The notes beneath the pieces were generated by a model that worked only from the letters and a program-made list of their open reading frames with translations, was not told the DNA's origin and searched no databases. Position numbers and translations under genes: made by a program. A DNA stretch of 64,000 bases, taken from positions 310,001-374,000 of the forward strand of contig JAFIGY010000012.1 of the NCBI GenBank assembly GCA_017849435.1, read 5' to 3'. Below, piece after piece: positions 1 to 64,000 of this stretch; the first letter of the stretch is position 1; each line of letters opens with the position of its first letter. Origin of the DNA: Chitinophaga niabensis. GTDB lineage: Bacteria > Bacteroidota > Bacteroidia > Chitinophagales > Chitinophagaceae.

Positions 1-1
1 G

Positions 2-3000
2 CCCGGCTACGAAGGCAAATATGGCCCGATGGAACTGCGGACGTTGCAGGACTGGGTGGTGCGCCGGCAATTGCTGGGTACGCCCGGTGTGGCGGATGTA
101 AGCAGTTTCGGGGGGCAGCTGAAGCAGTATGAGATTGCCGTGAAGCCGGAGCAGCTGAAGGCGCACAGTATCACCATCGCGGATGTATTTGACGCGCTGG
201 GTAAGAATAATGAGAATACCGGCGGCGCCTATATCGAAAAAGGGCCGACGGTGCTTTATATCCGCAGTGAAGGTCTCACTGCAGACATGGGGGACATCGA
301 AAAGATCGTGGTGAAAACGCTGGATAACGGCATTCCGCTGCTGATGCGCGATGTGGCTGAAGTGCGCTTCGGTGCAGCCACGCGTTATGGTGCAATGTGT
401 TATAACGATAAAGGGGAAGTGGCCGGAGCGGTAGTGATGATGTTGAAGGGCGAGAACTCTTCGGCAGTGATCAAACGGGTGAAGAGCAAAGTGGCGGAGA
501 TACAGAAAGCGTTGCCGGAGGGCGTGGTGATCGAGCCTTTCCTCGATCGTACCAAAATGGTGAACCATGCTATCAGCACGGTACAAACCAATCTCATGGA
601 AGGCGCACTCATCGTGGTATTTGTGCTGGTGTTCTTTTTGGGGAACCTGCGGGCGGGCCTGATCGTATCTTCCGTAATCCCATTGTCCATGCTCTTTGCC
701 ATCATCCTGATGAACAAATTCGGGGTAAGCGGAAACCTGATGAGCCTCGGCGCAATCGACTTCGGTTTGATCGTGGACGGAACGGTGATTGTGGTGGAAG
801 CGATCCTGCATCGTTTTTCGCATTCCAGGCAATTTCAGAACATTGGTCTGATCACGCAACAGGAGATGGATACGGAAGTGAACAAATCTACCGGCAGCAT
901 GATCCGCTCGGCCGTGTTCAGCCAGATCATCATCCTCATTGTATATGTCCCCATTCTTTCGTTGCAGGGTATTGAAGGTAAAATGTTCAAACCGATGGCC
1001 TTCACCGTAGCATTCGCTATACTGGGCGCTTTCATCCTGTCCGTCACCTATGTACCGATGATGAGCGCGCTTTGCCTTAGTAAAAAGATCCGTCACAAAA
1101 CCACATGGGCGGACCAGATGATGGCCTGGCTGGAAAGACGCTATCAGCCGCTGCTGAAGCGTTCGTTGAAATTGCCGGTACCGGTGATCGGTTCCACTTT
1201 GATGCTGTTTGTGATAGCGCTGTTTATGCTCGGAAGGATGGGCGGGGAGTTCATCCCGGAACTGGAAGAAGGGGACTTTGCCGTAGATACCCGCCTGCTG
1301 ACAGGCAGCAACCTGCATACAACCATCAACGCCACGCAAAAAACAGCGGGTATCCTGCTGAAGAAGTTCCCCGAAGTGGAGAAAGTAGTCACAAAGATCG
1401 GCAGCGCGGAGATCCCTACAGACCCTATGCCCCTGGAGGCCAGTGATATGATGGTGATCCTGAAAGACAAAAAAGAATGGACTTCCGCCACAACCTTTGA
1501 TGAACTGGCGGCGAAGATGAGCAACGAGCTGGCCGTAATACCGGGTGTGAGCGTGGGTTTCCAATACCCTGTGCAAATGCGTTTCAATGAACTGATGACG
1601 GGCGCGCGGCAGGATGTAGTGTGCAAGATCTTCGGGGAAGACCTCGATACCCTCGCCCAATACGCCCATCAGCTCGGCGAGGTGATCAAGACCGTCAACG
1701 GTGCGATCAACCTGTATGTGGAAACCGTGACGGGCATGCCGCAGGTGGTGATTCGCTACAACCGGGATGCGATGGCCAAATACGGCCTCAATGTGAGCGA
1801 TATCAACCGCGTGGTGAATACGGCGTTTGCAGGTCAGAGTACCGGACTGGTATATGAAGGGGAAAAGCGGTTTGACATGGTTGTGCGTTTGGCCGGGGAG
1901 TCCCGCCAAAGCCTCTCAGATGTACAGAACCTGCTGGTGCTCACGAAACAGGGGACGCAGATACCGCTGCAGCTGGTAGCGGATATCTCCGAGATCGAAG
2001 GCCCTAACCAGATACAACGGGAAAACACCCGCAGGAGGATTATCGTGGGATTTAACGTGAGCGGCAGGGATGTACAGAGCATCGTAAAGGAATTGCAGCA
2101 GAAAGTATCACAGCAGATACGGCTGCCATTGGGCTATTCCGTTGTATATGGCGGCGCATTCGAGAACCTGACGGCCGCCAGGCAACGGTTATCGATTGTA
2201 GTGCCGGTGGCCTTGCTGCTGATCTTCCTGTTATTATATTTTGCTTTCAATTCCGTGAAGCAGGGATTGCTGATCTATACCGCCATTCCATTATCCGCCA
2301 TAGGCGGTATTCTCGCATTATGGATGCGGGACATGCCTTTTAGTATATCCGCGGGCGTTGGATTCATCGCATTGTTCGGTGTGGCAGTGCTGAACGGGAT
2401 ACTACTGGTATCTGAATTTAACCGGTTGAAGAAAGAAGGATGGAACGATGTGGAACAGATCGTGGCACATGCCACCCGCTCCAAGCTGCGGGCGGTATTG
2501 ATGACAGCACTGGTGCCTTCTTTAGGCTTCATTCCCATGGCCCTTAGTAACGGCGCCGGAGCGGAAGTGCAGAAACCATTGGCGACGGTGGTGATAGGCG
2601 GACTCATCATCTCCACGATGTTGACGCTCTTTGTGTTGCCGGTATTGTACATCCTCTTTGAAAAGGGTTTCCGGTATTTCAGGCTTCCCAGGGCACTGAT
2701 GATCATCATCCTGCTGGCAGCGCCGGCGGCATTGCAGGCGCAGCAAAAGGTTACGCTGCCGGAAGCGATGGAAATGGCGATGAAGAACAACCTGTATATG
2801 CAGGCGTCCCGCACGGGAGAACAATACTACCGCGCGCTCCGGAAAAGCAGCCTGGATATCGACAAAGCGGCGCTGGGCTTTGAATATGGCAAGATCAATA
2901 GTCTTGCTAATGACACCCGTATCATGCTTTTCCAAAGCATACAATTCCCGACAGTCTACAAACACCAGCGGGATATCAACAATACGTATCTGAATATCAG

Positions 3001-3913
3001 TCAGCATACCACCCGTTTCAGGGAGCAGGTACTGAAAGCAGCAATAAAACAGGCTTTTTACGCTCTAACGGTGATGCACAAACGGGAGGAACTGTTGCTG
3101 GAAGCAGACAGCATCTATGCAACGTTCCTGCAAAAAGCCACCCTGCGCTTCCGGGTGGGAGATGCGGACACGCTGGAGAAATCCACTGCCGAAAACCAGC
3201 GTATCCAGATCGCGAACCAGCTGGTTATGCTGCGAACGGATTACGATGCGGAATTATCCCGGTTCCAGGCATTGCTGAACGCTTCTGCTCCGGTGATCCC
3301 CGCGGGTGACAGTATTCTCTACCTGTTGCAAACATTGCCTGACACCGGGTATGTGGATCGTACGCCTGCTATGGAACTGCAGCGGCAGGAAACATTGCTC
3401 GTCAGCCATCAGCACCGGCTGGAGAAGAGCCGTCTGCTGCCTTCACTGAGCCTTGGTTACAGTAATATGAGCATCATCGGTTATCAGAAGGCAGGCATTG
3501 ACGAAAAATATTTTGATGGCAGCCATCGCTTCTCCGCGATGAGCATCGGGTTGGGGATACCTGTCTTCAGCACCGCGCAGCATGCGCGCATCAAAGCTTC
3601 CGGCTTACTGATGCAACAACGGCAGCAGGAACTTGCGGCCATGCACCAGCAGCTGGGCATGGAGCTCCTGAATGCGATACGCAGTTATCACCGCCATTAT
3701 CAGTTATTGAACACGTATCAAACCATACTTCTGACGAATGCTTCCGCTGTTATCAGCAGCGCCGGCAAACGGCTGACCAGCGGGGAGATCGGGTATCTGG
3801 ACTGGGTGATACTGGTAAACCAGGCATTGGACATGCGAAGCAGCTATTTTAATGTGGTGGATCAACTGAATCAATCCGCTTTCATGGTAGAGAAACTAAG
3901 CGGCATCAACTAA
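2..3913 (+). CDS. czcA: CzcA-type heavy-metal RND efflux pump fused to TolC-like outer-membrane factor (5' partial)
   Basis: The reading frame is open to the first base, so about 140 N-terminal residues are missing. Residues up to about 890 (counting from the first in-window Met at 29) are an inner-membrane RND exporter that drives divalent metal ions out with proton influx. The TM4 motif DFGLIVDGTVIVVE has the Asp-x5-Asp-x6-Glu pattern of CzcA (Co/Zn/Cd), unlike the CusA copy at 12886. The Met of CusA's copper-binding 'DMLSTG' is replaced (NELMTG), again favouring divalent metals. From about residue 890 comes a hydrophobic stretch ending ALQAQQ, which looks like a retained signal peptide. 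About 400 residues of TolC/CzcC-like helical outer-membrane factor follow. Such fusions occur in other Bacteroidota CzcA proteins. The adaptor gene follows 19 bases downstream. Function is confident; the exact metal is inferred. Confidence 0.93.
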   Translation, partial: PGYEGKYGPMELRTLQDWVVRRQLLGTPGVADVSSFGGQLKQYEIAVKPEQLKAHSITIADVFDALGKNNENTGGAYIEKGPTVLYIRSEGLTADMGDIEKIVVKTLDNGIPLLMRDVAEVRFGAATRYGAMCYNDKGEVAGAVVMMLKGENSSAVIKRVKSKVAEIQKALPEGVVIEPFLDRTKMVNHAISTVQTNLMEGALIVVFVLVFFLGNLRAGLIVSSVIPLSMLFAIILMNKFGVSGNLMSLGAIDFGLIVDGTVIVVEAILHRFSHSRQFQNIGLITQQEMDTEVNKSTGSMIRSAVFSQIIILIVYVPILSLQGIEGKMFKPMAFTVAFAILGAFILSVTYVPMMSALCLSKKIRHKTTWADQMMAWLERRYQPLLKRSLKLPVPVIGSTLMLFVIALFMLGRMGGEFIPELEEGDFAVDTRLLTGSNLHTTINATQKTAGILLKKFPEVEKVVTKIGSAEIPTDPMPLEASDMMVILKDKKEWTSATTFDELAAKMSNELAVIPGVSVGFQYPVQMRFNELMTGARQDVVCKIFGEDLDTLAQYAHQLGEVIKTVNGAINLYVETVTGMPQVVIRYNRDAMAKYGLNVSDINRVVNTAFAGQSTGLVYEGEKRFDMVVRLAGESRQSLSDVQNLLVLTKQGTQIPLQLVADISEIEGPNQIQRENTRRRIIVGFNVSGRDVQSIVKELQQKVSQQIRLPLGYSVVYGGAFENLTAARQRLSIVVPVALLLIFLLLYFAFNSVKQGLLIYTAIPLSAIGGILALWMRDMPFSISAGVGFIALFGVAVLNGILLVSEFNRLKKEGWNDVEQIVAHATRSKLRAVLMTALVPSLGFIPMALSNGAGAEVQKPLATVVIGGLIISTMLTLFVLPVLYILFEKGFRYFRLPRALMIIILLAAPAALQAQQKVTLPEAMEMAMKNNLYMQASRTGEQYYRALRKSSLDIDKAALGFEYGKINSLANDTRIMLFQSIQFPTVYKHQRDINNTYLNISQHTTRFREQVLKAAIKQAFYALTVMHKREELLLEADSIYATFLQKATLRFRVGDADTLEKSTAENQRIQIANQLVMLRTDYDAELSRFQALLNASAPVIPAGDSILYLLQTLPDTGYVDRTPAMELQRQETLLVSHQHRLEKSRLLPSLSLGYSNMSIIGYQKAGIDEKYFDGSHRFSAMSIGLGIPVFSTAQHARIKASGLLMQQRQQELAAMHQQLGMELLNAIRSYHRHYQLLNTYQTILLTNASAVISSAGKRLTSGEIGYLDWVILVNQALDMRSSYFNVVDQLNQSAFMVEKLSGIN

Positions 3914-3932
3914 TTATTTAAAGACAACAATC

Positions 3933-5060
3933 ATGCGAAAAGCAGTATTTATCATATATGGCATCAGCACGATGCTACTGGCATGCAGGGAAAAGAAAAC
4001 AGGGAGCGCGCAACAGCCGGAAACGCCCGCAACCAATAACGTACAATTGTCGCCCGAACAGGCTAAGAACGCAGGTATTGAACTGCACCGGGCGGAAATG
4101 CGGGATATGCAATCTGTAGTGAAGGTGAGCGGTACGGTGGATGTACCTCCGCAGAATATCGTGTCTGTCAGCATACCCTTGGGCGGATACCTGAAAAGCA
4201 TGCGGTTGCTCCCGGGTATGCAGGTCAGTAAGGGACAGGTATTGGCGGTGCTGGAAGACCCGCAATATATTCAGCTGCAACAGGATTACCTCATGGCCAA
4301 AAGTAAACTGGTCTTCCTGGAGGCGGATTTCCGGCGGCAGAAAGAATTGAATGAAGCGAAGGCGAATAGCGACAAGGTGTTCCAACAGGTGAAAAGCGAT
4401 TATCAAAGCCAGCAGGTATTGGTGAGATCGTTGAGCGAAAAACTGCAGCTGATCAATATTCAATCGGAACAGTTGAATGAAGGAAATATTTCGCGGAGCA
4501 TCAGCATGCACGCTCCCATCAGCGGGTTTGTAGCGAAAGTGAACGTGAACGTGGGGAAATATGTAAGCCCCACCGATGTTCTGTTTGAACTGATCGATCC
4601 GGCGGATATCCATCTCAGCCTGATCGTTTTTGAAAAGGATGTAGTGAATCTTGCAAGTGGACAGAAAGTGACCTGCTACGCCAACAGCCGCCCGGAAGAA
4701 AAGTATACGGCCACCATCCATCTCATCAATCATAACATCAACGAAAACCGTTCCAGTGAGGTGCATTGTCATTTTGATAAGTACGACAAGAAGCTGTTGC
4801 CCGGCATGTTCATGAACGCGGAAATAGCCATCAACAATGCACATGTAATGGCAGTGCCCAATGACGCCTTGGTGCGCTGGGAGAACAAGAGCTACGTTTT
4901 TTTAGCGGAAGGGAAGAACAAATTCGTGATGACGCCGGTGGAGACAGGGCATACCGATAAAAACTATACGGAGATCAAAACGACGCTTCCCGATGCGGAC
5001 ATTGTCACTAAAAATGCGTATGCTTTGCTGATGAAAATGAAGAATGCCGCGGAAGATTGA
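3933..5060 (+). CDS. czcB: RND efflux periplasmic adaptor (CzcB/CusB-like lipoprotein)
   Basis: This membrane-fusion protein should bridge the CzcA-TolC fusion protein encoded immediately upstream (19-base gap) across the periplasm. The N terminus is a lipoprotein signal with lipobox LLAC, giving lipidated Cys18. A HlyD-type barrel-sandwich half follows (GGYLKSMRLLPGMQVSKGQ around residues 88-106), then a helical hairpin and the second lipoyl half (MHAPISGFVAKVNVNVGKYV), and a beta-barrel segment. Length 375 aa is normal for the family. It lacks the Cys/His metal-binding N-terminal domain carried by the two adaptors at 17318 and 18607. Its stop codon directly abuts the stop of the convergent ATPase gene with no spacer base. 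Confidence 0.92.
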   Translation: MRKAVFIIYGISTMLLACREKKTGSAQQPETPATNNVQLSPEQAKNAGIELHRAEMRDMQSVVKVSGTVDVPPQNIVSVSIPLGGYLKSMRLLPGMQVSKGQVLAVLEDPQYIQLQQDYLMAKSKLVFLEADFRRQKELNEAKANSDKVFQQVKSDYQSQQVLVRSLSEKLQLINIQSEQLNEGNISRSISMHAPISGFVAKVNVNVGKYVSPTDVLFELIDPADIHLSLIVFEKDVVNLASGQKVTCYANSRPEEKYTATIHLINHNINENRSSEVHCHFDKYDKKLLPGMFMNAEIAINNAHVMAVPNDALVRWENKSYVFLAEGKNKFVMTPVETGHTDKNYTEIKTTLPDADIVTKNAYALLMKMKNAAED

Positions 5061-7487
5061 TCAGCGTGATTTGTAAGCCAGTAGGCGTAGTGCGTTGAAC
5101 ACCACTACCAGCGTGGAGCCCTCGTGCGCCATCACGGCGGGGCCTATGGATGCAATCCCGAGGATGGTGAGCGGGATCAGTACGGCTACCATACCCAGGC
5201 TGATCCAGAGGTTCTGCCGGATGATGCCCCTGGCCTTCCGGCTCAACCCGATGGCGAAAGGCAACAGCAGCAGCTTGTCGCCCATCAGGGCAATGTCCGC
5301 CGTTTCCAGCGCTACGTCTGAACCGGCGGCGCCCATGGCAATGCCTACCGTGCTGTTGGCCATGGCTGGTGCATCATTCACGCCATCGCCCACCATGGCT
5401 ACTTTGCTTTCTTCTTCCTTCAGTTTCCGGATGGCGGTAACTTTCTGCTCCGGCAGGAGGTTCCCCCAGGCGTCTGTGATACCGATCTCTTTTGCCACGG
5501 CATCGGCTACTTTTTGATTGTCGCCGGTGAGCATGATCATTCGGCGTATACCGATAGATTTCAGTTCCTGCAGCGCCTGTTGCGCTTCTTCACGAGGTGT
5601 ATCCATCACTGCGAGGATGCCTGCGTAAGCGCTCCCCAGCCGGATCACCATCGTGGTGTTGCCTTGTGATTCCAGTGCCTGTACCTTTGCGGCGAGTTCC
5701 GGCGTGGGTTTGACATCATCCAGCGCTTCGAAAAGAGAGAGATTGCCGATATATACGTCACCGTTATGCAGGGTAGCCTTGATCCCTTTTCCCAGCACGG
5801 CTTCGAGGTTTTGAGCCTGCGGGATGTCTGTTCCATTCCCGAGTTGCTGTTTGCCGTCCCGTACAATGGCTTTGGCCAGCGGATGATCGCTGAGGGCTTC
5901 CACGGCCACGGCCGTTTTCAGTAGCTCGTTCTCGGCGATGCCATTGAGGGAAATGATCTGCGTGAGTTTGGGGCGGCCTTCGGTGAGGGTGCCTGTTTTA
6001 TCAAATGCCACGGCGGTGAGTGTACCCAGGTCTTCCAGCGGACGGCCGCCTTTGATCAGCACACCCATCTTTGCCGCCCTGGCAACGCCGCTGAGCACGG
6101 CGCTGGGTGTGGAGATGGCCAGTGCGCATGGACTGGCAGCCACGAGTACGGACATGGCGCGGTAGAAACTGCGGCTGAAAGGTTCATCCACTATAAGGAA
6201 CGCGAAACATAGTAGTACTACCAGTATCAATACCGCCGGGACGAAGAATTTCTCGAATCTGTCTGTGAACTGCTGGGTGGGGGATTTCTGCGTCTGCGCC
6301 TCATTCACCATCTTCACCAGTCTTGAAATAGTGGAATCACTGGCCGGCCGGCTTACTTTCACTTCCAGCGAGCCATTTCCGTTGATGGTGCCGGAGAATA
6401 CTTTGTAGCGCGCATCCAGTCTGTCTGATTTCCCCGGATCCATACCGGGATCGTCCACCGCTGTTTTATCCACCGGAACGCTTTCTCCCGTGATCGGCGC
6501 CTGATTCACGCTGCTGCTGCCGCTTACAACGATCCCATCCGCGGATATTTTGGTATTGGGCCTGATCACGATCACATCTCCCTGTTTCAACGCATCGATA
6601 CTGACTTCTGTGACTTGCCCGTTTTGCTTCAGCAGTGCGGTTTTGGGCGCCAGCTCCGTTAACGCGGCAATGGATTTGCGTGCTTTTTCCATCGCAAAAT
6701 GTTCGAGCGCGTGACCAAGACTAAAGAGGAAGAGCAGGAGCGCCCCCTCTTCCCACTGCCCCAATATAGCCGCTCCGATCGCTGCCACCAGCATGAGAAA
6801 ATCGATCTCGAAACCCTCCCGCGCAATGATCGCCCCGATGGCCTCCCTGGCCGTGAAAAATCCGCCAAAGAAATACGCCCCGATGAACAGGCATAAAGGA
6901 ATCCAATAGGGCAGCGCATGGATAAAGGAGAGCCCGTATCCCGTTCCCAGTAATGCGCCGCAAATAAGACTGAAGTATAATTCCGTGTTCCTGCCAAATA
7001 TCCCGCCATGCTCGTGTTCATGATCATGCTCTTCTTTTTCTTCTTCCGTTGCGGGAATATGGATATTCTTTAAAAAAGTGAGGATATTCTCTTGACCTGT
7101 CACCTGCTGGTCAAATTCCACATGTACTACGCCGGTGGCCGCTACGGATGCATCCATCACGCCCTGCAACTGCTGTAATTGCCCTTCTATCAGCCGCGCA
7201 TGCCGGGGCTGGCGGATGCCTTCCACGTTCGTGAGCAAATGGCCGTAGCGTTTGGAAACCTCCGCTCCCGCAGCCGTGGCGATGTTCTGCACCCGCTCCA
7301 GGCTGATCCGGTCCGGATCGTAATGGAAACACAATTTGGAGCCCTGATCTCCATCAGCCGGGATCACGTGCACTTTCTCGATACCGTCCCTGCCTTCCAG
7401 CATCGTGATGATGCGGTTCACACACTGGTCTTTTTCATCGGGGATCTCCGGGAGGAGTACATTGAGGTCTATCTTGATCTTTTTCAT
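5061..7487 (-). CDS. P1B-4-type metal-transporting ATPase (CoaT/CtpD/ZntA-like)
   Basis: This ATP-driven metal exporter of the inner membrane has 808 aa from the ATG at 7487, chosen over a TTG six codons earlier. Visible motifs are TGES (about residue 333), SPC in the TM metal site (about 452-454), the phosphorylation motif DKTGTLTEG (Asp about 496), GDGVNDAP, and HEGST with a following Asn near residue 788. SPC plus HEG[S/G]T is the signature of the P1B-4 group, which exports Co, Fe(II), Zn or Ni rather than Cu(I). The N terminus has two ferredoxin-like, HMA-fold-like segments without CxxC, then a His-rich stretch (HDHEHEH, about 154-160) that may bind metal. It is convergent with czcB and divergent from the AraC-HMA regulator. 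Substrate is inferred from motifs only. Confidence 0.92.
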   Translation of the reverse strand: MKKIKIDLNVLLPEIPDEKDQCVNRIITMLEGRDGIEKVHVIPADGDQGSKLCFHYDPDRISLERVQNIATAAGAEVSKRYGHLLTNVEGIRQPRHARLIEGQLQQLQGVMDASVAATGVVHVEFDQQVTGQENILTFLKNIHIPATEEEKEEHDHEHEHGGIFGRNTELYFSLICGALLGTGYGLSFIHALPYWIPLCLFIGAYFFGGFFTAREAIGAIIAREGFEIDFLMLVAAIGAAILGQWEEGALLLFLFSLGHALEHFAMEKARKSIAALTELAPKTALLKQNGQVTEVSIDALKQGDVIVIRPNTKISADGIVVSGSSSVNQAPITGESVPVDKTAVDDPGMDPGKSDRLDARYKVFSGTINGNGSLEVKVSRPASDSTISRLVKMVNEAQTQKSPTQQFTDRFEKFFVPAVLILVVLLCFAFLIVDEPFSRSFYRAMSVLVAASPCALAISTPSAVLSGVARAAKMGVLIKGGRPLEDLGTLTAVAFDKTGTLTEGRPKLTQIISLNGIAENELLKTAVAVEALSDHPLAKAIVRDGKQQLGNGTDIPQAQNLEAVLGKGIKATLHNGDVYIGNLSLFEALDDVKPTPELAAKVQALESQGNTTMVIRLGSAYAGILAVMDTPREEAQQALQELKSIGIRRMIMLTGDNQKVADAVAKEIGITDAWGNLLPEQKVTAIRKLKEEESKVAMVGDGVNDAPAMANSTVGIAMGAAGSDVALETADIALMGDKLLLLPFAIGLSRKARGIIRQNLWISLGMVAVLIPLTILGIASIGPAVMAHEGSTLVVVFNALRLLAYKSR

Positions 7488-7530
7488 CTGTATGAATTTA
7501 AACAATTCAGGGCAAATACGGGAATGATGA

Positions 7531-7591
7531 AATTGTGTAAATTTTCATGATAATTGTATAACGGCAGGCAATGGATCCCATCGCAATTTTG
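7531..7591 (+). promoter_or_regulatory. Tandem AraC-type operator and promoter of the AraC-HMA gene
   Basis: Half-site AATTGTGTAAA at 7531-7541 and half-site AATTGTATAAC at 7552-7562 start exactly 21 bases apart. After a further 21 bases lies CAATTTTG (7584-7591), a 7/8 match to the Bacteroidota -7 element TAnnTTTG. The same layout recurs at 8149, 11494 and 11883. The second half-site sits where a -33 box would be, which suggests activation. The start ATG at 7602 is only ten bases after the -7 box, so the mRNA may be nearly leaderless. Repeats and spacing are read from sequence; the regulator is inferred. Confidence 0.7.
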
Positions 7592-7601
7592 TATGCAGGC
7601 T

Positions 7602-8174
7602 ATGAGCGACTATAAAATTTACATAAAAGGAATGGTTTGTGAACGATGTATCCAGGCCGTGCGGAGCACATTACAGGAGCTGAAGATACCGGTCACGCAT
7701 ATCACCCTCGGGGAAGTGACAACGATAGCGGCGCTTTCTGCGCCGGACATGGCAGTCCTCGGTGAGCGGCTTGCCACGTTGGGCTTCTCCCTGCTGGAGA
7801 ACAGGCAAACGAAGCTGGTACAGGAAGTAAAGGAGCTGGTGGAAAAGGTATATGCCGGCGATTATGATTTTCCGGCGGGATTTAAATTCTCCGATATTGT
7901 GGTGCACAGGCTTCACAGGGATTATAACACCGTGAGCAACATTTTCTCCGGGGTGGAAGGGCTCACGCTGGAAAGATATATCATGGAATACCGTATGGAA
8001 AAAGTAAAAGAGCTGCTTGTATATACAAACGATACCCTTGCGGACATCGCTTTTAAACTGGGTTTCAGCAGCGCGGCCCATTTATCCCGGCAATTCAAAA
8101 CCCAAACCGGGTTGAACACTTCCCATTTCAAAGACATCCGGAAATCGAAATTATATACAATTCAACATAAATAG
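7602..8174 (+). CDS. AraC-family regulator with N-terminal HMA-like metal-sensing domain
   Basis: The 190-aa protein starts with a ferredoxin-like HMA segment (residues about 4-68) carrying GMVCERC (Cys13, Cys16), the Cu(I)/metal-binding loop of CopZ-type chaperones. A linker and an AraC/XylS double helix-turn-helix (about 100-182: LADIAFKLGFSSAAHLSRQFKT as the second-helix region) follow. The ATG at 7602 is preferred because 7593 almost touches the -7 box and the upstream TTG lies inside the operator. The architecture suggests a cytoplasmic sensor that binds Cu(I) directly and controls the adjacent copA, copZ and related genes. Operators with 21-bp direct repeats lie in front of its own gene and three others. 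The 3' end of the gene contains the first half-site of the copA promoter. Similar HMA-AraC proteins are common in Bacteroidota but I know of no detailed characterisation. Confidence 0.88.
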   Translation: MSDYKIYIKGMVCERCIQAVRSTLQELKIPVTHITLGEVTTIAALSAPDMAVLGERLATLGFSLLENRQTKLVQEVKELVEKVYAGDYDFPAGFKFSDIVVHRLHRDYNTVSNIFSGVEGLTLERYIMEYRMEKVKELLVYTNDTLADIAFKLGFSSAAHLSRQFKTQTGLNTSHFKDIRKSKLYTIQHK

Positions 8175-8209
8175 TGTAACGCCCACCCTTCCCCTTCGCT
8201 GTAGCTTTG
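8149..8209 (+). promoter_or_regulatory. Tandem AraC-type operator and promoter of copA
   Basis: Half-site AATTATATACA at 8149-8159, inside the 3' end of the AraC-HMA gene, is followed 21 bases later by AATAGTGTAAC at 8170-8180. After exactly 21 more bases comes TAGCTTTG (8202-8209), a perfect TAnnTTTG -7 element. The copA ATG is 16 bases downstream. The geometry is identical to the promoters at 7531, 11494 and 11883. Confidence 0.7.
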
Positions 8210-8225
8210 TGAAAAATTACGGAAT

Positions 8226-10448
8226 ATGTCATCAGCTATAACGAAAGAATCTTTCCCTGTATTGGAAATGACCTGCGCGGCCTGTGCCATCAGCGTGGAA
8301 TCGATCCTGAAATCGGTTCCGGGTGTAGAGAATGCAGGCGTGAACTTCGCCAACCAGAGCGCCTGGGTGGAATATGACCACACTGTAACAGTGGACACAC
8401 TGCAGGGAGCGGTTCGTTCTATCGGGTACGACCTTGTGATCGACAAGGATAACCAGGAAGAAGTAAAAGAAGAAGCACAGCGGAGACATTATAGAGCAGT
8501 GAAACAAAGAACGATCTGGTCATCGGTCTTATCGTTGCCCATCGTCATTATTGGAATGTTCTTTATGAACATGCCCTATGGAAACTGGATTATGATGACA
8601 CTGGCCACACCGGTCGTGTTCTTTTTCGGTCGCAGCTTTTTTGTAAATGCCTGGAAGCAGGCCCGGCACAGGAAAGCCAATATGGACACCCTCGTGGCAC
8701 TAAGCACCGGCATCGCCTGGCTCTTCAGCGCCTTTAATACGATATACCCCGAATTCTGGCACCAGCGCGGCCTTCATCCGCATGTATACTTTGAAGCAGC
8801 CGCGGTGGTGATCGCTTTTATTTCATTGGGTAAACTGCTGGAAGAAAAAGCGAAATCCAACACCTCCTCCGCCATCAAAAAACTGATCGGCCTGCAACCC
8901 AAAACGGTATTGCTGATAGACGCCGCCGGTCATGTACAGGAAGTACCGATCGCCAGCGTGAAAGTGAATGATCTCCTCTTAGTGAAACCGGGTGAGAAAA
9001 TACCGGTAGACGGTAGCGTGGCGGGCGGGGAATCTTATGTGGACGAGAGCATGATTACCGGGGAACCCGTGCCTGTGATCAAAAAGCAGGGAGATCATGT
9101 GTTCGCCGGAACGATCAACCAGAAAGGCAGCTTCCGGTTCCGTGCGGAAAAAGTAGGGGCGGATACCCTCTTATCCCAGATCATTAAAATGGTGCAGGAA
9201 GCGCAGGGTAGTAAGGCGCCTGTGCAGAAACTGGTGGATAAGATCGCAGGGATCTTCGTACCGGTAGTGATCGGGATCGCTATACTCACTTTCATTTCCT
9301 GGATGCTCTTCGGTGGCGACAATGCCTTCACGCACGCATTGCTGACCTCCGTGACCGTGCTGGTGATTGCCTGTCCCTGTGCATTGGGACTGGCCACACC
9401 TACAGCGATTATGGTGGGAGTGGGGAAAGGCGCGGAGAATAACATCCTCATCAAAGACGCGGAAAGCCTGGAACTGGCACATCAAACAAATGCCGTGATA
9501 TTGGATAAGACCGGTACTATCACCGAAGGAAAACCCGTGGTGACGGATATTACATGGGCACAACAGGGAACGGACCATGCCACGCATTTGTCTGTATTGT
9601 ATTCCCTGGAACGGCAATCAGAGCACCCGCTGGCCGAAGCGGTAACGGAACATCTCACGCAGCAGGGCGTAAAACCCGTCACGCTGCAGGGTTTTGAAAG
9701 CCTTACCGGTTTGGGGGTTGCAGGCGCTCTTCATCATCAATCTTATTACATCGGCAATAAAAAACTGATGCAACAACACGGCATCGCCATTGATCCGCAA
9801 CTGGCAGCGCTGGCGGACAAATGGCAGGAAGAGGCTAAAACGGTCATCTACTTTGCCGGCGGGCAACAGTTATTGGCGGTGATCGCCATTGCGGACAAGA
9901 TCAAGGAAACCTCCCGGCAGGCGATTGCAGCCCTGCAGAAAGATGGTATTGAAGTGTACATGCTGACGGGCGATAATGCGCATACTGCCGCGGCAGTGGC
10001 CAGAGCGGTGGGCATCCGGTCTTATAAAGCGGAAGTATTACCGTCTGACAAAGCGGCCTTTGTAAAAGAATTGCAGCAGAAAGGAAAAGTAGTAGCGATG
10101 GTGGGAGACGGTATCAACGATTCCCATGCATTGGCGCAGGCGGATGTAAGCATCGCGATGGGCAAGGGGTCTGATATCGCGATGGACGTGGCGAAAATGA
10201 CGCTGATCACATCTGATCTGAACAGTATTCCCAAAGCGCTGAAATTATCCCGGAAAACGGTAAGCGCAATCCGCCAGAACCTTTTCTGGGCCTTTATCTA
10301 CAATGTGATCGGTATACCCGTCGCGGCAGGTGTGCTCTTCCCGGTGAACGGGTTCCTGTTGGATCCGATGATCGCGGGCGCAGCCATGGCCCTCAGCTCC
10401 GTAAGTGTGGTGAGTAACAGTCTCCGGCTTAAAGCGGCTGCTTTATGA
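8226..10448 (+). CDS. copA: Copper-exporting P1B-1 ATPase (CopA)
   Basis: CopA pumps Cu(I) from the cytoplasm across the inner membrane using ATP. The 740-aa protein has one N-terminal HMA domain (MTCAAC, Cys17 and Cys20), a TGEP actuator loop, the CPC metal site (383-385), phosphorylation Asp427 in DKTGTITEG, and GDGIND. TM7/TM8 motifs are YNVIGIP and [12 protein letters not shown], the set typical of the Cu(I)/P1B-1 class. The gene begins 16 bases after a clear -7 box and overlaps the next gene by four bases (ATGA), so the oxidoreductase is translationally coupled. Control by the upstream AraC-HMA protein is inferred from the shared operator. Confidence 0.96.
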
Positions 10449-11503
10449 TCGATACTTATATCTGGGGCACTGCCGCAGTGATACAGGAAACCAAAGATAC
10501 GGTGACGGTGGTGTTTGATACCTACGGGGAAACATTCTCTTACAAACCCGGACAATTCATCCATCTCACGCTCAACATAGGAGGGGCGCCTGTCACCCGA
10601 TCTTACTCGCTCAGTTCATCGCCCGAAGAAGATCTGCTCCCTTCCATCACGGTGAAAAAAATACCCGGAGGTACGATGAGCGGTTACATTGTAGAAAAGG
10701 CGGCAGTGATCAATACCTGGCAGGTGAGTGGTCCGCATGGCGGATTTACGTTACCGGAAGATATATACAATGTGAAACAGTTAGTACTGCTGGCCGGAGG
10801 AAGCGGCATCACGCCGCTTTTCTCCATCGCCCGCGCTTTTGTAAAACGTTTTCCCGAAGCGGCAGTCACACTGATCTACTCCAGCCGCTCCGAAGAAGAG
10901 ATCATCTTCCGCGAGCAGATAGCGGACTGGGCGGGGAAAAATAAAGGGAACGTTCGCATCCACTACGCGCTTTCACAGGAGGAAAATACAACGGAATTAA
11001 CGGGGGCCACGCTGAGCAGGGGGCGGATCAATAAGCTGGTGGCGCGGAAAGTCATTAAAACCACCACCACCGATCCACTCGATGATATTCATTATTTCAT
11101 CTGCGGTCCTTCCGAACTCATGAAGATGCACCAGGAAATGCTAACGGCCCTGCAGGTGCCGGAAGAACGGATCTGCCTGGAATGGTTCGCACCGGAAGCC
11201 GGTTCACAGAATGCTGCGCTGCCGGAAGATAAACAGGAAGTATTACTGCATTTCTATGAACAAACCAACCTCCTCGAAGTAGACGCGGGAAAAAATATTC
11301 TTGCTGCCGCACTGGAAGAGAAAATACCCTTGCCCTTTTCCTGCAAAGCCGGTACCTGCGGTATATGCGCAGCCAGACTCATCTCCGGAAAGGTGACCAT
11401 GCTGAACAACTTCGCGCTGCGGAAAACCGCGGTAGACGAGGGTTGGGTGCTGCTTTGCCAAAGTTATCCGTTGACGCCGGACGTTACCGTGGAAATTATA
11501 TAA
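10445..11503 (+). CDS. FAD/NAD(P)H oxidoreductase with C-terminal 2Fe-2S domain (PaaE/Hmp-reductase-like)
   Basis: The 352-aa soluble electron-transfer protein has a ferredoxin-reductase FAD domain (RSYSLSSSP, Arg52), an NAD(P)H-binding domain ([13 protein letters not shown], about 115-127) and a plant-type 2Fe-2S ferredoxin domain. The cluster Cys ligands are Cys300, Cys305, Cys308 and Cys338. The domain order matches the reductase subunit PaaE of phenylacetyl-CoA epoxidase and related ferredoxin-NADP reductases. There are no oxygenase genes nearby. Instead it overlaps copA by four bases, and its 3' end holds the first operator half-site of the copZ promoter. A role in copper handling, such as keeping copper as Cu(I) or repairing redox damage, is inference; a generic reductase is the safe call. 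Confidence 0.88.
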
Positions 11504-11554
11504 AGATCAAAAGCAATTGTGTAACAGGCAGGCAATCAACGGATCGTAATTTTA
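11494..11554 (+). promoter_or_regulatory. Tandem AraC-type operator and promoter of the copZ-like gene
   Basis: Half-site AATTATATAAA at 11494-11504 spans the stop codon of the oxidoreductase gene. Half-site AATTGTGTAAC at 11515-11525 starts 21 bases later. After 21 bases comes TAATTTTA (11547-11554), a 7/8 -7 element. Bases between the second half-site and the -7 box also resemble the 7531 promoter (GGCAGGCAAT in both). Confidence 0.7.
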
Positions 11555-11600
11555 CATCGTTGATCAGGCAAGCAAATTATCACTTAAAAAGATATACAAA

Positions 11601-11813
11601 ATGGAAACAGTTCAATTTAAAACAAACATCAAATGTTCAGGTTGCATCGCTACCGTTACGCCGGTACTGAATGAATTGGCCGGACAGGATAACTGGGAAG
11701 TAGATCTGTTGAGTCCGGATAAAGTGCTGACCGTATCCACAGAGAACGCAAATGAAGCGCAGATAAAACAGGCCATAGAAAAGGCAGGCTATAAAGCAGA
11801 AGCATTAGCATAG
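11601..11813 (+). CDS. copZ: Cytoplasmic copper chaperone, HMA domain (CopZ-like)
   Basis: This 70-aa protein is a single heavy-metal-associated ferredoxin-like fold with no signal peptide. The binding loop is NIKCSGC (Cys12, Cys15), followed by the second half of the fold ending in KAGYKAE. CopZ proteins carry Cu(I) to CopA and to sensors. It has its own promoter with the shared 21-bp repeat operator, 46 bases upstream, and a strong hairpin follows it, so it is probably a monocistronic, highly expressed unit. Cu over Zn is inferred from the context. Confidence 0.9.
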   Translation: METVQFKTNIKCSGCIATVTPVLNELAGQDNWEVDLLSPDKVLTVSTENANEAQIKQAIEKAGYKAEALA

Positions 11814-11831
11814 GGTTTTAGTGTTTTATGA

Positions 11832-11858
11832 ATACGGGCGGTCATGTACCGCCCGTAT
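11832..11858 (+). terminator. Rho-independent-like terminator after copZ
   Basis: A perfect 11-bp inverted repeat (ATACGGGCGGT and ACCGCCCGTAT) encloses a five-base loop. Only a short T-rich stretch (CTTTAA) follows shortly after, so it may also act by stabilising the 3' end. It separates copZ from the next operator, whose first half-site starts at 11883. Confidence 0.75.
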
Positions 11859-11882
11859 GCTTTAAGGACATTGATGCACCAA

Positions 11883-11943
11883 TAAAATATAAACCTTCTA
11901 CAAAATTATATAACATTTTATCCGGCTGCCGCCGTTATTTTTG
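11883..11943 (+). promoter_or_regulatory. Tandem AraC-type operator and promoter of the HYC protein gene
   Basis: A degenerate half-site TAAAATATAAA (11883-11893) is followed 21 bases later by a full half-site AATTATATAAC (11904-11914). After 21 bases comes TATTTTTG (11936-11943), a perfect TAnnTTTG element. The ATG at 11950 lies only six bases after the -7 box, which predicts a leaderless transcript. Confidence 0.65.
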
Positions 11944-11949
11944 TTACGC

Positions 11950-12354
11950 ATGAAGAAACTCCTCACACTGATCATCGCCGTTCTCTACGTGGGAACATCC
12001 ACCGGAGCCACTTTCCAGATGCACTACTGCATGGGAAAGCTGGTAGGGGTGGCGTTGTGGGAAGATGCTGCCGGTAAATGCGATAAATGCAAGGCAGGTC
12101 ATCATAAAAAGGCCACCTGCCAGAAGCAATGCTGTAAGGATGCGCATAAGACCGTCAAATTGGAGAAAGACCAGAAGGTGGCTGAGAATGCCCTGAATAT
12201 CGCACAGCATATGGCAGTAGCCGTGCCCGTTCCGGGAATTGAACTTCCCCGGGTACAGGTGGTAACCGTAGCGGAAGAACTGCCGCTCAGCAATGCTCCG
12301 CCGCGAAGCGGCAAGGTACATACCTACCTGTTGAATTGCACTTTCCTGATCTGA
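11950..12354 (+). CDS. HYC_CC_PP-type small exported Cys/His-rich protein
   Basis: The 134-aa protein starts with a signal-peptide-like segment (residues 1-20), then HYC (25-27), CDKC (44-47), a Lys/His/Cys-rich stretch with QCCKD (about 60-64) and a C-terminal APPRS. This series of HYC, CC and PP signatures is that of a Bacteroidota family known by those motifs. Its biochemical function is not established. The many Cys and His residues, the shared copper-type operator and the position between copZ and a periplasmic HMA protein support copper binding in the periplasm. The ATG at 11950 was chosen over a TTG three codons upstream, which lies in the -7 box. Confidence 0.8.
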   Translation: MKKLLTLIIAVLYVGTSTGATFQMHYCMGKLVGVALWEDAAGKCDKCKAGHHKKATCQKQCCKDAHKTVKLEKDQKVAENALNIAQHMAVAVPVPGIELPRVQVVTVAEELPLSNAPPRSGKVHTYLLNCTFLI

Positions 12355-12514
12355 GCTTCCCCCCGAAAGGCGTACCATCCCCGGTTGCAGCCTGTTAACA
12401 CCCGATCACACAATTTTTAAGCAAAAAATTTACGGTGTATGAAACTGAGCCAACGCTATGCGATTGTAATGGCCTGTATCGTCATCAAACAATAACACTT
12501 AAATCCTGTTTACA

Positions 12515-12880
12515 ATGAAAAAAGTATTGTCTCTCCTGATCGCTATGATCGCTTTGTTCGGTATCACTAAAGTATCCGCTCAGGATAAAAAGACCGAAAC
12601 TTTTAAAGTCTCCGGGAATTGCAACATGTGCAAAAAGCGTATCGAAAAAGCCGCTACGACAGATGGCGTGAGCAAAGCCGAATGGAATGTGAAAACGAAG
12701 ATCATGACTGTGGCTTACGATGCTTCCAAAACCAGCAGCATCGCCATTCAGAAGAAAATAGCCGCCGTTGGGCATGATACGGAAAAAGAGCAGGCAACGG
12801 ATGATGTATACAATAAACTGCCTGACTGCTGCCGCTATGATCGTAAAGGAGGCGCTGCACACGATCATCAACATAAATAA
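12515..12880 (+). CDS. Periplasmic HMA-domain metal-binding protein
   Basis: The 121-aa protein has a signal peptide (cleavage probably after VSA at residue 22), an HMA fold with GNCNMCKKRIE (Cys36, Cys39), and a C-terminal tail with PDCCRY and HDHQHK that can add Cys and His ligands. It lies five bases before the CusA gene, so it is probably co-transcribed with the pump. It may hand Cu(I) or Ag(I) to the periplasmic side of the efflux complex, in the way CusF does, although it is not homologous to CusF. The 160-base gap upstream contains no copy of the 21-bp operator, so it may be read through from the HYC gene. Confidence 0.87.
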   Translation: MKKVLSLLIAMIALFGITKVSAQDKKTETFKVSGNCNMCKKRIEKAATTDGVSKAEWNVKTKIMTVAYDASKTSSIAIQKKIAAVGHDTEKEQATDDVYNKLPDCCRYDRKGGAAHDHQHK

Positions 12881-12885
12881 CAGGC

Positions 12886-14172
12886 ATGGTACATCGGATT
12901 ATTGAATGGTCATTACGCAACCGGTTCATCGTGCTGGTGATGGGGGCTGCTTTGTTTGCCTGGGGCATCTTTGCGGTTAAGAAAAATCCCATCGACGCCA
13001 TCCCCGATCTGTCTGAGAACCAGGTGATCGTATTCACGGAATGGATGGGACGGGGCCCGCAGCTGATAGAGGATCAGGTGACTTACCCGTTGGTGACCAA
13101 CCTGCAGGGGCTGCCGCGCATCAAATATGTAAGAGGTTCTTCCATGTTCGGGATGAGTTTTATTTACGTGATCTTCAACGATGATGTAGATATCTATTGG
13201 GCGAGGGAGCGGGTGCTGGAAAGATTGAGCACGGTGTCAAGGACGCTGCCGACGGGCGTTACGCCACAATTGGGGCCGGATGGTACTGGTGTGGGGCATA
13301 TCCTGTGGTATACGCTCGATGCACCGGGAATGGACCTGGGAGAGCAAAGGGCGTTGCAGGACTGGTACGTGAAGTTTGCGTTGCAGAATGTGGAAGGCGT
13401 GAGCGAGATTGCTTCTTTCGGCGGATTTCAGAAACAATACCAGATCACTGTGGATCCCAACAAGCTGCTATACTACCGGTTGTCCGTAGCGGAAGTGATC
13501 AATGCCATCCGCACCAATAACAACGAGTCCGGGGGCCGCAAGTTCGAGATCAGCGATATCGGGTATATCATCAAAACCTCCGGCTACCTGAAATCCGTAG
13601 AGGAGATCGGGAACATTGCGATCAAAACGCAGAACAGCATTCCCATAAAGGTGGCGGATATAGCGGCGGTGCAAATGACCGGGGAAACCCGGCTGGGTAT
13701 ATTTGACCAGGATGGCAAAGGAGAACGTGTAGGCGGGATCGTGGTGATGCGGTATGGAGAGAACGCGGACGCAGTGATTGACAAAGTGAAGGAGAAGATG
13801 AAGGAAGTAGCGAAAGGGTTCCCGGATGGTGTGAAGTTTGACATCGTCTATGACCGCGGAGAGCTGATCAAAGAATCCGTGGATTCCATCAAAAGCACGC
13901 TCATCGAGGAAATGATCGTAGTGTCTGTAGTGGTGATCATCTTCCTGTTTCACTGGCGCAGCGCCCTGAGCATCATCATCCAGATACCAATCACACTGGC
14001 CGCAAGTTTTATCCTGTTAAACGCATTCGGCATTTCCTCCAATATCATGTCACTCACCGGCATTGCCCTGGCGATTGGTGTAATTGTGGATAACGGGATT
14101 ATTATGAGTGAAAACGCTTACAAGCACCTGTCAGAAAGGTACAGTGCGTGGCAGGAGCAACAGAAAAAATAA
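12886..14172 (+). CDS. cusA: CusA-type Cu/Ag RND pump, N-terminal part (frame-interrupted)
   Basis: These 428 residues are the N-terminal part of a CusA pump: TM1 (NRFIVLVMGAALFAWGIF), the first periplasmic half, and TM2 to TM4 with GIALAIGVIVDNGIIMSEN. The latter has the single Asp of CusA rather than the CzcA pattern, so it points to Cu(I)/Ag(I). The frame ends at TAA 14170-14172 in the cytoplasmic loop after TM4, right after six A residues. The rest of the protein continues in the -1 frame from the same point. One more A in the run would join the two parts into about 1075 aa, the normal CusA length. The cause may be mutation, a sequencing error in a homopolymer, or recoding. It is the second gene of a metal operon after the HMA protein. 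Confidence 0.88.
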   Translation: MVHRIIEWSLRNRFIVLVMGAALFAWGIFAVKKNPIDAIPDLSENQVIVFTEWMGRGPQLIEDQVTYPLVTNLQGLPRIKYVRGSSMFGMSFIYVIFNDDVDIYWARERVLERLSTVSRTLPTGVTPQLGPDGTGVGHILWYTLDAPGMDLGEQRALQDWYVKFALQNVEGVSEIASFGGFQKQYQITVDPNKLLYYRLSVAEVINAIRTNNNESGGRKFEISDIGYIIKTSGYLKSVEEIGNIAIKTQNSIPIKVADIAAVQMTGETRLGIFDQDGKGERVGGIVVMRYGENADAVIDKVKEKMKEVAKGFPDGVKFDIVYDRGELIKESVDSIKSTLIEEMIVVSVVVIIFLFHWRSALSIIIQIPITLAASFILLNAFGISSNIMSLTGIALAIGVIVDNGIIMSENAYKHLSERYSAWQEQQKK

Positions 14173-14180
14173 ATACAATG
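14161..14180 (+). other. Frameshift point in cusA at an A6 run
   Basis: In the first frame the codons read cag-aaa-aaa-taa. In the -1 frame they read through into ata-aat-aca-atg, which continues the pump. The stop (14170-14172) and the downstream ATG (14178) are five bases apart. G-AAA-AAA is close to a -1 slippery heptamer but lacks a perfect first base, and six A are few for polymerase slippage. Translational restart at 14178 is a further option. Confidence 0.6.
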
Positions 14181-16112
14181 CGTTGGTTTAGAAAAATATT
14201 CAGGAAGTCGCCCGACTGGATCTCGGAAGAGGAGCGGCTGAAGGTGATAGAACAATCCAGCAAACAGGTGTCCCGCGGCGTTTTCTTCGCCACGATCATC
14301 ATCATCACTTCGTTCCTGCCCGTTTTCATGTTAACGGGACAAGAGGGAAAGCTGTTTCACCCACTCGCCTATACGAAAACATTTATCATGATCGTGGATG
14401 CGCTGCTGGTGATCACATTGGCGCCGGTGCTGATCTCTTTCTTCATGAAGGGGAAGTTCCGGCCGGATCATGACAACCCGGTGAACAGGGTGCTGGAGCG
14501 GGTATACGAGCCGATCATCAAAGGTGTGCTCAAATGGCGTAAGACCACCATCGCGATCAATGTGATTGCGCTGGTGATCACGGTGCCTCTGCTGAAAAGC
14601 CTGGGCAGCGAGTTCATGCCGCCGTTGGACGAACAGAGCATCCTGTTCATGCCGGTAACGCTGCCGGATATTTCCAATGCGGAAGCAAAGCGTATCCTCC
14701 AGGTGCAGGACAAGATCATCAAATCCGTACCGGAAGTGGATAAAGTACTGGGAAAGGCCGGTCGCGCCAGCACTGCAACGGACAACTCGCCGATCAGCAT
14801 GATCGAGACCATCATCATGCTCAAGCCGAAATCCCAATGGCGGGAAGGCAAAACGAAGAAAGATATCATCAATGAGCTGGATGCCAAATTGCAGATACCG
14901 GGTGTGGTCAATGGCTGGACCCAGCCGATCATCAACCGTATCAACATGTTGGCTACCGGTATTCGTACGGACGTGGGCGTGAAGGTATACGGGCAAAGCC
15001 TGGATTCCATTGCCATCGTATCCGAACGTGTTAAAAAAGCGCTGGAAGGAACGCCGGGTGTGATGGACCTGTACGTGGAGCCGGTGACCGGGGGTAAGTA
15101 CCTGGACATTCAGGTGAGGCGGGCGGATCTCTCCCGCTACGGTCTCAGTGTAGACGACGTGAACCAGACCGTAGAAACGGCGCTGGGTGGTGCTCCCGTG
15201 GGAAACACCATCGAAGGGCGCCAGCGGTTCTCCATCAGTGTGCGCCTGGCGCAGGACTACCGGAACAGCGTGGAGCGCATCAAACGCATCCCCCTCATGT
15301 CCGCTTCCATGGGAGAAGTGCCTTTATCGTCCGTAGCAGATGTGAAGTTCGTGGATGGCCCGCCCATGATCACTTCCGAGAACGCCATGCTCCGGGGCGC
15401 CGTACTGTTCAACGTGCGCGGGCGGGACCTCGGCAGCACCGTGAAAGAAGCGATCGGCAAGATGAGCCAGGCCAAAGGCGTTTTGCCTTCCGGTTATTAC
15501 CTTGAATGGAGCGGGCAGTATGAGAACCTGATCCGCGGCCAGCAAACCCTCATGTGGATTGCGCCGGTGGTGCTGGTGATCATCTTCTTCTCCCTGTACT
15601 TCGCGTTCCATTCCATCCGCGAAGCCTTCCTCAGCCTGATCACCGTTCCCTTCGCACTGATCGGTGGGGCGTATATGATCTATTTCTGGGGAGTGAATCT
15701 CTCCGTGGCCGTAGCGGTAGGGTTTATCGCCTTGTTCGGGATAGCGGTGGAAACCGGGATCGTGATGGTGATCTATCTGAACGACGCCATGCAGCAACTG
15801 GTGAAACTGAAAGGCAATTCCGCCGGAACGATCACGAAAGAAGATCTCCGGCACTACGTGATCTATGGCGCGGCCAAGCGGCTAAGGCCCAAACTGATGA
15901 CCGTATGCGTATCCCTCTTCGGCCTTGTGCCTGTATTGTGGGCTACCGGCGTAGGAACGGATGTGATGAAACCGATCGTATTACCGATGATCGGCGGGGT
16001 GTTGACTTCCTCCACCCATATTTTGCTGGTGACGCCGTTGATCTTTTTAATGTCGAAAGAGTATGAATTACGCAAATACGGAAAACTGGAGATTCATGAA
16101 GTACATCACTAG
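14178..16112 (+). CDS. cusA: CusA-type Cu/Ag RND pump, C-terminal part (frame-interrupted)
   Basis: These residues continue CusA from the loop after TM4: SKQVSRGVFFATIIIITSF (TM5), GQEGKLFHPLAYTKTF, the second periplasmic half with INRINMLATGIRTDVGVKVYG, and the final TM block ending near GIAVETGIVMVIYLNDAM and GGVLTSSTHILLVTPLI. The Met in NMLATG corresponds to one of the three copper-binding Met of E. coli CusA, supporting Cu/Ag as substrate. The first ATG in this frame that follows the stop of the N-terminal part is 14178; an earlier ATG at 14148 overlaps that part. If both pieces are made separately they would need to assemble in the membrane. The 3' end overlaps the TolC gene by 17 bases. 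Confidence 0.88.
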   Translation: MRWFRKIFRKSPDWISEEERLKVIEQSSKQVSRGVFFATIIIITSFLPVFMLTGQEGKLFHPLAYTKTFIMIVDALLVITLAPVLISFFMKGKFRPDHDNPVNRVLERVYEPIIKGVLKWRKTTIAINVIALVITVPLLKSLGSEFMPPLDEQSILFMPVTLPDISNAEAKRILQVQDKIIKSVPEVDKVLGKAGRASTATDNSPISMIETIIMLKPKSQWREGKTKKDIINELDAKLQIPGVVNGWTQPIINRINMLATGIRTDVGVKVYGQSLDSIAIVSERVKKALEGTPGVMDLYVEPVTGGKYLDIQVRRADLSRYGLSVDDVNQTVETALGGAPVGNTIEGRQRFSISVRLAQDYRNSVERIKRIPLMSASMGEVPLSSVADVKFVDGPPMITSENAMLRGAVLFNVRGRDLGSTVKEAIGKMSQAKGVLPSGYYLEWSGQYENLIRGQQTLMWIAPVVLVIIFFSLYFAFHSIREAFLSLITVPFALIGGAYMIYFWGVNLSVAVAVGFIALFGIAVETGIVMVIYLNDAMQQLVKLKGNSAGTITKEDLRHYVIYGAAKRLRPKLMTVCVSLFGLVPVLWATGVGTDVMKPIVLPMIGGVLTSSTHILLVTPLIFLMSKEYELRKYGKLEIHEVHH

Positions 16113-17340
16113 ATATATCATCTTCTCATTATTGCTGCTGCCCGTTCAGCTGTGGGCGCAGGTAATGCCACTGGATACTATCCTGCAGCGGGTGGACAGG
16201 AATAATGTGTTGCTGCAATCTTATGGCCTGAAGGCGGAAAGTTTCAAATACAGCGCAGATGCCGCCACCGCCTGGATGGCGCCCATGGCGGGGATCGGTA
16301 CTTTCATGACGCCTTACCCCGGCCAGGTGATCATGGATAACCGGGATCGCGGGAGCCTGATGCTGCAGCTGGAACAGGATATCCCCAATCCTGCCAAACT
16401 CAATGCCAAGAAGCGGTATATCGCTTCGCAGGGTAATATTGAACGGGCTGCCCGGGATGTTACGCTGAACGATCTGAAGGCGCAGGCGAAGCGCCTGTAC
16501 TTTAACTGGCTGGTCGCGCGGCAGCGGATCCATGTGTTGCAGGAGAATGAGAAGATCATGCAAACGATGAAGAAGATCGAAGAAGTGCGGTATCCTTATA
16601 ATCAATCGCAGTTAAGCGGTGTATTTAAAGCCAATGCGAAGATCGAGGATAACCGGAACATGATCCGCATGCAGGAAGGAACGATCGCCAAAGCAAGATC
16701 ATGGCTGAACAGCCTGATGAATGCGCCGGGGAATGAGGTATTCGATATCGATACTACTTATCAGCCTGCATTTACGCCCGCAGCTTCCTATGATACCGCC
16801 GCGCTTTCCGCTGCAAGAAAAGATGTGTTTAAAATGGATCAAAGCATCCACTCCATGGAACTGAACATCGAGAGTATGAAGCGCGAGCGGAAGCCGGACT
16901 TCAGGATACGGTTCGATCATATGTATCCGCTGGATGCCATGATGCCAAAAGCTTTCAGCGCGATGGGCATGATCAGCATCCCCATCGTGCCCTGGTCTTC
17001 CAAAATGTACAGGTCCGGTATCAAAGCCATGCAATACGAGATACAGTCCATGCAAAAGGAAAGATCGGCCATGTTGCAGGAAACGCAGGGCATGCTGTAT
17101 GGCATGCAGTACGAGATACAATCCATGCAAAAACGGATCTCGGCTATGGAAGAAAAGATCATCCCCGCGCTGCGGCAAACGCTGGATGCCAGTTTCCTGA
17201 ATTATCAGGAGAACAAACTGGCGTTAAGCAATGTGATCGATTCCTGGGAAGCATTGACCATGATGCAGTCGAACGTGCTGGATGAAAAATTAAAACTCTA
17301 TGAAATGATCGTGGATTATGAGAAGCAGTTATATCGTTAG
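16096..17340 (+). CDS. TolC-family outer-membrane efflux protein (CusC-like)
   Basis: The 414-aa protein has a signal peptide ending LWAQ and the long amphipathic helices of an outer-membrane factor. It would form the trimeric exit duct for the CusA complex. The ATG at 16096 gives a standard signal peptide, whereas the ATG at 16063 lies deeper inside cusA and adds a polar extension. It lacks a lipobox, unlike E. coli CusC. Around residues 312-346 the segment MQYEIQSMQK occurs twice, 25 residues apart, in the helical hairpin region. The gene overlaps the next adaptor gene by 23 bases, so it belongs to one operon. Confidence 0.9.
   Translation: MKYITRYIIFSLLLLPVQLWAQVMPLDTILQRVDRNNVLLQSYGLKAESFKYSADAATAWMAPMAGIGTFMTPYPGQVIMDNRDRGSLMLQLEQDIPNPAKLNAKKRYIASQGNIERAARDVTLNDLKAQAKRLYFNWLVARQRIHVLQENEKIMQTMKKIEEVRYPYNQSQLSGVFKANAKIEDNRNMIRMQEGTIAKARSWLNSLMNAPGNEVFDIDTTYQPAFTPAASYDTAALSAARKDVFKMDQSIHSMELNIESMKRERKPDFRIRFDHMYPLDAMMPKAFSAMGMISIPIVPWSSKMYRSGIKAMQYEIQSMQKERSAMLQETQGMLYGMQYEIQSMQKRISAMEEKIIPALRQTLDASFLNYQENKLALSNVIDSWEALTMMQSNVLDEKLKLYEMIVDYEKQLYR
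17029..17133 (+). repeat. Internal direct repeat in the TolC gene (period 75 bp)
   Basis: The codons for MQYEIQSMQK occur at 17029-17058 and again at 17104-17133 with only two or three silent differences. The 75-base period keeps the frame (25 residues). It may be a recent duplication that lengthened a coiled-coil helix of the periplasmic tunnel. Confidence 0.75.
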
Positions 17341-18604
17341 CATATTGCTCGGGATGAGCGTTCTCCTGTTTGGAGCTGCCGCCTGCAAAAACAAGGGGGG
17401 CAGGGAAGCGCATGCGGAGCAGCTTTATACCTGTCCCATGCACCCGGAGATAGTTAAAGACAAACCGGGGAAATGCCCGATTTGCGGAATGGACCTGGTG
17501 TTGAAAGAAACGAATAAAGAATTGGTGGTAGACAGTAGTATCGCCGGGTTGACGCAGTCCGTGAATGCCCGGGTGGTAGCTGCCATTCCGGCTATAGCGC
17601 CCGCAGGCGGCAGCCGTATTCATGCCTCCGAAGTGAACGGGGTGATCACTTATGATACCCGCGATCAGGTGAGCATTGCGAGCAGGGTAGGCGGGCGTGT
17701 GGAAAAACTATGGATCAGGTACAACTATCAACCGGTCAAAAAAGGGCAACTGATCATGGAGATCTATTCCCCTGATCTTGCTGCCGCGCAGCAGGAACTC
17801 TTGTACGTGGCGCAAGGGGACGGTGATATGCTGCCGCGTGCGAAGGAACGTTTGCAGTTATTAGGGATGCAGCCCACGCAAATCAACCAGGTATTGCGCT
17901 CCGGCAAAATATTATACCGCGTACCCGTGTATAGCAGCAGCGATGGCTATATTCTGGAAAAGAGCGCAGCAACTTCCGTTACCACAACGGCCGCACCCGC
18001 TTCATCCGGTGGTGATGGCATGAGCAGTATGGAAGGAGGCGCTCCCGTTGCGGCGGCTGCGCCGGTTCCCGCGGCGCCGGCATCAACGCCGGTATTGCTT
18101 CGGGAAGGACAGTATGTTAGTGCCGGGCAATCCCTGTTCACGATTTACCGGGCTAACACCCTCGTGGCAGCATTCTCCTTCCCTCCCCAACTCGCTTCCG
18201 GCATCCAAAAAGGGCAGAAGTTGCTCTTCTATCTCACCACCGATAATAAAGCGATGCAAACAGGAACCATCGGCCTGATAGAGCCGGTGTTCCGCAACGG
18301 ACAGAATTTTACGCTGGCAAGGGTGTACCTCGGCAACGGGCACTTCCGCGTGGGACAGCTCCTCACAGCCAGCATTTCCGTTATGTACACGGCAGGCTGG
18401 TGGCTGCCGAAGAAAGCAATATGGCGCCTCGGGAACAAGGCGGTTGTTTTCAAAAAAGAACAGGATGTATATACGCCGGTGGAAGTTTCAACCGGCGTGG
18501 AAGCAGGCGGCATGATACAGGTGCTGACGGATATCGGCAGTTGGAAAGTGGCTGCCAATGCGGCTTATCTCGTAGACAGCGAAAGCTTTATTAAAACAAG
18601 GTAG
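17318..18604 (+). CDS. cusB: CusB-like RND adaptor lipoprotein with Cys/His metal-binding domain (first of two)
   Basis: The 428-aa protein has a signal with lipobox AAAC (Cys23). A short heavy-metal-binding domain follows, with YTCPMHPE and GKCPICGMDL (Cys39, His42, Cys53, Cys56). The rest is an HlyD/CusB body with lipoyl halves around VGGRVEKLWIRYNYQPVKKGQ. A low-complexity Ala/Gly/Pro stretch near residues 225-260 sits between the lipoyl and barrel domains. It should link the CusA pump to TolC and pass copper to CusA. It overlaps the TolC gene by 23 bases and is followed two bases later by a second adaptor. A later in-frame ATG at 17354 is possible but gives a weaker signal. Confidence 0.9.
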   Translation: MRSSYIVSILLGMSVLLFGAAACKNKGGREAHAEQLYTCPMHPEIVKDKPGKCPICGMDLVLKETNKELVVDSSIAGLTQSVNARVVAAIPAIAPAGGSRIHASEVNGVITYDTRDQVSIASRVGGRVEKLWIRYNYQPVKKGQLIMEIYSPDLAAAQQELLYVAQGDGDMLPRAKERLQLLGMQPTQINQVLRSGKILYRVPVYSSSDGYILEKSAATSVTTTAAPASSGGDGMSSMEGGAPVAAAAPVPAAPASTPVLLREGQYVSAGQSLFTIYRANTLVAAFSFPPQLASGIQKGQKLLFYLTTDNKAMQTGTIGLIEPVFRNGQNFTLARVYLGNGHFRVGQLLTASISVMYTAGWWLPKKAIWRLGNKAVVFKKEQDVYTPVEVSTGVEAGGMIQVLTDIGSWKVAANAAYLVDSESFIKTR

Positions 18605-18606
18605 TT

Positions 18607-19839
18607 ATGGAAAGGAAAAGATTTATCAGATCTGCAGTGATGATGGCGATAGCGCCGTCCCTGTTACTGGCGGCCTGCGGAGAGAAAGGCGGTAAGAAAG
18701 CGGCGGAGGCTCCGAAGCAAACCTTTACCTGCCCCATGCATCCGCAGATCGTGCAGGATAAGCCGGGCACCTGCCCGATATGCGGGATGGACCTGGTGCC
18801 TTTCGACAAGAATAACAAAGAAACCTCGCTGACACTGGGCGAAAGCCAGATCACTCTGGGCAATATCACTACGATGACGGTGGGAGGGGGCACGCTGCTG
18901 AATTATCGACAACTGAACGGCCGGCTGGCAACGGATCCGGAGAATACCTCCGTGATCTCCAGTCGCGTTGCAGGCCGCGTGGAAGCCTTGTACATCAGGG
19001 AGACCGGCGTACGCGTAAACAAAGGGCAGCCGTTGTACAAAATATATTCGGAACAGTTAGCCTCCCTGCAGCAGGAATACCTGCTGGTGGCGGCGCAGCT
19101 GAAGCAGTTCCCGGATGATGCCCGGTTCCGGCAGATAGAAAAAGCGGCGCGGCAAAAGCTGGCGTTGTATGATCAGTCGGATGCACAGATCAACCAGTTG
19201 CTGCAATCACAAAAGGTCAATCCCTATGTAACGTATTCCGCCACCACCGGCGGTATCGTATCGGAATTGTCTGTTTCAGAAGGACAGTATGTTTCGGAAG
19301 GCGGCGCGGTGATGCGGGTGGAAGACTACAGCCGGCTGTGGGTGGAAGCGGATGTATATCCTGCCGAAGCTTCCGCAGTGCATACCGGGCAAACGGTAAA
19401 AGTGCTCGTGGCCGGATGGGAAAATGATCCGCAAACTATGATCATCCGTTTCATCAACCCCGCATTGCAGAGCAACAGCCAGCTGATGCAGGTGAGAGGT
19501 ACCATCCCGAATTCCGGGAGTCGCTGGCAGCCTGGTTTACAGGCCAACATCCTGTTGCCGGCACAACAGAAAGGCAATGTATTGAGCCTGCCGGTGGATG
19601 CCGTTATCCGGGACGGCAAAGGCATGCATGTATGGATCGAAACGGCGCGCGGGAAATTTGAGCCGCGTATGGTGGAAACCGGTATAGAGAATTTTGATGC
19701 GGTGGAGATCACGAAAGGATTGAAGGAAGGCGATAAAGTAGTGGTCACCGGTGCGTATCTGCTCTATTCCGAATTCATCCTCAAGAAAGGAGCAAACCCG
19801 ATGGCGGGCATGGCAATGCCTACTTCGGGGAAAAAATGA
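18607..19839 (+). CDS. cusB: CusB-like RND adaptor lipoprotein with Cys/His metal-binding domain (second of two)
   Basis: The 410-aa protein starts MERKRFIRSA with a twin-positive n-region and lipobox LAAC (Cys24). The metal-binding domain TCPMHPQ plus GTCPICGMDLVP (Cys42, His45, Cys56, Cys59) is followed by the barrel-sandwich motif VAGRVEALYIRETGVRVNKGQ and the rest of the CusB body, ending in a Met-rich tail (PMAGMAMP). It lies two bases after the first adaptor. The two are diverged paralogues, so the complex may use both kinds of adaptor, as CusB hexamers are built from two conformers in E. coli. That pairing is inference. Confidence 0.9.
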   Translation: MERKRFIRSAVMMAIAPSLLLAACGEKGGKKAAEAPKQTFTCPMHPQIVQDKPGTCPICGMDLVPFDKNNKETSLTLGESQITLGNITTMTVGGGTLLNYRQLNGRLATDPENTSVISSRVAGRVEALYIRETGVRVNKGQPLYKIYSEQLASLQQEYLLVAAQLKQFPDDARFRQIEKAARQKLALYDQSDAQINQLLQSQKVNPYVTYSATTGGIVSELSVSEGQYVSEGGAVMRVEDYSRLWVEADVYPAEASAVHTGQTVKVLVAGWENDPQTMIIRFINPALQSNSQLMQVRGTIPNSGSRWQPGLQANILLPAQQKGNVLSLPVDAVIRDGKGMHVWIETARGKFEPRMVETGIENFDAVEITKGLKEGDKVVVTGAYLLYSEFILKKGANPMAGMAMPTSGKK

Positions 19840-19899
19840 TGACCTGCGAAGAAATAACAGAAACTTTGCAATAATCATCTGTCATACTAAAAATACCAT

Positions 19900-21924
19900 A
19901 TGGAGAACCATCATCATCACCATGAACATCAACAGGAAGCCCCCTTGCAGCATAGAGAACATGATTCCACCGATGGTCACGATGAACATGCCGGGCATCA
20001 TACCGAAGGTTTCCTGAAACGTTTCTGGATATGCCTGGCCGTTACAGTACCCGTGCTGTTGTTATCCCATATGATACAACAGTGGCTGGGATTTACATGG
20101 ACCTTCCCGGGTGATCAATACCTGTTGCTGCTGGGAAGCAGTTTTATTTTTTTCTACGGCGGATGGCCCTTCCTCGTGGGGATGATCCGGGAGCTGAAAT
20201 GGAAGAATCCCGGTATGATGACGCTGGTAGCGGTAGCCATCACTACGGCTTACATCTACAGCACCGCCGTGGTATTCGGGTTGAAGGGCATGGACTTCTT
20301 CTGGGAGCTGGCTACACTGATCGACATCATGTTACTGGGCCACTGGCTGGAGATGCGGTCGCAGATGGCGGCTTCGAAGGCTTTGGAATCCCTCGTGGCG
20401 CTACTCCCTGCCGTTGTGCATGTGGAACGTAACGGCGAGGTGACAGACATCCCTTTGAGGGCATTACAGAATAATGACGTCATCCTCGTTAAACCCGGAG
20501 AGAAAGTGCCGGCGGATGGTCTTATCCTTGAGGGCAGCTCGAATGTGAACGAAAGTATGCTGACGGGAGAAAGCATGCCGGTAAAGAAGGAGAAAGATGC
20601 GAAAGTGATCGGTGGATCGGTGAATGGAGATGGAGCATTAAAGGTACGTGTGACCGGCGCGGGGAACGACAGCTATCTGAACAAAGTGATTGATATGGTA
20701 CGATCCGCACAGGGCGCCAAATCCAATACGCAGAACCTCGCGAATAAAGTGGCGAAATGGCTGACCATCATTTCCATCAGTGTGGGAGCCGTTACGTTTA
20801 TCATCTGGCTGACGGCGGGAAAGGAACTGTCTTTTGCACTGGAACGGATGGTTACGGTGATGGTCACTTCCTGTCCGCATGCCCTTGGTGTAGCGATCCC
20901 ACTGGTAGTGGCCATATCCACCTCCCTCTCCGCCATGCACGGTTTGCTGATCCGCAACCGCACGGCTTTTGAGAATGCCCGGAAACTCACCACCATCATA
21001 TTCGATAAAACAGGCACCCTCACCAAAGGTTCCCATGAAGTGCAGCAGGTGATCCCCATCAGTACGCAGTTTTCTGTAGAGGATCTGCTACGTTATGCGG
21101 CGGCAGTGCAACAGAATTCCGAGCATCATATCGCCCATGGCGTGATGAGGAAATTGCGGGCGGAGGGACTCGAATTGTGGAAGTCCACGGATTTCCGGTA
21201 TATGCAGGGGATTGGCGTATCAGGCATCGTGAACGGCAAACGGGTAGTGGCCGCAGGTCCTAATTATTTCAAACAGGAACAGAAAACAGCGCCGGCTATT
21301 CCGCCTGAAGTGGATCAATCTACAGATACCGTGAATTTTATATTGATCGATGATGTGCCCGTGGGAATTATCACGCTGGCGGACAGTATCCGGGAAACCG
21401 CTGCGGAAGCCATTGCCGCTTTGAAAGCGATGGGCATCCGGTCTTTTCTGCTCACCGGTGATAATGAACAGGTAGCGGCCGCTGTTGCCGGGAAACTTAA
21501 TATGGACGGCTACCTCGCCAATGTTCTCCCCCACGAGAAACAAAACAAGGTAAAAGAATTTCAGGCGAAAGGAGAGATCGTAGCCATGACCGGCGACGGC
21601 GTGAACGATGCACCCGCGCTGGCACAGGCGGATGTGGGCATCGCTGTTGGTTCGGGAACGGATGTGGCGGCCGAAACGGCAGACATCATCCTCGTGAATT
21701 CCGATCCGAAGGATGTAGTGCAGATGATCGCTTTCGGCAGGGCTACCTACCGGAAAATGGTACAGAATCTTGCCTGGGCGGTGGGGTACAACGTGATCGC
21801 AATACCCCTGGCCGCAGGGGTCCTCTATCCCGCTTTCATGCTCAGTCCCGCCATGGGCGCCGTACTGATGAGCCTTAGCACCATTGTGGTGGCCATCAAT
21901 GCAAAACTGCTTCAGGTAAAATGA
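19900..21924 (+). CDS. copB: Copper-translocating P1B-3 ATPase (CopB-type) with His-rich N terminus
   Basis: The 674-aa P-type ATPase has no CxxC domain. Its first 36 residues contain about fourteen His, the typical N terminus of CopB-type pumps. The metal site is CPH (325-327), which marks the P1B-3 class linked to Cu(II) or Cu(I)/Ag(I) export. Other motifs are TGES (about 222-225), DKTGTLTKG (Asp369) and GDGVNDAP. It starts 60 bases after the second adaptor. AAACTTTG around 19864 resembles a -7 element, so it may have its own promoter as well as operon transcription. It complements CopA (CPC) and the P1B-4 pump (SPC) in the same island. Confidence 0.94.
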
Positions 21925-21950
21925 TATCTACTTCATCAAAAACAAGAAAA

Positions 21951-22562
21951 ATGAAAAAAATCATCATCGGCGCACTCACCTTATCCGCCGTTACTTTTGC
22001 CGCATGCAACAGCGGTAACACCCAATCACAGGAAAAGCATGACAGCAGTGCGGTGCCCGCTCCCGGTACGGACGATAAGGCTCTGACGGAGATCACGCCG
22101 CAGTTCAAAGACGTGGATACCAAAGTAGCCGCTTCGTTTAAAACATTGGTGGATCATTATCTCCATATCAAGAATGCACTGGCTGCAGACAATGGCGCGG
22201 AAGCCGCCAGTGGCGGGAAAGCTATGGCACAGGCCATGGCGGGCATCGACAAGGCGCTGCTCACCGCCGATCAAAAGAAACGCTATGCGGAAAACGAAGA
22301 TGATCTGAAAGAACATGCGGAGCATATTGGGGAAAATGCATCCAATATCGAACATCAACGCGAACATTTCGTGCAGATGAGCGAGGATATGTATGCGCTG
22401 GTAACAACATTCGGCGGCGGCCGCGTGCTCTACCACGATCATTGCCCGATGTACAACGAAAATAAAGGGGCATACTGGCTGAGTGAAGAGAAGGAGATGA
22501 AGAACCCATACATGGGCGCCAAAATGCCTGCCTGTGGTGTTGCAAAAGAAGTGATCAAATAA
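21951..22562 (+). CDS. DUF3347-type periplasmic lipoprotein
   Basis: The 203-aa protein has a lipoprotein signal (lipobox FAAC, Cys19) and a helical domain. It carries the conserved end YHDHCPMYNENKGAYWLSEE and NPYMGAKMPACG, which I recognise as the DUF3347 family often encoded beside CusB or fused to it. The conserved His, Cys and Met residues could bind copper, but the function is not established. Start at 21951 rather than 21921 because it gives a clean lipoprotein signal. It follows the CopB gene by 26 bases and precedes a strong terminator, so it is the last gene of the copper operon. Confidence 0.85.
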   Translation: MKKIIIGALTLSAVTFAACNSGNTQSQEKHDSSAVPAPGTDDKALTEITPQFKDVDTKVAASFKTLVDHYLHIKNALAADNGAEAASGGKAMAQAMAGIDKALLTADQKKRYAENEDDLKEHAEHIGENASNIEHQREHFVQMSEDMYALVTTFGGGRVLYHDHCPMYNENKGAYWLSEEKEMKNPYMGAKMPACGVAKEVIK

Positions 22563-22571
22563 TGCTGGCGA

Positions 22572-22604
22572 AACACTCCCCCGCGCGGTTTGCGGAGGAG
22601 TGTT
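22572..22604 (+). terminator. Terminator of the copper operon
   Basis: AACACTCC pairs with GGAGTGTT, and the inner CCGC/GCGG continues the stem around a short loop. CCCTTT follows instead of a long T run. It lies ten bases after the DUF3347 stop codon. Confidence 0.7.
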
Positions 22605-22630
22605 CCCTTTCATCATGAAAAGCGTACTGC

Positions 22631-23092
22631 ATGCGCATCCTCATAAATGTATTACTGGCCTTATTTGGAATATTTATTTTGATACAGTTCATCCGGCCTG
22701 CCAAAAATCAACATCGTCCGCCATTTCCGGACGATATTACCCGTTCTTATGCCATTCCACAGGAGGTGCAGACGATCCTCCAGCAGGCGTGCTACGACTG
22801 CCACAGCAACAATACCACCTATCCCTGGTACGCTGAAGTACAGCCCTTCGGCTGGTTCCTGGCGCATCATGTTGAGGATGGAAAGAAGGAGCTGAACTTC
22901 CATGAATACGCCGCTTATTCCGCCAGGCGGCAGCGGAACAAGCTGAAAAGAATGAAAGAGCAGATCCGGGAAGATAAAATGCCGCTGCAATCCTATACCT
23001 GGATGCATGCGAACGCAAAGCTGACGGAACAACAGAAAGCGGCTGTTTATCGTTGGATCGATGAAATACTGAATACCGGCGACAAAAAATAG
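22631..23092 (+). CDS. Membrane-anchored haem-binding c-type protein
   Basis: The 153-aa protein has one N-terminal membrane anchor (residues 1-21) and a single CxxCH haem-c motif (CYDCH, 54-58) in the context QQACYDCHSNNTTYPWY. This is the signature of the small haem-binding domain family found in Bacteroidota, often near metal or respiratory genes. It probably faces the periplasm and transfers electrons. It sits between two terminators, so it is a single transcription unit next to the copper operon. Partner unknown. Confidence 0.85.
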   Translation: MRILINVLLALFGIFILIQFIRPAKNQHRPPFPDDITRSYAIPQEVQTILQQACYDCHSNNTTYPWYAEVQPFGWFLAHHVEDGKKELNFHEYAAYSARRQRNKLKRMKEQIREDKMPLQSYTWMHANAKLTEQQKAAVYRWIDEILNTGDKK

Positions 23093-23123
23093 GGCCGTTT
23101 TTTTGCATCGATCGTTCAATTTT

Positions 23124-23155
23124 AAGCTGTTTTTAAGGATTGACAGCTTTTTTTC
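23124..23155 (+). terminator. Rho-independent terminator after the haem-binding gene
   Basis: AAGCTGT and ACAGCTT form a 7-bp stem with a 12-base loop, followed directly by a run of T. Confidence 0.75.
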
Positions 23156-23234
23156 CCGATTGCGTAAGTCTATTTCCGCATTGGATCATCATGGACGTAA
23201 AGGGCTGTAGAGATTTGTGCCATATTTCACATTT

Positions 23235-25406
23235 ATGCACAAATTACTGTCGGGGTTGCCGTTCATGTTGCTGCCCATTATCGCCGCGGCGCAACGTCCG
23301 GCTGATTCATCCAAAATCCATTATCTGAAAGATGTCAGGATCAGAGGTTTCCGGACTGTACGGGGTACCGGCCATATGCCGGAAGAAAGCGACGGCGTGA
23401 TCTACGCCGGCAAGAAAAGCGAAGTGATCATTGTGGACAGCCTGGACGCCAACAAGGCGATCAACAACACCCGCCAGATATTAGGCCGCATACCGGGACT
23501 GAACATTACAGAAACCGAAACCGGTGGTTTTACGGCCAATGGGATCGCTACACGCGGATTGAATCCCATCCAGAGTATTGAAATGAATACGCGGCAGAAT
23601 GGATACAACATCTCCGCGGATATCTACGGCTATAACGAAGCCTACTACCTGCCTCCGATGGAAGCCGTAAGTCGCATCGAAATGGTGCGGGGAGCCGCTT
23701 CCCTTCAATTCGGGTCACAGTTCGGCGGCATGGTCAACTATGTGCTGAACAGCGCACCGGTCAACAGGCCTTTTGAGTTTTATACCTCGCAAACCGGTGG
23801 CAGCTTTGGTTTGTTCAGTACCTTCAACTCCTTTGCCGGAACAGTAGGGAAGTGGAGCTACTACAGCTATGTACAGTACCGCTCCCTTGATGGATACCGC
23901 CCGAATAGCCGGCAGCAGCAATTGTCAGCTTTCGGCAGACTGCAATACGAAGTGTCCAAAAAACTGAAGGCGGGCGTGGAATATTCACTCTTGCGCAATC
24001 GTATCAAAATGCCGGGAGGGCTGAACGATAGTATGTTTCATGCAGACCCTGCATCTTCCTTCCGTGCACGCAACTGGCTGAAAAGCCCCTGGAATGTGCT
24101 CACCGGTTATCTCGATTACAATATTTCTCCCGCTACTGCGCTCCATATCAAATCAACTTTCCTGTTCAGTCGCCGTGCGCTCGTATGGCGGAATGAGGAA
24201 GGCGGTCCCGGTGCGCTGGATATCATCGATCCCGCAACAGGTCATTATGTGAAGCGGGAAGTGCAGGATGAAGCAATGCATAGTACTACTACAGAAGCGC
24301 GACTGCTGCATGATTACCGGATAGGAACATTCCATAACACCCTCGCGGCAGGAATTCGTTACAGCTACGCCTGGTTTAAAAGACAGGGCGGCGGGCCGGG
24401 CACTACTGGCAGTGACTTCGATCTGCATACCAGTGGTCCCTATGAATACGCGCTCGATTTTACCACCGCCAATATCGCTCCCTTCGTTGAACATATTTTC
24501 AGGTTCAGCCGGAAACTCTCCATCACGCCAGGTTTCAGGCTGGAACATCTGCGTAGTACGGCGAAGGGATACATCACTGACAGTATAAAAGTGATGACAG
24601 ATAACAGCAAATCGCGCACATTCCCTCTGTTTGGTATTGGAGCCGAATATAAGACAGGCCGGTATGCAGGCATATATGCCAACATCAGCCAGGCTTACCG
24701 CCCGGTGGACTATGCACAGCTGACCCCGATAGGCGTTACTTCAAAGATCGACCCGCAAATGAAGGATGCGTCCGGGTTTAATGCGGACCTGGGGTATAGG
24801 GGAACGATCAATAGCTTTCTGAACTTCGATCTGGGCCTGTTCTACCTGGCATACAATAAAAGGATCGGTACAGTATTGCGGACGGATGCTAACGGAGAAG
24901 AATATACGTACCGAACCAATGTGGCGAATAGTGTGCATAAAGGTATTGAGAGCTATGTGGAGCTGAATATCCTGAAATGGCTGCGCCCGCTTTCCAAACG
25001 GGGGATCAGCCTGTTTGACGCTTTCGGTTATACAGACGTACAATATACTTCCGGCCAGTTCCGGCACAACCGCGTGGAAGCAGCCGTGAAATATATCAAC
25101 AGGGTTGGGCTCATTTATAACGACCGGCATTTTTCAGCTACCTTCCAGGTGAACAGCGTAGGCGATGCATACGGTGATGCTACCAACGCAAAGATCAGTG
25201 GAGACCCTGTGGCGGGGTATATCCCGGCTTATACGGTGATGGATCTGAGCGCCACCTATAAACTGGGGCGGTATGTTTTAAAAGCAGGCGTGAACAACCT
25301 GGCCAATAAAGCCTACTTCACCCGCAGAACGGATGAATACCCCGGTCCCGGCATTATTCCCTCAGACGGGAGAAGCTTTTACGCAGGAATAGCCGGGCGG
25401 TTCTGA
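23235..25406 (+). CDS. TonB-dependent outer-membrane receptor (FecA-like)
   Basis: The 723-aa receptor (ATG 23235, preferred over GTG 23217) has a signal peptide ending AAAQ, a plug domain (ILGRIPGLNITETETGGFTANGIATRGLN, with EMVRGAASLQFGSQFGGMVNYVLNSA), and a 22-strand barrel ending in an aromatic residue (GIAGRF). It lacks a CarboxypepD_reg extension and an STN domain, so it is not SusC-like. Its plug resembles ferric-citrate or other metal-chelate receptors. No partner transport genes are adjacent, so the substrate is open. Its closeness to the copper island makes metal-chelate uptake plausible. It is convergent with the AraC regulator, ten bases away. Confidence 0.87.
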   Translation: MHKLLSGLPFMLLPIIAAAQRPADSSKIHYLKDVRIRGFRTVRGTGHMPEESDGVIYAGKKSEVIIVDSLDANKAINNTRQILGRIPGLNITETETGGFTANGIATRGLNPIQSIEMNTRQNGYNISADIYGYNEAYYLPPMEAVSRIEMVRGAASLQFGSQFGGMVNYVLNSAPVNRPFEFYTSQTGGSFGLFSTFNSFAGTVGKWSYYSYVQYRSLDGYRPNSRQQQLSAFGRLQYEVSKKLKAGVEYSLLRNRIKMPGGLNDSMFHADPASSFRARNWLKSPWNVLTGYLDYNISPATALHIKSTFLFSRRALVWRNEEGGPGALDIIDPATGHYVKREVQDEAMHSTTTEARLLHDYRIGTFHNTLAAGIRYSYAWFKRQGGGPGTTGSDFDLHTSGPYEYALDFTTANIAPFVEHIFRFSRKLSITPGFRLEHLRSTAKGYITDSIKVMTDNSKSRTFPLFGIGAEYKTGRYAGIYANISQAYRPVDYAQLTPIGVTSKIDPQMKDASGFNADLGYRGTINSFLNFDLGLFYLAYNKRIGTVLRTDANGEEYTYRTNVANSVHKGIESYVELNILKWLRPLSKRGISLFDAFGYTDVQYTSGQFRHNRVEAAVKYINRVGLIYNDRHFSATFQVNSVGDAYGDATNAKISGDPVAGYIPAYTVMDLSATYKLGRYVLKAGVNNLANKAYFTRRTDEYPGPGIIPSDGRSFYAGIAGRF

Positions 25407-25416
25407 GGATCACCTT

Positions 25417-26277
25417 TTACTTAAAATAACTTTTATACTGCAAAGGCTTTTTCCCGGTGATCAGCTTGAACATGTTGATGAAATGGGACAAGGTATTATA
25501 TCCGCACTCAAAGCAGATCTCGGTGATGTTCAGGTCTGAATTGATCAGCAATTGACAGGCATGCCCTATTCTCAGCTCTGTGAGGAAGCGAATATACGTT
25601 TTACCGGTCCGGGCTTTGAAGTAACGGCAGAAGGAAGTGGTGGTCATATGCACCATGTCCGCAGCGTCTTCCAGTGTGAGTTTATCCCGGAAATGGCACT
25701 GTGTATATTCGATGAGCTCCCTCAACCGCTGGCTGTCATGCTGCACAGCCGCGCCATTGAAACCGGGTGTGGAGAGCAACAGATAGTCTCCGCTCTCCGC
25801 GATCATATTTAACACCTGCAGCAAAGTGAGCAACCGGTTCGCATGCGTTTGTTCAGGCAGGGTTTCCATCAGATGCGCCACTTTCCTGCAGGTGGCGCTG
25901 CCTACTTTCACGCCTTGCTGCGAGAGGGAGAGGAGATGAGCGATCTTTCTCATTTCCGGGAGTGCCAGTGTAGTACAGAGGATATCCTGTTTGAACAGCA
26001 ATACGATGGCTTCGCCGGATCGCTTTTCCTCCTCGCCGATGAAAACGGTTTCATGACGGAACGAGTGCGGCAGGTTGGCGCCGATCAGTACTACATCGCC
26101 GCTCCGGAAGGGACCAATGTAATCGCCGATCAGCCATGTGCCGGAACTTTTTTTAATGAACAGTAATTCAAGTTCGGGATGATAGTGCCAGCTGTTGCGC
26201 ATGCTTTTTCCTATATCCCTTCTCACAGTAAAGGAATACTCAGGTGAAGGAGCCACTTTTTTCAGCACTGCTTTCAT
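25417..26277 (-). CDS. AraC-family regulator with N-terminal cupin domain
   Basis: The 286-aa protein has an N-terminal cupin-like sugar-binding domain (WHYHPELELLFI, GDVVLIGANLPHSF) and a C-terminal AraC double helix-turn-helix (LTLEDAADMVHMTTTSFCRYFK and ITEICFECGYNTLSHFINMFK). Such regulators usually activate carbohydrate catabolism genes. It lies 43 bases after the zinc dehydrogenase gene on the same strand as the fucosidase, so it is probably the third gene of that operon and its regulator. Confidence 0.9.
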   Translation of the reverse strand: MKAVLKKVAPSPEYSFTVRRDIGKSMRNSWHYHPELELLFIKKSSGTWLIGDYIGPFRSGDVVLIGANLPHSFRHETVFIGEEEKRSGEAIVLLFKQDILCTTLALPEMRKIAHLLSLSQQGVKVGSATCRKVAHLMETLPEQTHANRLLTLLQVLNMIAESGDYLLLSTPGFNGAAVQHDSQRLRELIEYTQCHFRDKLTLEDAADMVHMTTTSFCRYFKARTGKTYIRFLTELRIGHACQLLINSDLNITEICFECGYNTLSHFINMFKLITGKKPLQYKSYFK

Positions 26278-26320
26278 AAAATATAACGTGGTAACAGCTG
26301 CCTAAAATAATGAATTTCTC

Positions 26321-27331
26321 TCAATCCTGCACCCGGATCATTGCCTTAATGACGGGGTTGCCGGGCGTAAGCAGGGTGCTGAAGACGGCTGCTGCATTTT
26401 CCAGGTCAATATGGTGTGTAATATAGCGGGATGGATCAGTATGCCCGTTTTCAATCGCATTGATGACATATTCAAAATCTTCCCGGGTGGCGTTTCTGCT
26501 GCACAGCAGCGTGGTTTCCCGTTTATGGAGTTCCGGGTGGCTGAACCGCAGCTCTTCTTTCTGCAACCCGATCAGTACATATCTCCCACCATGTGCCAGG
26601 TAATAGATGCCTTTGTTGATGGCGGATAAATTGCCCGTTGCATCAATGACAACAGAGGGCATGTTTCCCCCGGTGATCTCCCGGAGCACATCATCGTCTT
26701 CCGGATGCAACGTGAAAGGAATATGCAGCTGGTCTTTGCAGAATTGCAGCCGCTCCCTGTTCACATCCATGGCAATAACGATACCTCCTGCCAGCCGGGC
26801 AAACTCCATGGCGGCGATGCCGATGGGGCCGGCGCCAACCACCAGCACCTGTTCTCCCGGGCGAACGGCGGCTCTGCGGATGCCGTGGGCGCTGATGGAC
26901 AAGGGTTCTACCAATGCGAGCTGATCGTCCTGCAAACTCCTGCCATGCACGAGGGAGGAAGAAGGCACCGAGATATATTCCATCATCCCGCCATCGGTAT
27001 GTACACCAAAGACCTGTATGGATACACAGCAATTGGGTTTACCCGAGCGGCAGGCGATGCACTGTCCGCAACTGAAATACGGCAGGATGGTCACGGGTTC
27101 GTTCTTCGAAAAACCGGGCGCATTGTCCGCCTCCACCAGTTCACCGGCTAATTCATGGCCGAGTATTCTCGGATAAGAGAAGAAAGGCTGTGTGCCTTCA
27201 AAGGCATGTATATCGGTACCACAAATCCCTACCCGCCGGATCTTCACAATGGCATGATCTGCCTTTAACACGGGACGCTCCAGTGATCGCTGCTCCATTT
27301 GCCCGGGAGCAGTACATACGATTGCATTCAT
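26321..27331 (-). CDS. Zinc-dependent medium-chain dehydrogenase (sugar/polyol type)
   Basis: The 336-aa MDR-family enzyme has catalytic-zinc ligands Cys37 (GICGTD) and His59-Glu60 (GHE), structural-zinc Cys88, Cys91, Cys94 and Cys102, and a Rossmann fold with VVGAGPIG for NAD(P). Close families are sorbitol, threonine and galactitol-phosphate dehydrogenases. Its start overlaps the fucosidase stop by four bases, so the substrate is probably a sugar released by that enzyme, perhaps fucose or an acid derived from it. This is inference from context. Confidence 0.9.
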   Translation of the reverse strand: MNAIVCTAPGQMEQRSLERPVLKADHAIVKIRRVGICGTDIHAFEGTQPFFSYPRILGHELAGELVEADNAPGFSKNEPVTILPYFSCGQCIACRSGKPNCCVSIQVFGVHTDGGMMEYISVPSSSLVHGRSLQDDQLALVEPLSISAHGIRRAAVRPGEQVLVVGAGPIGIAAMEFARLAGGIVIAMDVNRERLQFCKDQLHIPFTLHPEDDDVLREITGGNMPSVVIDATGNLSAINKGIYYLAHGGRYVLIGLQKEELRFSHPELHKRETTLLCSRNATREDFEYVINAIENGHTDPSRYITHHIDLENAAAVFSTLLTPGNPVIKAMIRVQD

Positions 27332-28830
27332 TTCATTTCCAGCTTTACACCAATCACTTTCCAGGAAGGCAGTTGCGCGGGTCTGCTGATCACGAGGGCG
27401 TCATCTTCCTGTTTCCATTGTACTTTATCCGGATACCCCAGCAATTTTACGGAGCTGATCTTTTTATCGTTCAGCCCGGCATTCCTGCCCAGCGACCTGA
27501 TCCGGAATTCATTCCCGGGCGTATCGAGGAAGTAGGCATACAGGTTGCGGCCTTTGACCGTGAACCGGATATCTTCCGCGGTATATTTTATTTTACCTTC
27601 GTTAAAATGTCCTGCTTTCACTGCGGCGGCGCTGGCCGGTTTCTCCCCGAATATCTTCCAGGGGCGGCTGCCGTAAATGCCTTCTCCGTTCACCGCCATC
27701 CAGCTGCCAATCTCTTCGAGTGTTTGCAGCATATCCGGCTCAAGGTCCCCTTCGGGGGTTTGTACGATGTTGATGAGCAGGTTCCCGTTCTTGCTAACGA
27801 TGTCTACCAGCATGCGAATAATATCCGTGGCGCTTTTGTAGGCCTGTCCGGTACGGTAATACCAGTCGCCGATGGAGGTATCGGTTTGCCAGGGGAACGG
27901 ACTGATACTATCCTGTACGCCTCTTTCAAGGTCCTGCACCCACATGCCGTCTGATGATTGTTTGCAGGTATAAACAGCATCAAGCCGGCCCTTATGCTGA
28001 AGGATGTTGTCGTTGTAGTAATTGGCGAGCATGCTGCGACCTGTTTCGCCGAAAGGAAGCTGACTGTCGGAATACAGCAGATCAGGATGATAGGTTTCCA
28101 CCAGTTCTTTTACAACATCGTACCATCTTTTCATCCATTCCGTATTTTTTGTCAGCCAGTTTTTATCATCCGGCGCTGCCGGTGTGTGGTAAAGGTCCGC
28201 GTAAGCGGGATCATGTCCGTCGTAGAACACGCCTTTCAGATCGCCTGCTTTATCGGCGCCGTGACTGGCCTGAAACCAGGTATAGCTGGCCGCAAGATGT
28301 TCGGATACGCCGAAACGCAGTCCCTGCTTCCGGGCAGCTTTCTGCCAAAGACCCACCACATCTTTACCCGGACCCATTTTCACAGCGTTCCATTTATGAA
28401 TGCGGGAGTTCCAGAGAAAGAAGTTGTCGTGGTGACTCGCCATACTCACAAAATAGCGGGCTCCGGCTTTTTTATACAGGGCCATTAGTTTTTCCGGATC
28501 CCATTTCTCTGCTTTCCACAAGGGGATAATGTCTTTATAACCGAATTTGGAAGGATGACCGTAATGCGCGATGTGATACTTGTAGTCCGCGCTGCCTTCT
28601 TCATACATATGCCGTGCATACCAGTCGCCCATCCGCGGTACCGCCTGCGGCCCCCAATGCGCCCATATCCCGAACTTGGCGTCCCGGAACCAGTCGGGAT
28701 AACGGTATTGTTTGAAAGATTCGTTCGAAGGCTGATAAGGTCCCTTTGTAACGGGCAATGATTGCGCGGAAAGCATGTTGCCGGAGAGCAATGCGATGAG
28801 CGCTGTCTGCAGGAAATAGTATCGTTTCAT
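27328..28830 (-). CDS. Secreted alpha-L-fucosidase (GH29)
   Basis: The 500-aa enzyme has a signal peptide ending SAQ (residue 23) and the GH29 TIM-barrel markers WFRDAKFGIWAHWGPQAVP, YFVSMASHHDNFFLW and the nucleophile strand PDLLYSDSQLP (Asp255). A C-terminal beta-sandwich follows from about residue 385. GH29 enzymes cleave terminal alpha-L-fucose from glycans with retention of configuration. It is the first gene of a leftward operon with a zinc dehydrogenase and an AraC regulator. No SusC/SusD pair is adjacent, so it is not a classical polysaccharide-utilisation locus. Confidence 0.93.
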   Translation of the reverse strand: MKRYYFLQTALIALLSGNMLSAQSLPVTKGPYQPSNESFKQYRYPDWFRDAKFGIWAHWGPQAVPRMGDWYARHMYEEGSADYKYHIAHYGHPSKFGYKDIIPLWKAEKWDPEKLMALYKKAGARYFVSMASHHDNFFLWNSRIHKWNAVKMGPGKDVVGLWQKAARKQGLRFGVSEHLAASYTWFQASHGADKAGDLKGVFYDGHDPAYADLYHTPAAPDDKNWLTKNTEWMKRWYDVVKELVETYHPDLLYSDSQLPFGETGRSMLANYYNDNILQHKGRLDAVYTCKQSSDGMWVQDLERGVQDSISPFPWQTDTSIGDWYYRTGQAYKSATDIIRMLVDIVSKNGNLLINIVQTPEGDLEPDMLQTLEEIGSWMAVNGEGIYGSRPWKIFGEKPASAAAVKAGHFNEGKIKYTAEDIRFTVKGRNLYAYFLDTPGNEFRIRSLGRNAGLNDKKISSVKLLGYPDKVQWKQEDDALVISRPAQLPSWKVIGVKLEMK

Positions 28831-28880
28831 ATGCGGATGATTCGGTATGAAAGTAGTACTATCACGAAGAATCCCCTATA

Positions 28881-28892
28881 GGCAAAATTGCC
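28881..28892. promoter_or_regulatory. Palindrome in the fucosidase promoter region
   Basis: A perfect 12-bp palindrome GGCAAAATTGCC lies in the divergent region before the fucosidase gene. On the minus strand it contains CAATTTTG, a 7/8 match to the -7 element. It may be a promoter core or an operator. A related GGCAA/TTGCC pair with a five-base loop occurs at 29358-29372 after the CMD gene. Confidence 0.35.
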
Positions 28893-29001
28893 CTTTTATT
28901 ACAGTTTATTGTCCTCAACATGCGGACTTGAATAGCTTTTTAGTGTAAATTAGAAGAAGATTCCTCTATCCCCATATATTGATCAACAAAACATTAACAC
29001 T

Positions 29002-29349
29002 ATGATGCTTGACTGGATCGCCTATCAGAAAGAAATAGCCGCCAGAACGGCGGAGATAGCCAGGGTAAATCCCGAGATCATTCGCGGATACCGCGGGCTT
29101 AGTGATGCCGGTAAGAGTACCGATCTGCTCGGACCCAAGGTCCGGGAGCTGATTGCGCTGGCAGTAGCCGTTACCCGTCAATGCGATGGTTGCATCACCA
29201 CCCATACAGATGCCGCCATCAGGCATGGGGCAACGCGTGAGGAAATTGTTGAGGCGCTGGGAGTGGCCGTGGCTGTTAATGCCGGTGCCGCCCTGGTCTA
29301 TTCCACCCGGGTCATGGATGCCTTCAGTGCCAGAACGACCGGCGGTTAA
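29002..29349 (+). CDS. Carboxymuconolactone decarboxylase / AhpD-like protein
   Basis: The 115-aa protein has the AhpD-type redox motif CDGCITTH (Cys61, Cys64, His68) and the helical CMD fold (VTRQCDGC, EEIVEALGVAVAVNAGAA). Proteins of this group act as peroxidase or disulfide reductase components, and many are uncharacterised. It is divergent from the fucosidase operon. A double ATG at 29002/29005 leaves the start uncertain by one codon. The context gives no specific partner. Confidence 0.88.
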   Translation: MMLDWIAYQKEIAARTAEIARVNPEIIRGYRGLSDAGKSTDLLGPKVRELIALAVAVTRQCDGCITTHTDAAIRHGATREEIVEALGVAVAVNAGAALVYSTRVMDAFSARTTGG

Positions 29350-29400
29350 CAGCTTTTGGCAAGAAAATTGCCTTTCCTTCATTATTAAAACTTCATAAAC

Positions 29401-29817
29401 ATGAAACACTTCGTTGTAGCAGCAGCACTGTTGTTAGCAGTAGCTCCGGCCTTTGCGCAAACGGCTCCTCCTGCCGCCCCCGCAAAACAGGCTCCGGCAA
29501 AAGCCCCAATGGTCAAAAGGCAGTTACCTCCCCCGGAAGAGAGAGCCATAAGTTATTCCAAAGAACTGAAGAACAAATTGACGCTCACCGATGACCAATA
29601 CCAGAAAGTACTGGCAGTGAACACGGAATGTATCCGCCGGAAAGATGCATTGAGAGCAAGCGGAAAAACGGATTCACAAGGGTTTAAGGAAATATCCGCT
29701 TACCGCAAGCAACAATTCCAGACGATCCTTACCCCGGAACAACAGAAAAAACTGACAGATCTGAATGCTCAGGGAGGAAAACATAAGAAAGGAGATCAGG
29801 GCGACGCGGATCACTAG
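29401..29817 (+). CDS. Small periplasmic LTxxQ (Spy/CpxP-like) protein
   Basis: The 138-aa protein has a signal peptide ending AFAQ and a Pro/Ala/Lys-rich spacer. A helical part contains two LTxxQ-type motifs (LTDDQYQKVL and LTPEQQKKL), and the C terminus is charged. This pattern resembles Spy/CpxP envelope-stress proteins, which act as periplasmic chaperones, but the similarity is only at motif level. It ends at a strong bidirectional terminator. Confidence 0.8.
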   Translation: MKHFVVAAALLLAVAPAFAQTAPPAAPAKQAPAKAPMVKRQLPPPEERAISYSKELKNKLTLTDDQYQKVLAVNTECIRRKDALRASGKTDSQGFKEISAYRKQQFQTILTPEQQKKLTDLNAQGGKHKKGDQGDADH

Positions 29818-29837
29818 CAGAACGTGACACATAAAAG

Positions 29838-29883
29838 AAAAGCATGCCTCCAAAAAGTTAAACACTTTAGGAGGCATGCTTTT
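29838..29883. terminator. Bidirectional terminator
   Basis: A 14-bp perfect inverted repeat (AAAAGCATGCCTCC and GGAGGCATGCTTTT) has A and T tracts on both sides. It serves the convergent LTxxQ protein and thioredoxin genes. Confidence 0.88.
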
Positions 29884-29885
29884 TA

Positions 29886-31106
29886 TTAATCCACAACCGT
29901 TGATGGAGTGTGTTTTTCTACGATCAGGAATTCAAGGGAAGCCTTCCGCTTGATAAAACGAAGGCCGTATTGCCGCCGTAATTCCTTTTCCAATGCCGTA
30001 AAACTGGTGACCGGTATTTTAAAGAAATCGTATCCTTTTTTATCTGACGTTTTTGATTCTACGATCACCCCGAATTGCTCTTCAATAACAACCGCAAGTT
30101 CTGCAAGCGTTGCATTCAATGCCGTAAGTTGTGTATCCGCTTTCATATTATTGAAGTATTTGCCCGCGAAGTCGCCGGAGAGGGTTTTCCCGGTTACGAT
30201 CGTTCTGTTTTTTTGTAATAGCAGCGTGTCGTCGGGGATCAGGGTATACACTGTAGTATCTATTTTCCGGGGAAAGATGTGGAGCCCTAATATAGTGGCA
30301 ATACTCCTCATCAGCCTGCTTTTTGCTTCCTTGAGATGCACTTGCGCTGCGTAGTATTCCACGGATACTTTACTGTCTGCGATATGATCGCCGGAGGGAT
30401 AGCAGATGTGGGTTTTCACGCCATCCCAAAGCGAAGCCAGGATGGTATGGAGGGATGCCTGATTGGCGAGATAGCGAACACTGTCTTCTCTGAAATCATA
30501 ATCCATGGAATATTCCATCCCGGGTATACGATCCCTGGAAACAAGGAATCTTGGCACTGGTATGGGTGGGACAGATGATGAAACAGTTGCTTTTACAGGA
30601 GGTGTGTGATCTGCCGCCTTTCCGTGTAGCAGGATTTCGTCCAGCAGGGATGGGGTGACTTCCATGCCGTGCCCTGACCAGCAAATGGTTCCTGCCTGGT
30701 TGATGATGAAAGCATGTGGGATACCGCTTACACCAAACCTACGATGGGTTTCCCCATTCAGGTCTATTAGGAATTGATGTTTCAATCCTTTTTTTTGAAC
30801 AAATTCCATTACGCCTGTCGAAGACTTATCCGTTAAAGCCAGAAACTCAAACTTGTTTCTGTACTTGTCAATGATGGCGTCGGTTTCCAGTAATCCCGCT
30901 ACGCAGGGGCCGCACCAGGTAGCCCAGAAATCGAGGATAAGGAATTTGTTATTTGGAATGACGTAATTGATAGGATAGGATTGCTGAAATGTTACAGGAG
31001 GAGCCTGTGAACCGGTTTTTAATTCGTTTTGCGCGTTTATTATTAAGGCATGGGACAGGAATGTACCGAGAAGCAGGAGGGTTCTGAACATGTAGTGTGT
31101 TTTCAT
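29886..31106 (-). CDS. TlpA-like periplasmic thioredoxin with long C-terminal extension
   Basis: The 406-aa protein has a signal peptide ending NAQ, then a TlpA/ResA thioredoxin fold with FWATWCGPC (Cys65, Cys68) and the cis-Pro loop GIPHAFI. About 220 C-terminal residues follow that are not thioredoxin. They contain a hydrophobic core ending in LRRQYGLRFIKRKASLEFLIVEK, which resembles DUF3738-type domains attached to TlpA in Sphingobacteriia and Chitinophagia; that match is tentative. The ATG at 31106 is used because the longer reading starts before the signal peptide. It probably reduces or forms disulfides in envelope proteins. Confidence 0.85.
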   Translation of the reverse strand: MKTHYMFRTLLLLGTFLSHALIINAQNELKTGSQAPPVTFQQSYPINYVIPNNKFLILDFWATWCGPCVAGLLETDAIIDKYRNKFEFLALTDKSSTGVMEFVQKKGLKHQFLIDLNGETHRRFGVSGIPHAFIINQAGTICWSGHGMEVTPSLLDEILLHGKAADHTPPVKATVSSSVPPIPVPRFLVSRDRIPGMEYSMDYDFREDSVRYLANQASLHTILASLWDGVKTHICYPSGDHIADSKVSVEYYAAQVHLKEAKSRLMRSIATILGLHIFPRKIDTTVYTLIPDDTLLLQKNRTIVTGKTLSGDFAGKYFNNMKADTQLTALNATLAELAVVIEEQFGVIVESKTSDKKGYDFFKIPVTSFTALEKELRRQYGLRFIKRKASLEFLIVEKHTPSTVVD

Positions 31107-31189
31107 GCCGCAAATGTAAATGCCTGCTGCTGCCGGTTGTCTAAAAAGGGGGCAGTATACCCGGAAAAGTGACAAAACAAACGATCACC

Positions 31190-31211
31190 GGTGTAAAAGG
31201 AAAATTACACC
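31190..31211. promoter_or_regulatory. Inverted repeat upstream of the ECF sigma gene
   Basis: GGTGTAA and TTACACC form a perfect 7-bp dyad with an eight-base A-rich spacer, about 75 bases before the sigma factor ATG. It may be an operator or a weak hairpin. No -33 element is clear nearby. Confidence 0.4.
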
Positions 31212-31284
31212 AGAGATAACATAAACTTAAAAATGCCCCTCCGATAATTCGATTATTTTGCCGGCGCATTGAAACCGGAATTTT

Positions 31285-31851
31285 ATGCAAAGTAGTGAGG
31301 AACGGCTTTTAATGGAACAGATCAGGAATGGCGATGAAAAAGCCTTTGAACGGTTTTTCAACGAGCACTGGCACCTGTTGTTCACATTTGCCCGGAAGCT
31401 CTTGAAATCATACGATGACGCGCAGGATGTGGTGCAGCTCGTTTGTATTTCGATCTGGGAAAGACGTGCGCAGCTGAACATTGAAGGTCCGTTGCAGGCA
31501 TACCTCCTTCAGGCAGTGCGCTTTCAGTCACTCAAACGCCTGAAAGAGATCATGTCCAAACCGGAGAATCTGGATTTTGTACGGGAAAATTATCTGCCCG
31601 CGTTCAATGCGATCTGGGACAAGCTGGATCAGACCGACTTCTACCGGGAACTGGATGCCCGCCTGGGCCACCTTCCTCCCAAAACACGCGAGATCTTCCT
31701 CCTGAGCCGCCGTCACCATTTTTCCATCGCTGAAATTGCGGGAAAGCTCAACCTTTCCGAGAAAACCATCCGCAACCAGCTGCATATCGCGCTGAAAGAA
31801 CTCCGCCATCATATCGCCCTGGCCATTATATTCAGCGATATCCTCTCCTGA
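31285..31851 (+). CDS. ECF RNA polymerase sigma factor (FecI/RpoE-like)
   Basis: The 188-aa protein has sigma region 2 (DEKAFERFFNEHWHLLFTFARKLLKSYDDAQDVVQ) and region 4 (LPPKTREIFLLSRRHHFSIAEIAGKLNLSEKTIRNQL) with nothing between but a short linker. This is the usual Bacteroidota ECF layout. With the FecR anti-sigma factor 80 bases downstream and the STN TonB receptor after it, it forms a cell-surface signalling cascade in which ligand binding outside releases the sigma factor. Confidence 0.93.
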   Translation: MQSSEERLLMEQIRNGDEKAFERFFNEHWHLLFTFARKLLKSYDDAQDVVQLVCISIWERRAQLNIEGPLQAYLLQAVRFQSLKRLKEIMSKPENLDFVRENYLPAFNAIWDKLDQTDFYRELDARLGHLPPKTREIFLLSRRHHFSIAEIAGKLNLSEKTIRNQLHIALKELRHHIALAIIFSDILS

Positions 31852-31931
31852 TATCAGTTAATAATTCCTTAACCTGCTTTTTCGGGACAACACCCTTCTC
31901 ATGCGGTACATATATCCAGAGGACCGCTCAC

Positions 31932-32894
31932 ATGAACATACAACAACTAAGGAGTATCATCTCCCGTTACCTCGATGGTAAGGCCGATATGAAAGAAACC
32001 CGGCTCATCGAAGAATGGAGTAATGAAGCACTGGACGAAGCCAGGCAAGTCCCGGATACGGATCAGTTTGCAGACCGCAGGAAAGCAGTGCTGCTGCAAT
32101 TACGGCAGGTAATGGAACCTGTCAGGGAAGCAAAACTGGTAAAACTCCGGAGAGCCCGTGCAATCGCTGCCGCCGGCATCGTGTTGCTGGGCGGTTCCCT
32201 CACCGCTTACCTTTACCGTTATCCCTTGCTGGATATGATCGATCCTGTGGAAGAGCAACGGGTTGTTGCACAGCAATATCAGGTGAGGGAAGTGAAGCTG
32301 CCGGACAGTTCAGTGGTGGTATTAAACGGCGGAGCGGAAATTGTTTATCCGAAAAGGTTCCGTGGGCCGGGACGTAATGTGCAGCTGAATGGGGAAGCAT
32401 TCTTCCGCATCACTGCAGATCCACAGGCGGCCTTTGTTGTACATGCTTCGCATTTGCAGGTGAAAGTACTGGGCACCTCCTTTGTGGTGGCGGATGGTCC
32501 GGATGCAGATGCGGCGCGGGTGAGCGTTAAAACAGGAAAGGTAGCCGTCAGTACGCATGACCATGGTTTTGCGACTGCGCAGTTGTCCGCCGACCAGGAA
32601 TTGATATTCAACAGAACGGATGGATCCGTACATATCGACCGGCATAAGGAAACAAATATGGGGTGGATCAACAAGCAGCTGGTATTCTCCGCATCTCCTT
32701 TATCCATTGTGATCGGGGAAATAGAAAGAACATTCAACGTACAGATCAGGCTGGCAGATCCCGCCATCGGCAAACAGTTGTTCACAGGAGCGTTTGAGGC
32801 GGAAGACAAAGTGCCGGACATCCTGAAGATCATCGCTGCTTCCTATGGATTGACCGTAGCGGAATCCGGGAAGGACGTCTTTATTATCAGGTAA
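31932..32894 (+). CDS. FecR-family anti-sigma factor
   Basis: The 320-aa protein has an N-terminal cytoplasmic segment (SRYLDGKADMKETRLIEEW), one transmembrane helix at about residues 75-93, and a periplasmic FecR domain (VKLPDSSVVVLNGGAEIVYPKRF and GEAFFRI, HVKVLGTSFVV-like segments). The C-terminal domain (FNVQIRLADPAIGKQLFTG) contacts the STN domain of the receptor. It transmits the receptor signal to the ECF sigma factor. The gene stands between them. Confidence 0.92.
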   Translation: MNIQQLRSIISRYLDGKADMKETRLIEEWSNEALDEARQVPDTDQFADRRKAVLLQLRQVMEPVREAKLVKLRRARAIAAAGIVLLGGSLTAYLYRYPLLDMIDPVEEQRVVAQQYQVREVKLPDSSVVVLNGGAEIVYPKRFRGPGRNVQLNGEAFFRITADPQAAFVVHASHLQVKVLGTSFVVADGPDADAARVSVKTGKVAVSTHDHGFATAQLSADQELIFNRTDGSVHIDRHKETNMGWINKQLVFSASPLSIVIGEIERTFNVQIRLADPAIGKQLFTGAFEAEDKVPDILKIIAASYGLTVAESGKDVFIIR

Positions 32895-32982
32895 TCAAAT
32901 CAACGACAAAGGCCCTGGCGGCAAAATCATTGTGAAACAATGGTAAGGGGCGTCGCTTTCTCAAAATAAAACAACGCAATGC

Positions 32983-35900
32983 ATGAAAGTACATTTTTTA
33001 CACGCATGTAAAATATGGGTGGTATTGATGATCTTGTTCACGGGAACGGCTACACGTGCTGGAGCGCAGGATGTTTCGCGGGACAGAAAGATCAGCATCA
33101 CCTTTAAGAATGAAGGTATCGCCAGATGCCTGGAATTACTGCAACAGAAGGCAGGGGTTACCTTCTTTTATAATCCCGCGGAAATACAACCGCTTGACCG
33201 GAAGTACAATACGAATTTCGAGAACAAGCCCCTTGGCGACATCCTCCGGTATCTGCTGCAGGATACCGGCCTTGAATTCGAAACCGTGGATCAGAAAAAG
33301 ATCGTGATCCGCAAAGCAAAGCCTAAACCACCGGCACAACAACGGCCGAAAACACGCACCGTGCGTGGAGCCGTTACGGACGCTAAAACCGGCAGACCGG
33401 TGAGTAAAGCAGAGATCATGGTGCAAAGCTCCGGCGCATTGGTAACAGCCGATGAACAAGGGAGATTTGCCGCCACGGTAAAAGACACGACGGATGTATT
33501 GGTGGTCTACTATCAGGGATACGCCACCCAGATGGTGAAAGCCGGGGATCATGAAACATTTGCGATCCGGTTGAAGCAGGACAGTAAAACGCTGGGCGGC
33601 GTTACCGTGGAAGCCCGCCGCCGTACCAATACGGAAGCGGCATTGCTGAACGACCGGAAGAATGCAGCGATCATCTCTGACGGGATCTCCGCGCAGAACA
33701 TCGAAAAAACAGCGAGCATCACAACCACACAGGCACTGCAACGGGTTTCCGGGGTAACGATCACAGATGATAAATACGTGGCGATCCGCGGGCTGGGAGA
33801 TCGTAGCGTAATCGGACAATTGAATGGCGTGCGGCTGGCCTCCTCCGATCCCGATCGCAGCACCATCCCCCTGGACCTGATCCCTGCCGGCCTGCTGGAT
33901 AACATCACTGTGTTTAAAAGCACCACGCCGGATAAACCTGCCGATGCCTCAGCGGGCATTGTGGAACTGAAAACAAAATCCATCCCCGAAAAACAGGCAT
34001 TGAGCATTACTGTACAGGCAGGGTTTAATACACAGGTAGGTTTTGGTGGAAAGGTGAACAGTTACTATAACAGTGAAACAGGCTTCCTCGGCCAGAAAGT
34101 CAAAACAAAAGGCCTGAGCCCCGAATTCCGCGAACTCTCCCGCCAGTACCCGGAGGGCCTCCAGGAGGTACAGCAAAAGATCGCGAATAGCCGGAACGAC
34201 CCGGCCCTGCTCGCAGAAGCCAATCGCATCAACAACATCATGCATCAGTTTGACCCGGTGCTCACTACCCGCTACAAATCCGCTCCCCTGAACCAGATCT
34301 ATTCCATCAGCTATGGCAATAATTTCTCCGTGTTCAAAAAACACCAGGTGGGTGTGATCGCCGCAGCGAACTATTACCGGAGAACAACGGATATCTATGG
34401 CGGTGACCTTACCCAGTGGAGCATCTATCAGGGAGTGTTGACCGGCAACCCGCAGGTGTACAGTCCGCGTATCATCCCGAACTATATCACACCGAACAAT
34501 ATTTTCCTGGGGAAGTACCTGCGGTATAAAGAAAACACCGGCACGGAAACGATGAACTATGGTTTCCTCGGCGGCCTTGCATATCGCTTTAACCCGCGGC
34601 ACGAGATCAGTTTACAGTATTTGGGAAGTCGTGGTACGGAAACGAGGGCCAGCAATCTGTATGGCGCTTATGAATACACTGGTATGCCGGGTACGGTATC
34701 CAACATCGTCTACTCGCTGAAGCAGAGCTATCGCAGCCTGAACACCTTTAACCTGCAGGGAGAGCATAAGCTATTGCAGGGGGAGTATTCACCAAGGCTG
34801 AGCTACAACATGGCTTCTTCTTCCTCTGAACAGGATGATCCGGATTATCGTTTTGTGAACCTCGTGGATTACAGGCCGGTGAACGGCGGCGCTTACCTGA
34901 AGCCCTCTTCCGACCCGTTGGCAGCGCCGGACTATGTGTACTCTCCGAGTTTGTATTCACTGATGTCTGGCTACGTGAACGGTTATGGCCCGTACGGCAT
35001 TATCCAGGCGGATCCAAATGGCCGCCGGTTCCGGCATCTGAAGGAAACGAACTATAACTACAAGGCGGATCTGGCCATTCCTTTCCGGGTGGGAAGTTTG
35101 AAACAGGAATTCAAAACAGGGGTGAATTACCTGCACCGCCGCCGGGAATTCACGGAGAACGTGCTTTTCCTTCCCGGCTCTAATTACACGGACAACAAGA
35201 CCCTGCCATTGTATGAAGTAAACGGGAACCTGGATCGCCTGGTAGGGTACGATCGCATTGGTATGCGGCCTCCATCCGCTTATCCCGGTGAAGGGGCGCC
35301 CAGGATCGGTGGTTTTCTGTACAACACGCAGAAATCTCCGAATAACTACAAAGGGTATTATGAGACCCGTGCTTTCTATGGCATGCTGGACCTTCGTCTG
35401 GCAGAGAACCTGCGCCTCACCGGCGGCGCCCGCTTTGAGCTGACGGATATACAGGCAGCCGTGGATACATCCGGCGTATTCCTCGATCCGAACATCACCA
35501 CGCCGGACAAGGATGGGAAGAAAGTGAACCTCGTTTTCACGGAACCCAACTCGATATACAAAACGGATTATACACCCTACTATTCCGCCAACCTTACGTA
35601 TACGTTCAATAAAAAAATGAACTTCCGCCTGGGCTACAGCAATACCCTGGCACGTCCCGAGTTGCGTGAGCTGACGAACGTTTTTGATTTCGATCCGTTC
35701 CAGTTTGCACTGGTGGTAGGGAATCCGAAACTCCGTAACCAGACGACCACCAGCTATGACTTTCGCTGGGAATGGTTCCCCGCATCCGGAGAGGTGTTGT
35801 CTGCTTCCGTTTTTTATAAAGAGATCAACAACCAGTTAACGAAAGTCTATAAGCAGAATTCTCAGGGCCTGGATGCCCGTTTCCCGGAATTCCCTGCCAT

Positions 35901-36456
35901 CGAATTCCAGAACGATCCCAATAAAGGCCGGGTGTATGGGATAGAATTGGAAGTAGTGAAGAACCTGGGCCTGTTGTGGTCTTCCCTGAAACGTTTCAAC
36001 CTGGGATCGAACCTGCTGCTGGCGCAAAGCGAGATCAAAAAAACGAAAGAACGCATGATCGCTTCCCAGTCGATTGACCGCCGCGCACCTTCCAACAGCC
36101 CGCTTTTTGAACAGGCACCTTATTCCATCAACATATACCTGAATTACAACCACCCGCTGAATGGAACGGACATTACCGCCACTTTTAATATGGTAGGTGA
36201 AAGATTGATACAGGTAAACCTCGATGGTACGCCGGACCTCTACACGCGCCCAAACCCCGTGCTGGATATTGTGTTCAGCCAGCAACTTGTGAAACGGCTG
36301 CAATTGAAAGGATATGTAAAGAATATCCTCGATCAGCCACTGGAAGAAGTATATGCCAACCCGAACACCGGCGGTAAGTACTACGGACAGAAATATGTGC
36401 GGAGGAGCTATAAACGGGGGGCTGAGGTGATGGTAGGATTGACTTACTCTTTTTAA
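32983..36456 (+). CDS. TonB-dependent receptor with STN signalling domain
   Basis: The 1157-aa outer-membrane receptor has a signal peptide (to about residue 29). An STN secretin/TonB domain follows (about 35-112: ISITFKNEGIARCLELLQQKAG), which talks to FecR, then a carboxypeptidase-regulatory-like beta-sandwich (about 125-197). The plug (TQALQRVSGVTITDDKYVAIRGL) and a barrel ending in GLTYSF complete it. The SusC signature and a SusD partner are absent. Upstream, GAAAC at 32934 and CGTC at 32951 could be an ECF-type promoter. The two DUF4397-like lipoproteins follow directly. Confidence 0.92.
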   Translation: MKVHFLHACKIWVVLMILFTGTATRAGAQDVSRDRKISITFKNEGIARCLELLQQKAGVTFFYNPAEIQPLDRKYNTNFENKPLGDILRYLLQDTGLEFETVDQKKIVIRKAKPKPPAQQRPKTRTVRGAVTDAKTGRPVSKAEIMVQSSGALVTADEQGRFAATVKDTTDVLVVYYQGYATQMVKAGDHETFAIRLKQDSKTLGGVTVEARRRTNTEAALLNDRKNAAIISDGISAQNIEKTASITTTQALQRVSGVTITDDKYVAIRGLGDRSVIGQLNGVRLASSDPDRSTIPLDLIPAGLLDNITVFKSTTPDKPADASAGIVELKTKSIPEKQALSITVQAGFNTQVGFGGKVNSYYNSETGFLGQKVKTKGLSPEFRELSRQYPEGLQEVQQKIANSRNDPALLAEANRINNIMHQFDPVLTTRYKSAPLNQIYSISYGNNFSVFKKHQVGVIAAANYYRRTTDIYGGDLTQWSIYQGVLTGNPQVYSPRIIPNYITPNNIFLGKYLRYKENTGTETMNYGFLGGLAYRFNPRHEISLQYLGSRGTETRASNLYGAYEYTGMPGTVSNIVYSLKQSYRSLNTFNLQGEHKLLQGEYSPRLSYNMASSSSEQDDPDYRFVNLVDYRPVNGGAYLKPSSDPLAAPDYVYSPSLYSLMSGYVNGYGPYGIIQADPNGRRFRHLKETNYNYKADLAIPFRVGSLKQEFKTGVNYLHRRREFTENVLFLPGSNYTDNKTLPLYEVNGNLDRLVGYDRIGMRPPSAYPGEGAPRIGGFLYNTQKSPNNYKGYYETRAFYGMLDLRLAENLRLTGGARFELTDIQAAVDTSGVFLDPNITTPDKDGKKVNLVFTEPNSIYKTDYTPYYSANLTYTFNKKMNFRLGYSNTLARPELRELTNVFDFDPFQFALVVGNPKLRNQTTTSYDFRWEWFPASGEVLSASVFYKEINNQLTKVYKQNSQGLDARFPEFPAIEFQNDPNKGRVYGIELEVVKNLGLLWSSLKRFNLGSNLLLAQSEIKKTKERMIASQSIDRRAPSNSPLFEQAPYSINIYLNYNHPLNGTDITATFNMVGERLIQVNLDGTPDLYTRPNPVLDIVFSQQLVKRLQLKGYVKNILDQPLEEVYANPNTGGKYYGQKYVRRSYKRGAEVMVGLTYSF

Positions 36457-36473
36457 TACGCTAATCAAAAGAT

Positions 36474-38159
36474 ATGAACCGCATCCTGTTTTATATTTTA
36501 TCGTTCATACTGTTCACCGGCTGTGTAAAGAAAACTGATTTTTCTTATGACAACCGCGTGAACCCTAACGCCGATGCCGCTTCCAGCGTCCGCATCGTGA
36601 ACTTCCGGGGAGCCACGGAACTGATGGTGAACGGCGAAAAGCTCACCGCTTTTGGGCTGCCCAACATAGAAGGTAATTATGACGAGTTCACGACCAGGGG
36701 CACGAGGTATTTTCCCGAGAATGGCCGCATGGGCCTGACCTACACCATTCCCCAGCAATTTGTAAATGTGCAGGGTTATGTAGATAGTATCCGGTTCGCC
36801 GCTTTCAGCCGGAAGATGTCGATCGGGTTGACCAGGCCGTTCAGGGCGAAAGACGATTTTAATCATCCTAACGACTACTACTATACGTTGTTGACGCCTA
36901 ACACCGGAGGGTTTGCTGATACCCTCGTGGAGGTGCCGCGTTCCGTTTCGTCACCGGTCAATCCCCAGTACTTCAAAGTACGCCTGCTTAATCTTTCTTC
37001 CAATGATGATGTGATGTATGGCGCAATGGGGTTGACCCTGGCGGACGGTACGCCGGTAACCGGGATCGGCAATGTGGCGCCCGGTAAGTATTCCGGTTAT
37101 GCTGAACTGCCTTTCGGTACATACCAGCTGCGCGTATTGACGGCGGATGGCCGGCAGGTACCGGGTGTGATAGGCGGCAGCGCTTTCCTGAATGTGCTCA
37201 ACCCGAAAACGGGTACCCTACAGGTATCCGGCGGCAGGGCCAATCCGTTCACTACCGGGTTTGTTGATTCAAAACTGGTCTATGCTCCGGTCAAAACCTT
37301 TCAGCCAGGCGGTGTTTACACCATTGCCGTTGCATCTTATTACGGCTTCGAGTTCCCGACCGGCGGCGGTGCCGGTGGCGGTGAAACGGCCAATATGAAT
37401 TTCAACAGCTTCCGCATTATCACCGACTACGAACCGCAGAATATCGCCTATGCCCGTTTGCAGGCAGTGAATGTAATCGAAGGAACAGAAATGAAGATAA
37501 CCGTAGATGAACAACCGCTGAAGGATGTGCTGGCTTTTACAGCCTCCACGGAATATGAACGGTTGGTAACAGGAACGCATACACTGAAAGTAACGGACGG
37601 GAAAGGGAATACATTAGCAGAGAAGAGCTTCCAGCTTTCGCCAGGGGATAACCTGACGGCATGGGTGTACAAAACGAAAGCCGGAGAAACCGCCGTTTGC
37701 ATGGCGGCCAATAACCTGAGCGGAATATTAAACAACGGAAAGATGGGGGACGACGGCACGTACAATTCCATCAAATGGGATTATCCCTTCTTCATCCGCT
37801 GCCTGAACTTCTGCCCGGAATTGCCGGAGGTGACTTTCACGCAGGACGATGGCCGTTCGTTCTATCAATATCCTGCTGCCACACAGCACATCCGGTATGG
37901 CGTTCCCGTTACAACATCTGCTTTCGCAGCCCTCGACGTCAATTTCTATGCATCCATCCTGGCTTATGCATCACAGCCCAACGTATTGCCCGGCGATTGG
38001 CTTCGGGAGATAAAGCCGCTGAAAAGCCAGGCCTTCATTGCCAATCCTGCGCTTTACAGGAACGGATTGCCCTTCAGCGAAGGAGGATATTATACCGTGG
38101 CATTAGTGGGCAATACAAAAGCCACGGCCAGGCTGATCGTCATCAAGCATAACAAATAG
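36474..38159 (+). CDS. DUF4397-like lipoprotein
   Basis: The 561-aa protein has a lipoprotein signal (TGC, Cys17) and two or more beta-sandwich segments with DUF4397-like features (SSVRIVNFRGATELMVNGEKL; APGKYSGYAELPFGTYQLRVLTADG; LQAVNVIEGTEMKITVDEQPL; TVALVGNTKATARLIVIKHNK). In DUF4397 proteins these sandwiches are thought to bind or display surface ligands; function is unproven. It takes the place that SusD would hold after a SusC receptor, 17 bases downstream of the receptor. Confidence 0.75.
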   Translation: MNRILFYILSFILFTGCVKKTDFSYDNRVNPNADAASSVRIVNFRGATELMVNGEKLTAFGLPNIEGNYDEFTTRGTRYFPENGRMGLTYTIPQQFVNVQGYVDSIRFAAFSRKMSIGLTRPFRAKDDFNHPNDYYYTLLTPNTGGFADTLVEVPRSVSSPVNPQYFKVRLLNLSSNDDVMYGAMGLTLADGTPVTGIGNVAPGKYSGYAELPFGTYQLRVLTADGRQVPGVIGGSAFLNVLNPKTGTLQVSGGRANPFTTGFVDSKLVYAPVKTFQPGGVYTIAVASYYGFEFPTGGGAGGGETANMNFNSFRIITDYEPQNIAYARLQAVNVIEGTEMKITVDEQPLKDVLAFTASTEYERLVTGTHTLKVTDGKGNTLAEKSFQLSPGDNLTAWVYKTKAGETAVCMAANNLSGILNNGKMGDDGTYNSIKWDYPFFIRCLNFCPELPEVTFTQDDGRSFYQYPAATQHIRYGVPVTTSAFAALDVNFYASILAYASQPNVLPGDWLREIKPLKSQAFIANPALYRNGLPFSEGGYYTVALVGNTKATARLIVIKHNK

Positions 38160-38167
38160 CACCGCAT

Positions 38168-39337
38168 ATGTACAACAGATTTATATTTTTTCTTGCACTG
38201 CTGGCCGTTTGCGGCGCTGGTTGCCGTAAAACGGACTATACAACCGTCAACGAACCTGCTTACATCCGGGTGTTCAATTGCCTGGACTATAAGATCACCG
38301 TTGATAACAAAGACGCACCGCAACCGTTCCTCACTTTCCTCGTAGACCCCGAGCTGGATGCAGAGGGTATTCCTGTGAAGGCTGCCATCACCGGGGATTT
38401 TCTTGATAAAAGGCTGGCCTGGTCCAGACCTTATCCGGATGCCGGCAATACCGCTGTTTTTCAAACGGAATATCCCGGTACGGCCAAGGTATTGGCAGGA
38501 CCCATTCTGAATGGATACGACCTTTCCAGCTGGGCCCAGATATCTTCCGGCAAGCACCGCGTGATGTTCTTCAGCAGGCCGCTCAGTACCGTACCATTTT
38601 TCGATCTGGAAAAAGACTGGCGGAGATACAAACTGATCGATACCATACTCGATCTCCAGGCACAGGAAGTTTATACGATCCATGTGCTGGAACAGGAAGC
38701 GATCAACAAAACCCCCGGCATTTATGTGCGGAATGAAACCTTCGTGAAGCAGCCGATCTCCGATTCGCTGGTGTATGTGAATTTTTACAATCTCAGCTCC
38801 AAAGGGTTTTTCCGGTACGGAAAGATAGATCCGGAGAACAGGGCGAATGCTTATAATTTAAAGATCAGGGACACGATGAATGTATATGCGACTTTGGTAA
38901 AGTACAGCAGCACCGGGGAGATCAGCAAGATCCCCGGGTTTACCGGCAACCTGATGGGCTCCATGATCCGCTCGCAGGAACCTGTTGTGCAACCTTACTA
39001 CAGCTTCCCGCTCTTCCCGGATACCAGCTCCAACAGGATATTTGCGGGGAAAGCCAACCAGGTATTCACTTTCCTGCTGCCCGGATATTCGCCGCTGAGC
39101 AATCCCTTCTGGCAGCTGGAAGAATCAGGCGGTTTATTCACAGAACTGAACATCGGGCCGCAACGCCCTGCTTTCGCCTTCTCCATCACGGCAGATATGA
39201 ATACAGGCATGGTGGTAACAGGGCGGTCAGGGAAATATTCCAACCGCTCCTTTGCCACCGTTAATACCATAGAATACATCAACGGTAAATTTTTCCTCAC
39301 CACTATTCAGCGGAAATATGAACCTCCTGTTTACTAA
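38168..39337 (+). CDS. Surface-type lipoprotein, DUF4397-related
   Basis: The 389-aa protein has a lipoprotein signal (GAGC, Cys19) followed by YIRVFNCLDYKITVDNK, similar in pattern to the start of the previous protein, and a long beta-rich body (QEVYTIHVLEQEA; LVYVNFYNLSSKG). I do not recognise a firm family, though it looks like a diverged DUF4397 relative. The eight-base spacing on both sides puts it inside the operon. Confidence 0.6.
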   Translation: MYNRFIFFLALLAVCGAGCRKTDYTTVNEPAYIRVFNCLDYKITVDNKDAPQPFLTFLVDPELDAEGIPVKAAITGDFLDKRLAWSRPYPDAGNTAVFQTEYPGTAKVLAGPILNGYDLSSWAQISSGKHRVMFFSRPLSTVPFFDLEKDWRRYKLIDTILDLQAQEVYTIHVLEQEAINKTPGIYVRNETFVKQPISDSLVYVNFYNLSSKGFFRYGKIDPENRANAYNLKIRDTMNVYATLVKYSSTGEISKIPGFTGNLMGSMIRSQEPVVQPYYSFPLFPDTSSNRIFAGKANQVFTFLLPGYSPLSNPFWQLEESGGLFTELNIGPQRPAFAFSITADMNTGMVVTGRSGKYSNRSFATVNTIEYINGKFFLTTIQRKYEPPVY

Positions 39338-39347
39338 AAAACATACG

Positions 39348-40430
39348 ATGCGATATTATACACGATCCGTCATCTTCCTGTTTGCCATCCTGCTTTTGGC
39401 AGGCTGTAGGAAAGACAATCTGACGCCGCCCGTAGACAAAACCACCACCCTTCGTTCCATGGGCGATTTTGTGCGGAATAACTACGATTTCTCCCTGCTG
39501 GCCGCCGCGCTGAAAAAGGCCAATCTGCTGGACAGTCTGAACCAGCCCGGTCCGTTCACTTTTCTGGCGCCGGACAATAAAGCGTTCAACGATATCGGGA
39601 TACTCCAGCCGGAAGATTTCGATAAACTGAATACAGACAGCCTGCGGTTTGCGCTGAAATATCATGTCCTTTACGGCCGCACATATATTTCGGAATTCCC
39701 GCTGCAAATGGGAAGCAGGCTTCGCACGCTGGCGGGCGCTAATGCCATCGTCTCCATCAATAACATATTATTCCTTAACAGCACACCGCCCGAGAACAGG
39801 AATGCTTTTGTGAACGGATCGATGATCTACAAAGACGCCAGACGGAACGTGCCGTTGCTCAATGGTGTGGTACATGTGATCCGTAAGCCGTTGCGGTATG
39901 AGCCGGTAACGGTGCAGGAAATGTTGCAGGCAGATACGAGTCTTTCCCTCTTCGTACAGGCCATGAAGCAATTCAAACTTTGGGATGGATTAGGTGGAAA
40001 GGGGCCCTATACAATTTTTGTTCCCGGTAACAAAGTTTTCCGCAAGTACAAGCTGACAGCAGATAGCATCAGCCGTATGCAACCGGAAAAATTCGATGAG
40101 AGCGCGTTTGGCGTTTACCCGCTGAAGCTGGGGCCCAAAATGATCTTCTCTACGGATTGGGCGCAACTCAATTCGGATATGGGAGATGCCAGCACACTCG
40201 TACAGCTGGGGCGTTTCCAGCTGAAGCCCTCTGCCTATATGAACCAATGGACATTGCAGGACTTCTCGGAGATATCCGTGAACGAAGTGGGGAAGTATGC
40301 CGGGGTATACGGACCACGGTCCGTCCATTTCGCTGGCGGGTTACCGATAGGAGCAGATCATACCGCATCCAACGGAGTGGTGCATTTCATTGATGATCTG
40401 CTGTTGTATCCTCAATTGTTGAAAAAATAA
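39348..40430 (+). CDS. Two-domain fasciclin (FAS1) lipoprotein 1
   Basis: The 360-aa protein has a lipobox LAGC (Cys20) and two FAS1 domains. The first is about residues 45-180, with GPFTFLAPDNKAFND and NGVVHVIRKPL; the second is about 185-358, with GPYTIFVPGNKVF and GVVHFIDDLL. FAS1 domains mediate adhesion and binding of surface ligands. The ATG at 39348 is chosen since it gives a proper lipoprotein signal and a ten-base gap from the previous stop. It is the first of three FAS1 genes in a row. Confidence 0.87.
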   Translation: MRYYTRSVIFLFAILLLAGCRKDNLTPPVDKTTTLRSMGDFVRNNYDFSLLAAALKKANLLDSLNQPGPFTFLAPDNKAFNDIGILQPEDFDKLNTDSLRFALKYHVLYGRTYISEFPLQMGSRLRTLAGANAIVSINNILFLNSTPPENRNAFVNGSMIYKDARRNVPLLNGVVHVIRKPLRYEPVTVQEMLQADTSLSLFVQAMKQFKLWDGLGGKGPYTIFVPGNKVFRKYKLTADSISRMQPEKFDESAFGVYPLKLGPKMIFSTDWAQLNSDMGDASTLVQLGRFQLKPSAYMNQWTLQDFSEISVNEVGKYAGVYGPRSVHFAGGLPIGADHTASNGVVHFIDDLLLYPQLLKK

Positions 40431-40440
40431 AACTGATCAC

Positions 40441-41634
40441 ATGCGCATACGAATACTCGCATTCTGTATACTGGCAATAGTCGCCTGCCGCAAGCAGGAT
40501 ATTGCTCCATACCCGGTAGGGGAGCCGGTTCCATACGACGGTCCTGTTGCAGACCTCAAGGCCACATTGGAAAAATCTCCCTATACTTTATTCAAGGCTG
40601 CCTGGAAAAGAGCAGAGATGGATAAAAAACTGGCAAAAACCGGCGCCAATGCATTCACCTTGTTCATTCCGACGGACAAGGCTTTCGCAGACGGCGGCTG
40701 GACGCTGGACAAGATCAACCAGTCCGCCCCCGCGGACCTGGATACCCTGCTTTCTTACTACACCGTTAAAGGCCGTACCGCATCTGCGAGCCTTCCCGTA
40801 TACAAAGGGAATATGGCGATAGGTACCCTGCTCAAGTCCGCTACCATCCCTAAATTTTCGAACACCGAGCTTTATAGTTACACGTTGTTTATCGGGGTGT
40901 ATAAAGACAGTCTCTTTGTAAACGGCCGGCCTGTCAGTAAATGGGGAACCGCTGTGGAGGCTGCCAATGCCACCATCTATCCGCTGGATAAAATGGTGCC
41001 GATGCCGAAGATGGATATGCTGCAATACTTGTCGGCCGATCCGCGCTTTAGCCTTTACCTGGAAGCCAGCCGCCTGAATGACAGCGTTTACATGGATAAC
41101 AGCTCCTGGAATACCGGCCGGAACAACGTGATGATGTTCACCCCCGCGCCTTATATGCGTGGGCAGTTCACCCTGTTCGCTCCCACCAATAACGCATTTC
41201 ATAAGCAGGGGTTCTATACGGTGGATGATCTCCGGAAGTATCTCAGCCGCTCCCTCCCCCTTGGGTATCCCACTTACGACCAAAACTACTATTACGTGTA
41301 TCCCGTCACTTCGCTGGATACGCTGTTGATGCCCAACCGGATGAATTTCTCCGGCGGTTCGATATTGTACAATTATTCCGGGGAAACATCCAATCCTGTT
41401 TATTTCACGAATGAGTTGCTCTCCAATCAGTATCTGAGCGGAATGCTCTTCCGGCCGGGCCGCAGGTACAGCGAACCACCGCTTTACCTGCCGCTGGAGT
41501 TTTCCAATAATAACGGCAGCGTGATGGTCCGCTCCTTTAAGTCAACGGCAAAACCCCTGCCATTGAAGGAGCAGGACATCCTGGTACTGAACGGCGTGAT
41601 CCATGTAGTGGATGATGGATTATTCATTCAATAA
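40441..41634 (+). CDS. Two-domain fasciclin (FAS1) lipoprotein 2
   Basis: The 397-aa protein has a lipobox IVAC (Cys16) and two FAS1-like domains: NAFTLFIPTDKAFADGG in the first, and GQFTLFAPTNNAFHKQG plus NGVIHVVDDGLF in the second. The second is longer than the FAS1 average because of loop insertions around residues 280-330. It is spaced ten bases from its neighbour upstream. It diverges clearly from the other two copies, so the duplications are old. Confidence 0.86.
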   Translation: MRIRILAFCILAIVACRKQDIAPYPVGEPVPYDGPVADLKATLEKSPYTLFKAAWKRAEMDKKLAKTGANAFTLFIPTDKAFADGGWTLDKINQSAPADLDTLLSYYTVKGRTASASLPVYKGNMAIGTLLKSATIPKFSNTELYSYTLFIGVYKDSLFVNGRPVSKWGTAVEAANATIYPLDKMVPMPKMDMLQYLSADPRFSLYLEASRLNDSVYMDNSSWNTGRNNVMMFTPAPYMRGQFTLFAPTNNAFHKQGFYTVDDLRKYLSRSLPLGYPTYDQNYYYVYPVTSLDTLLMPNRMNFSGGSILYNYSGETSNPVYFTNELLSNQYLSGMLFRPGRRYSEPPLYLPLEFSNNNGSVMVRSFKSTAKPLPLKEQDILVLNGVIHVVDDGLFIQ

Positions 41635-41642
41635 AAAAGAAC

Positions 41643-42620
41643 ATGAAGAAGATATTCTACACAGGTATATGTATGCTGTTGATCATCGCCTGTAAAAAGG
41701 ATGATAAGCCGGCAAACGATCCTTCGGAAACAAACCGTATCACTTATGTGGTGGCGGATAATCCTTTCAACTTTTCAATTTTCAATACGGCCATCCAACG
41801 CACCGGCCATACCCGGAAACTCTCGCAGGCAGGACCTTATACGGCGCTGGTGCCGGATAACAATGCCTTTGCGAAAGCAGGATATGGCACCAGTTTACAA
41901 ATACTGAAGGAAAGCGCCTCCACGCTGAACAGTATGATCGATTATCACATCCTCAGCGGCGTATGGGAGCTGAATAAGCTGCCCTACGCTTTTAACCAGG
42001 AGATCAGGACGGATGCAGGCGCCAAAATGTATGTGACGCGCTGGGTGAAGAACAAAGATACCGTACTCACCGTGAACGGGAACCGCGTGCTGGTATATAA
42101 CATGCCTGCGGGGAACGGTTTGATACAGGTCATGAATGCTGTATTGAAACCCTTACTGCACAACTACCTCACGGATGCCATCGCGGCCGATACCTCGCTC
42201 ACCTTTCTGAACGTGGCATTCCAGCAGGCCGGCATGAAAGGCTTGCTGGCGGAAGCAGGGCCGTACACGATGTTCGCGCCTTCCAATAATGCTTTCCGCG
42301 CAATAGGGTTTCCGTCTGCGGACAGCATCAACAGAACGGACCCGGCCGTGCTCCGGAAGCTGCTGGATTACACTTTCTTCCCCGGCCGAAAGTTTATTTA
42401 TGACTACATCCTCACCACAGATGCCACGGATATAAGCCAGCAGGCAATGCGCAATGGCAACAACATCATTATCCGGTTGAGAAAAGATGGTACAGGGTAT
42501 ACGGGCATCACCCTGCAGGGATCAGGGAACCTCAACACGATCAATATCGTGAAGGAGAATGTACTGGCGGGGAACGGCGTATTGCATATTGCGGACCAGA
42601 TGCTGAAAGAGAACCAATAA
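41643..42620 (+). CDS. Two-domain fasciclin (FAS1) lipoprotein 3
   Basis: The 325-aa protein has a lipobox IIAC (Cys17) followed by KKDD, which resembles the Bacteroidota lipoprotein export signal for surface display. The first FAS1 domain contains GPYTALVPDNNAFAKAG and the second contains GPYTMFAPSNNAFRAIG and NGVLHIADQML. It is the shortest of the three. It ends nine bases before the Oar-like receptor. Confidence 0.88.
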   Translation: MKKIFYTGICMLLIIACKKDDKPANDPSETNRITYVVADNPFNFSIFNTAIQRTGHTRKLSQAGPYTALVPDNNAFAKAGYGTSLQILKESASTLNSMIDYHILSGVWELNKLPYAFNQEIRTDAGAKMYVTRWVKNKDTVLTVNGNRVLVYNMPAGNGLIQVMNAVLKPLLHNYLTDAIAADTSLTFLNVAFQQAGMKGLLAEAGPYTMFAPSNNAFRAIGFPSADSINRTDPAVLRKLLDYTFFPGRKFIYDYILTTDATDISQQAMRNGNNIIIRLRKDGTGYTGITLQGSGNLNTINIVKENVLAGNGVLHIADQMLKENQ

Positions 42621-42629
42621 AACCTATTA

Positions 42630-45600
42630 ATGATGAAGCGAATTTTTTACCTCATACTTTTACTCGCAACCTTGCAGGTCAGGGCGCAGGAAACAAACGG
42701 TACGCTAAGCGGCAGGGTGACGGATGATAAAAAAGAAGTGCAGATCGGCGCTACTGTAATAGCCGTACATGAACCCTCCGGTACAAAGTACGGTACGGTA
42801 ACGGATGCCACCGGCCGTTATTACCTGCCCGGCTTGCGGATCGGCGGGCCTTACCGCCTCACAGTATCCATGATGGGCATGGAAACACAGCAACGGGAAC
42901 AGCTCACGATACGCCTGGGAGAGCCCTTGCAGCTGAACTTCCTGCTGACGGCCTCCGGGAAACAGCTCTCGGAAGTGGTGATCAAAGGAGCCAAAACAGC
43001 GCCGCAGGCGAATGTTTCCGGGGCGGGCCAAAACATCAGTCGTGTTCAGGTGGCGAATATGCCCACCGTTTCCCGCAGCATCCAGGATGTTACCCGCCTG
43101 GTACCGCAAGGCTCGAAGGACAATTCTTTCGCCGGTACCAACTTCCGGTATAACAACGTAACAATAGACGGCGCAGTCAATAACGATGCGATCGGCTTCA
43201 GCCCTTCGCTGGGCGGCATCACCGGCAGCTCCGGCATGCCGGGCTCCAGCACCCGCACCAATCCTGTGTCCCTCGACGCGATCGAGGATATGCAGGTATA
43301 CCTTGCGCCCTTTGACGTAAAGATTGGGAATTTTACCGGCGGCAGCGTGAATGCCGTGACCCGTAGCGGTACGAATGTGGTAACGGGTTCCGTGTATGGA
43401 TTCGGGCGGAATGCGGCGATTACGGGAAAGGGGGTGTCCGGTAAAATGAATGCGGATTTTTACGACTATCAGGCCGGAGCCCGCATCGGTTTTCCGATCA
43501 TGAAGAATAAACTGTTCTTCTTTACCAATGAAGAGATCACCCGCAGGCAGGATCCCGCGCAACTGATGGCCGGTATGGCGGAAACAGCGGGCATACTGAG
43601 TGTAAAGGACGCGGAGGATATCCGGAATGCCACCATGGCGAGATATGGAAAGGATTTTGATCCGGGTACGGCAGGAGCGTATAATACCACTTCCCAATCC
43701 GTGAAATTCTTCAACCGCCTTGACTGGAACATCAACGACAGGAACCAGCTGTCTATCCGCAACAACACCATCCGCTCCAAAGCCGTGAATATGGACAGGG
43801 ACCAGCAGGATTTCCGCTTCAGCAGCATGGCCTATGAGCAGGTGAATAACCAGAGCTCTACCGTACTGGAATTACGGTCCAGGTTGAACAACCGGTTATC
43901 TAACAGTTTCATTGCCGGCTACACGGCCGTGAACGATCGCCGCGATCCTTTCTCCAATCCGGCGCTTCCGCAGGTGCAGGTGATGGGGCGCACGCCGGGT
44001 ACAACCATTTATTTCGGTACCGATCGTGAGGCATCCATCTTCAACATGAAACAACGTACCATCGAGATCACGGATAACTTTACGATCCGTAAAGGCAAAC
44101 ACACCATCCTCGCCGGCACGCACAACGAGCTGTACCAGATCGACTACGGTTTTGTGAACAGCTGGAACGGCCGTGTGGACTACCTGAACATAGAAGACTA
44201 TATCGATAACAAACCTTATCGTGTAAGAGGGAGCTACAATTTTTCGAATAACGACCGGGATCATATACTGGCGCACCCGGAAGCGAAGTTCAACGTGAAC
44301 ATGCTCAGCCTCTATCTGCAGGATGAAATACAGATGACGGATAAACTAAAACTGATGCCGGGTTTGAGGGCGGATTATACCATGCTGCCCTCCAAACCTG
44401 CGCTGAGTGAGTTCACCCGCAACGCCCTCACGGATGATTATTTTGGTAACACGTATACCTATACACCGTTGAATCGTATTAACAACGATTACCTCAACCG
44501 TGTGCAACTCTCACCCAGACTGGGTTTCCGGTTCGACTGGAAAGGTGATCAAAGCCTCATCCTGCGGGGCGGTACCGGCATGTTCACCGGTCGTATCCCT
44601 TTCGCATGGCTGGCCTATGCTTATTACAACAACGGCATCAATTACGGTTCATTTGATCAGAAAGCCGATGCCAAAGTGTTTGTGCCCGGTTCCGATCCCT
44701 TGCGCCCCGGTCCGAACGGAATTGCGGATTTTATCAAAGACAATGGCGCAGATATTCATGGCCGGTACACCGGTAAAACACAGGCAGATGTGCTGGATAA
44801 CGGTTTTGTAATGCCGCAGGTATGGCGCAGCAGTCTGGCGGTGGATTACACCACGCGGAACGGGTATAAATTCAGCCTCGAGGGGATCTTCACGAAAACG
44901 CTCAAAGATGTGATCTTCCGGCAGGTGAACATCAAAGACGATCCGCGCTATTATGGCTATGACACATCCCGCGGGCAGCCGGTTTTCGGCGGCACAGTGG
45001 ATCCGCATTTCTCCAATGCTTACGAACTGGGGAACACCCGGAAAGGATACCGGTATAGCTTAACGGCAACGATTACACGTAATTTCCCTTTTGGTCTGAA
45101 TGCTTCTGTAGCTTATACTTTCGGGGAATCCAAAGATGTATCCAACGGTATTCGTAACTCCATGGAGAGTAACTGGCAGCTGAATCAGGCATTGCATCCG
45201 AATAATCCGGACCTGGCCTGGTCCAATTTCGATATCCGGCATCGCATCGTATCGTCCTTGTATTGGAGAAAAATTTGGAATGACCGCTGGATCAGTAATA
45301 TCAGTCTTTTTGCAACGGCACAGTCCGGCAGTCCCTATACCTATGGTATCGTCAATAACAGCATACAGGGCCTGCCCCAGCAGGTGAGCCTGTTGTACAT
45401 CCCGCAGGCGGCAGAGGCAATCCGTTTCTTCCAGGATTACACCAACAAAGCCGGCCGCCTTGTTACAGCAACGGAGCAGGCGGATGCTTTCAACCGGTAT
45501 GTGGATAACGATCAATACCTCCGTGGCAGAAGGGGACAGTTCACCGAGCGGAACACCGGCCGCACACCCTGGAATATACAGGCGGACCTGCATTTCGCAC

Positions 45601-45854
45601 AGGAGTTCCATTTCCCCGGGAAGAATTTTATTACGTTAACGGTGGATGTGATCAATCTCACCGGGCAAAAGGCGTATTTCTCTCCCAACACGTTCAACTC
45701 TACTGCCAGCGTAGGTTTAACATCGGCGTTCCCCGCACGGCAAAACCCCGGCAATTATCCTGTTTATACGTATGACGATCCGGGAAAACCTTATTCCATT
45801 GACTTCTTCAGCTCACGGGCGCAGATGCAGATGGGGCTGCGGTATTCATTTTAA
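42630..45854 (+). CDS. Oar-like TonB-dependent receptor
   Basis: The 1074-aa outer-membrane receptor has a signal peptide ending VRAQ and a carboxypeptidase-regulatory-like domain (about 24-110: GTLSGRVTDDKKEVQIGATV). Its plug contains SIQDVTRLVPQGSKDNSFAGTNFRY and the long NNDAIGFSPSLGGITGSS motif typical of Oar proteins. The barrel ends in GLRYSF. It has no STN domain, so it does not signal to the sigma factor. A second receptor type in one locus suggests that two transport or assembly steps are needed. Oar proteins are linked to outer-membrane adhesion and protein import or export in Myxococcus and Bacteroidota. Confidence 0.88.
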   Translation: MMKRIFYLILLLATLQVRAQETNGTLSGRVTDDKKEVQIGATVIAVHEPSGTKYGTVTDATGRYYLPGLRIGGPYRLTVSMMGMETQQREQLTIRLGEPLQLNFLLTASGKQLSEVVIKGAKTAPQANVSGAGQNISRVQVANMPTVSRSIQDVTRLVPQGSKDNSFAGTNFRYNNVTIDGAVNNDAIGFSPSLGGITGSSGMPGSSTRTNPVSLDAIEDMQVYLAPFDVKIGNFTGGSVNAVTRSGTNVVTGSVYGFGRNAAITGKGVSGKMNADFYDYQAGARIGFPIMKNKLFFFTNEEITRRQDPAQLMAGMAETAGILSVKDAEDIRNATMARYGKDFDPGTAGAYNTTSQSVKFFNRLDWNINDRNQLSIRNNTIRSKAVNMDRDQQDFRFSSMAYEQVNNQSSTVLELRSRLNNRLSNSFIAGYTAVNDRRDPFSNPALPQVQVMGRTPGTTIYFGTDREASIFNMKQRTIEITDNFTIRKGKHTILAGTHNELYQIDYGFVNSWNGRVDYLNIEDYIDNKPYRVRGSYNFSNNDRDHILAHPEAKFNVNMLSLYLQDEIQMTDKLKLMPGLRADYTMLPSKPALSEFTRNALTDDYFGNTYTYTPLNRINNDYLNRVQLSPRLGFRFDWKGDQSLILRGGTGMFTGRIPFAWLAYAYYNNGINYGSFDQKADAKVFVPGSDPLRPGPNGIADFIKDNGADIHGRYTGKTQADVLDNGFVMPQVWRSSLAVDYTTRNGYKFSLEGIFTKTLKDVIFRQVNIKDDPRYYGYDTSRGQPVFGGTVDPHFSNAYELGNTRKGYRYSLTATITRNFPFGLNASVAYTFGESKDVSNGIRNSMESNWQLNQALHPNNPDLAWSNFDIRHRIVSSLYWRKIWNDRWISNISLFATAQSGSPYTYGIVNNSIQGLPQQVSLLYIPQAAEAIRFFQDYTNKAGRLVTATEQADAFNRYVDNDQYLRGRRGQFTERNTGRTPWNIQADLHFAQEFHFPGKNFITLTVDVINLTGQKAYFSPNTFNSTASVGLTSAFPARQNPGNYPVYTYDDPGKPYSIDFFSSRAQMQMGLRYSF

Positions 45855-45863
45855 TCAAATTGA

Positions 45864-48056
45864 ATGATGATGAAGAAAATTATATACTTGATCCTCGCGC
45901 TGTTCGTAATAACAGCCGGTTGCAGGAAAGACGATAAAAAAGACCTGAAAGTGCCGCTGTCGGTAAAACACATCTGGCCAAACAGCGGAAAGGCCGGAAC
46001 CATTGTGACTATCGAGGGGCGCGGTTTTAACAGGGACGTCAAAGTAAGTTTTTCCGGGGCGGATGCCACGGTGGTGGATGTGAAAGATACGGTGATGGTG
46101 GTATTGGCGCCGGAGAAAGGTACTACCGGAACGGTAACGGTTAAACTGGAGAATGAACAGGCGGGAGCGGGGAACTATACGTACCAGGACCTTACCATGA
46201 AAGGAGTGAGTCCGGGTAACGGTCCCGCCGGTACCAACGTGAGCATCCGGGGCGAAGGATTTTCCAGCCTTAAAGGTCCTGCCGCGGTGACCATAAACGG
46301 TATAGCCGCTACCGTTACCAGCCTGAACGATACCCTGCTGATCGCGGCCGTTCCTGCCAATGCAGGCAGCGGCCCTGTGAAAGTGACGGTGGACGGTAAA
46401 TCCGTGACAGGACCGGGTTTCATTTTCCAGCAGATCAACAGCATCAAACCGCTCAAAGGGGGCAAAGGCACACGTGTTGTCATCACCGGGGAAGGGTTCC
46501 CGGCGGTGGCAGCGGATAATACCGTGGATGTGAACGGAACGTTGCTGAGCGTTGTAAGCGCCACGGGTACAGAGATTGTGGCGGATATAAAAAACGATGT
46601 GCGCACAGGACCTTTAAGCGTAACCATTAATGGACAGAAAACGGTTGGCCCCGTGTTCACCGTCATTCCTCCTCCGGTGTTGCAAACGGTGGCGCCTTTG
46701 AGTGGGCCGGCGGGGCAGGAGGTGACTATCTCCGGCAGCAATTTCAGCGGGTTGACGGACGAGAATGAAATATTGTTTAACGGTGTGAAAGCAACCATCA
46801 AAACCGTCGCGGAAAAGCAACTGGTGGTAACAGTACCTGCAGGCGCCGGAACCGGGAATATGAAAGTGACGGTGAATGGTCAAACCACGATGGGCCCCGT
46901 ATTTAAGGAACAAAGCCTTGGTATCATGAAGCTGGCGCCTGACAATGGTTTGGAGGGAACAGAGGTGATTATCACCGGCGTTGGATTCAGCACAAATCTC
47001 ACAGATAACCAGGTGACCATCAATGGTGCGCCCGTTACGGTGAAGAGTGCTGCGGCCACTACGTTGACCGTTACCTTACCAGCCGGTTTTACCACCGGCA
47101 CGCTGGATGTACAGGTAGGCAGCCTTAAAGCCACCGGCCCTGTATTCAGGAAAGCAGGCGTGATCACATTGGCGGGAGGGCCCACTACAGGACTGTTCAG
47201 GTGGCCTGAGGGCATTACTGTCGATAGTCGCGGGAATATCTATGTAACAGATAACAACCAGTTATTGAAGTTCCTGCCAGATGGCACACAGGTTCCGTTC
47301 GTCGGTAATGCAGGCGGTACAGCGGGTTACAGGGATGCGAACGGAACAACCGCCATGCTGGAAGGACCACGTTCCCTGGCCATAGATGCACAGGACAATA
47401 TCTACGTGGTGGATGGGGGTGCTCAACGCAGCTACGTGCGGAAGGTTACGCCGGCCGGTGATGTATCCACCGTTTGGTCCATATCCGGGCGGATCCCGGG
47501 TGGTCTTTGTGTGAGCAGGAGCGGTACACTGTATGTGTCGATGATGTACCAGGGTGTTTTCCGCGTTGAATCCAACGGCGCTACTACCCGCATTGGCAAC
47601 GGATCCCAGTCCATTCCTTACCAGATGACCATAGATGCCAGTGGCGTCCTTTACTTCGGAGGTGGGGACTTTTACAGCCCGTACATCGCCAGGGTCAGCG
47701 AAACGGGCAGCTATAGCTACCTGGCAGGAGCGGTTTTCCAGGAAGGTTTTGCGGACGGACAGGGGAGCATGGCCCGGTTGGGCTCACCCATGGGCGTTGC
47801 GCTCGATCCTACAACCGGCAATATCTATTTTCATGATGACATGAACCGCGCCGTGCGGATGGTTACGCCCGGGGGTGAGGTGACCACCATTACCGGCGCT
47901 CAGGGAACTTTTATACCATTTAAAGGGGGTTATAAGGACGGTACGCTGAAAGAAGCATTATTCCAGCAGGCGCAGAACCTCTGTGTGGATAAAGATGGCA
48001 ACATCTATCTCCTCGACGGCGGTAATAAGGCAATCCGGAAAATTGTTTTGAAATAG
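45864..48056 (+). CDS. Lipoprotein with five TIG/IPT repeats and an NHL beta-propeller
   Basis: The 730-aa protein has a lipobox (TAGC, Cys20) followed by RKDDKKD, a likely surface-export signal. Five TIG/IPT immunoglobulin-like repeats (about residues 31-430) follow, each starting with a pattern like SPxxGPAGTxVxIxGxGF. An NHL-type propeller (about 430-730) has repeats such as PEGITVDSRGNIYVTDNNQ and PRSLAIDAQDNIYVVDGG. Such proteins are seen beside glycan-binding SusCD systems, where the TIG stalk holds a ligand-binding head. It is the last gene of the locus and has a strong terminator. Confidence 0.9.
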   Translation: MMMKKIIYLILALFVITAGCRKDDKKDLKVPLSVKHIWPNSGKAGTIVTIEGRGFNRDVKVSFSGADATVVDVKDTVMVVLAPEKGTTGTVTVKLENEQAGAGNYTYQDLTMKGVSPGNGPAGTNVSIRGEGFSSLKGPAAVTINGIAATVTSLNDTLLIAAVPANAGSGPVKVTVDGKSVTGPGFIFQQINSIKPLKGGKGTRVVITGEGFPAVAADNTVDVNGTLLSVVSATGTEIVADIKNDVRTGPLSVTINGQKTVGPVFTVIPPPVLQTVAPLSGPAGQEVTISGSNFSGLTDENEILFNGVKATIKTVAEKQLVVTVPAGAGTGNMKVTVNGQTTMGPVFKEQSLGIMKLAPDNGLEGTEVIITGVGFSTNLTDNQVTINGAPVTVKSAAATTLTVTLPAGFTTGTLDVQVGSLKATGPVFRKAGVITLAGGPTTGLFRWPEGITVDSRGNIYVTDNNQLLKFLPDGTQVPFVGNAGGTAGYRDANGTTAMLEGPRSLAIDAQDNIYVVDGGAQRSYVRKVTPAGDVSTVWSISGRIPGGLCVSRSGTLYVSMMYQGVFRVESNGATTRIGNGSQSIPYQMTIDASGVLYFGGGDFYSPYIARVSETGSYSYLAGAVFQEGFADGQGSMARLGSPMGVALDPTTGNIYFHDDMNRAVRMVTPGGEVTTITGAQGTFIPFKGGYKDGTLKEALFQQAQNLCVDKDGNIYLLDGGNKAIRKIVLK

Positions 48057-48083
48057 CGTAGTAAGTTCAGATTGAGCAAACGC

Positions 48084-48113
48084 AGGGCAGCATTCTTGCT
48101 GCCCTATTTTTTT
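48084..48113 (+). terminator. Terminator of the FAS1/DUF4397 locus
   Basis: GGGCAGCA and TGCTGCCC form an 8-bp stem with a four-base loop, followed by TATTTTTTT. Confidence 0.92.
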
Positions 48114-48223
48114 GTAGCAGGGTGTAAGAAGGAAATAGTCAATATTGGATTAAAAATTACAAATATTGTTGTTTTTATTCAGCGGCGGCTTTTAGATATT
48201 TGAAGGTTCCTACATAATTACAT

Positions 48224-50824
48224 ATGAAAAGAAGCCTTACCATCCCCTTTTTGCTCATCACATTTTCATTATTCGTATACCACTGTACCGTTACCCGTAA
48301 CAATAAGGTGGCCACCACCCCGGTTCCCGAGCAGCCTGCTCTCCCGAGGGATGCTGCCGGCAGGATCATTGTACGGACCAACCCCGATGGCACCTACCTT
48401 TCTCCGCAGGAAAGTCTCGGTTCCATTTATCTTCCTAAAGGATATCATCTGCAATTGGTTGCCAGCGAGCCGATGATCAAGGAGCCGGTAGCGATCGTAT
48501 GGGATGGTAATGGCCGTATGTTCGTGTCAGAAATGCGTACCTATATGCAGGATGTGAACGGTACTAACGAAAATATTCCGGTATCAAGGATCACCCTGCT
48601 CGAAGATACCAACGGCGATGGCGTGATGGATAAAAGTACAGTGTATATCGACAGCCTCCTGCTTCCACGGATGATGCTTTGTGTGGGGAAGAAGCTTTTG
48701 GTGAGCGAAACTTACACGAACAATATCTGGGCGTATGAGGATGTAGACAATGATGGAAAAGCGGATAAAAAAGTGCAGGTGTTCGGTAACAGCACACGGC
48801 ATACCGGTAATCTGGAACATCAACGCAGCGGACTGATCTGGAATATTGACAACCGTATCTATGTAACATATGAGAATCTCCGGTATCGTTATGCCAACAA
48901 CAGGCTGACGGCGGATACGATGTTCACCGGCAGCGGTCAGTGGGGAGTAGGAAATGATGATTACGGAAGACTGTATTTTTCCTCGGCTGGCGGAGAAGTG
49001 CCGGCTTATGGCTTTCAGATCAATCCGTTCTATGGACGATATGATGTATCAGAACAACTCGATGAGGATTTTAATGCAGTCTGGCCTGTGATTGCCACAC
49101 CCGATGTACAAGGCGGTAAGGTGAGGTTGCGGCCGGACAGCACTCTTAATCACTTCACAGGATGCTGTGGACAGTCCATTTTCAGAGGAACGGCTTTGCC
49201 GGACGATCTGAAGGGAGACCTCCTGATCTGTGAGCCGGTAGGACGTTTGATAAGAAGGGCCAAAGTCACCAGCCGTAACGGAGTAAAAGTATTAAAGAAT
49301 GCCTATCAGCAGGAGGAGTTCATTGTTTCCACAGACATGAATTTCCGGCCGGTAAATACCACTACCGGTCCTGATGGCTGTTTATACATCGTTGACATGC
49401 ACCGGGGGATCATCCAGGAAGGTAACTGGACGAGAGAAGGCAGTTATCTCCGGCCGGAGATATTAAAAAGAGGATTGGATAAGAATATCGGGCATGGAAG
49501 GATCTACCGGCTGGTGCACGATGGATTCAAACCCGGTCCGGTACCGGATATGCTCCGGCAGGGAACAGGAATGTTGGTTGGCTATTTATCGCATGCCAAT
49601 GGATGGTGGAGGGATAATGCGCAGAAAGAGCTCATCCTGCGTGGCGATAAGTCAGTAGTACCTGCACTGCAGGAAATGGTCAGGGGGAATATGGGCCACC
49701 TGGGCCGGCTTCACGCCCTGTGGACCCTGGAGGGGTTGAACGCCATTGACCGGAACATATTGGAAGTTGCATTGAAAGACACCAGCGCACAGGTGCGGAA
49801 AGCAGCAGTAAACATCAGCGAGCAGTTCCTGAAACAGCAGGATGAAACCATGGTGAACCTGTTATCGGCCGTTGTGAACGATCCTGATGATGATGTGCAG
49901 GCACAGCTCGCCGCCTCTCTTGCTTATTATGAAGGCACCGGATCAAAGAAGCTGCTGGACAGGCTGATGGCCAATGCCGTCAACAAAAAGAGCCTGCAGG
50001 ATATAGCAGGACTTGTAGGGAAGAACAGAAGCCAGCGATTGTATGGTATAAATCTAACCGGATTGGAGGATGAGGAAAAGAAGATCATTTTGAAAGGCAG
50101 GGAAACCTTTCAACAGGTTTGCGCTACCTGCCACGGTGACGATGGCAAGGGAATTTCGATAGGCGGAAACCCCATGCCCGCGCCTCCTTTGGTGAATTCC
50201 AAAAGAGCCGGTAACAGAGATGCGCTGGTGGGTATTTTGCTTCATGGATTAACCGGCCCGGTGAACGGAAAAACCTATTCGGATGTGATGGCCCCGCTGG
50301 GAGTTGCCAACAGCGATGAATGGATCGCCAATGTGCTCAGTTACGTGCATTACAGATTCAAACCCGGTAATAGCGGGTTTGCGCTAATAAGCCAGGAAGA
50401 TGTAAAAAAGATCAGAGCGGCAACGCGTTCACGCACCGGTTTTTTCACGGTAGAGGAATTGGAAAATTGGGATGTTAAAACAATACCTGTAAAGAAAGAG
50501 ACGGTAGTGCCCGTTGTAGCCAGGAAACGTGTGGAGACTGGCGCTAAACCAGGTAAACCAATCGTTGTGGAAGGGAAGATATTGCTCTCCCGGCAGGACT
50601 GTCACGCCTGTCATAAACCGGATGTAAAACTGGTAGGGCCGTCCTATAAATCCATTTTACAAAAGTATGGACGCTCGGATGCAAGTGTGAACGCACTTGC
50701 GGCTAAGGTAATAACCGGCGGATCGGGCAAGTGGGGGCAGGTTCCCATGACGCCGCATCCTGCGTTGAGTGTGGCGGATGCACGGAAGATTGTACGGTAT
50801 ATCCTGTCGTCAGCCGTAAATTAA
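48224..50824 (+). CDS. Sorbosone-dehydrogenase-like dihaem cytochrome lipoprotein
   Basis: The 866-aa protein has a lipoprotein-like signal (YHC at residue 21). A beta-propeller of the L-sorbosone dehydrogenase/PVC-type (DUF7133) group follows, with GYHLQLVASEPMIKEPVAIVWDGNGRMFVSEMRTY and MNFRPVNTTTGPDGCLYIVDMHRGIIQ. HEAT-like helical repeats (about 470-620) and two c-type haem motifs come next: CATCH near residue 633 and CHACH near 793. The architecture suggests a surface or periplasmic dehydrogenase that passes electrons to its own haems. The substrate is unknown. It is transcribed alone. Confidence 0.87.
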   Translation: MKRSLTIPFLLITFSLFVYHCTVTRNNKVATTPVPEQPALPRDAAGRIIVRTNPDGTYLSPQESLGSIYLPKGYHLQLVASEPMIKEPVAIVWDGNGRMFVSEMRTYMQDVNGTNENIPVSRITLLEDTNGDGVMDKSTVYIDSLLLPRMMLCVGKKLLVSETYTNNIWAYEDVDNDGKADKKVQVFGNSTRHTGNLEHQRSGLIWNIDNRIYVTYENLRYRYANNRLTADTMFTGSGQWGVGNDDYGRLYFSSAGGEVPAYGFQINPFYGRYDVSEQLDEDFNAVWPVIATPDVQGGKVRLRPDSTLNHFTGCCGQSIFRGTALPDDLKGDLLICEPVGRLIRRAKVTSRNGVKVLKNAYQQEEFIVSTDMNFRPVNTTTGPDGCLYIVDMHRGIIQEGNWTREGSYLRPEILKRGLDKNIGHGRIYRLVHDGFKPGPVPDMLRQGTGMLVGYLSHANGWWRDNAQKELILRGDKSVVPALQEMVRGNMGHLGRLHALWTLEGLNAIDRNILEVALKDTSAQVRKAAVNISEQFLKQQDETMVNLLSAVVNDPDDDVQAQLAASLAYYEGTGSKKLLDRLMANAVNKKSLQDIAGLVGKNRSQRLYGINLTGLEDEEKKIILKGRETFQQVCATCHGDDGKGISIGGNPMPAPPLVNSKRAGNRDALVGILLHGLTGPVNGKTYSDVMAPLGVANSDEWIANVLSYVHYRFKPGNSGFALISQEDVKKIRAATRSRTGFFTVEELENWDVKTIPVKKETVVPVVARKRVETGAKPGKPIVVEGKILLSRQDCHACHKPDVKLVGPSYKSILQKYGRSDASVNALAAKVITGGSGKWGQVPMTPHPALSVADARKIVRYILSSAVN

Positions 50825-50832
50825 AACGATTG

Positions 50833-50864
50833 TTGCAAAAGGTTTCTGAAGATGGTTACTTTTG
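50833..50864 (+). promoter_or_regulatory. Putative promoter of the Crp-like regulator
   Basis: TTG at 50833-50835 and TACTTTTG at 50857-50864 (perfect TAnnTTTG) are 21 bases apart. The ATG at 50852 lies inside this promoter, which supports the later start at 50888. Confidence 0.5.
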
Positions 50865-50887
50865 TTCATGATCGAACAGGTAATATC

Positions 50888-51478
50888 ATGAACCGTTTAC
50901 AAAAGGAAAGCTTATCGAGGGTATTGCAAATACCGGTGGGCAGAGTAGAAGAACTGCTGGAAGTTTCGTTTAAGATCATATATTCCAGGAATGAAATGAT
51001 CGATGCCCCGAGAGGCGTTTTTGACCGGCTGGGGTATATTATAGACGGGGCAGTAAGAACGTATCACGTGGCGGAGGATGGGCATGAGATAAGTTACCTT
51101 TTGCAGGTGAACGGAGATTTTCTGGGCGATTATGAAAGCTATATCACTGGTAAACCATCCAACCTGACGATTGAAGCCATCTTAAAAACGGAGGTCCTTT
51201 TTTTTGAACGGAAAGGAATGGAAGAACTGATAGAAAAGGATATATTCTGGCTGCACTTTTCGAAGAAAATATCGGATTTTGTATTCCTGGATGCCAAGCG
51301 GAGATTAGATGATCTGCTGTTCTATACACCGGAAGAGCGTTATAAAAGGCTGATGGACAAATCGCACGAACTCCTTCAAAAAATACCTCAAAAATATATA
51401 TCCACTTACTTAGGTATAACGCCACAATCGCTGAGCCGGATCCGGCGCAGGATGTTGCATCAGCAGCAGGGAAACTGA
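50888..51478 (+). CDS. Crp/Fnr-family transcriptional regulator
   Basis: The 196-aa protein has a cyclic-nucleotide-binding-like beta-roll (GAVRTYHVAEDGHEISYLLQVNGDFLGDYESY) and a C-terminal helix-turn-helix (ISTYLGITPQSLSRIRRR). It is of the short Bacteroidota Crp type without Cys for an iron-sulfur cluster. The start at 50888 is chosen since the promoter sits over the earlier ATG. It precedes a FAD monooxygenase by 80 bases, and a regulator of this kind often controls that neighbour. Confidence 0.88.
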   Translation: MNRLQKESLSRVLQIPVGRVEELLEVSFKIIYSRNEMIDAPRGVFDRLGYIIDGAVRTYHVAEDGHEISYLLQVNGDFLGDYESYITGKPSNLTIEAILKTEVLFFERKGMEELIEKDIFWLHFSKKISDFVFLDAKRRLDDLLFYTPEERYKRLMDKSHELLQKIPQKYISTYLGITPQSLSRIRRRMLHQQQGN

Positions 51479-51558
51479 CTTTGCCACTGGAATTTGTTAA
51501 CTTAAGTGAACACAGATCGCCCAATTGTTACCTAATTTTGCCATGAAAATCATGTATT

Positions 51559-52686
51559 ATGAGCGTTGCAATTATAGGCGGAGGAATTGGCGGGCTGACC
51601 ACCGCACTGGCGTTAAAAAAAGCAAATATTCCGTTTAAACTTTATGAAGCCGCGCCTGAGATCAAAGCGGTAGGGGCGGGGATCATCATGGCCAATAATG
51701 CGCTGCAGGTGCTTTGCCGCCTTGGCGTGCATCAGGAGATTTATAAAAAAGGCTGCCGTGTTGACGTGATCACAATCGCCAAATCCGACTTTTCCGCATT
51801 GTCAAAGGTTAATTTGAGCGGTTTTGAGAAGAAATACGGATTGCAGAACCATGCTATCCACAGGGCAGATCTGCATGAAATATTAGCCGATGCCGTCGGT
51901 CATGGTAACATGGAGATGAACAGGCGCCTGGATGGTATACAAAAATCGGATGGCGGTTACACGCTTTCTTTTGAAGACGGGTCGGTTGTTCTGGCTGATT
52001 ACGTTATAGGTGCCGACGGCATAAAATCTCAGGTGAGGCAGCAGTTATTTTCAGGGAATGAATACCGCGATGCCCGGCAGATCTGCTGGCGGGGGGTATT
52101 AGACTTCCGCTTGCCGTCAAAATATAAGTATGAGGTTGTTGAAGCGTGGGGTAAAGGGAAGCGTTTTGGTTTTGCGCAGATAAGCGGGCATAGCGTTTAC
52201 TGGTATTTATTGATCAATACCGAACTGGAGATAGCAGCAGCAGATATTGCGCTGTACGCGGAAGATTTCGATCCTTTGGCGAAAGAGATGATAAAGCAGA
52301 CGCAGAAAGCATCCATCATCAGAACACCGCTGTATGATCTGAAACCCATAAAGGAATGGTCAAAGGAAAATGTTTGCCTGGTTGGTGACGCTGCTCATGC
52401 TACCACCCCAAATCTGGGGCAGGGAGCCTGCCAGGCGATTGAAGATGCTTATGTGCTGGGTGAGCTGGCGGGAAAATACCCGTTGCAGGAAGCATTTGAA
52501 AGGTATCCTGAAATAAGGAGGAAGAAAGCGCATTATGTAGTCAATACCAGCTGGACCTTTGGGAAGATAGCGCATTGGAAGAATCCGGTGGGCGTGGCAT
52601 TGAGGGATTTTGCAATGAAACGTCTGACCCCCGAAAGTGTTAACCTCCGGCAAATGGACAAATTGTTCAGGCTCGATCAGATTTGA
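51559..52686 (+). CDS. FAD-dependent monooxygenase (aromatic hydroxylase-like)
   Basis: The 375-aa flavoprotein has the N-terminal Rossmann GGGIGG (residues 7-12), the central VIGADGIKSQVR motif and the GD motif CLVGDAAHATTPNLGQGACQAIEDA. These mark class A flavin monooxygenases such as salicylate hydroxylase and TetX-type enzymes. Substrate is unknown. TAATTTTG at 51533-51540 is a perfect -7 element 18 bases before the ATG, so the gene has its own promoter. Confidence 0.9.
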   Translation: MSVAIIGGGIGGLTTALALKKANIPFKLYEAAPEIKAVGAGIIMANNALQVLCRLGVHQEIYKKGCRVDVITIAKSDFSALSKVNLSGFEKKYGLQNHAIHRADLHEILADAVGHGNMEMNRRLDGIQKSDGGYTLSFEDGSVVLADYVIGADGIKSQVRQQLFSGNEYRDARQICWRGVLDFRLPSKYKYEVVEAWGKGKRFGFAQISGHSVYWYLLINTELEIAAADIALYAEDFDPLAKEMIKQTQKASIIRTPLYDLKPIKEWSKENVCLVGDAAHATTPNLGQGACQAIEDAYVLGELAGKYPLQEAFERYPEIRRKKAHYVVNTSWTFGKIAHWKNPVGVALRDFAMKRLTPESVNLRQMDKLFRLDQI

Positions 52687-52853
52687 ATCTATCGCGCCAG
52701 CACCCTTATGCCCCCCAAAAAAAATTTGCGATTTTTTACTATTCCCCCTCTCCGGGCGGAGCTAATTTTACGCACACCACAGGTTCCTCGGAATGGCATT
52801 TTCCGCATGACGAGGCGTAGAATGATGGGAATCCCAATGAGAACAATAGCAGT

Positions 52854-54629
52854 ATGGTCCTTTTACCGCGTAAAAAGCCTGCAGATCGCACACAAATAAT
52901 AGTTACTAAGCGGGCTCATCTATACCTGATATACCTGAGAAAAGCACTGATTTTCCTTTTGTGTTGCTATACAGTTGGCGCGGAGGGGCAGGACCTTGGC
53001 AACATAGGCCGGCAGCAGCCTTTTACTTTTCACGGCAGCGTGGGCGTCACAACCAACTTTTATACATCCAATGAACCGGTGAGTACGCAGCCGCCCTTTG
53101 CCTGGGGCTTATACGGAAATTTTACACCCACATTATACGGTATTGCCTTACCCTTCTCTTTCGTGATCAATCAATATAGCAACAGCTATACATCGCCCTT
53201 CACGCAATTCGGTATCAGTCCCTCTTATAAATGGATAAAGTTGCATCTGGGGTATCGTACCATGCAATTCTCTCCGCTGACATTTGACGGCCAGAGTTTC
53301 AGGGGCGCAGGTATTGAACTGACCCCGGGAAAGTTCCGTTTCGGAGCATTTTACGGGAAGCTGAACAAGGCCGTGAATGAAGATACCACCAGCGGCCGGT
53401 ACGCTATGCCCCAATATTCCCGGAAAGCTTACGGGGTGAAGGCAGGTGTAGGCACGGAATCCACGCACTTCGATCTTATCTGGTTCCATGCGATAGATGA
53501 CAGCAGCTCCGCAATGGTGATCAATAAATTGCAGAATGCCAGACCACAGGAAAATGCCGTGCTGGGAGCTTCACTCAGGATAGCATTCACCCGCCGGCTG
53601 ATATGGACCGCGGATGTTGCGATTAGCGGTCTTACGCAGGACCTCGGAGCGGATAAGGTGAGTATAGACACTACCAGCAAACTGGTGGAGATGGCAGGTA
53701 AACTGTTCCCGTATAATGCCAGCAGCGTTGCCGCATGGGCGGGCCAAACCACGCTCGCACTTCATTTGAAACATATGAATACCACATTAGGGTACAGAAG
53801 GGTGGAGCCGGACTTTAAATCATTGGGTACTCCCTACATGCTCAACGACATCCAGATGCTGTCGCTTTCCAATACCCTGGCGCTGGCAAAAGGAAAGCTC
53901 AATATCAACACGCATCTCGCACAGCAACACAATAATCTGAACAGGAAACTCATGAGCGAGCTGGAAACCTTTACCGGCAACATCGGCGTGAACGCATTGC
54001 TCAGCCGGCATTTTAATCTGAATGTGAGTGCTTCCGGCTACACGATGCTGCAAAAAGACGGTACCGCGCATATCCGTGACTCGGCAAGGCTGGATCAGCA
54101 GATATTACAGCTTAGCCTCATGCCGGTCTATAATTTTATAAAAGGTACACAAACACACAGCATCAGCGGAAATATTAATTATTCGCTGTTGCATGACAGG
54201 AATGTGGTCACAGCACCTTCCAATGCCAGTAAGAACATGAGCGCTTCGCTTACCTATGGCTGGTATCTGACAGAAAGGTCATTGAATATGTCCCTCAGCG
54301 GACTCTATAATAATTATACGCAGGCCAACAACAGTTATTCTTCCGTGGGGATCAACCTGGGGGCCGGTGCGCAGATGCTGAAAGAGAAGAACCTTTCGCT
54401 GCAGGGCACGGTCGGATATCTTTTTAATCATTACACACTGGGAGAGGCAAAGGGGAATATCACTTTCTCGGCCAATGTGAACTATCATGTGAAACACCAC
54501 AGCCTGGGGCTCTTTGCCAACTATGTTATCACGCCCGCCAATAAGATCATCAGTGCTATCAATAAGTTGCCGTATGCCGTTACCACCAATAACCTGGCCG
54601 GCGGGGTCTCCTACAACTACAGTTTTTAG
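52854..54629 (+). CDS. Outer-membrane beta-barrel protein of unknown family
   Basis: The 591-aa protein has a late signal-like segment (ALIFLLCCYTVGAEGQ, residues about 31-46) preceded by a basic stretch, so the true start may be later. The body shows alternating beta-strand patterns throughout (for example FGISPSYKWIKLHLGYRTMQFSP; GIELTPGKFRFGAFYGKL; HFNLNVSASGYTML) and ends with VSYNYSF, a typical outer-membrane barrel terminus. I do not recognise a named family. The stop is one base before a possible ATG of the giant TANFOR-like gene, so they are co-transcribed and probably work together. Confidence 0.75.
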   Translation: MVLLPRKKPADRTQIIVTKRAHLYLIYLRKALIFLLCCYTVGAEGQDLGNIGRQQPFTFHGSVGVTTNFYTSNEPVSTQPPFAWGLYGNFTPTLYGIALPFSFVINQYSNSYTSPFTQFGISPSYKWIKLHLGYRTMQFSPLTFDGQSFRGAGIELTPGKFRFGAFYGKLNKAVNEDTTSGRYAMPQYSRKAYGVKAGVGTESTHFDLIWFHAIDDSSSAMVINKLQNARPQENAVLGASLRIAFTRRLIWTADVAISGLTQDLGADKVSIDTTSKLVEMAGKLFPYNASSVAAWAGQTTLALHLKHMNTTLGYRRVEPDFKSLGTPYMLNDIQMLSLSNTLALAKGKLNINTHLAQQHNNLNRKLMSELETFTGNIGVNALLSRHFNLNVSASGYTMLQKDGTAHIRDSARLDQQILQLSLMPVYNFIKGTQTHSISGNINYSLLHDRNVVTAPSNASKNMSASLTYGWYLTERSLNMSLSGLYNNYTQANNSYSSVGINLGAGAQMLKEKNLSLQGTVGYLFNHYTLGEAKGNITFSANVNYHVKHHSLGLFANYVITPANKIISAINKLPYAVTTNNLAGGVSYNYSF

Positions 54630-54648
54630 CATGCTTAAAATACGTACG

Positions 54649-57600
54649 ATGAAACGGTTGCTTCGTCATAAAGAAACAATTATCCTGCTGATAGCCATGC
54701 TGCTGTTCCGTAATGCTTACGGGCAGCAGCAGTATCCTGTTACCATCAACACCAGTATTATCCCGCCCATGAGCCCGTATTTCAACCAGATGCTGGCACA
54801 GTCCGGAGGAAGGCTGAATGTGCAGGTTATGAATAATTCGGTATCTGGCGCATCGGTACAGATAAAGATCGTAGGTAAAGTGGAATGTCTTTCTCCCACT
54901 CCTTTCAGTATATCACTGAATCCTTCTTTTGTACCCCAACGACCTATCACACTCGGGCCTATGCAGTCGATGGTACTGACCAACGACCTTTTGCAGCAGA
55001 CCTTTGGTAATTTGAGCGAACACAACATTCTTTTCGACGGGATCACTTTGGCCGGACTTCGTGAAGGCGTGAACTATAAACTGCCGGAAGGGATGTACCG
55101 GCTGTGTTTTGTGGCCTATTCATATGATCCGTCCGGACAGGGAAGACCCTTGTCTGACCCCAACCTGGGATGTACCACGTTCAACGTCTGCTATAAAGCC
55201 GCTGCACCGCAGATCACACAGCCCGTGAATGGTATGGCGGTACAGGATGGTATAAGCACCATTCCGCCGGGCTCTCCCGTTATATTCGCGTGGACGCCTC
55301 CCAGCGCCACCTGTGGCATACTGCCGGGAGGAATCACCTATGACCTGGAGATAAAGGAAGTACTGTCCGGCCAAACGCCAACAGATGCCATCAATAACCC
55401 TTATGTGTTCCAGAAGAAAGCATTGCCCTCCTCCACATTTGTGCTGGATACCAATTTGTACAAACATATTTTGCAGACGGGCCGGCAATATGTGATGCGG
55501 GTGAAAGCAAACGGTATGCCCGCTTCCGGGATGGTGGAGATAGACAACCAGGGCTTCAGCCGCCCGGAAACTTTCCGGTATGGAACGCAGCAGCAGCCCG
55601 TGGATAAACCGGATAACCAGCCGCAGTCTGTAAGTCTGGCTGCCGGAGACTGTGGTATCAAACCACCTAAAAACACAACTCCCTACAATGGAAAAACAGA
55701 AGACCTGAACGAACAGGATCTGCAGATCGGTGATTTTAAACTGCATCCGCATAAAATAGAAAAGAAAGGCAGCACCTACAGCGGCGATGGTTATGTGATG
55801 TGGCAGCCTTTTGGACACGGGATAGCGCTGCGCGTCACTTTTGACAGTATCAGGATCAATACAGACAAGCAGGTGTATGAAGGACTGGTGAATACGACTA
55901 CTGAGCCCACCACTTATACCTGGTCCCCGCTGACCAAAGCAGATAACCTCCTGCAGGCAGTAGGTATGGCTGATAACAAAACGATCTCCGACCTCAGAAC
56001 ACATATCAACTCCAGCGCCAAAATGATTGACCAGATACTGGGCAATGAGCCGGTGGATATGCCACTGGGCTGGACGCAGGAAGTAGACGGCACGCCGCTT
56101 ACACTGGCTATTATGGGCATCAATTTTTCCCCCCGGGGCACCAATATGAACCTTGTGGCCAGCGTGGATATTCCTGAAGCGAACGGATGGCTGAGCATGG
56201 CCGGTACCAATTTCTGCATAGCACCTACCGGCGTTGTTGTCAGCAACGGAACCCTCTATCTGCCGAAAGACAGGGATATGAACCTTTTCAGCGGCGCCGA
56301 CAACATCAACTTCAAATTCAAAGGCTGCAGCGCAGCAGATACCGCCAAAGGCACCTATCTGAATATAAAAAACGGCAAACTGGACAGGATCATGGCACGC
56401 GCAGAATTATCATTCCCGCAGAGCGTTCTTGTACCAGAGGATGATAAAGGAACCATCAAGGCCGGATCGGTAACAGCCGCTATCCAGTTCAGTTTTGTGA
56501 ATTGGGACGACTGGATGGCAACCGTGAATATGCCACGCTTCCAGATCAAGGGAGTGAAGGGGTTGAGCTTCCAGCCTTCTGCCGTTTTCTACGATCACTC
56601 CGTGAAAAGCAATCCCGCGGGATTCAAATATCCTGCGCAGGCGGGCTCCCAGCCCGGCAATGCTTTTGAAGGGCTTTATATGCAACAACTGAAGGTGATG
56701 TTGCCGGAGGATTTTAAAACATTCAATCAGGGCACTGAACGTACTTCCTTTACCACAAGCGGCCTCATTATAGATGATAAAGGTTTGAGCGCGGATATCT
56801 CCGGCAATAATGTAATTGATATCAGCACCGGCAACCTTGGCGGATGGGCCTTTTCCCTGAGCAAGATCAACGTGGTAATGGTGCAGAGCACTTTTAAAAG
56901 CGGAACTATTTCCGGGCAGTTCCTGTTACCGGTCAGCAGCACCCGGCTTGATTACAGCGGGGATCTGCATGTGGATAAAGGGAGTGATTCCCTGCAATAT
57001 GAATTTGTGATCAACCCGGCGGACAAGATGCAGTTTGAGCTGTGGAAAGCGGATGTGACGCTGAGCAAGAATTCCTCCTTCGAGGTGAAGCGGGATAATT
57101 ATGGAACAGCAGTGTCAGCCATACTGAACGGCGGTATTGGTTTTAACCTGTCAGATGCACCTGCCATCAGGTTTGATGCGTTGCAGTTCGACAGTTTGGG
57201 TATTGCCAACAGGGACATGAAAACGAAGAAGGAGAAATTCTGGATCAGCGCCGGTACTTGGTCGTTTGCCGGGATGTCTTCCAAAAAATCCGGCGCGTTC
57301 GTGCCTTTTCAGGGAGAAGAGGCACCTTACTATGCACTGGGCGGCCCCCATGCCGGGTTCACGGAAGATGACATGAAGGAGCCGCCGGCAGGGGATAATT
57401 CGCAGGGAAAAGTGTCAGGATTTCCGGTAGCGATAAACGGAGCGATAGAACCCTTCATGGATGTTACCGATATGAGTAGCCTGAAAGCCGGCATCCGCCT
57501 TAAACTGAAAGTAGGATTAGGGTTCGGTGATCAGTCGGTAGTGAGCGCCGCTACCAGACTGTCAATTTACGGCTCGCTGGACGCGCATCTGCAGAATATG

Positions 57601-60600
57601 GCACCCAAGATAGCCCTGAAAGGACAGGTAGACCTGGATTCATTGCAACTGAACGGACTGGTGGGGCCGATAAAAGTAGAGGGTATGTTGACGTTCTACC
57701 GTCATGACCCCGTGTATGGAGATGGATTCAAAGGACATGTGTTCGCTGATTTCAAACTGGCGGCGCTGGATGCCACTGCGCAGTTCGGTAACGTGAATAA
57801 TTACAATTACTGGTATATAGACGGCTCTGTTGCTTTTGGAAAAGTTGTACCGTTGGTAGCGATGGTAGGATTGAACGGATTCGGAGGCGGCGCTTACTAC
57901 AATATGGTCATGCAGAACGATCCGCCTGACCCTGCTCATCTGGAGCCGAAGAGTAAAGCCAACGACCTTACGCCTGGCGCCTCTATATCCGGGATCAAAT
58001 TCGTGCCTAAATCCGGGGGATTCGGATTGCGGGCAACCGTGCTGCTGGCATTGGTGGATCCCGCCGGGCCCAAAGCCATGAATGCCAAAGTAACGCTTAC
58101 CGCAGAATTGTTGAATGGTGCATTCAACAGTGTGGCGTTGACCGGGGATGTGGCGGTGCTCACCAATCCACCCGGAAATGATAACGCCATTGTTACAGGG
58201 CATGTTGATATCTCTTACAATATTCCCAATAAGGATTTCAATTTCACCGGTAAACTGAAAGGCAAATTCACAACAGTGAAACTGGACGTTCCCTTCGGTA
58301 TTCACAGCGGGCAGGACGGATGGTATATGAAAGTAGGGGATCCGGCCCCGGGTAAGGAGCGTGTAACGTTCACCCTGCTGGATATTCCCAACAACGGGCT
58401 TTACGAAGCTGTTGTGAAAGGCAGCGCTTATGTGGAAATGGGCTCGCTCGTGAACCCGCAATTGCCTGATCTGCCGGATGAGATCACCAGACTGGGGGTG
58501 CAGCGCAGTCCGCAGATCGTATCGCTGCTACAGGCATTGAACGACGCGCCGGGGTCAGGATTTGCGTTTGGTGCGCGGGTAGACGGCCGGCTGCATTTTC
58601 AGTTGGCATTCCTCTACGCAGATGGTAATGCCATCGTTGGATTTGATCTGGCGTTGAAAAAATTTGACCAGGATTTCAGTTGCGGTGGTCACAGCGCCGG
58701 TTGGAATAACTGGTATGCCACCGGTGAGTTGTATGCCTATCTTGGAATAGATATCGGTATTGAACTGGATGTATGGTTCTACCATGGCAAATGTCCCCTG
58801 TTGAAAACCGCTGTGGCGGCAGCATTAACAGGAGGGCTGCCTAACCCCACGTGGCTGGACGGATATGTGCAGGTGGATCAGGAGGTGCTCGGCGGGCTGG
58901 TGAGCGTGCATACCAGCGCGCATTTCACGATAGGGGACAAATGCTATCCCACGCCAGATCCCCTGCGGGATATCAGGATCATCAGTGATTGCGGGCCGGG
59001 AACGAAAGCTGATGTGGGAGCTTATCCTTATGCAGTGTCCAACGTCGGGTTTGATGAAAATCTTGATATCCATATACCGCCCACAGATAAAATGCCTTAC
59101 GGGGAGATACGCACTTTCCGCTTTTATGTCAATTCCTTCACACTGCGCAATCGTAAAACAGGGCAGCTGGTGAGCAGCTATACACCGCAATATGAGAATG
59201 GGAATACATCTGTGATACTGAAGCGGGGAGAGATACTGGAGGGACATACACAGTATGATGTTTACCTGTCCTGTTCAATAAAACAATTCTATAATAACCG
59301 CTGGGGAGATCCTTATAACGATAAAGAAGGCAGCTACAAACCCATGCAGCAGGATACTACCTTCAGCTTTACCACAGGGGAGCAGCCGGCTGCCCTGATG
59401 GAGAACAGGATATCCTTTGTTTATCCGATAAAGAATCAGCGGTATGTGTTGAAAAATGAGTTCGGCGGAAAAGGGAGGATAACGATGGAAATGTGGCAGC
59501 GGAACCTGTTCCCGGATAATGGTAAAGGATTAGGTGCTACCCGTACTTACAACGCTTATTTCATACCCAAAGGCGGTGTGGATACGGTCAAGACCACTTT
59601 TGAAGTGAGTGAAGACGGCAGGAATATCGACTTCCCGTTACCACCCGCCCTGAAGAATAACACTGTTTACAGACTGGAGCTCTGGTCTGTTCCGAAATCT
59701 TCCCTGCTCGAAAAACAGCAGCTGGCATTTAACCGCGGGCAGCCTGCAGGAGCGGTAAGTACCACAACACAAATGAACAAGCGGAATGTAAGTGGGGTGG
59801 ATGTGAACATCAGGGAGACCCGCGCCACCAATGTGGCCCTCCTGGAACAGCCGCACCCGGTCTATACACTTTATTTCCGTACCAGCCAGTTCAACACCTT
59901 TACGGATAAGATCAATGCATTCGGCGGCTGGAATGCCAGGGCCAGCGGGAACCAGATCAGGATTACAAATGATATGATAACGTCGGAACAATTTGATGCC
60001 TACGAGATAAAAGGATTCAGCGCGCCTAACGGTACTGCTTATCCACCGCTATTCTCACCGGTAATTAACTGGGATTCGCAACAGCAGAATGATAAATCCT
60101 TTGACGGAATATACGGCAATGTATTCGGTCTGGCCGCCTGGCAGGTGTACTTTAACCTGGGAGCGCCGGAGGTGAGGGACTGGTTACGTCCCGTTAAAAC
60201 CCTGGACTGCAGCCAGTTCCCGTCTGATGCTCCATTGAGCGGGGAGGAAAGCGGGGAGATAAACGCGCGGTTCCTGGTGCATAACAGTGCTATTCAGATC
60301 AGTAAACCGGCCGGCAATGCAGGTAGCTATATGCAGGTGAATGCAGGTGGCTATACGATGCAGTTGCCCGCTGTAGCCAATGCCATGTATCAGACCTCAA
60401 CGGGTATCCGCTTTAATACAATGGTCTGGAACCGGGAACAGTTCCTGCGGGAAGATTTCAACCTGCTGAAAAGCTTCGGGTACAGCGCCTGGTTACAGGC
60501 ATCAGTGATACAGCAGCAGCTTGGCACGCAGGCGCGTAACGAACTCGAAAGCTGGACAAATAACATGTCCTTCCCAACAAATAGCCTTGGCGGATCCATT

Positions 60601-60777
60601 ACCATGCCGTGGAACCGGTTTTATTACCTGTACAGTAACACCGCTGCCATGAACATGATCAATGCACTGAAAAATATGAGCTACACTACTTATCCCAAGG
60701 GAAGCAGGAATCTGCTTTTCCGCTACAACGCGGGCCTGATGAAAGGTAGCTCGGTTGTCAAACCATTTACGTTATAA
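54649..60777 (+). CDS. Giant secreted protein with TANFOR-like N terminus
   Basis: The protein has 2042 aa from ATG 54649 (an in-frame ATG at 54631 is also possible; 54649 gives a cleaner signal peptide, ending AYGQ). Residues about 24-165 (YPVTINTSIIPPMSPYFNQ, then LPEGMYRLCFVAYSYDP) match the pattern of the TANFOR domain first seen in Tannerella forsythia. An Ig/Fn3-like part with paired Cys follows. Then come roughly 1000 residues of long repeated beta-strands with Gly-rich turns (about 380-1390), and a C-terminal part with further beta-sandwich segments. Function is not known. A surface protein or adhesin held by the upstream barrel is inferred. Confidence 0.8.
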   Translation: MKRLLRHKETIILLIAMLLFRNAYGQQQYPVTINTSIIPPMSPYFNQMLAQSGGRLNVQVMNNSVSGASVQIKIVGKVECLSPTPFSISLNPSFVPQRPITLGPMQSMVLTNDLLQQTFGNLSEHNILFDGITLAGLREGVNYKLPEGMYRLCFVAYSYDPSGQGRPLSDPNLGCTTFNVCYKAAAPQITQPVNGMAVQDGISTIPPGSPVIFAWTPPSATCGILPGGITYDLEIKEVLSGQTPTDAINNPYVFQKKALPSSTFVLDTNLYKHILQTGRQYVMRVKANGMPASGMVEIDNQGFSRPETFRYGTQQQPVDKPDNQPQSVSLAAGDCGIKPPKNTTPYNGKTEDLNEQDLQIGDFKLHPHKIEKKGSTYSGDGYVMWQPFGHGIALRVTFDSIRINTDKQVYEGLVNTTTEPTTYTWSPLTKADNLLQAVGMADNKTISDLRTHINSSAKMIDQILGNEPVDMPLGWTQEVDGTPLTLAIMGINFSPRGTNMNLVASVDIPEANGWLSMAGTNFCIAPTGVVVSNGTLYLPKDRDMNLFSGADNINFKFKGCSAADTAKGTYLNIKNGKLDRIMARAELSFPQSVLVPEDDKGTIKAGSVTAAIQFSFVNWDDWMATVNMPRFQIKGVKGLSFQPSAVFYDHSVKSNPAGFKYPAQAGSQPGNAFEGLYMQQLKVMLPEDFKTFNQGTERTSFTTSGLIIDDKGLSADISGNNVIDISTGNLGGWAFSLSKINVVMVQSTFKSGTISGQFLLPVSSTRLDYSGDLHVDKGSDSLQYEFVINPADKMQFELWKADVTLSKNSSFEVKRDNYGTAVSAILNGGIGFNLSDAPAIRFDALQFDSLGIANRDMKTKKEKFWISAGTWSFAGMSSKKSGAFVPFQGEEAPYYALGGPHAGFTEDDMKEPPAGDNSQGKVSGFPVAINGAIEPFMDVTDMSSLKAGIRLKLKVGLGFGDQSVVSAATRLSIYGSLDAHLQNMAPKIALKGQVDLDSLQLNGLVGPIKVEGMLTFYRHDPVYGDGFKGHVFADFKLAALDATAQFGNVNNYNYWYIDGSVAFGKVVPLVAMVGLNGFGGGAYYNMVMQNDPPDPAHLEPKSKANDLTPGASISGIKFVPKSGGFGLRATVLLALVDPAGPKAMNAKVTLTAELLNGAFNSVALTGDVAVLTNPPGNDNAIVTGHVDISYNIPNKDFNFTGKLKGKFTTVKLDVPFGIHSGQDGWYMKVGDPAPGKERVTFTLLDIPNNGLYEAVVKGSAYVEMGSLVNPQLPDLPDEITRLGVQRSPQIVSLLQALNDAPGSGFAFGARVDGRLHFQLAFLYADGNAIVGFDLALKKFDQDFSCGGHSAGWNNWYATGELYAYLGIDIGIELDVWFYHGKCPLLKTAVAAALTGGLPNPTWLDGYVQVDQEVLGGLVSVHTSAHFTIGDKCYPTPDPLRDIRIISDCGPGTKADVGAYPYAVSNVGFDENLDIHIPPTDKMPYGEIRTFRFYVNSFTLRNRKTGQLVSSYTPQYENGNTSVILKRGEILEGHTQYDVYLSCSIKQFYNNRWGDPYNDKEGSYKPMQQDTTFSFTTGEQPAALMENRISFVYPIKNQRYVLKNEFGGKGRITMEMWQRNLFPDNGKGLGATRTYNAYFIPKGGVDTVKTTFEVSEDGRNIDFPLPPALKNNTVYRLELWSVPKSSLLEKQQLAFNRGQPAGAVSTTTQMNKRNVSGVDVNIRETRATNVALLEQPHPVYTLYFRTSQFNTFTDKINAFGGWNARASGNQIRITNDMITSEQFDAYEIKGFSAPNGTAYPPLFSPVINWDSQQQNDKSFDGIYGNVFGLAAWQVYFNLGAPEVRDWLRPVKTLDCSQFPSDAPLSGEESGEINARFLVHNSAIQISKPAGNAGSYMQVNAGGYTMQLPAVANAMYQTSTGIRFNTMVWNREQFLREDFNLLKSFGYSAWLQASVIQQQLGTQARNELESWTNNMSFPTNSLGGSITMPWNRFYYLYSNTAAMNMINALKNMSYTTYPKGSRNLLFRYNAGLMKGSSVVKPFTL

Positions 60778-60787
60778 AGAAGCCGCT

Positions 60788-62944
60788 ATGTATCTGCGCA
60801 AACAAATATTCCTGCTTTTGACAGGCTTGCTGCCGGCTGGGGCCACGAGGGCGCAGCAAAGATCGATGGTGCCGTCTCCGCCTGTTTATAAGGCAGAGAT
60901 AAGGGTGATAGCCAGGAGTTATGGAGATTCCATTGTACTACGCTGGGCGCCTACCACGGCGTGGGCATGGCAGAGCCTTAATTACACCGGGTACCTGATA
61001 GAACGTATTGATCTGTCACAGGCAGGCCATCCACAAAGGAAAGTGGTCACGGGCGCGCCGTTAAAACCCTTTACACTCGAGCAATTCCGAGCAGGCTTTA
61101 ATAAAAATAACCTGAATGCGGCCATGGCCGCGCAGTGCCTCTATGGAAAGAACTTTAACACGAACCTGCGGCAAGGCGCAGGAGCCATCAAAGATCAGGC
61201 AGATGTGCTCACCAATCGTTATACCGTTAGTCTCCGTGTGGGGGACTACGACGCCGGGGTAGCGGCCGCACAGGCGCTTCGGTTTACAGACAAACAGGTG
61301 CAGAAGAACGGTGTGTACGTTTATCGCGTTTATCCCGCTGGTCCTGTAAAGCCGGCGCCGGTAGATACCGGTACCGTGTTAGTACAGAATACCGGTAAAG
61401 AAAAGTTGCCCAGGCCGCGATTGTCCGCCATTACGGGAGCAGACAAAATGAGTGAGCTGCATTGGAGCCGTAGCCAGGAGGGGCTTTTCAGTGCTTTCTA
61501 TATTGAGCGCAGTGATGACGGTCGTAGTTTTACACAGTTGAATAAAACTCCTTTCCTTTCCGGTAAGCCGGATTCAGCACTGCTGAAAAAGGATAGTACC
61601 AAAGCAAAGGTGTTCGCTCTTTTGCAGCAACAGCACGTGTTCATAGACAGTCTGCCCCGGAACTATTATCCCTATGCCTATCGTATTCGCGGAGTGGATG
61701 CCTTTGCGGAATGGAGTGATTATTCCGATACACTGACGGTTGCCGGTCGCGATCTTACCCCGCCGGGCGCCCCCGTTCTGGAGATGCCCAGGTTCGTCAA
61801 AGGCCGCCAGATAAATGTCAAATGGAGTAAATCCATAAAGGAAGGAGACTTTAAAGGATACTATGTTACCCGTGCCCGTAAAATAGAAGGTCCTTATCTA
61901 ACGTTGACGGATAAACTGCTGGCACCGGAAACTATTGCTTATACGGATGAACAGGCATATGAGCATGGCAGTAATTTTTATATGGTGGTAGCGGTGGATA
62001 CGGCCGGAAACATCAGTTCCTCCCTTCCCGGTATGGGCATTGTGCCGGATAAGACGCCGCCGGCCGCTCCGGGAGGATTAACAGGGCGTGTTGAAAAGAA
62101 CGGTATGGTACATCTTTCCTGGAACAGGAATAAAGAAGAAGATATAAAGGGGTATAAAGTATACTTCGCCAACAGCGCGGAAGATGTGTATGCCCAGGTG
62201 ACCACTATGCCTTTGACAGATAGCGTTTTTACAGACAGTATTCCACTGCGTACGCTTACTAAGAACATCTGGTACAAGGTAGTAGCAGTGGATGAAAATG
62301 ACAATAACTCTGCTTATTCTGCATCGCTGAAACTGCGCCGGCCGGATATTGTACCGCCGGTGCCGCCTCTTACACAGCAGGTGAATGTCGATTCCGCTGC
62401 GGTTAGGATTGCTTTTATTCAGAGCGCCAGCAATGACGTTGTACAGTATATCGTATACCGGAAAAAGGAGGCCGGCGACTGGGAACCCATTCAACATATA
62501 AAACATCATAACGACAGGGATACCTTTCAGATTACCGATATAACTGTTAAACCTTTCGTGAACTATCAGTACAGTGCGGTAGCGGTGGATGAAGACAGCC
62601 TGCAATCGGGCCGCTCATCCGCCGTATCAGCAATGATCCGCACCCGCCCGATACCGCCGCCGCTCCGTACGCTGACGGTGCAGTATGATGCAAAAAGCAG
62701 AACGGCTTTGTTGAAGTGGCAGCATAAAGATACCGGTGAGTACTTTTATGTGATCTATCGGGCGCAGGGAGAAGAACCCATGATGAAGTACCGTTCTGCA
62801 GACGCTTCCTCCGGTAGTTTTACAGATCTGCTTTCCGGGAAGAAAGGGCAGACCATCCGATATGCGGTGCAGGTGCAATACAGGGATGGGCGAGGGAGTT
62901 CAGGGGTGAGTGAGCCAGTGACGGTGCGGGTAGTGGATGAGTGA
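60788..62944 (+). CDS. Multi-domain fibronectin type III secreted protein
   Basis: The 718-aa protein has a signal peptide ending RAQ and a series of Fn3 modules. Recognisable ones are KMSELHWSRSQEGLFSAFYIERS, QINVKWSKSIKEGDFKGYYVTRA, MVHLSWNRNKEEDIKGYKVYF, VRIAFIQSASNDVVQYIVYRK and ALLKWQHKDTGEYFYVIYRA. No type IX C-terminal domain is seen. The start at 60788 is ten bases after the giant gene's stop; an earlier ATG overlaps that gene. It probably acts with the giant protein as a surface partner. Confidence 0.87.
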   Translation: MYLRKQIFLLLTGLLPAGATRAQQRSMVPSPPVYKAEIRVIARSYGDSIVLRWAPTTAWAWQSLNYTGYLIERIDLSQAGHPQRKVVTGAPLKPFTLEQFRAGFNKNNLNAAMAAQCLYGKNFNTNLRQGAGAIKDQADVLTNRYTVSLRVGDYDAGVAAAQALRFTDKQVQKNGVYVYRVYPAGPVKPAPVDTGTVLVQNTGKEKLPRPRLSAITGADKMSELHWSRSQEGLFSAFYIERSDDGRSFTQLNKTPFLSGKPDSALLKKDSTKAKVFALLQQQHVFIDSLPRNYYPYAYRIRGVDAFAEWSDYSDTLTVAGRDLTPPGAPVLEMPRFVKGRQINVKWSKSIKEGDFKGYYVTRARKIEGPYLTLTDKLLAPETIAYTDEQAYEHGSNFYMVVAVDTAGNISSSLPGMGIVPDKTPPAAPGGLTGRVEKNGMVHLSWNRNKEEDIKGYKVYFANSAEDVYAQVTTMPLTDSVFTDSIPLRTLTKNIWYKVVAVDENDNNSAYSASLKLRRPDIVPPVPPLTQQVNVDSAAVRIAFIQSASNDVVQYIVYRKKEAGDWEPIQHIKHHNDRDTFQITDITVKPFVNYQYSAVAVDEDSLQSGRSSAVSAMIRTRPIPPPLRTLTVQYDAKSRTALLKWQHKDTGEYFYVIYRAQGEEPMMKYRSADASSGSFTDLLSGKKGQTIRYAVQVQYRDGRGSSGVSEPVTVRVVDE

Positions 62945-62948
62945 TTAT

Positions 62949-63305
62949 TTATTCGCTTATAAGGGTTTCAATTATTTTTAATCTGAAAGACGGGAGCTTT
63001 TTATCCAGTAGTAAAAAAGTTGAATCCTGTTTGTATGAGAATTTAAATGCGGGTGTTTGTTGGCCTGCTTTCTCCTTGTTCAGGCTGAATGACACGTAAT
63101 TTATGATCGTATCTTTTTTAGCTGCTTTATGATAAATGGTTGGTGTTAGCACAAAAGAGGGCGGCAATGATTTTTGTGCCGATTCAAGGTACGGGTTTAT
63201 TTCTTCTTCACTTAAGAACTGGCCGTTGTTAAAAGTGTAAACAATGGTTTGAGCAAATCCTTTCTGTAGCAACAATATCAGACATACCGTGATAAATCCC
63301 TTCAT
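62949..63305 (-). CDS. Small secreted hypothetical protein
   Basis: The 118-aa protein has a signal peptide (KGFAQ, residues 15-19). The mature part has no motif I recognise. It is convergent with the Fn3 gene, four bases apart. The TTYHKAA-type basic stretch and the hydrophobic C-terminal strands suggest a small beta-rich fold, but that is weak. Coding is supported by length, signal peptide and tight packing. Confidence 0.6.
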   Translation of the reverse strand: MKGFITVCLILLLQKGFAQTIVYTFNNGQFLSEEEINPYLESAQKSLPPSFVLTPTIYHKAAKKDTIINYVSFSLNKEKAGQQTPAFKFSYKQDSTFLLLDKKLPSFRLKIIETLISE

Positions 63306-63448
63306 TTCTTAGTTTGATTTGAAGGTAAGGTACTTTTAATTAGATGAATGAGGGGTGCTGTATCTGGTGCTTCCTGCCTGTTAAAGAGAACCGGAACACG
63401 TCCAGCCACCGGTGGAAGATTGGCATATGCCGGATAAGATTTATCCAA

Positions 63449-64000
63449 TTAACTGATCGGCTGATATTCGAGGATAAGAATGCCGTTGTCGATCGCACGC
63501 GCTTGTTTGAGTCCGAATTTCTTTAGTTCCCGGTTGTCGTCAAAAAGCCTCAACCCGCCTCCGATCGAGAGGGGATATACCATCAGCCGCAACTCGTCGA
63601 TAAGATCGTGGTGAAGCAGGGCCTTAACGAGGGTACCGCTTCCATAAACAAGGATATCGCCACCATCGGTATTCTTCAGTGCCGCAACATCCTTAGCTAC
63701 GTCGCGAAGGATATGGCTGTTGTTCCACTCCGCCTTTTGCAGGCTCCGGGATACAACATATTTCGGCATCCGGTTGATGGGGTTGACGAACCCATCGCCG
63801 GTTTGCCCGGGCCAGTACGCGGCAAACACTTCATATGTGGTTTTGCCCAACAGCAGGGCATCTACGCGGGAAAGCTCATCCATCTTGTACTTTCCTGCTT
63901 CCGGAGAGCTGTATGTAGATTGCCAGCCGCCATGAGGGTGAGGGGTTTCATCGCCGCCAGGCGCCTCGATAACACCATCGAGAGTGATGAATTCGGTAAC
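63449..64000 (-). CDS. Dihydrofolate-reductase-like (RibD C-terminal) protein (5' partial)
   Basis: The reading frame is open to the window end, so a few N-terminal residues are missing (the visible start is VTEFITLDGVIEAPGG, and the family begins M-x3-5-VTEFITLDGV). The RibD-C/DHFR fold is visible: LLLGKTTYEVFAAYWPG, YVVSRSL, and DILVYGSGTLVKALLHHDLIDEL, with a GGG-containing loop near the end. These proteins are common in Bacteroidota and mostly uncharacterised NADPH reductases. An ATG at 63883 lies within the domain and is not the start. Confidence 0.9.
   Translation of the reverse strand, partial: VTEFITLDGVIEAPGGDETPHPHGGWQSTYSSPEAGKYKMDELSRVDALLLGKTTYEVFAAYWPGQTGDGFVNPINRMPKYVVSRSLQKAEWNNSHILRDVAKDVAALKNTDGGDILVYGSGTLVKALLHHDLIDELRLMVYPLSIGGGLRLFDDNRELKKFGLKQARAIDNGILILEYQPIS

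Follow-up and report, generated by a model that had tools for sequence, protein, structure and literature searches.

A precisely spaced switch recurs upstream of copper genes in many relatives across the Bacteroidota, and four copies of it lie in the window (the whole 64,000-nucleotide stretch of Chitinophaga niabensis DNA that was analyzed), upstream of araC-HMA, copA, copZ, and an HYC gene. Each copy comprises two 11 bp direct repeats whose starts are 21 bp apart, followed after a further 21 bp by a −7-like box. The element likely serves as operator-promoter for a copper regulon under the control of AraC-HMA (7602-8174), a putative one-component Cu(I) activator. The switch is probably worked by this adjacent, so far undescribed copper-sensing regulator, whose DNA binding and copper response are predicted from sequence.

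The accessible parts of two publications leave open the identity of the cytosolic copper sensor of Bacteroidota (PMC10141476, PMC11213822). A survey of 76 marine bacteria, few of them Bacteroidota, reports in those parts only two-component and ECF homologues for the phylum (PMC10141476). For the flavobacterium Bizionia argentinensis, work published in 2024 describes MerR and CopY homologues without copper-binding sites and names ArsR-family candidates; AraC is absent from the accessible main text (PMC11213822). A search of the open-access literature turned up no description of an AraC-HMA copper regulator, which is not proof of absence. The regulator, the operator, and the gene list make this gap directly testable in a phylum that is common in soil, sea, and gut.

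Operator architecture in the window

On recount, all four pairs of half-sites lie where the initial annotation had placed them, 21 bp apart, and the second half-site ends exactly 21 bp ahead of the boxes at 7584, 8202, 11547, and 11936 (Table 1). Its statement that the half-site at 11883 is the sole degenerate one was wrong, because both copA half-sites likewise carry one mismatch to the motif (AATTATATACA and AATAGTGTAAC). The TAnnTTTG-like boxes that it described are present at all four sites, but an exact match is found only at copA and HYC; the araC-HMA and copZ boxes each carry one mismatch.

Table 1. Putative operator-promoters and genes of the copper locus
Feature	Coordinates	Strand	Details
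Operator/promoter of araC-HMA	7531..7591	+	half-sites 7531-7541 and 7552-7562; box 7584-7591, CAATTTTG; predicted +1 at ~7596
AraC-HMA regulator, 190 aa	7602..8174	+	N-terminal metallochaperone (HMA-like) fold with MVCERC; C-terminal AraC DNA-binding domain
Operator/promoter of copA	8149..8209	+	half-sites 8149-8159 and 8170-8180; box 8202-8209, TAGCTTTG; shares bases with final codons of araC-HMA
copA, copper-type P-type ATPase	8226..10448	+	TIGR01511, 623 bits
PaaE-like ferredoxin/NAD(P)H reductase	10445..11503	+	shares bases with copA stop; likely in one transcript with copA
Operator/promoter of copZ	11494..11554	+	half-sites 11494-11504 and 11515-11525; box 11547-11554, TAATTTTA; shares bases with 3′ end of reductase gene
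copZ, HMA metallochaperone	11601..11813	+	below NCBIfam CopZ cut-offs, above Pfam HMA cut-off
Operator/promoter of HYC gene	11883..11943	+	half-sites 11883-11893 (degenerate) and 11904-11914; box 11936-11943, TATTTTTG
HYC_CC_PP family protein	11950..12354	+	NF047658, 55.7 bits (cut-off 28)
HMA protein with signal-peptide-like start	12515..12880	+	downstream of HYC; possibly in the same transcript

The primary-sigma consensus of Bacteroidota has the −7 box TAnnTTTG, according to the accessible parts of PMC9723704 and PMC7366714. In 110 sites found with a weight matrix in other loci (see below), AnnTTTG is kept and the first T of the box is not. A −33 TTTG, 19–21 bp ahead of the box, was found at none of the 110, a count that reflects in part the exclusion of such a TTTG by the motif itself. 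The element has the −7 box of a primary-sigma promoter and lacks the −33 TTTG. The downstream half-site falls at approximately −44 to −34, adjoining the core promoter, and the arrangement is that of an AraC/XylS-type site: direct repeats two turns apart, with the proximal one at the −35/−33 region.

Searching the window for the two-half pattern with up to three mismatches returned four matches, all of them the four sites (mean in shuffled windows, 0.01; shuffled windows with four matches, 0 of 100). When the window was scored with a matrix derived from 93 sites, all in other genomes (although the search that gathered them was initially seeded with sites that included those of this genome), the weights gave the four sites 27.9–36.6 bits and nothing else 6 bits or more, whereas the reversed matrix gave two matches, at 9.9 and 8.1 bits.

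Genome-wide, the two-half pattern showed modest enrichment (10 matches versus 4 for the backwards control), and the other five of the 10 are not at copper genes, as read; a pattern-only scan at three mismatches was rejected because it is too permissive. The half-site with the box, at three mismatches, gave 118 matches versus 92 for the control, so that only the head of that list is informative; the four sites and a fifth at C2:844816 are within the top six of the half-site-N21-box scan. The site C21:190267, with one mismatch, is also among these six. In a profile scan of the 5.0-Mb genome, the best five matches (E up to 0.0012) were the four window sites and one more, which precedes a His/Met-rich porin-like gene, and all five precede copper genes or the regulator gene. 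The next match (E 0.015) falls within a reading frame read as thrS. This outcome, together with the association of the site with AraC-HMA described below, supports the reading of the element in the initial annotation as the mark of a regulon.

Conservation in other Bacteroidota

Unseeded, random-start Gibbs sampling on the upstream regions of 56 copA genes from other Bacteroidota converged on the same element: among 24 runs, the best three were the operator in three registers, and the next three listed were a different local optimum with a lower score. When the half-sites were relaxed and the distance was left free, the spacing was 21 bp in 11 of 12 pairs; the box followed after 21 bp in 10 of 13 cases and after 20 bp in the other 3. 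At this fixed spacing, the upstream repeat is kept about as strongly as the downstream repeat.

At 80 AraC-HMA loci, which were selected for carrying the regulator, the matrix gave 110 matches of at least 13 bits versus 2 for the reversed matrix, and the operator was present at 72 loci; 10 of the 110 sites stand before a regulator gene. Among 147 genomes of the family, the site was found in 90 of the 112 with AraC-HMA (22 had no site at E 1e-3) and in 2 of the 35 without it, in a comparison that ignores phylogeny and counts SxxC paralogues among the 112. The expectation that matches in relatives would precede metal genes was borne out for 20 of 24 matches in eight related genomes, hand-picked rather than random (18 by BLAST label and 2 by reading), but it is not universal, because some relatives have the same architecture before non-metal genes. 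For two sites (L205 and L314), the nearest downstream frame is CopZ. In a 28-row table of sites from relatives, L286, L288, and L305 share one best site, as do L306 and L309, and the table therefore holds fewer distinct sites; the 60 stretches taken from relatives include at least three overlapping pairs (L230/L249, L234/L250, and L219/L251).

The regulator and its possible mode of action

AraC-HMA consists of a metallochaperone fold with CxxC, fused to a DNA-binding domain of the AraC type. PF12833 (the AraC/XylS double helix-turn-helix) matches the window regulator at 63.7 bits and all 56 relatives scanned, and Foldseek matches the C-terminal domain to YesN, AraC, and MarA domains. An AlphaFold2 model (pLDDT 87.8) places β-α-β-β-α-β in the correct order with the CxxC after strand 1; the N-terminal domain matches CopZ 2qif in Foldseek (E 0.008) and CopZ chains by profile. 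It thus has the fold of CopZ and other HMA metallochaperones, but it is fused to a DNA-binding domain, and in the window protein it has diverged below the Pfam cut-off (PF00403, 15.0 bits versus 24.8); PF00403 matches 14 of 56 relatives at E 0.1. MVCxRC is invariant over 56 rows, and CxxC is present in 56 of 56. Of these rows, 55 come from the 80 selected loci, and part of the collecting was done with a pattern that included this motif and its CxxC.

These features suggest a mechanism in which the N-terminal domain would take up Cu(I) via MVCxRC, and the DNA-binding domains, presumably as a dimer, would occupy the direct repeats two helical turns apart (−65/−34). Protein on the downstream repeat (approximately −44 to −34) could replace the missing −33 TTTG box and recruit RNA polymerase with the primary sigma factor, which would read the −7 box alone. 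Rising cytosolic copper would then switch on copA, copZ, HYC, and the regulator gene together. At araBAD I1-I2, direct repeats are likewise spaced at 21 bp, the downstream repeat touches the −35 region, and AraC has a DNA-binding domain of the same family; unlike AraC-HMA, however, it senses arabinose through a cupin domain, whereas here a metallochaperone fold is combined with a Bacteroidota −7 core promoter. If copA and copZ are under one-component control and respond to cytosolic copper, as proposed here, the system would resemble those of CueR, CsoR, and CopY, which have other folds: instead of a MerR, CsoR, or BlaI fold with a dyad operator, we find an AraC fold and, ahead of the core promoter, a direct repeat. 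According to the accessible part of PMC10141476, the CsoR site is a palindrome, and CueR works from within a long promoter spacer.

AraC-HMA might instead bind the sites as a repressor, with the apo-protein blocking the promoter until copper releases it. The second half-site adjoins the core promoter, and CopY-type copper sensors are repressors. CsoR-type sensors also repress (accessible part of PMC10141476). We nevertheless consider repression unlikely: none of the 110 sites has a −33 TTTG by the box, and promoters of such apparent weakness should hardly call for a repressor. Moreover, AraC-type proteins that activate bind with this fixed 21+21 spacing.

It is less probable still that the sites are bound by some other protein, for example a copper response regulator of the OmpR type, with AraC-HMA as a mere neighbor. 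Two-component regulators also use direct repeats. Their homologues, with ECF homologues, are the only ones that the accessible part of the marine survey reports for the phylum (PMC10141476). Against this, site presence follows AraC-HMA over the 147 genomes, 10 of the 110 sites precede the regulator gene itself, and half-site divergence follows the AraC DNA-binding domain (r 0.48) also once CopA (partial r 0.34) or the HMA part (0.17) is controlled for. For the half-sites, the correlation is stronger with the HMA part (r 0.53) than with the DNA-binding domain, and with CopA it is 0.39. The N21 spacer does not track the DNA-binding domain beyond the HMA part; given CopA, the correlation is weak (0.14, p 0.03). 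Least probable, and very much so, is that the element is only a promoter class without an activator, in which sigma recognizes TGTAAC near −33 and the −7 box. The box does fit the primary-sigma consensus (accessible parts of PMC9723704 and PMC7366714), and the element also precedes non-copper genes in some relatives. Against this reading, the upstream repeat is kept about as strongly as the downstream one at a fixed 21 bp, and no intergenic site in the 5 Mb is strong apart from the five.

Sites before non-copper genes and SxxC paralogues

In some relatives, the same operator geometry is found ahead of stress-like, non-metal genes, which rules out the copper regulon as the operator's only user in those genomes. 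Seven of the eight genomes with non-copper sites carry a paralogue clade in which one cysteine is lost (SxxC). We give an even chance to a history in which much of the Bacteroidota senses cytosolic Cu(I) with AraC-HMA and, in the family of the window, a daughter clade arose in which the first metal cysteine had been lost, in a single event (MVSxRCK). With its operator geometry unchanged, this clade would have come to control a stress-like rather than a copper regulon (ferritin-, cupin-, BON-, and CsbD-like proteins), its own gene among the targets. If true, this branch would show clearly how a metal sensor can be repurposed with its operator retained. An SxxC paralogue in every genome with non-copper sites was ruled out, as the eighth lacks one: both regulators of G068 are CxxC-K. 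This check makes the proposed history slightly less probable. In G062, an SxxC paralogue is present, yet the three sites fetched precede copper genes or a porin.

Operator architecture and the AraC-HMA protein

The initial annotation had placed a shared operator before four copper genes, and its coordinates for all four sites proved exact when checked against the sequence of the window. Each operator occupies 61 bp and consists of a half-site, N10, a second half-site, N21, and a -7-like box. The -7 box of Flavobacterium psychrophilum promoters is placed at -12 to -5 in PMC9723704. Setting the boxes here likewise puts the half-sites at -65 to -55 and -44 to -34 in 4/4 promoters, and the leaders would be 2 to 42 nt long. 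The first half-site of the copA operator lies within the 3' end of the araC-HMA reading frame (overlap 8149-8174), and that of the copZ operator lies largely within the 3' end of the reductase frame (overlap 11494-11503).

Copper genes and operators of the window (leaders are predictions from the box position)
Feature	Coordinates	Operator start	Predicted leader (nt)	Description
araC-HMA	7602-8174	7531	6	190 aa; AraC DNA-binding domain PF12833 and N-terminal domain with MVCERC
copA		8149	12	identity from profile matches
copZ		11494	42	identity from profile matches
HYC_CC_PP		11883	2	identity from profile matches
second copper-type P-type ATPase	19900-21924			His-rich N terminus; same resistance cluster; no operator site in the operator scans

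In an AlphaFold2 model (pLDDT 87.8), AraC-HMA has the fold order E-H-E-E-H-E, followed by a long helix that leads into the AraC helices. The PDB chains matched by a profile of 56 relatives include YesN/AraC domains and CopZ/ATP7B, and Foldseek returned AraC-type domains together with a weaker match to CopZ (E 0.008). In the window's protein, the HMA part has diverged and scores under the Pfam cut-off.

Conservation and a proposed mode of action

We scanned GTDB species genomes with an AraC-HMA alignment and kept the best 80 of at least 590 relatives, which include Chitinophaga, Flavobacterium, Chryseobacterium, Mucilaginibacter, Sphingobacterium, Dysgonomonas, Prevotella, Pontibacter, and others. 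Three relatives (loci L142, L146, and L148) sit on contigs catalogued as MAGs of Pseudomonadales, Chlorobiota, and Alphaproteobacteria. The originally proposed motif scored at least 22/28 in 70 places, versus 7 for the reversed pattern, and randomly started Gibbs sampling of copA upstream regions (56 after de-duplication) gave the same element. With distances left free in 234 labelled upstream regions, the proposed half-site spacing of 21 bp was found in 11 of 12 pairs; the gap to the box, which had been described as fixed at 21 bp, was 21 bp in 10 of 13 cases and 20 bp in the other 3. The 792 other upstream regions yielded one half-site pair and two gaps in all, likewise at 21.

An iterated matrix found 110 sites at ≥13 bits (2 with the reversed matrix), in 72/80 loci and with 108 of the sites on the regulator's strand. 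The consensus common to the relatives' sites is about AATnTTATAAATCnTnCCCAnAATnnTGTAACA-N21-AACTTTG, and the linker is also partly conserved. Best BLAST matches to the own genome's proteins put 84 of the 110 sites before copper-set genes (CopA 52, some of these being HMA proteins shorter than a whole ATPase; CopZ 14; AraC-HMA 10; HYC 3; CusB 2; reductase 2; porin 1), although this is not independent evidence, because presence of the regulator was the criterion by which the 80 loci were selected. The remaining 26 comprise 19 that are copper-linked by reading (HMA fusions, a permease, multicopper oxidase, Cys-rich four-helix storage-type proteins, and HYC) and 7 that are not.

The spacing, the position of the half-sites, the lack of TTTG at -33 (0/110 sites), and the AraC fold suggest that AraC-HMA would be a copper-dependent, class-II-like activator that substitutes for the -33 box; that it binds these sites, that its ligand is copper, and that it activates transcription are inferences. 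Each component (AraC proteins, HMA domains, copper regulons) has precedents, and the cytosolic copper sensor of Bacteroidota is left open in the accessible parts of PMC10141476 and PMC11213822. No paper on the AraC-HMA combination, the operator, or the proposed phylum-wide regulon was found in the open-access literature searched.

Association of the operator with the regulator

A half-site-N21-box scan of the own genome (≤3 mismatches) placed the four sites and a fifth, C2:844816, within the top six. The fifth site has identical 21/21 spacing and precedes a His/Met-rich porin-like gene, with a second AraC-HMA gene about 1 kb away. A profile built on sequence alone from 62 sites (the own genome's five plus 57 from other genomes) ranked those five at the top (E 3.7e-7 to 0.0012); the sixth match (E 0.015) lies inside a frame read as thrS. 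A matrix of 93 sites from other genomes, gathered with seeds that included the own genome's sites, recovered the four operators as the window's sole matches at ≥6 bits. Between the fifth operator and the porin-like gene is a 23-aa frame ending in CCK (locus L041, 10905-10976), conserved in Chitinophaga sp. SYP-B3965 (L117, from 15490; MGKI...LFVKK.CCK), which is possibly a small copper peptide or leader.

We sampled the window's family with 147 genomes; the closest named regulators, among the best 80 of at least 590, are in Chitinophaga. AraC-HMA (E 1e-15, SxxC paralogues, in which serine replaces the first metal cysteine, counted in) is present in 112. At E 1e-3, the operator was found in 90/112 genomes with AraC-HMA versus 2/35 without it (Fisher 6.5e-16, without phylogenetic correction); the counts were 97/112 versus 8/35 at E 0.01 and 75/112 versus 1/35 at E 1e-4. 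Copper exporters of the window's class occur in 76/112 versus 2/35. Across 49 loci, half-site divergence tracks the AraC domain both when CopA is controlled for (partial r 0.34) and when the HMA part is (partial r 0.17, p 0.007), while the spacer tracks it weakly given CopA (0.14, p 0.03) and not given the HMA part (-0.03, p 0.67). Because the HMA part correlates with half-sites and spacer alike, we regard this covariation as support rather than proof.

Operators before non-copper genes and SxxC paralogues

The expectation that a genome scan would lead to metal genes was borne out by the own genome's top five and by 20 of 24 matches in eight relatives (hand-picked, presumed to have both cysteines, CxxC, and with several sites and exporters; L317, L321, L327, and L329 are left over), but did not hold everywhere, eight other relatives having non-copper targets. 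We fetched 60 stretches with listed sites, selected as distant from known AraC-HMA genes; some of these stretches (G140:C41, G077:C187, and G012:C42) adjoin an unlisted one. The best site precedes a BLAST-labelled copper gene in 16/60, and a few more stretches were judged copper-related from the sequence (multicopper oxidase, L200; CopZ, L205; Cys-rich, L238; HMA-like, L241; metallothionein-like, L209). The Cys-rich L209 frame (G095:C24) encodes 37 aa and lies 23 bp downstream of its operator site. Most of the remaining stretches are not copper. Their sites come largely from eight genomes (G084, G087, G012, G077, G140, G134, G005, and G068) with 4 to 14 each, and single ones occur elsewhere, e.g., in G018, G019, G020, G035, and G094. 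The 21/21 architecture is retained before genes that read as CsbD-, BON-, cupin-, ice-binding-, ferritin-, and lipoprotein-like.

Among the part of 36 regulator places that was read, seven of these eight genomes have paralogues with MVSxRCK or MLSxRCK, and at least three of the seven also hold CxxC paralogues. G068 showed only CxxC-K forms, and another genome, G062, has an SxxC paralogue, yet its three fetched sites precede CopA, CopZ, and the porin. In a midpoint-rooted tree of 94 regulators, the 13 SxxC rows are all split off by a single branch (99/94), beside CxxC-K rows. The SxxC paralogues at L258-L280 form one tree group, mostly from genomes with many non-copper operator sites.

An intact CxxC regulator was not found in G087, G012, or G134. 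Of their 28 matches, one precedes a copper-type ATPase beside a broken regulator copy, one or more precede an SxxC regulator gene, and almost all of the others are non-copper or lack an assigned gene, two being poor matches; G087 has a copper exporter of the window's class. The broken copy (G012:C37; L256/L294), in which the first Cys is replaced by Tyr and there is an internal stop, adjoins the ATPase frame, which retains an operator site.
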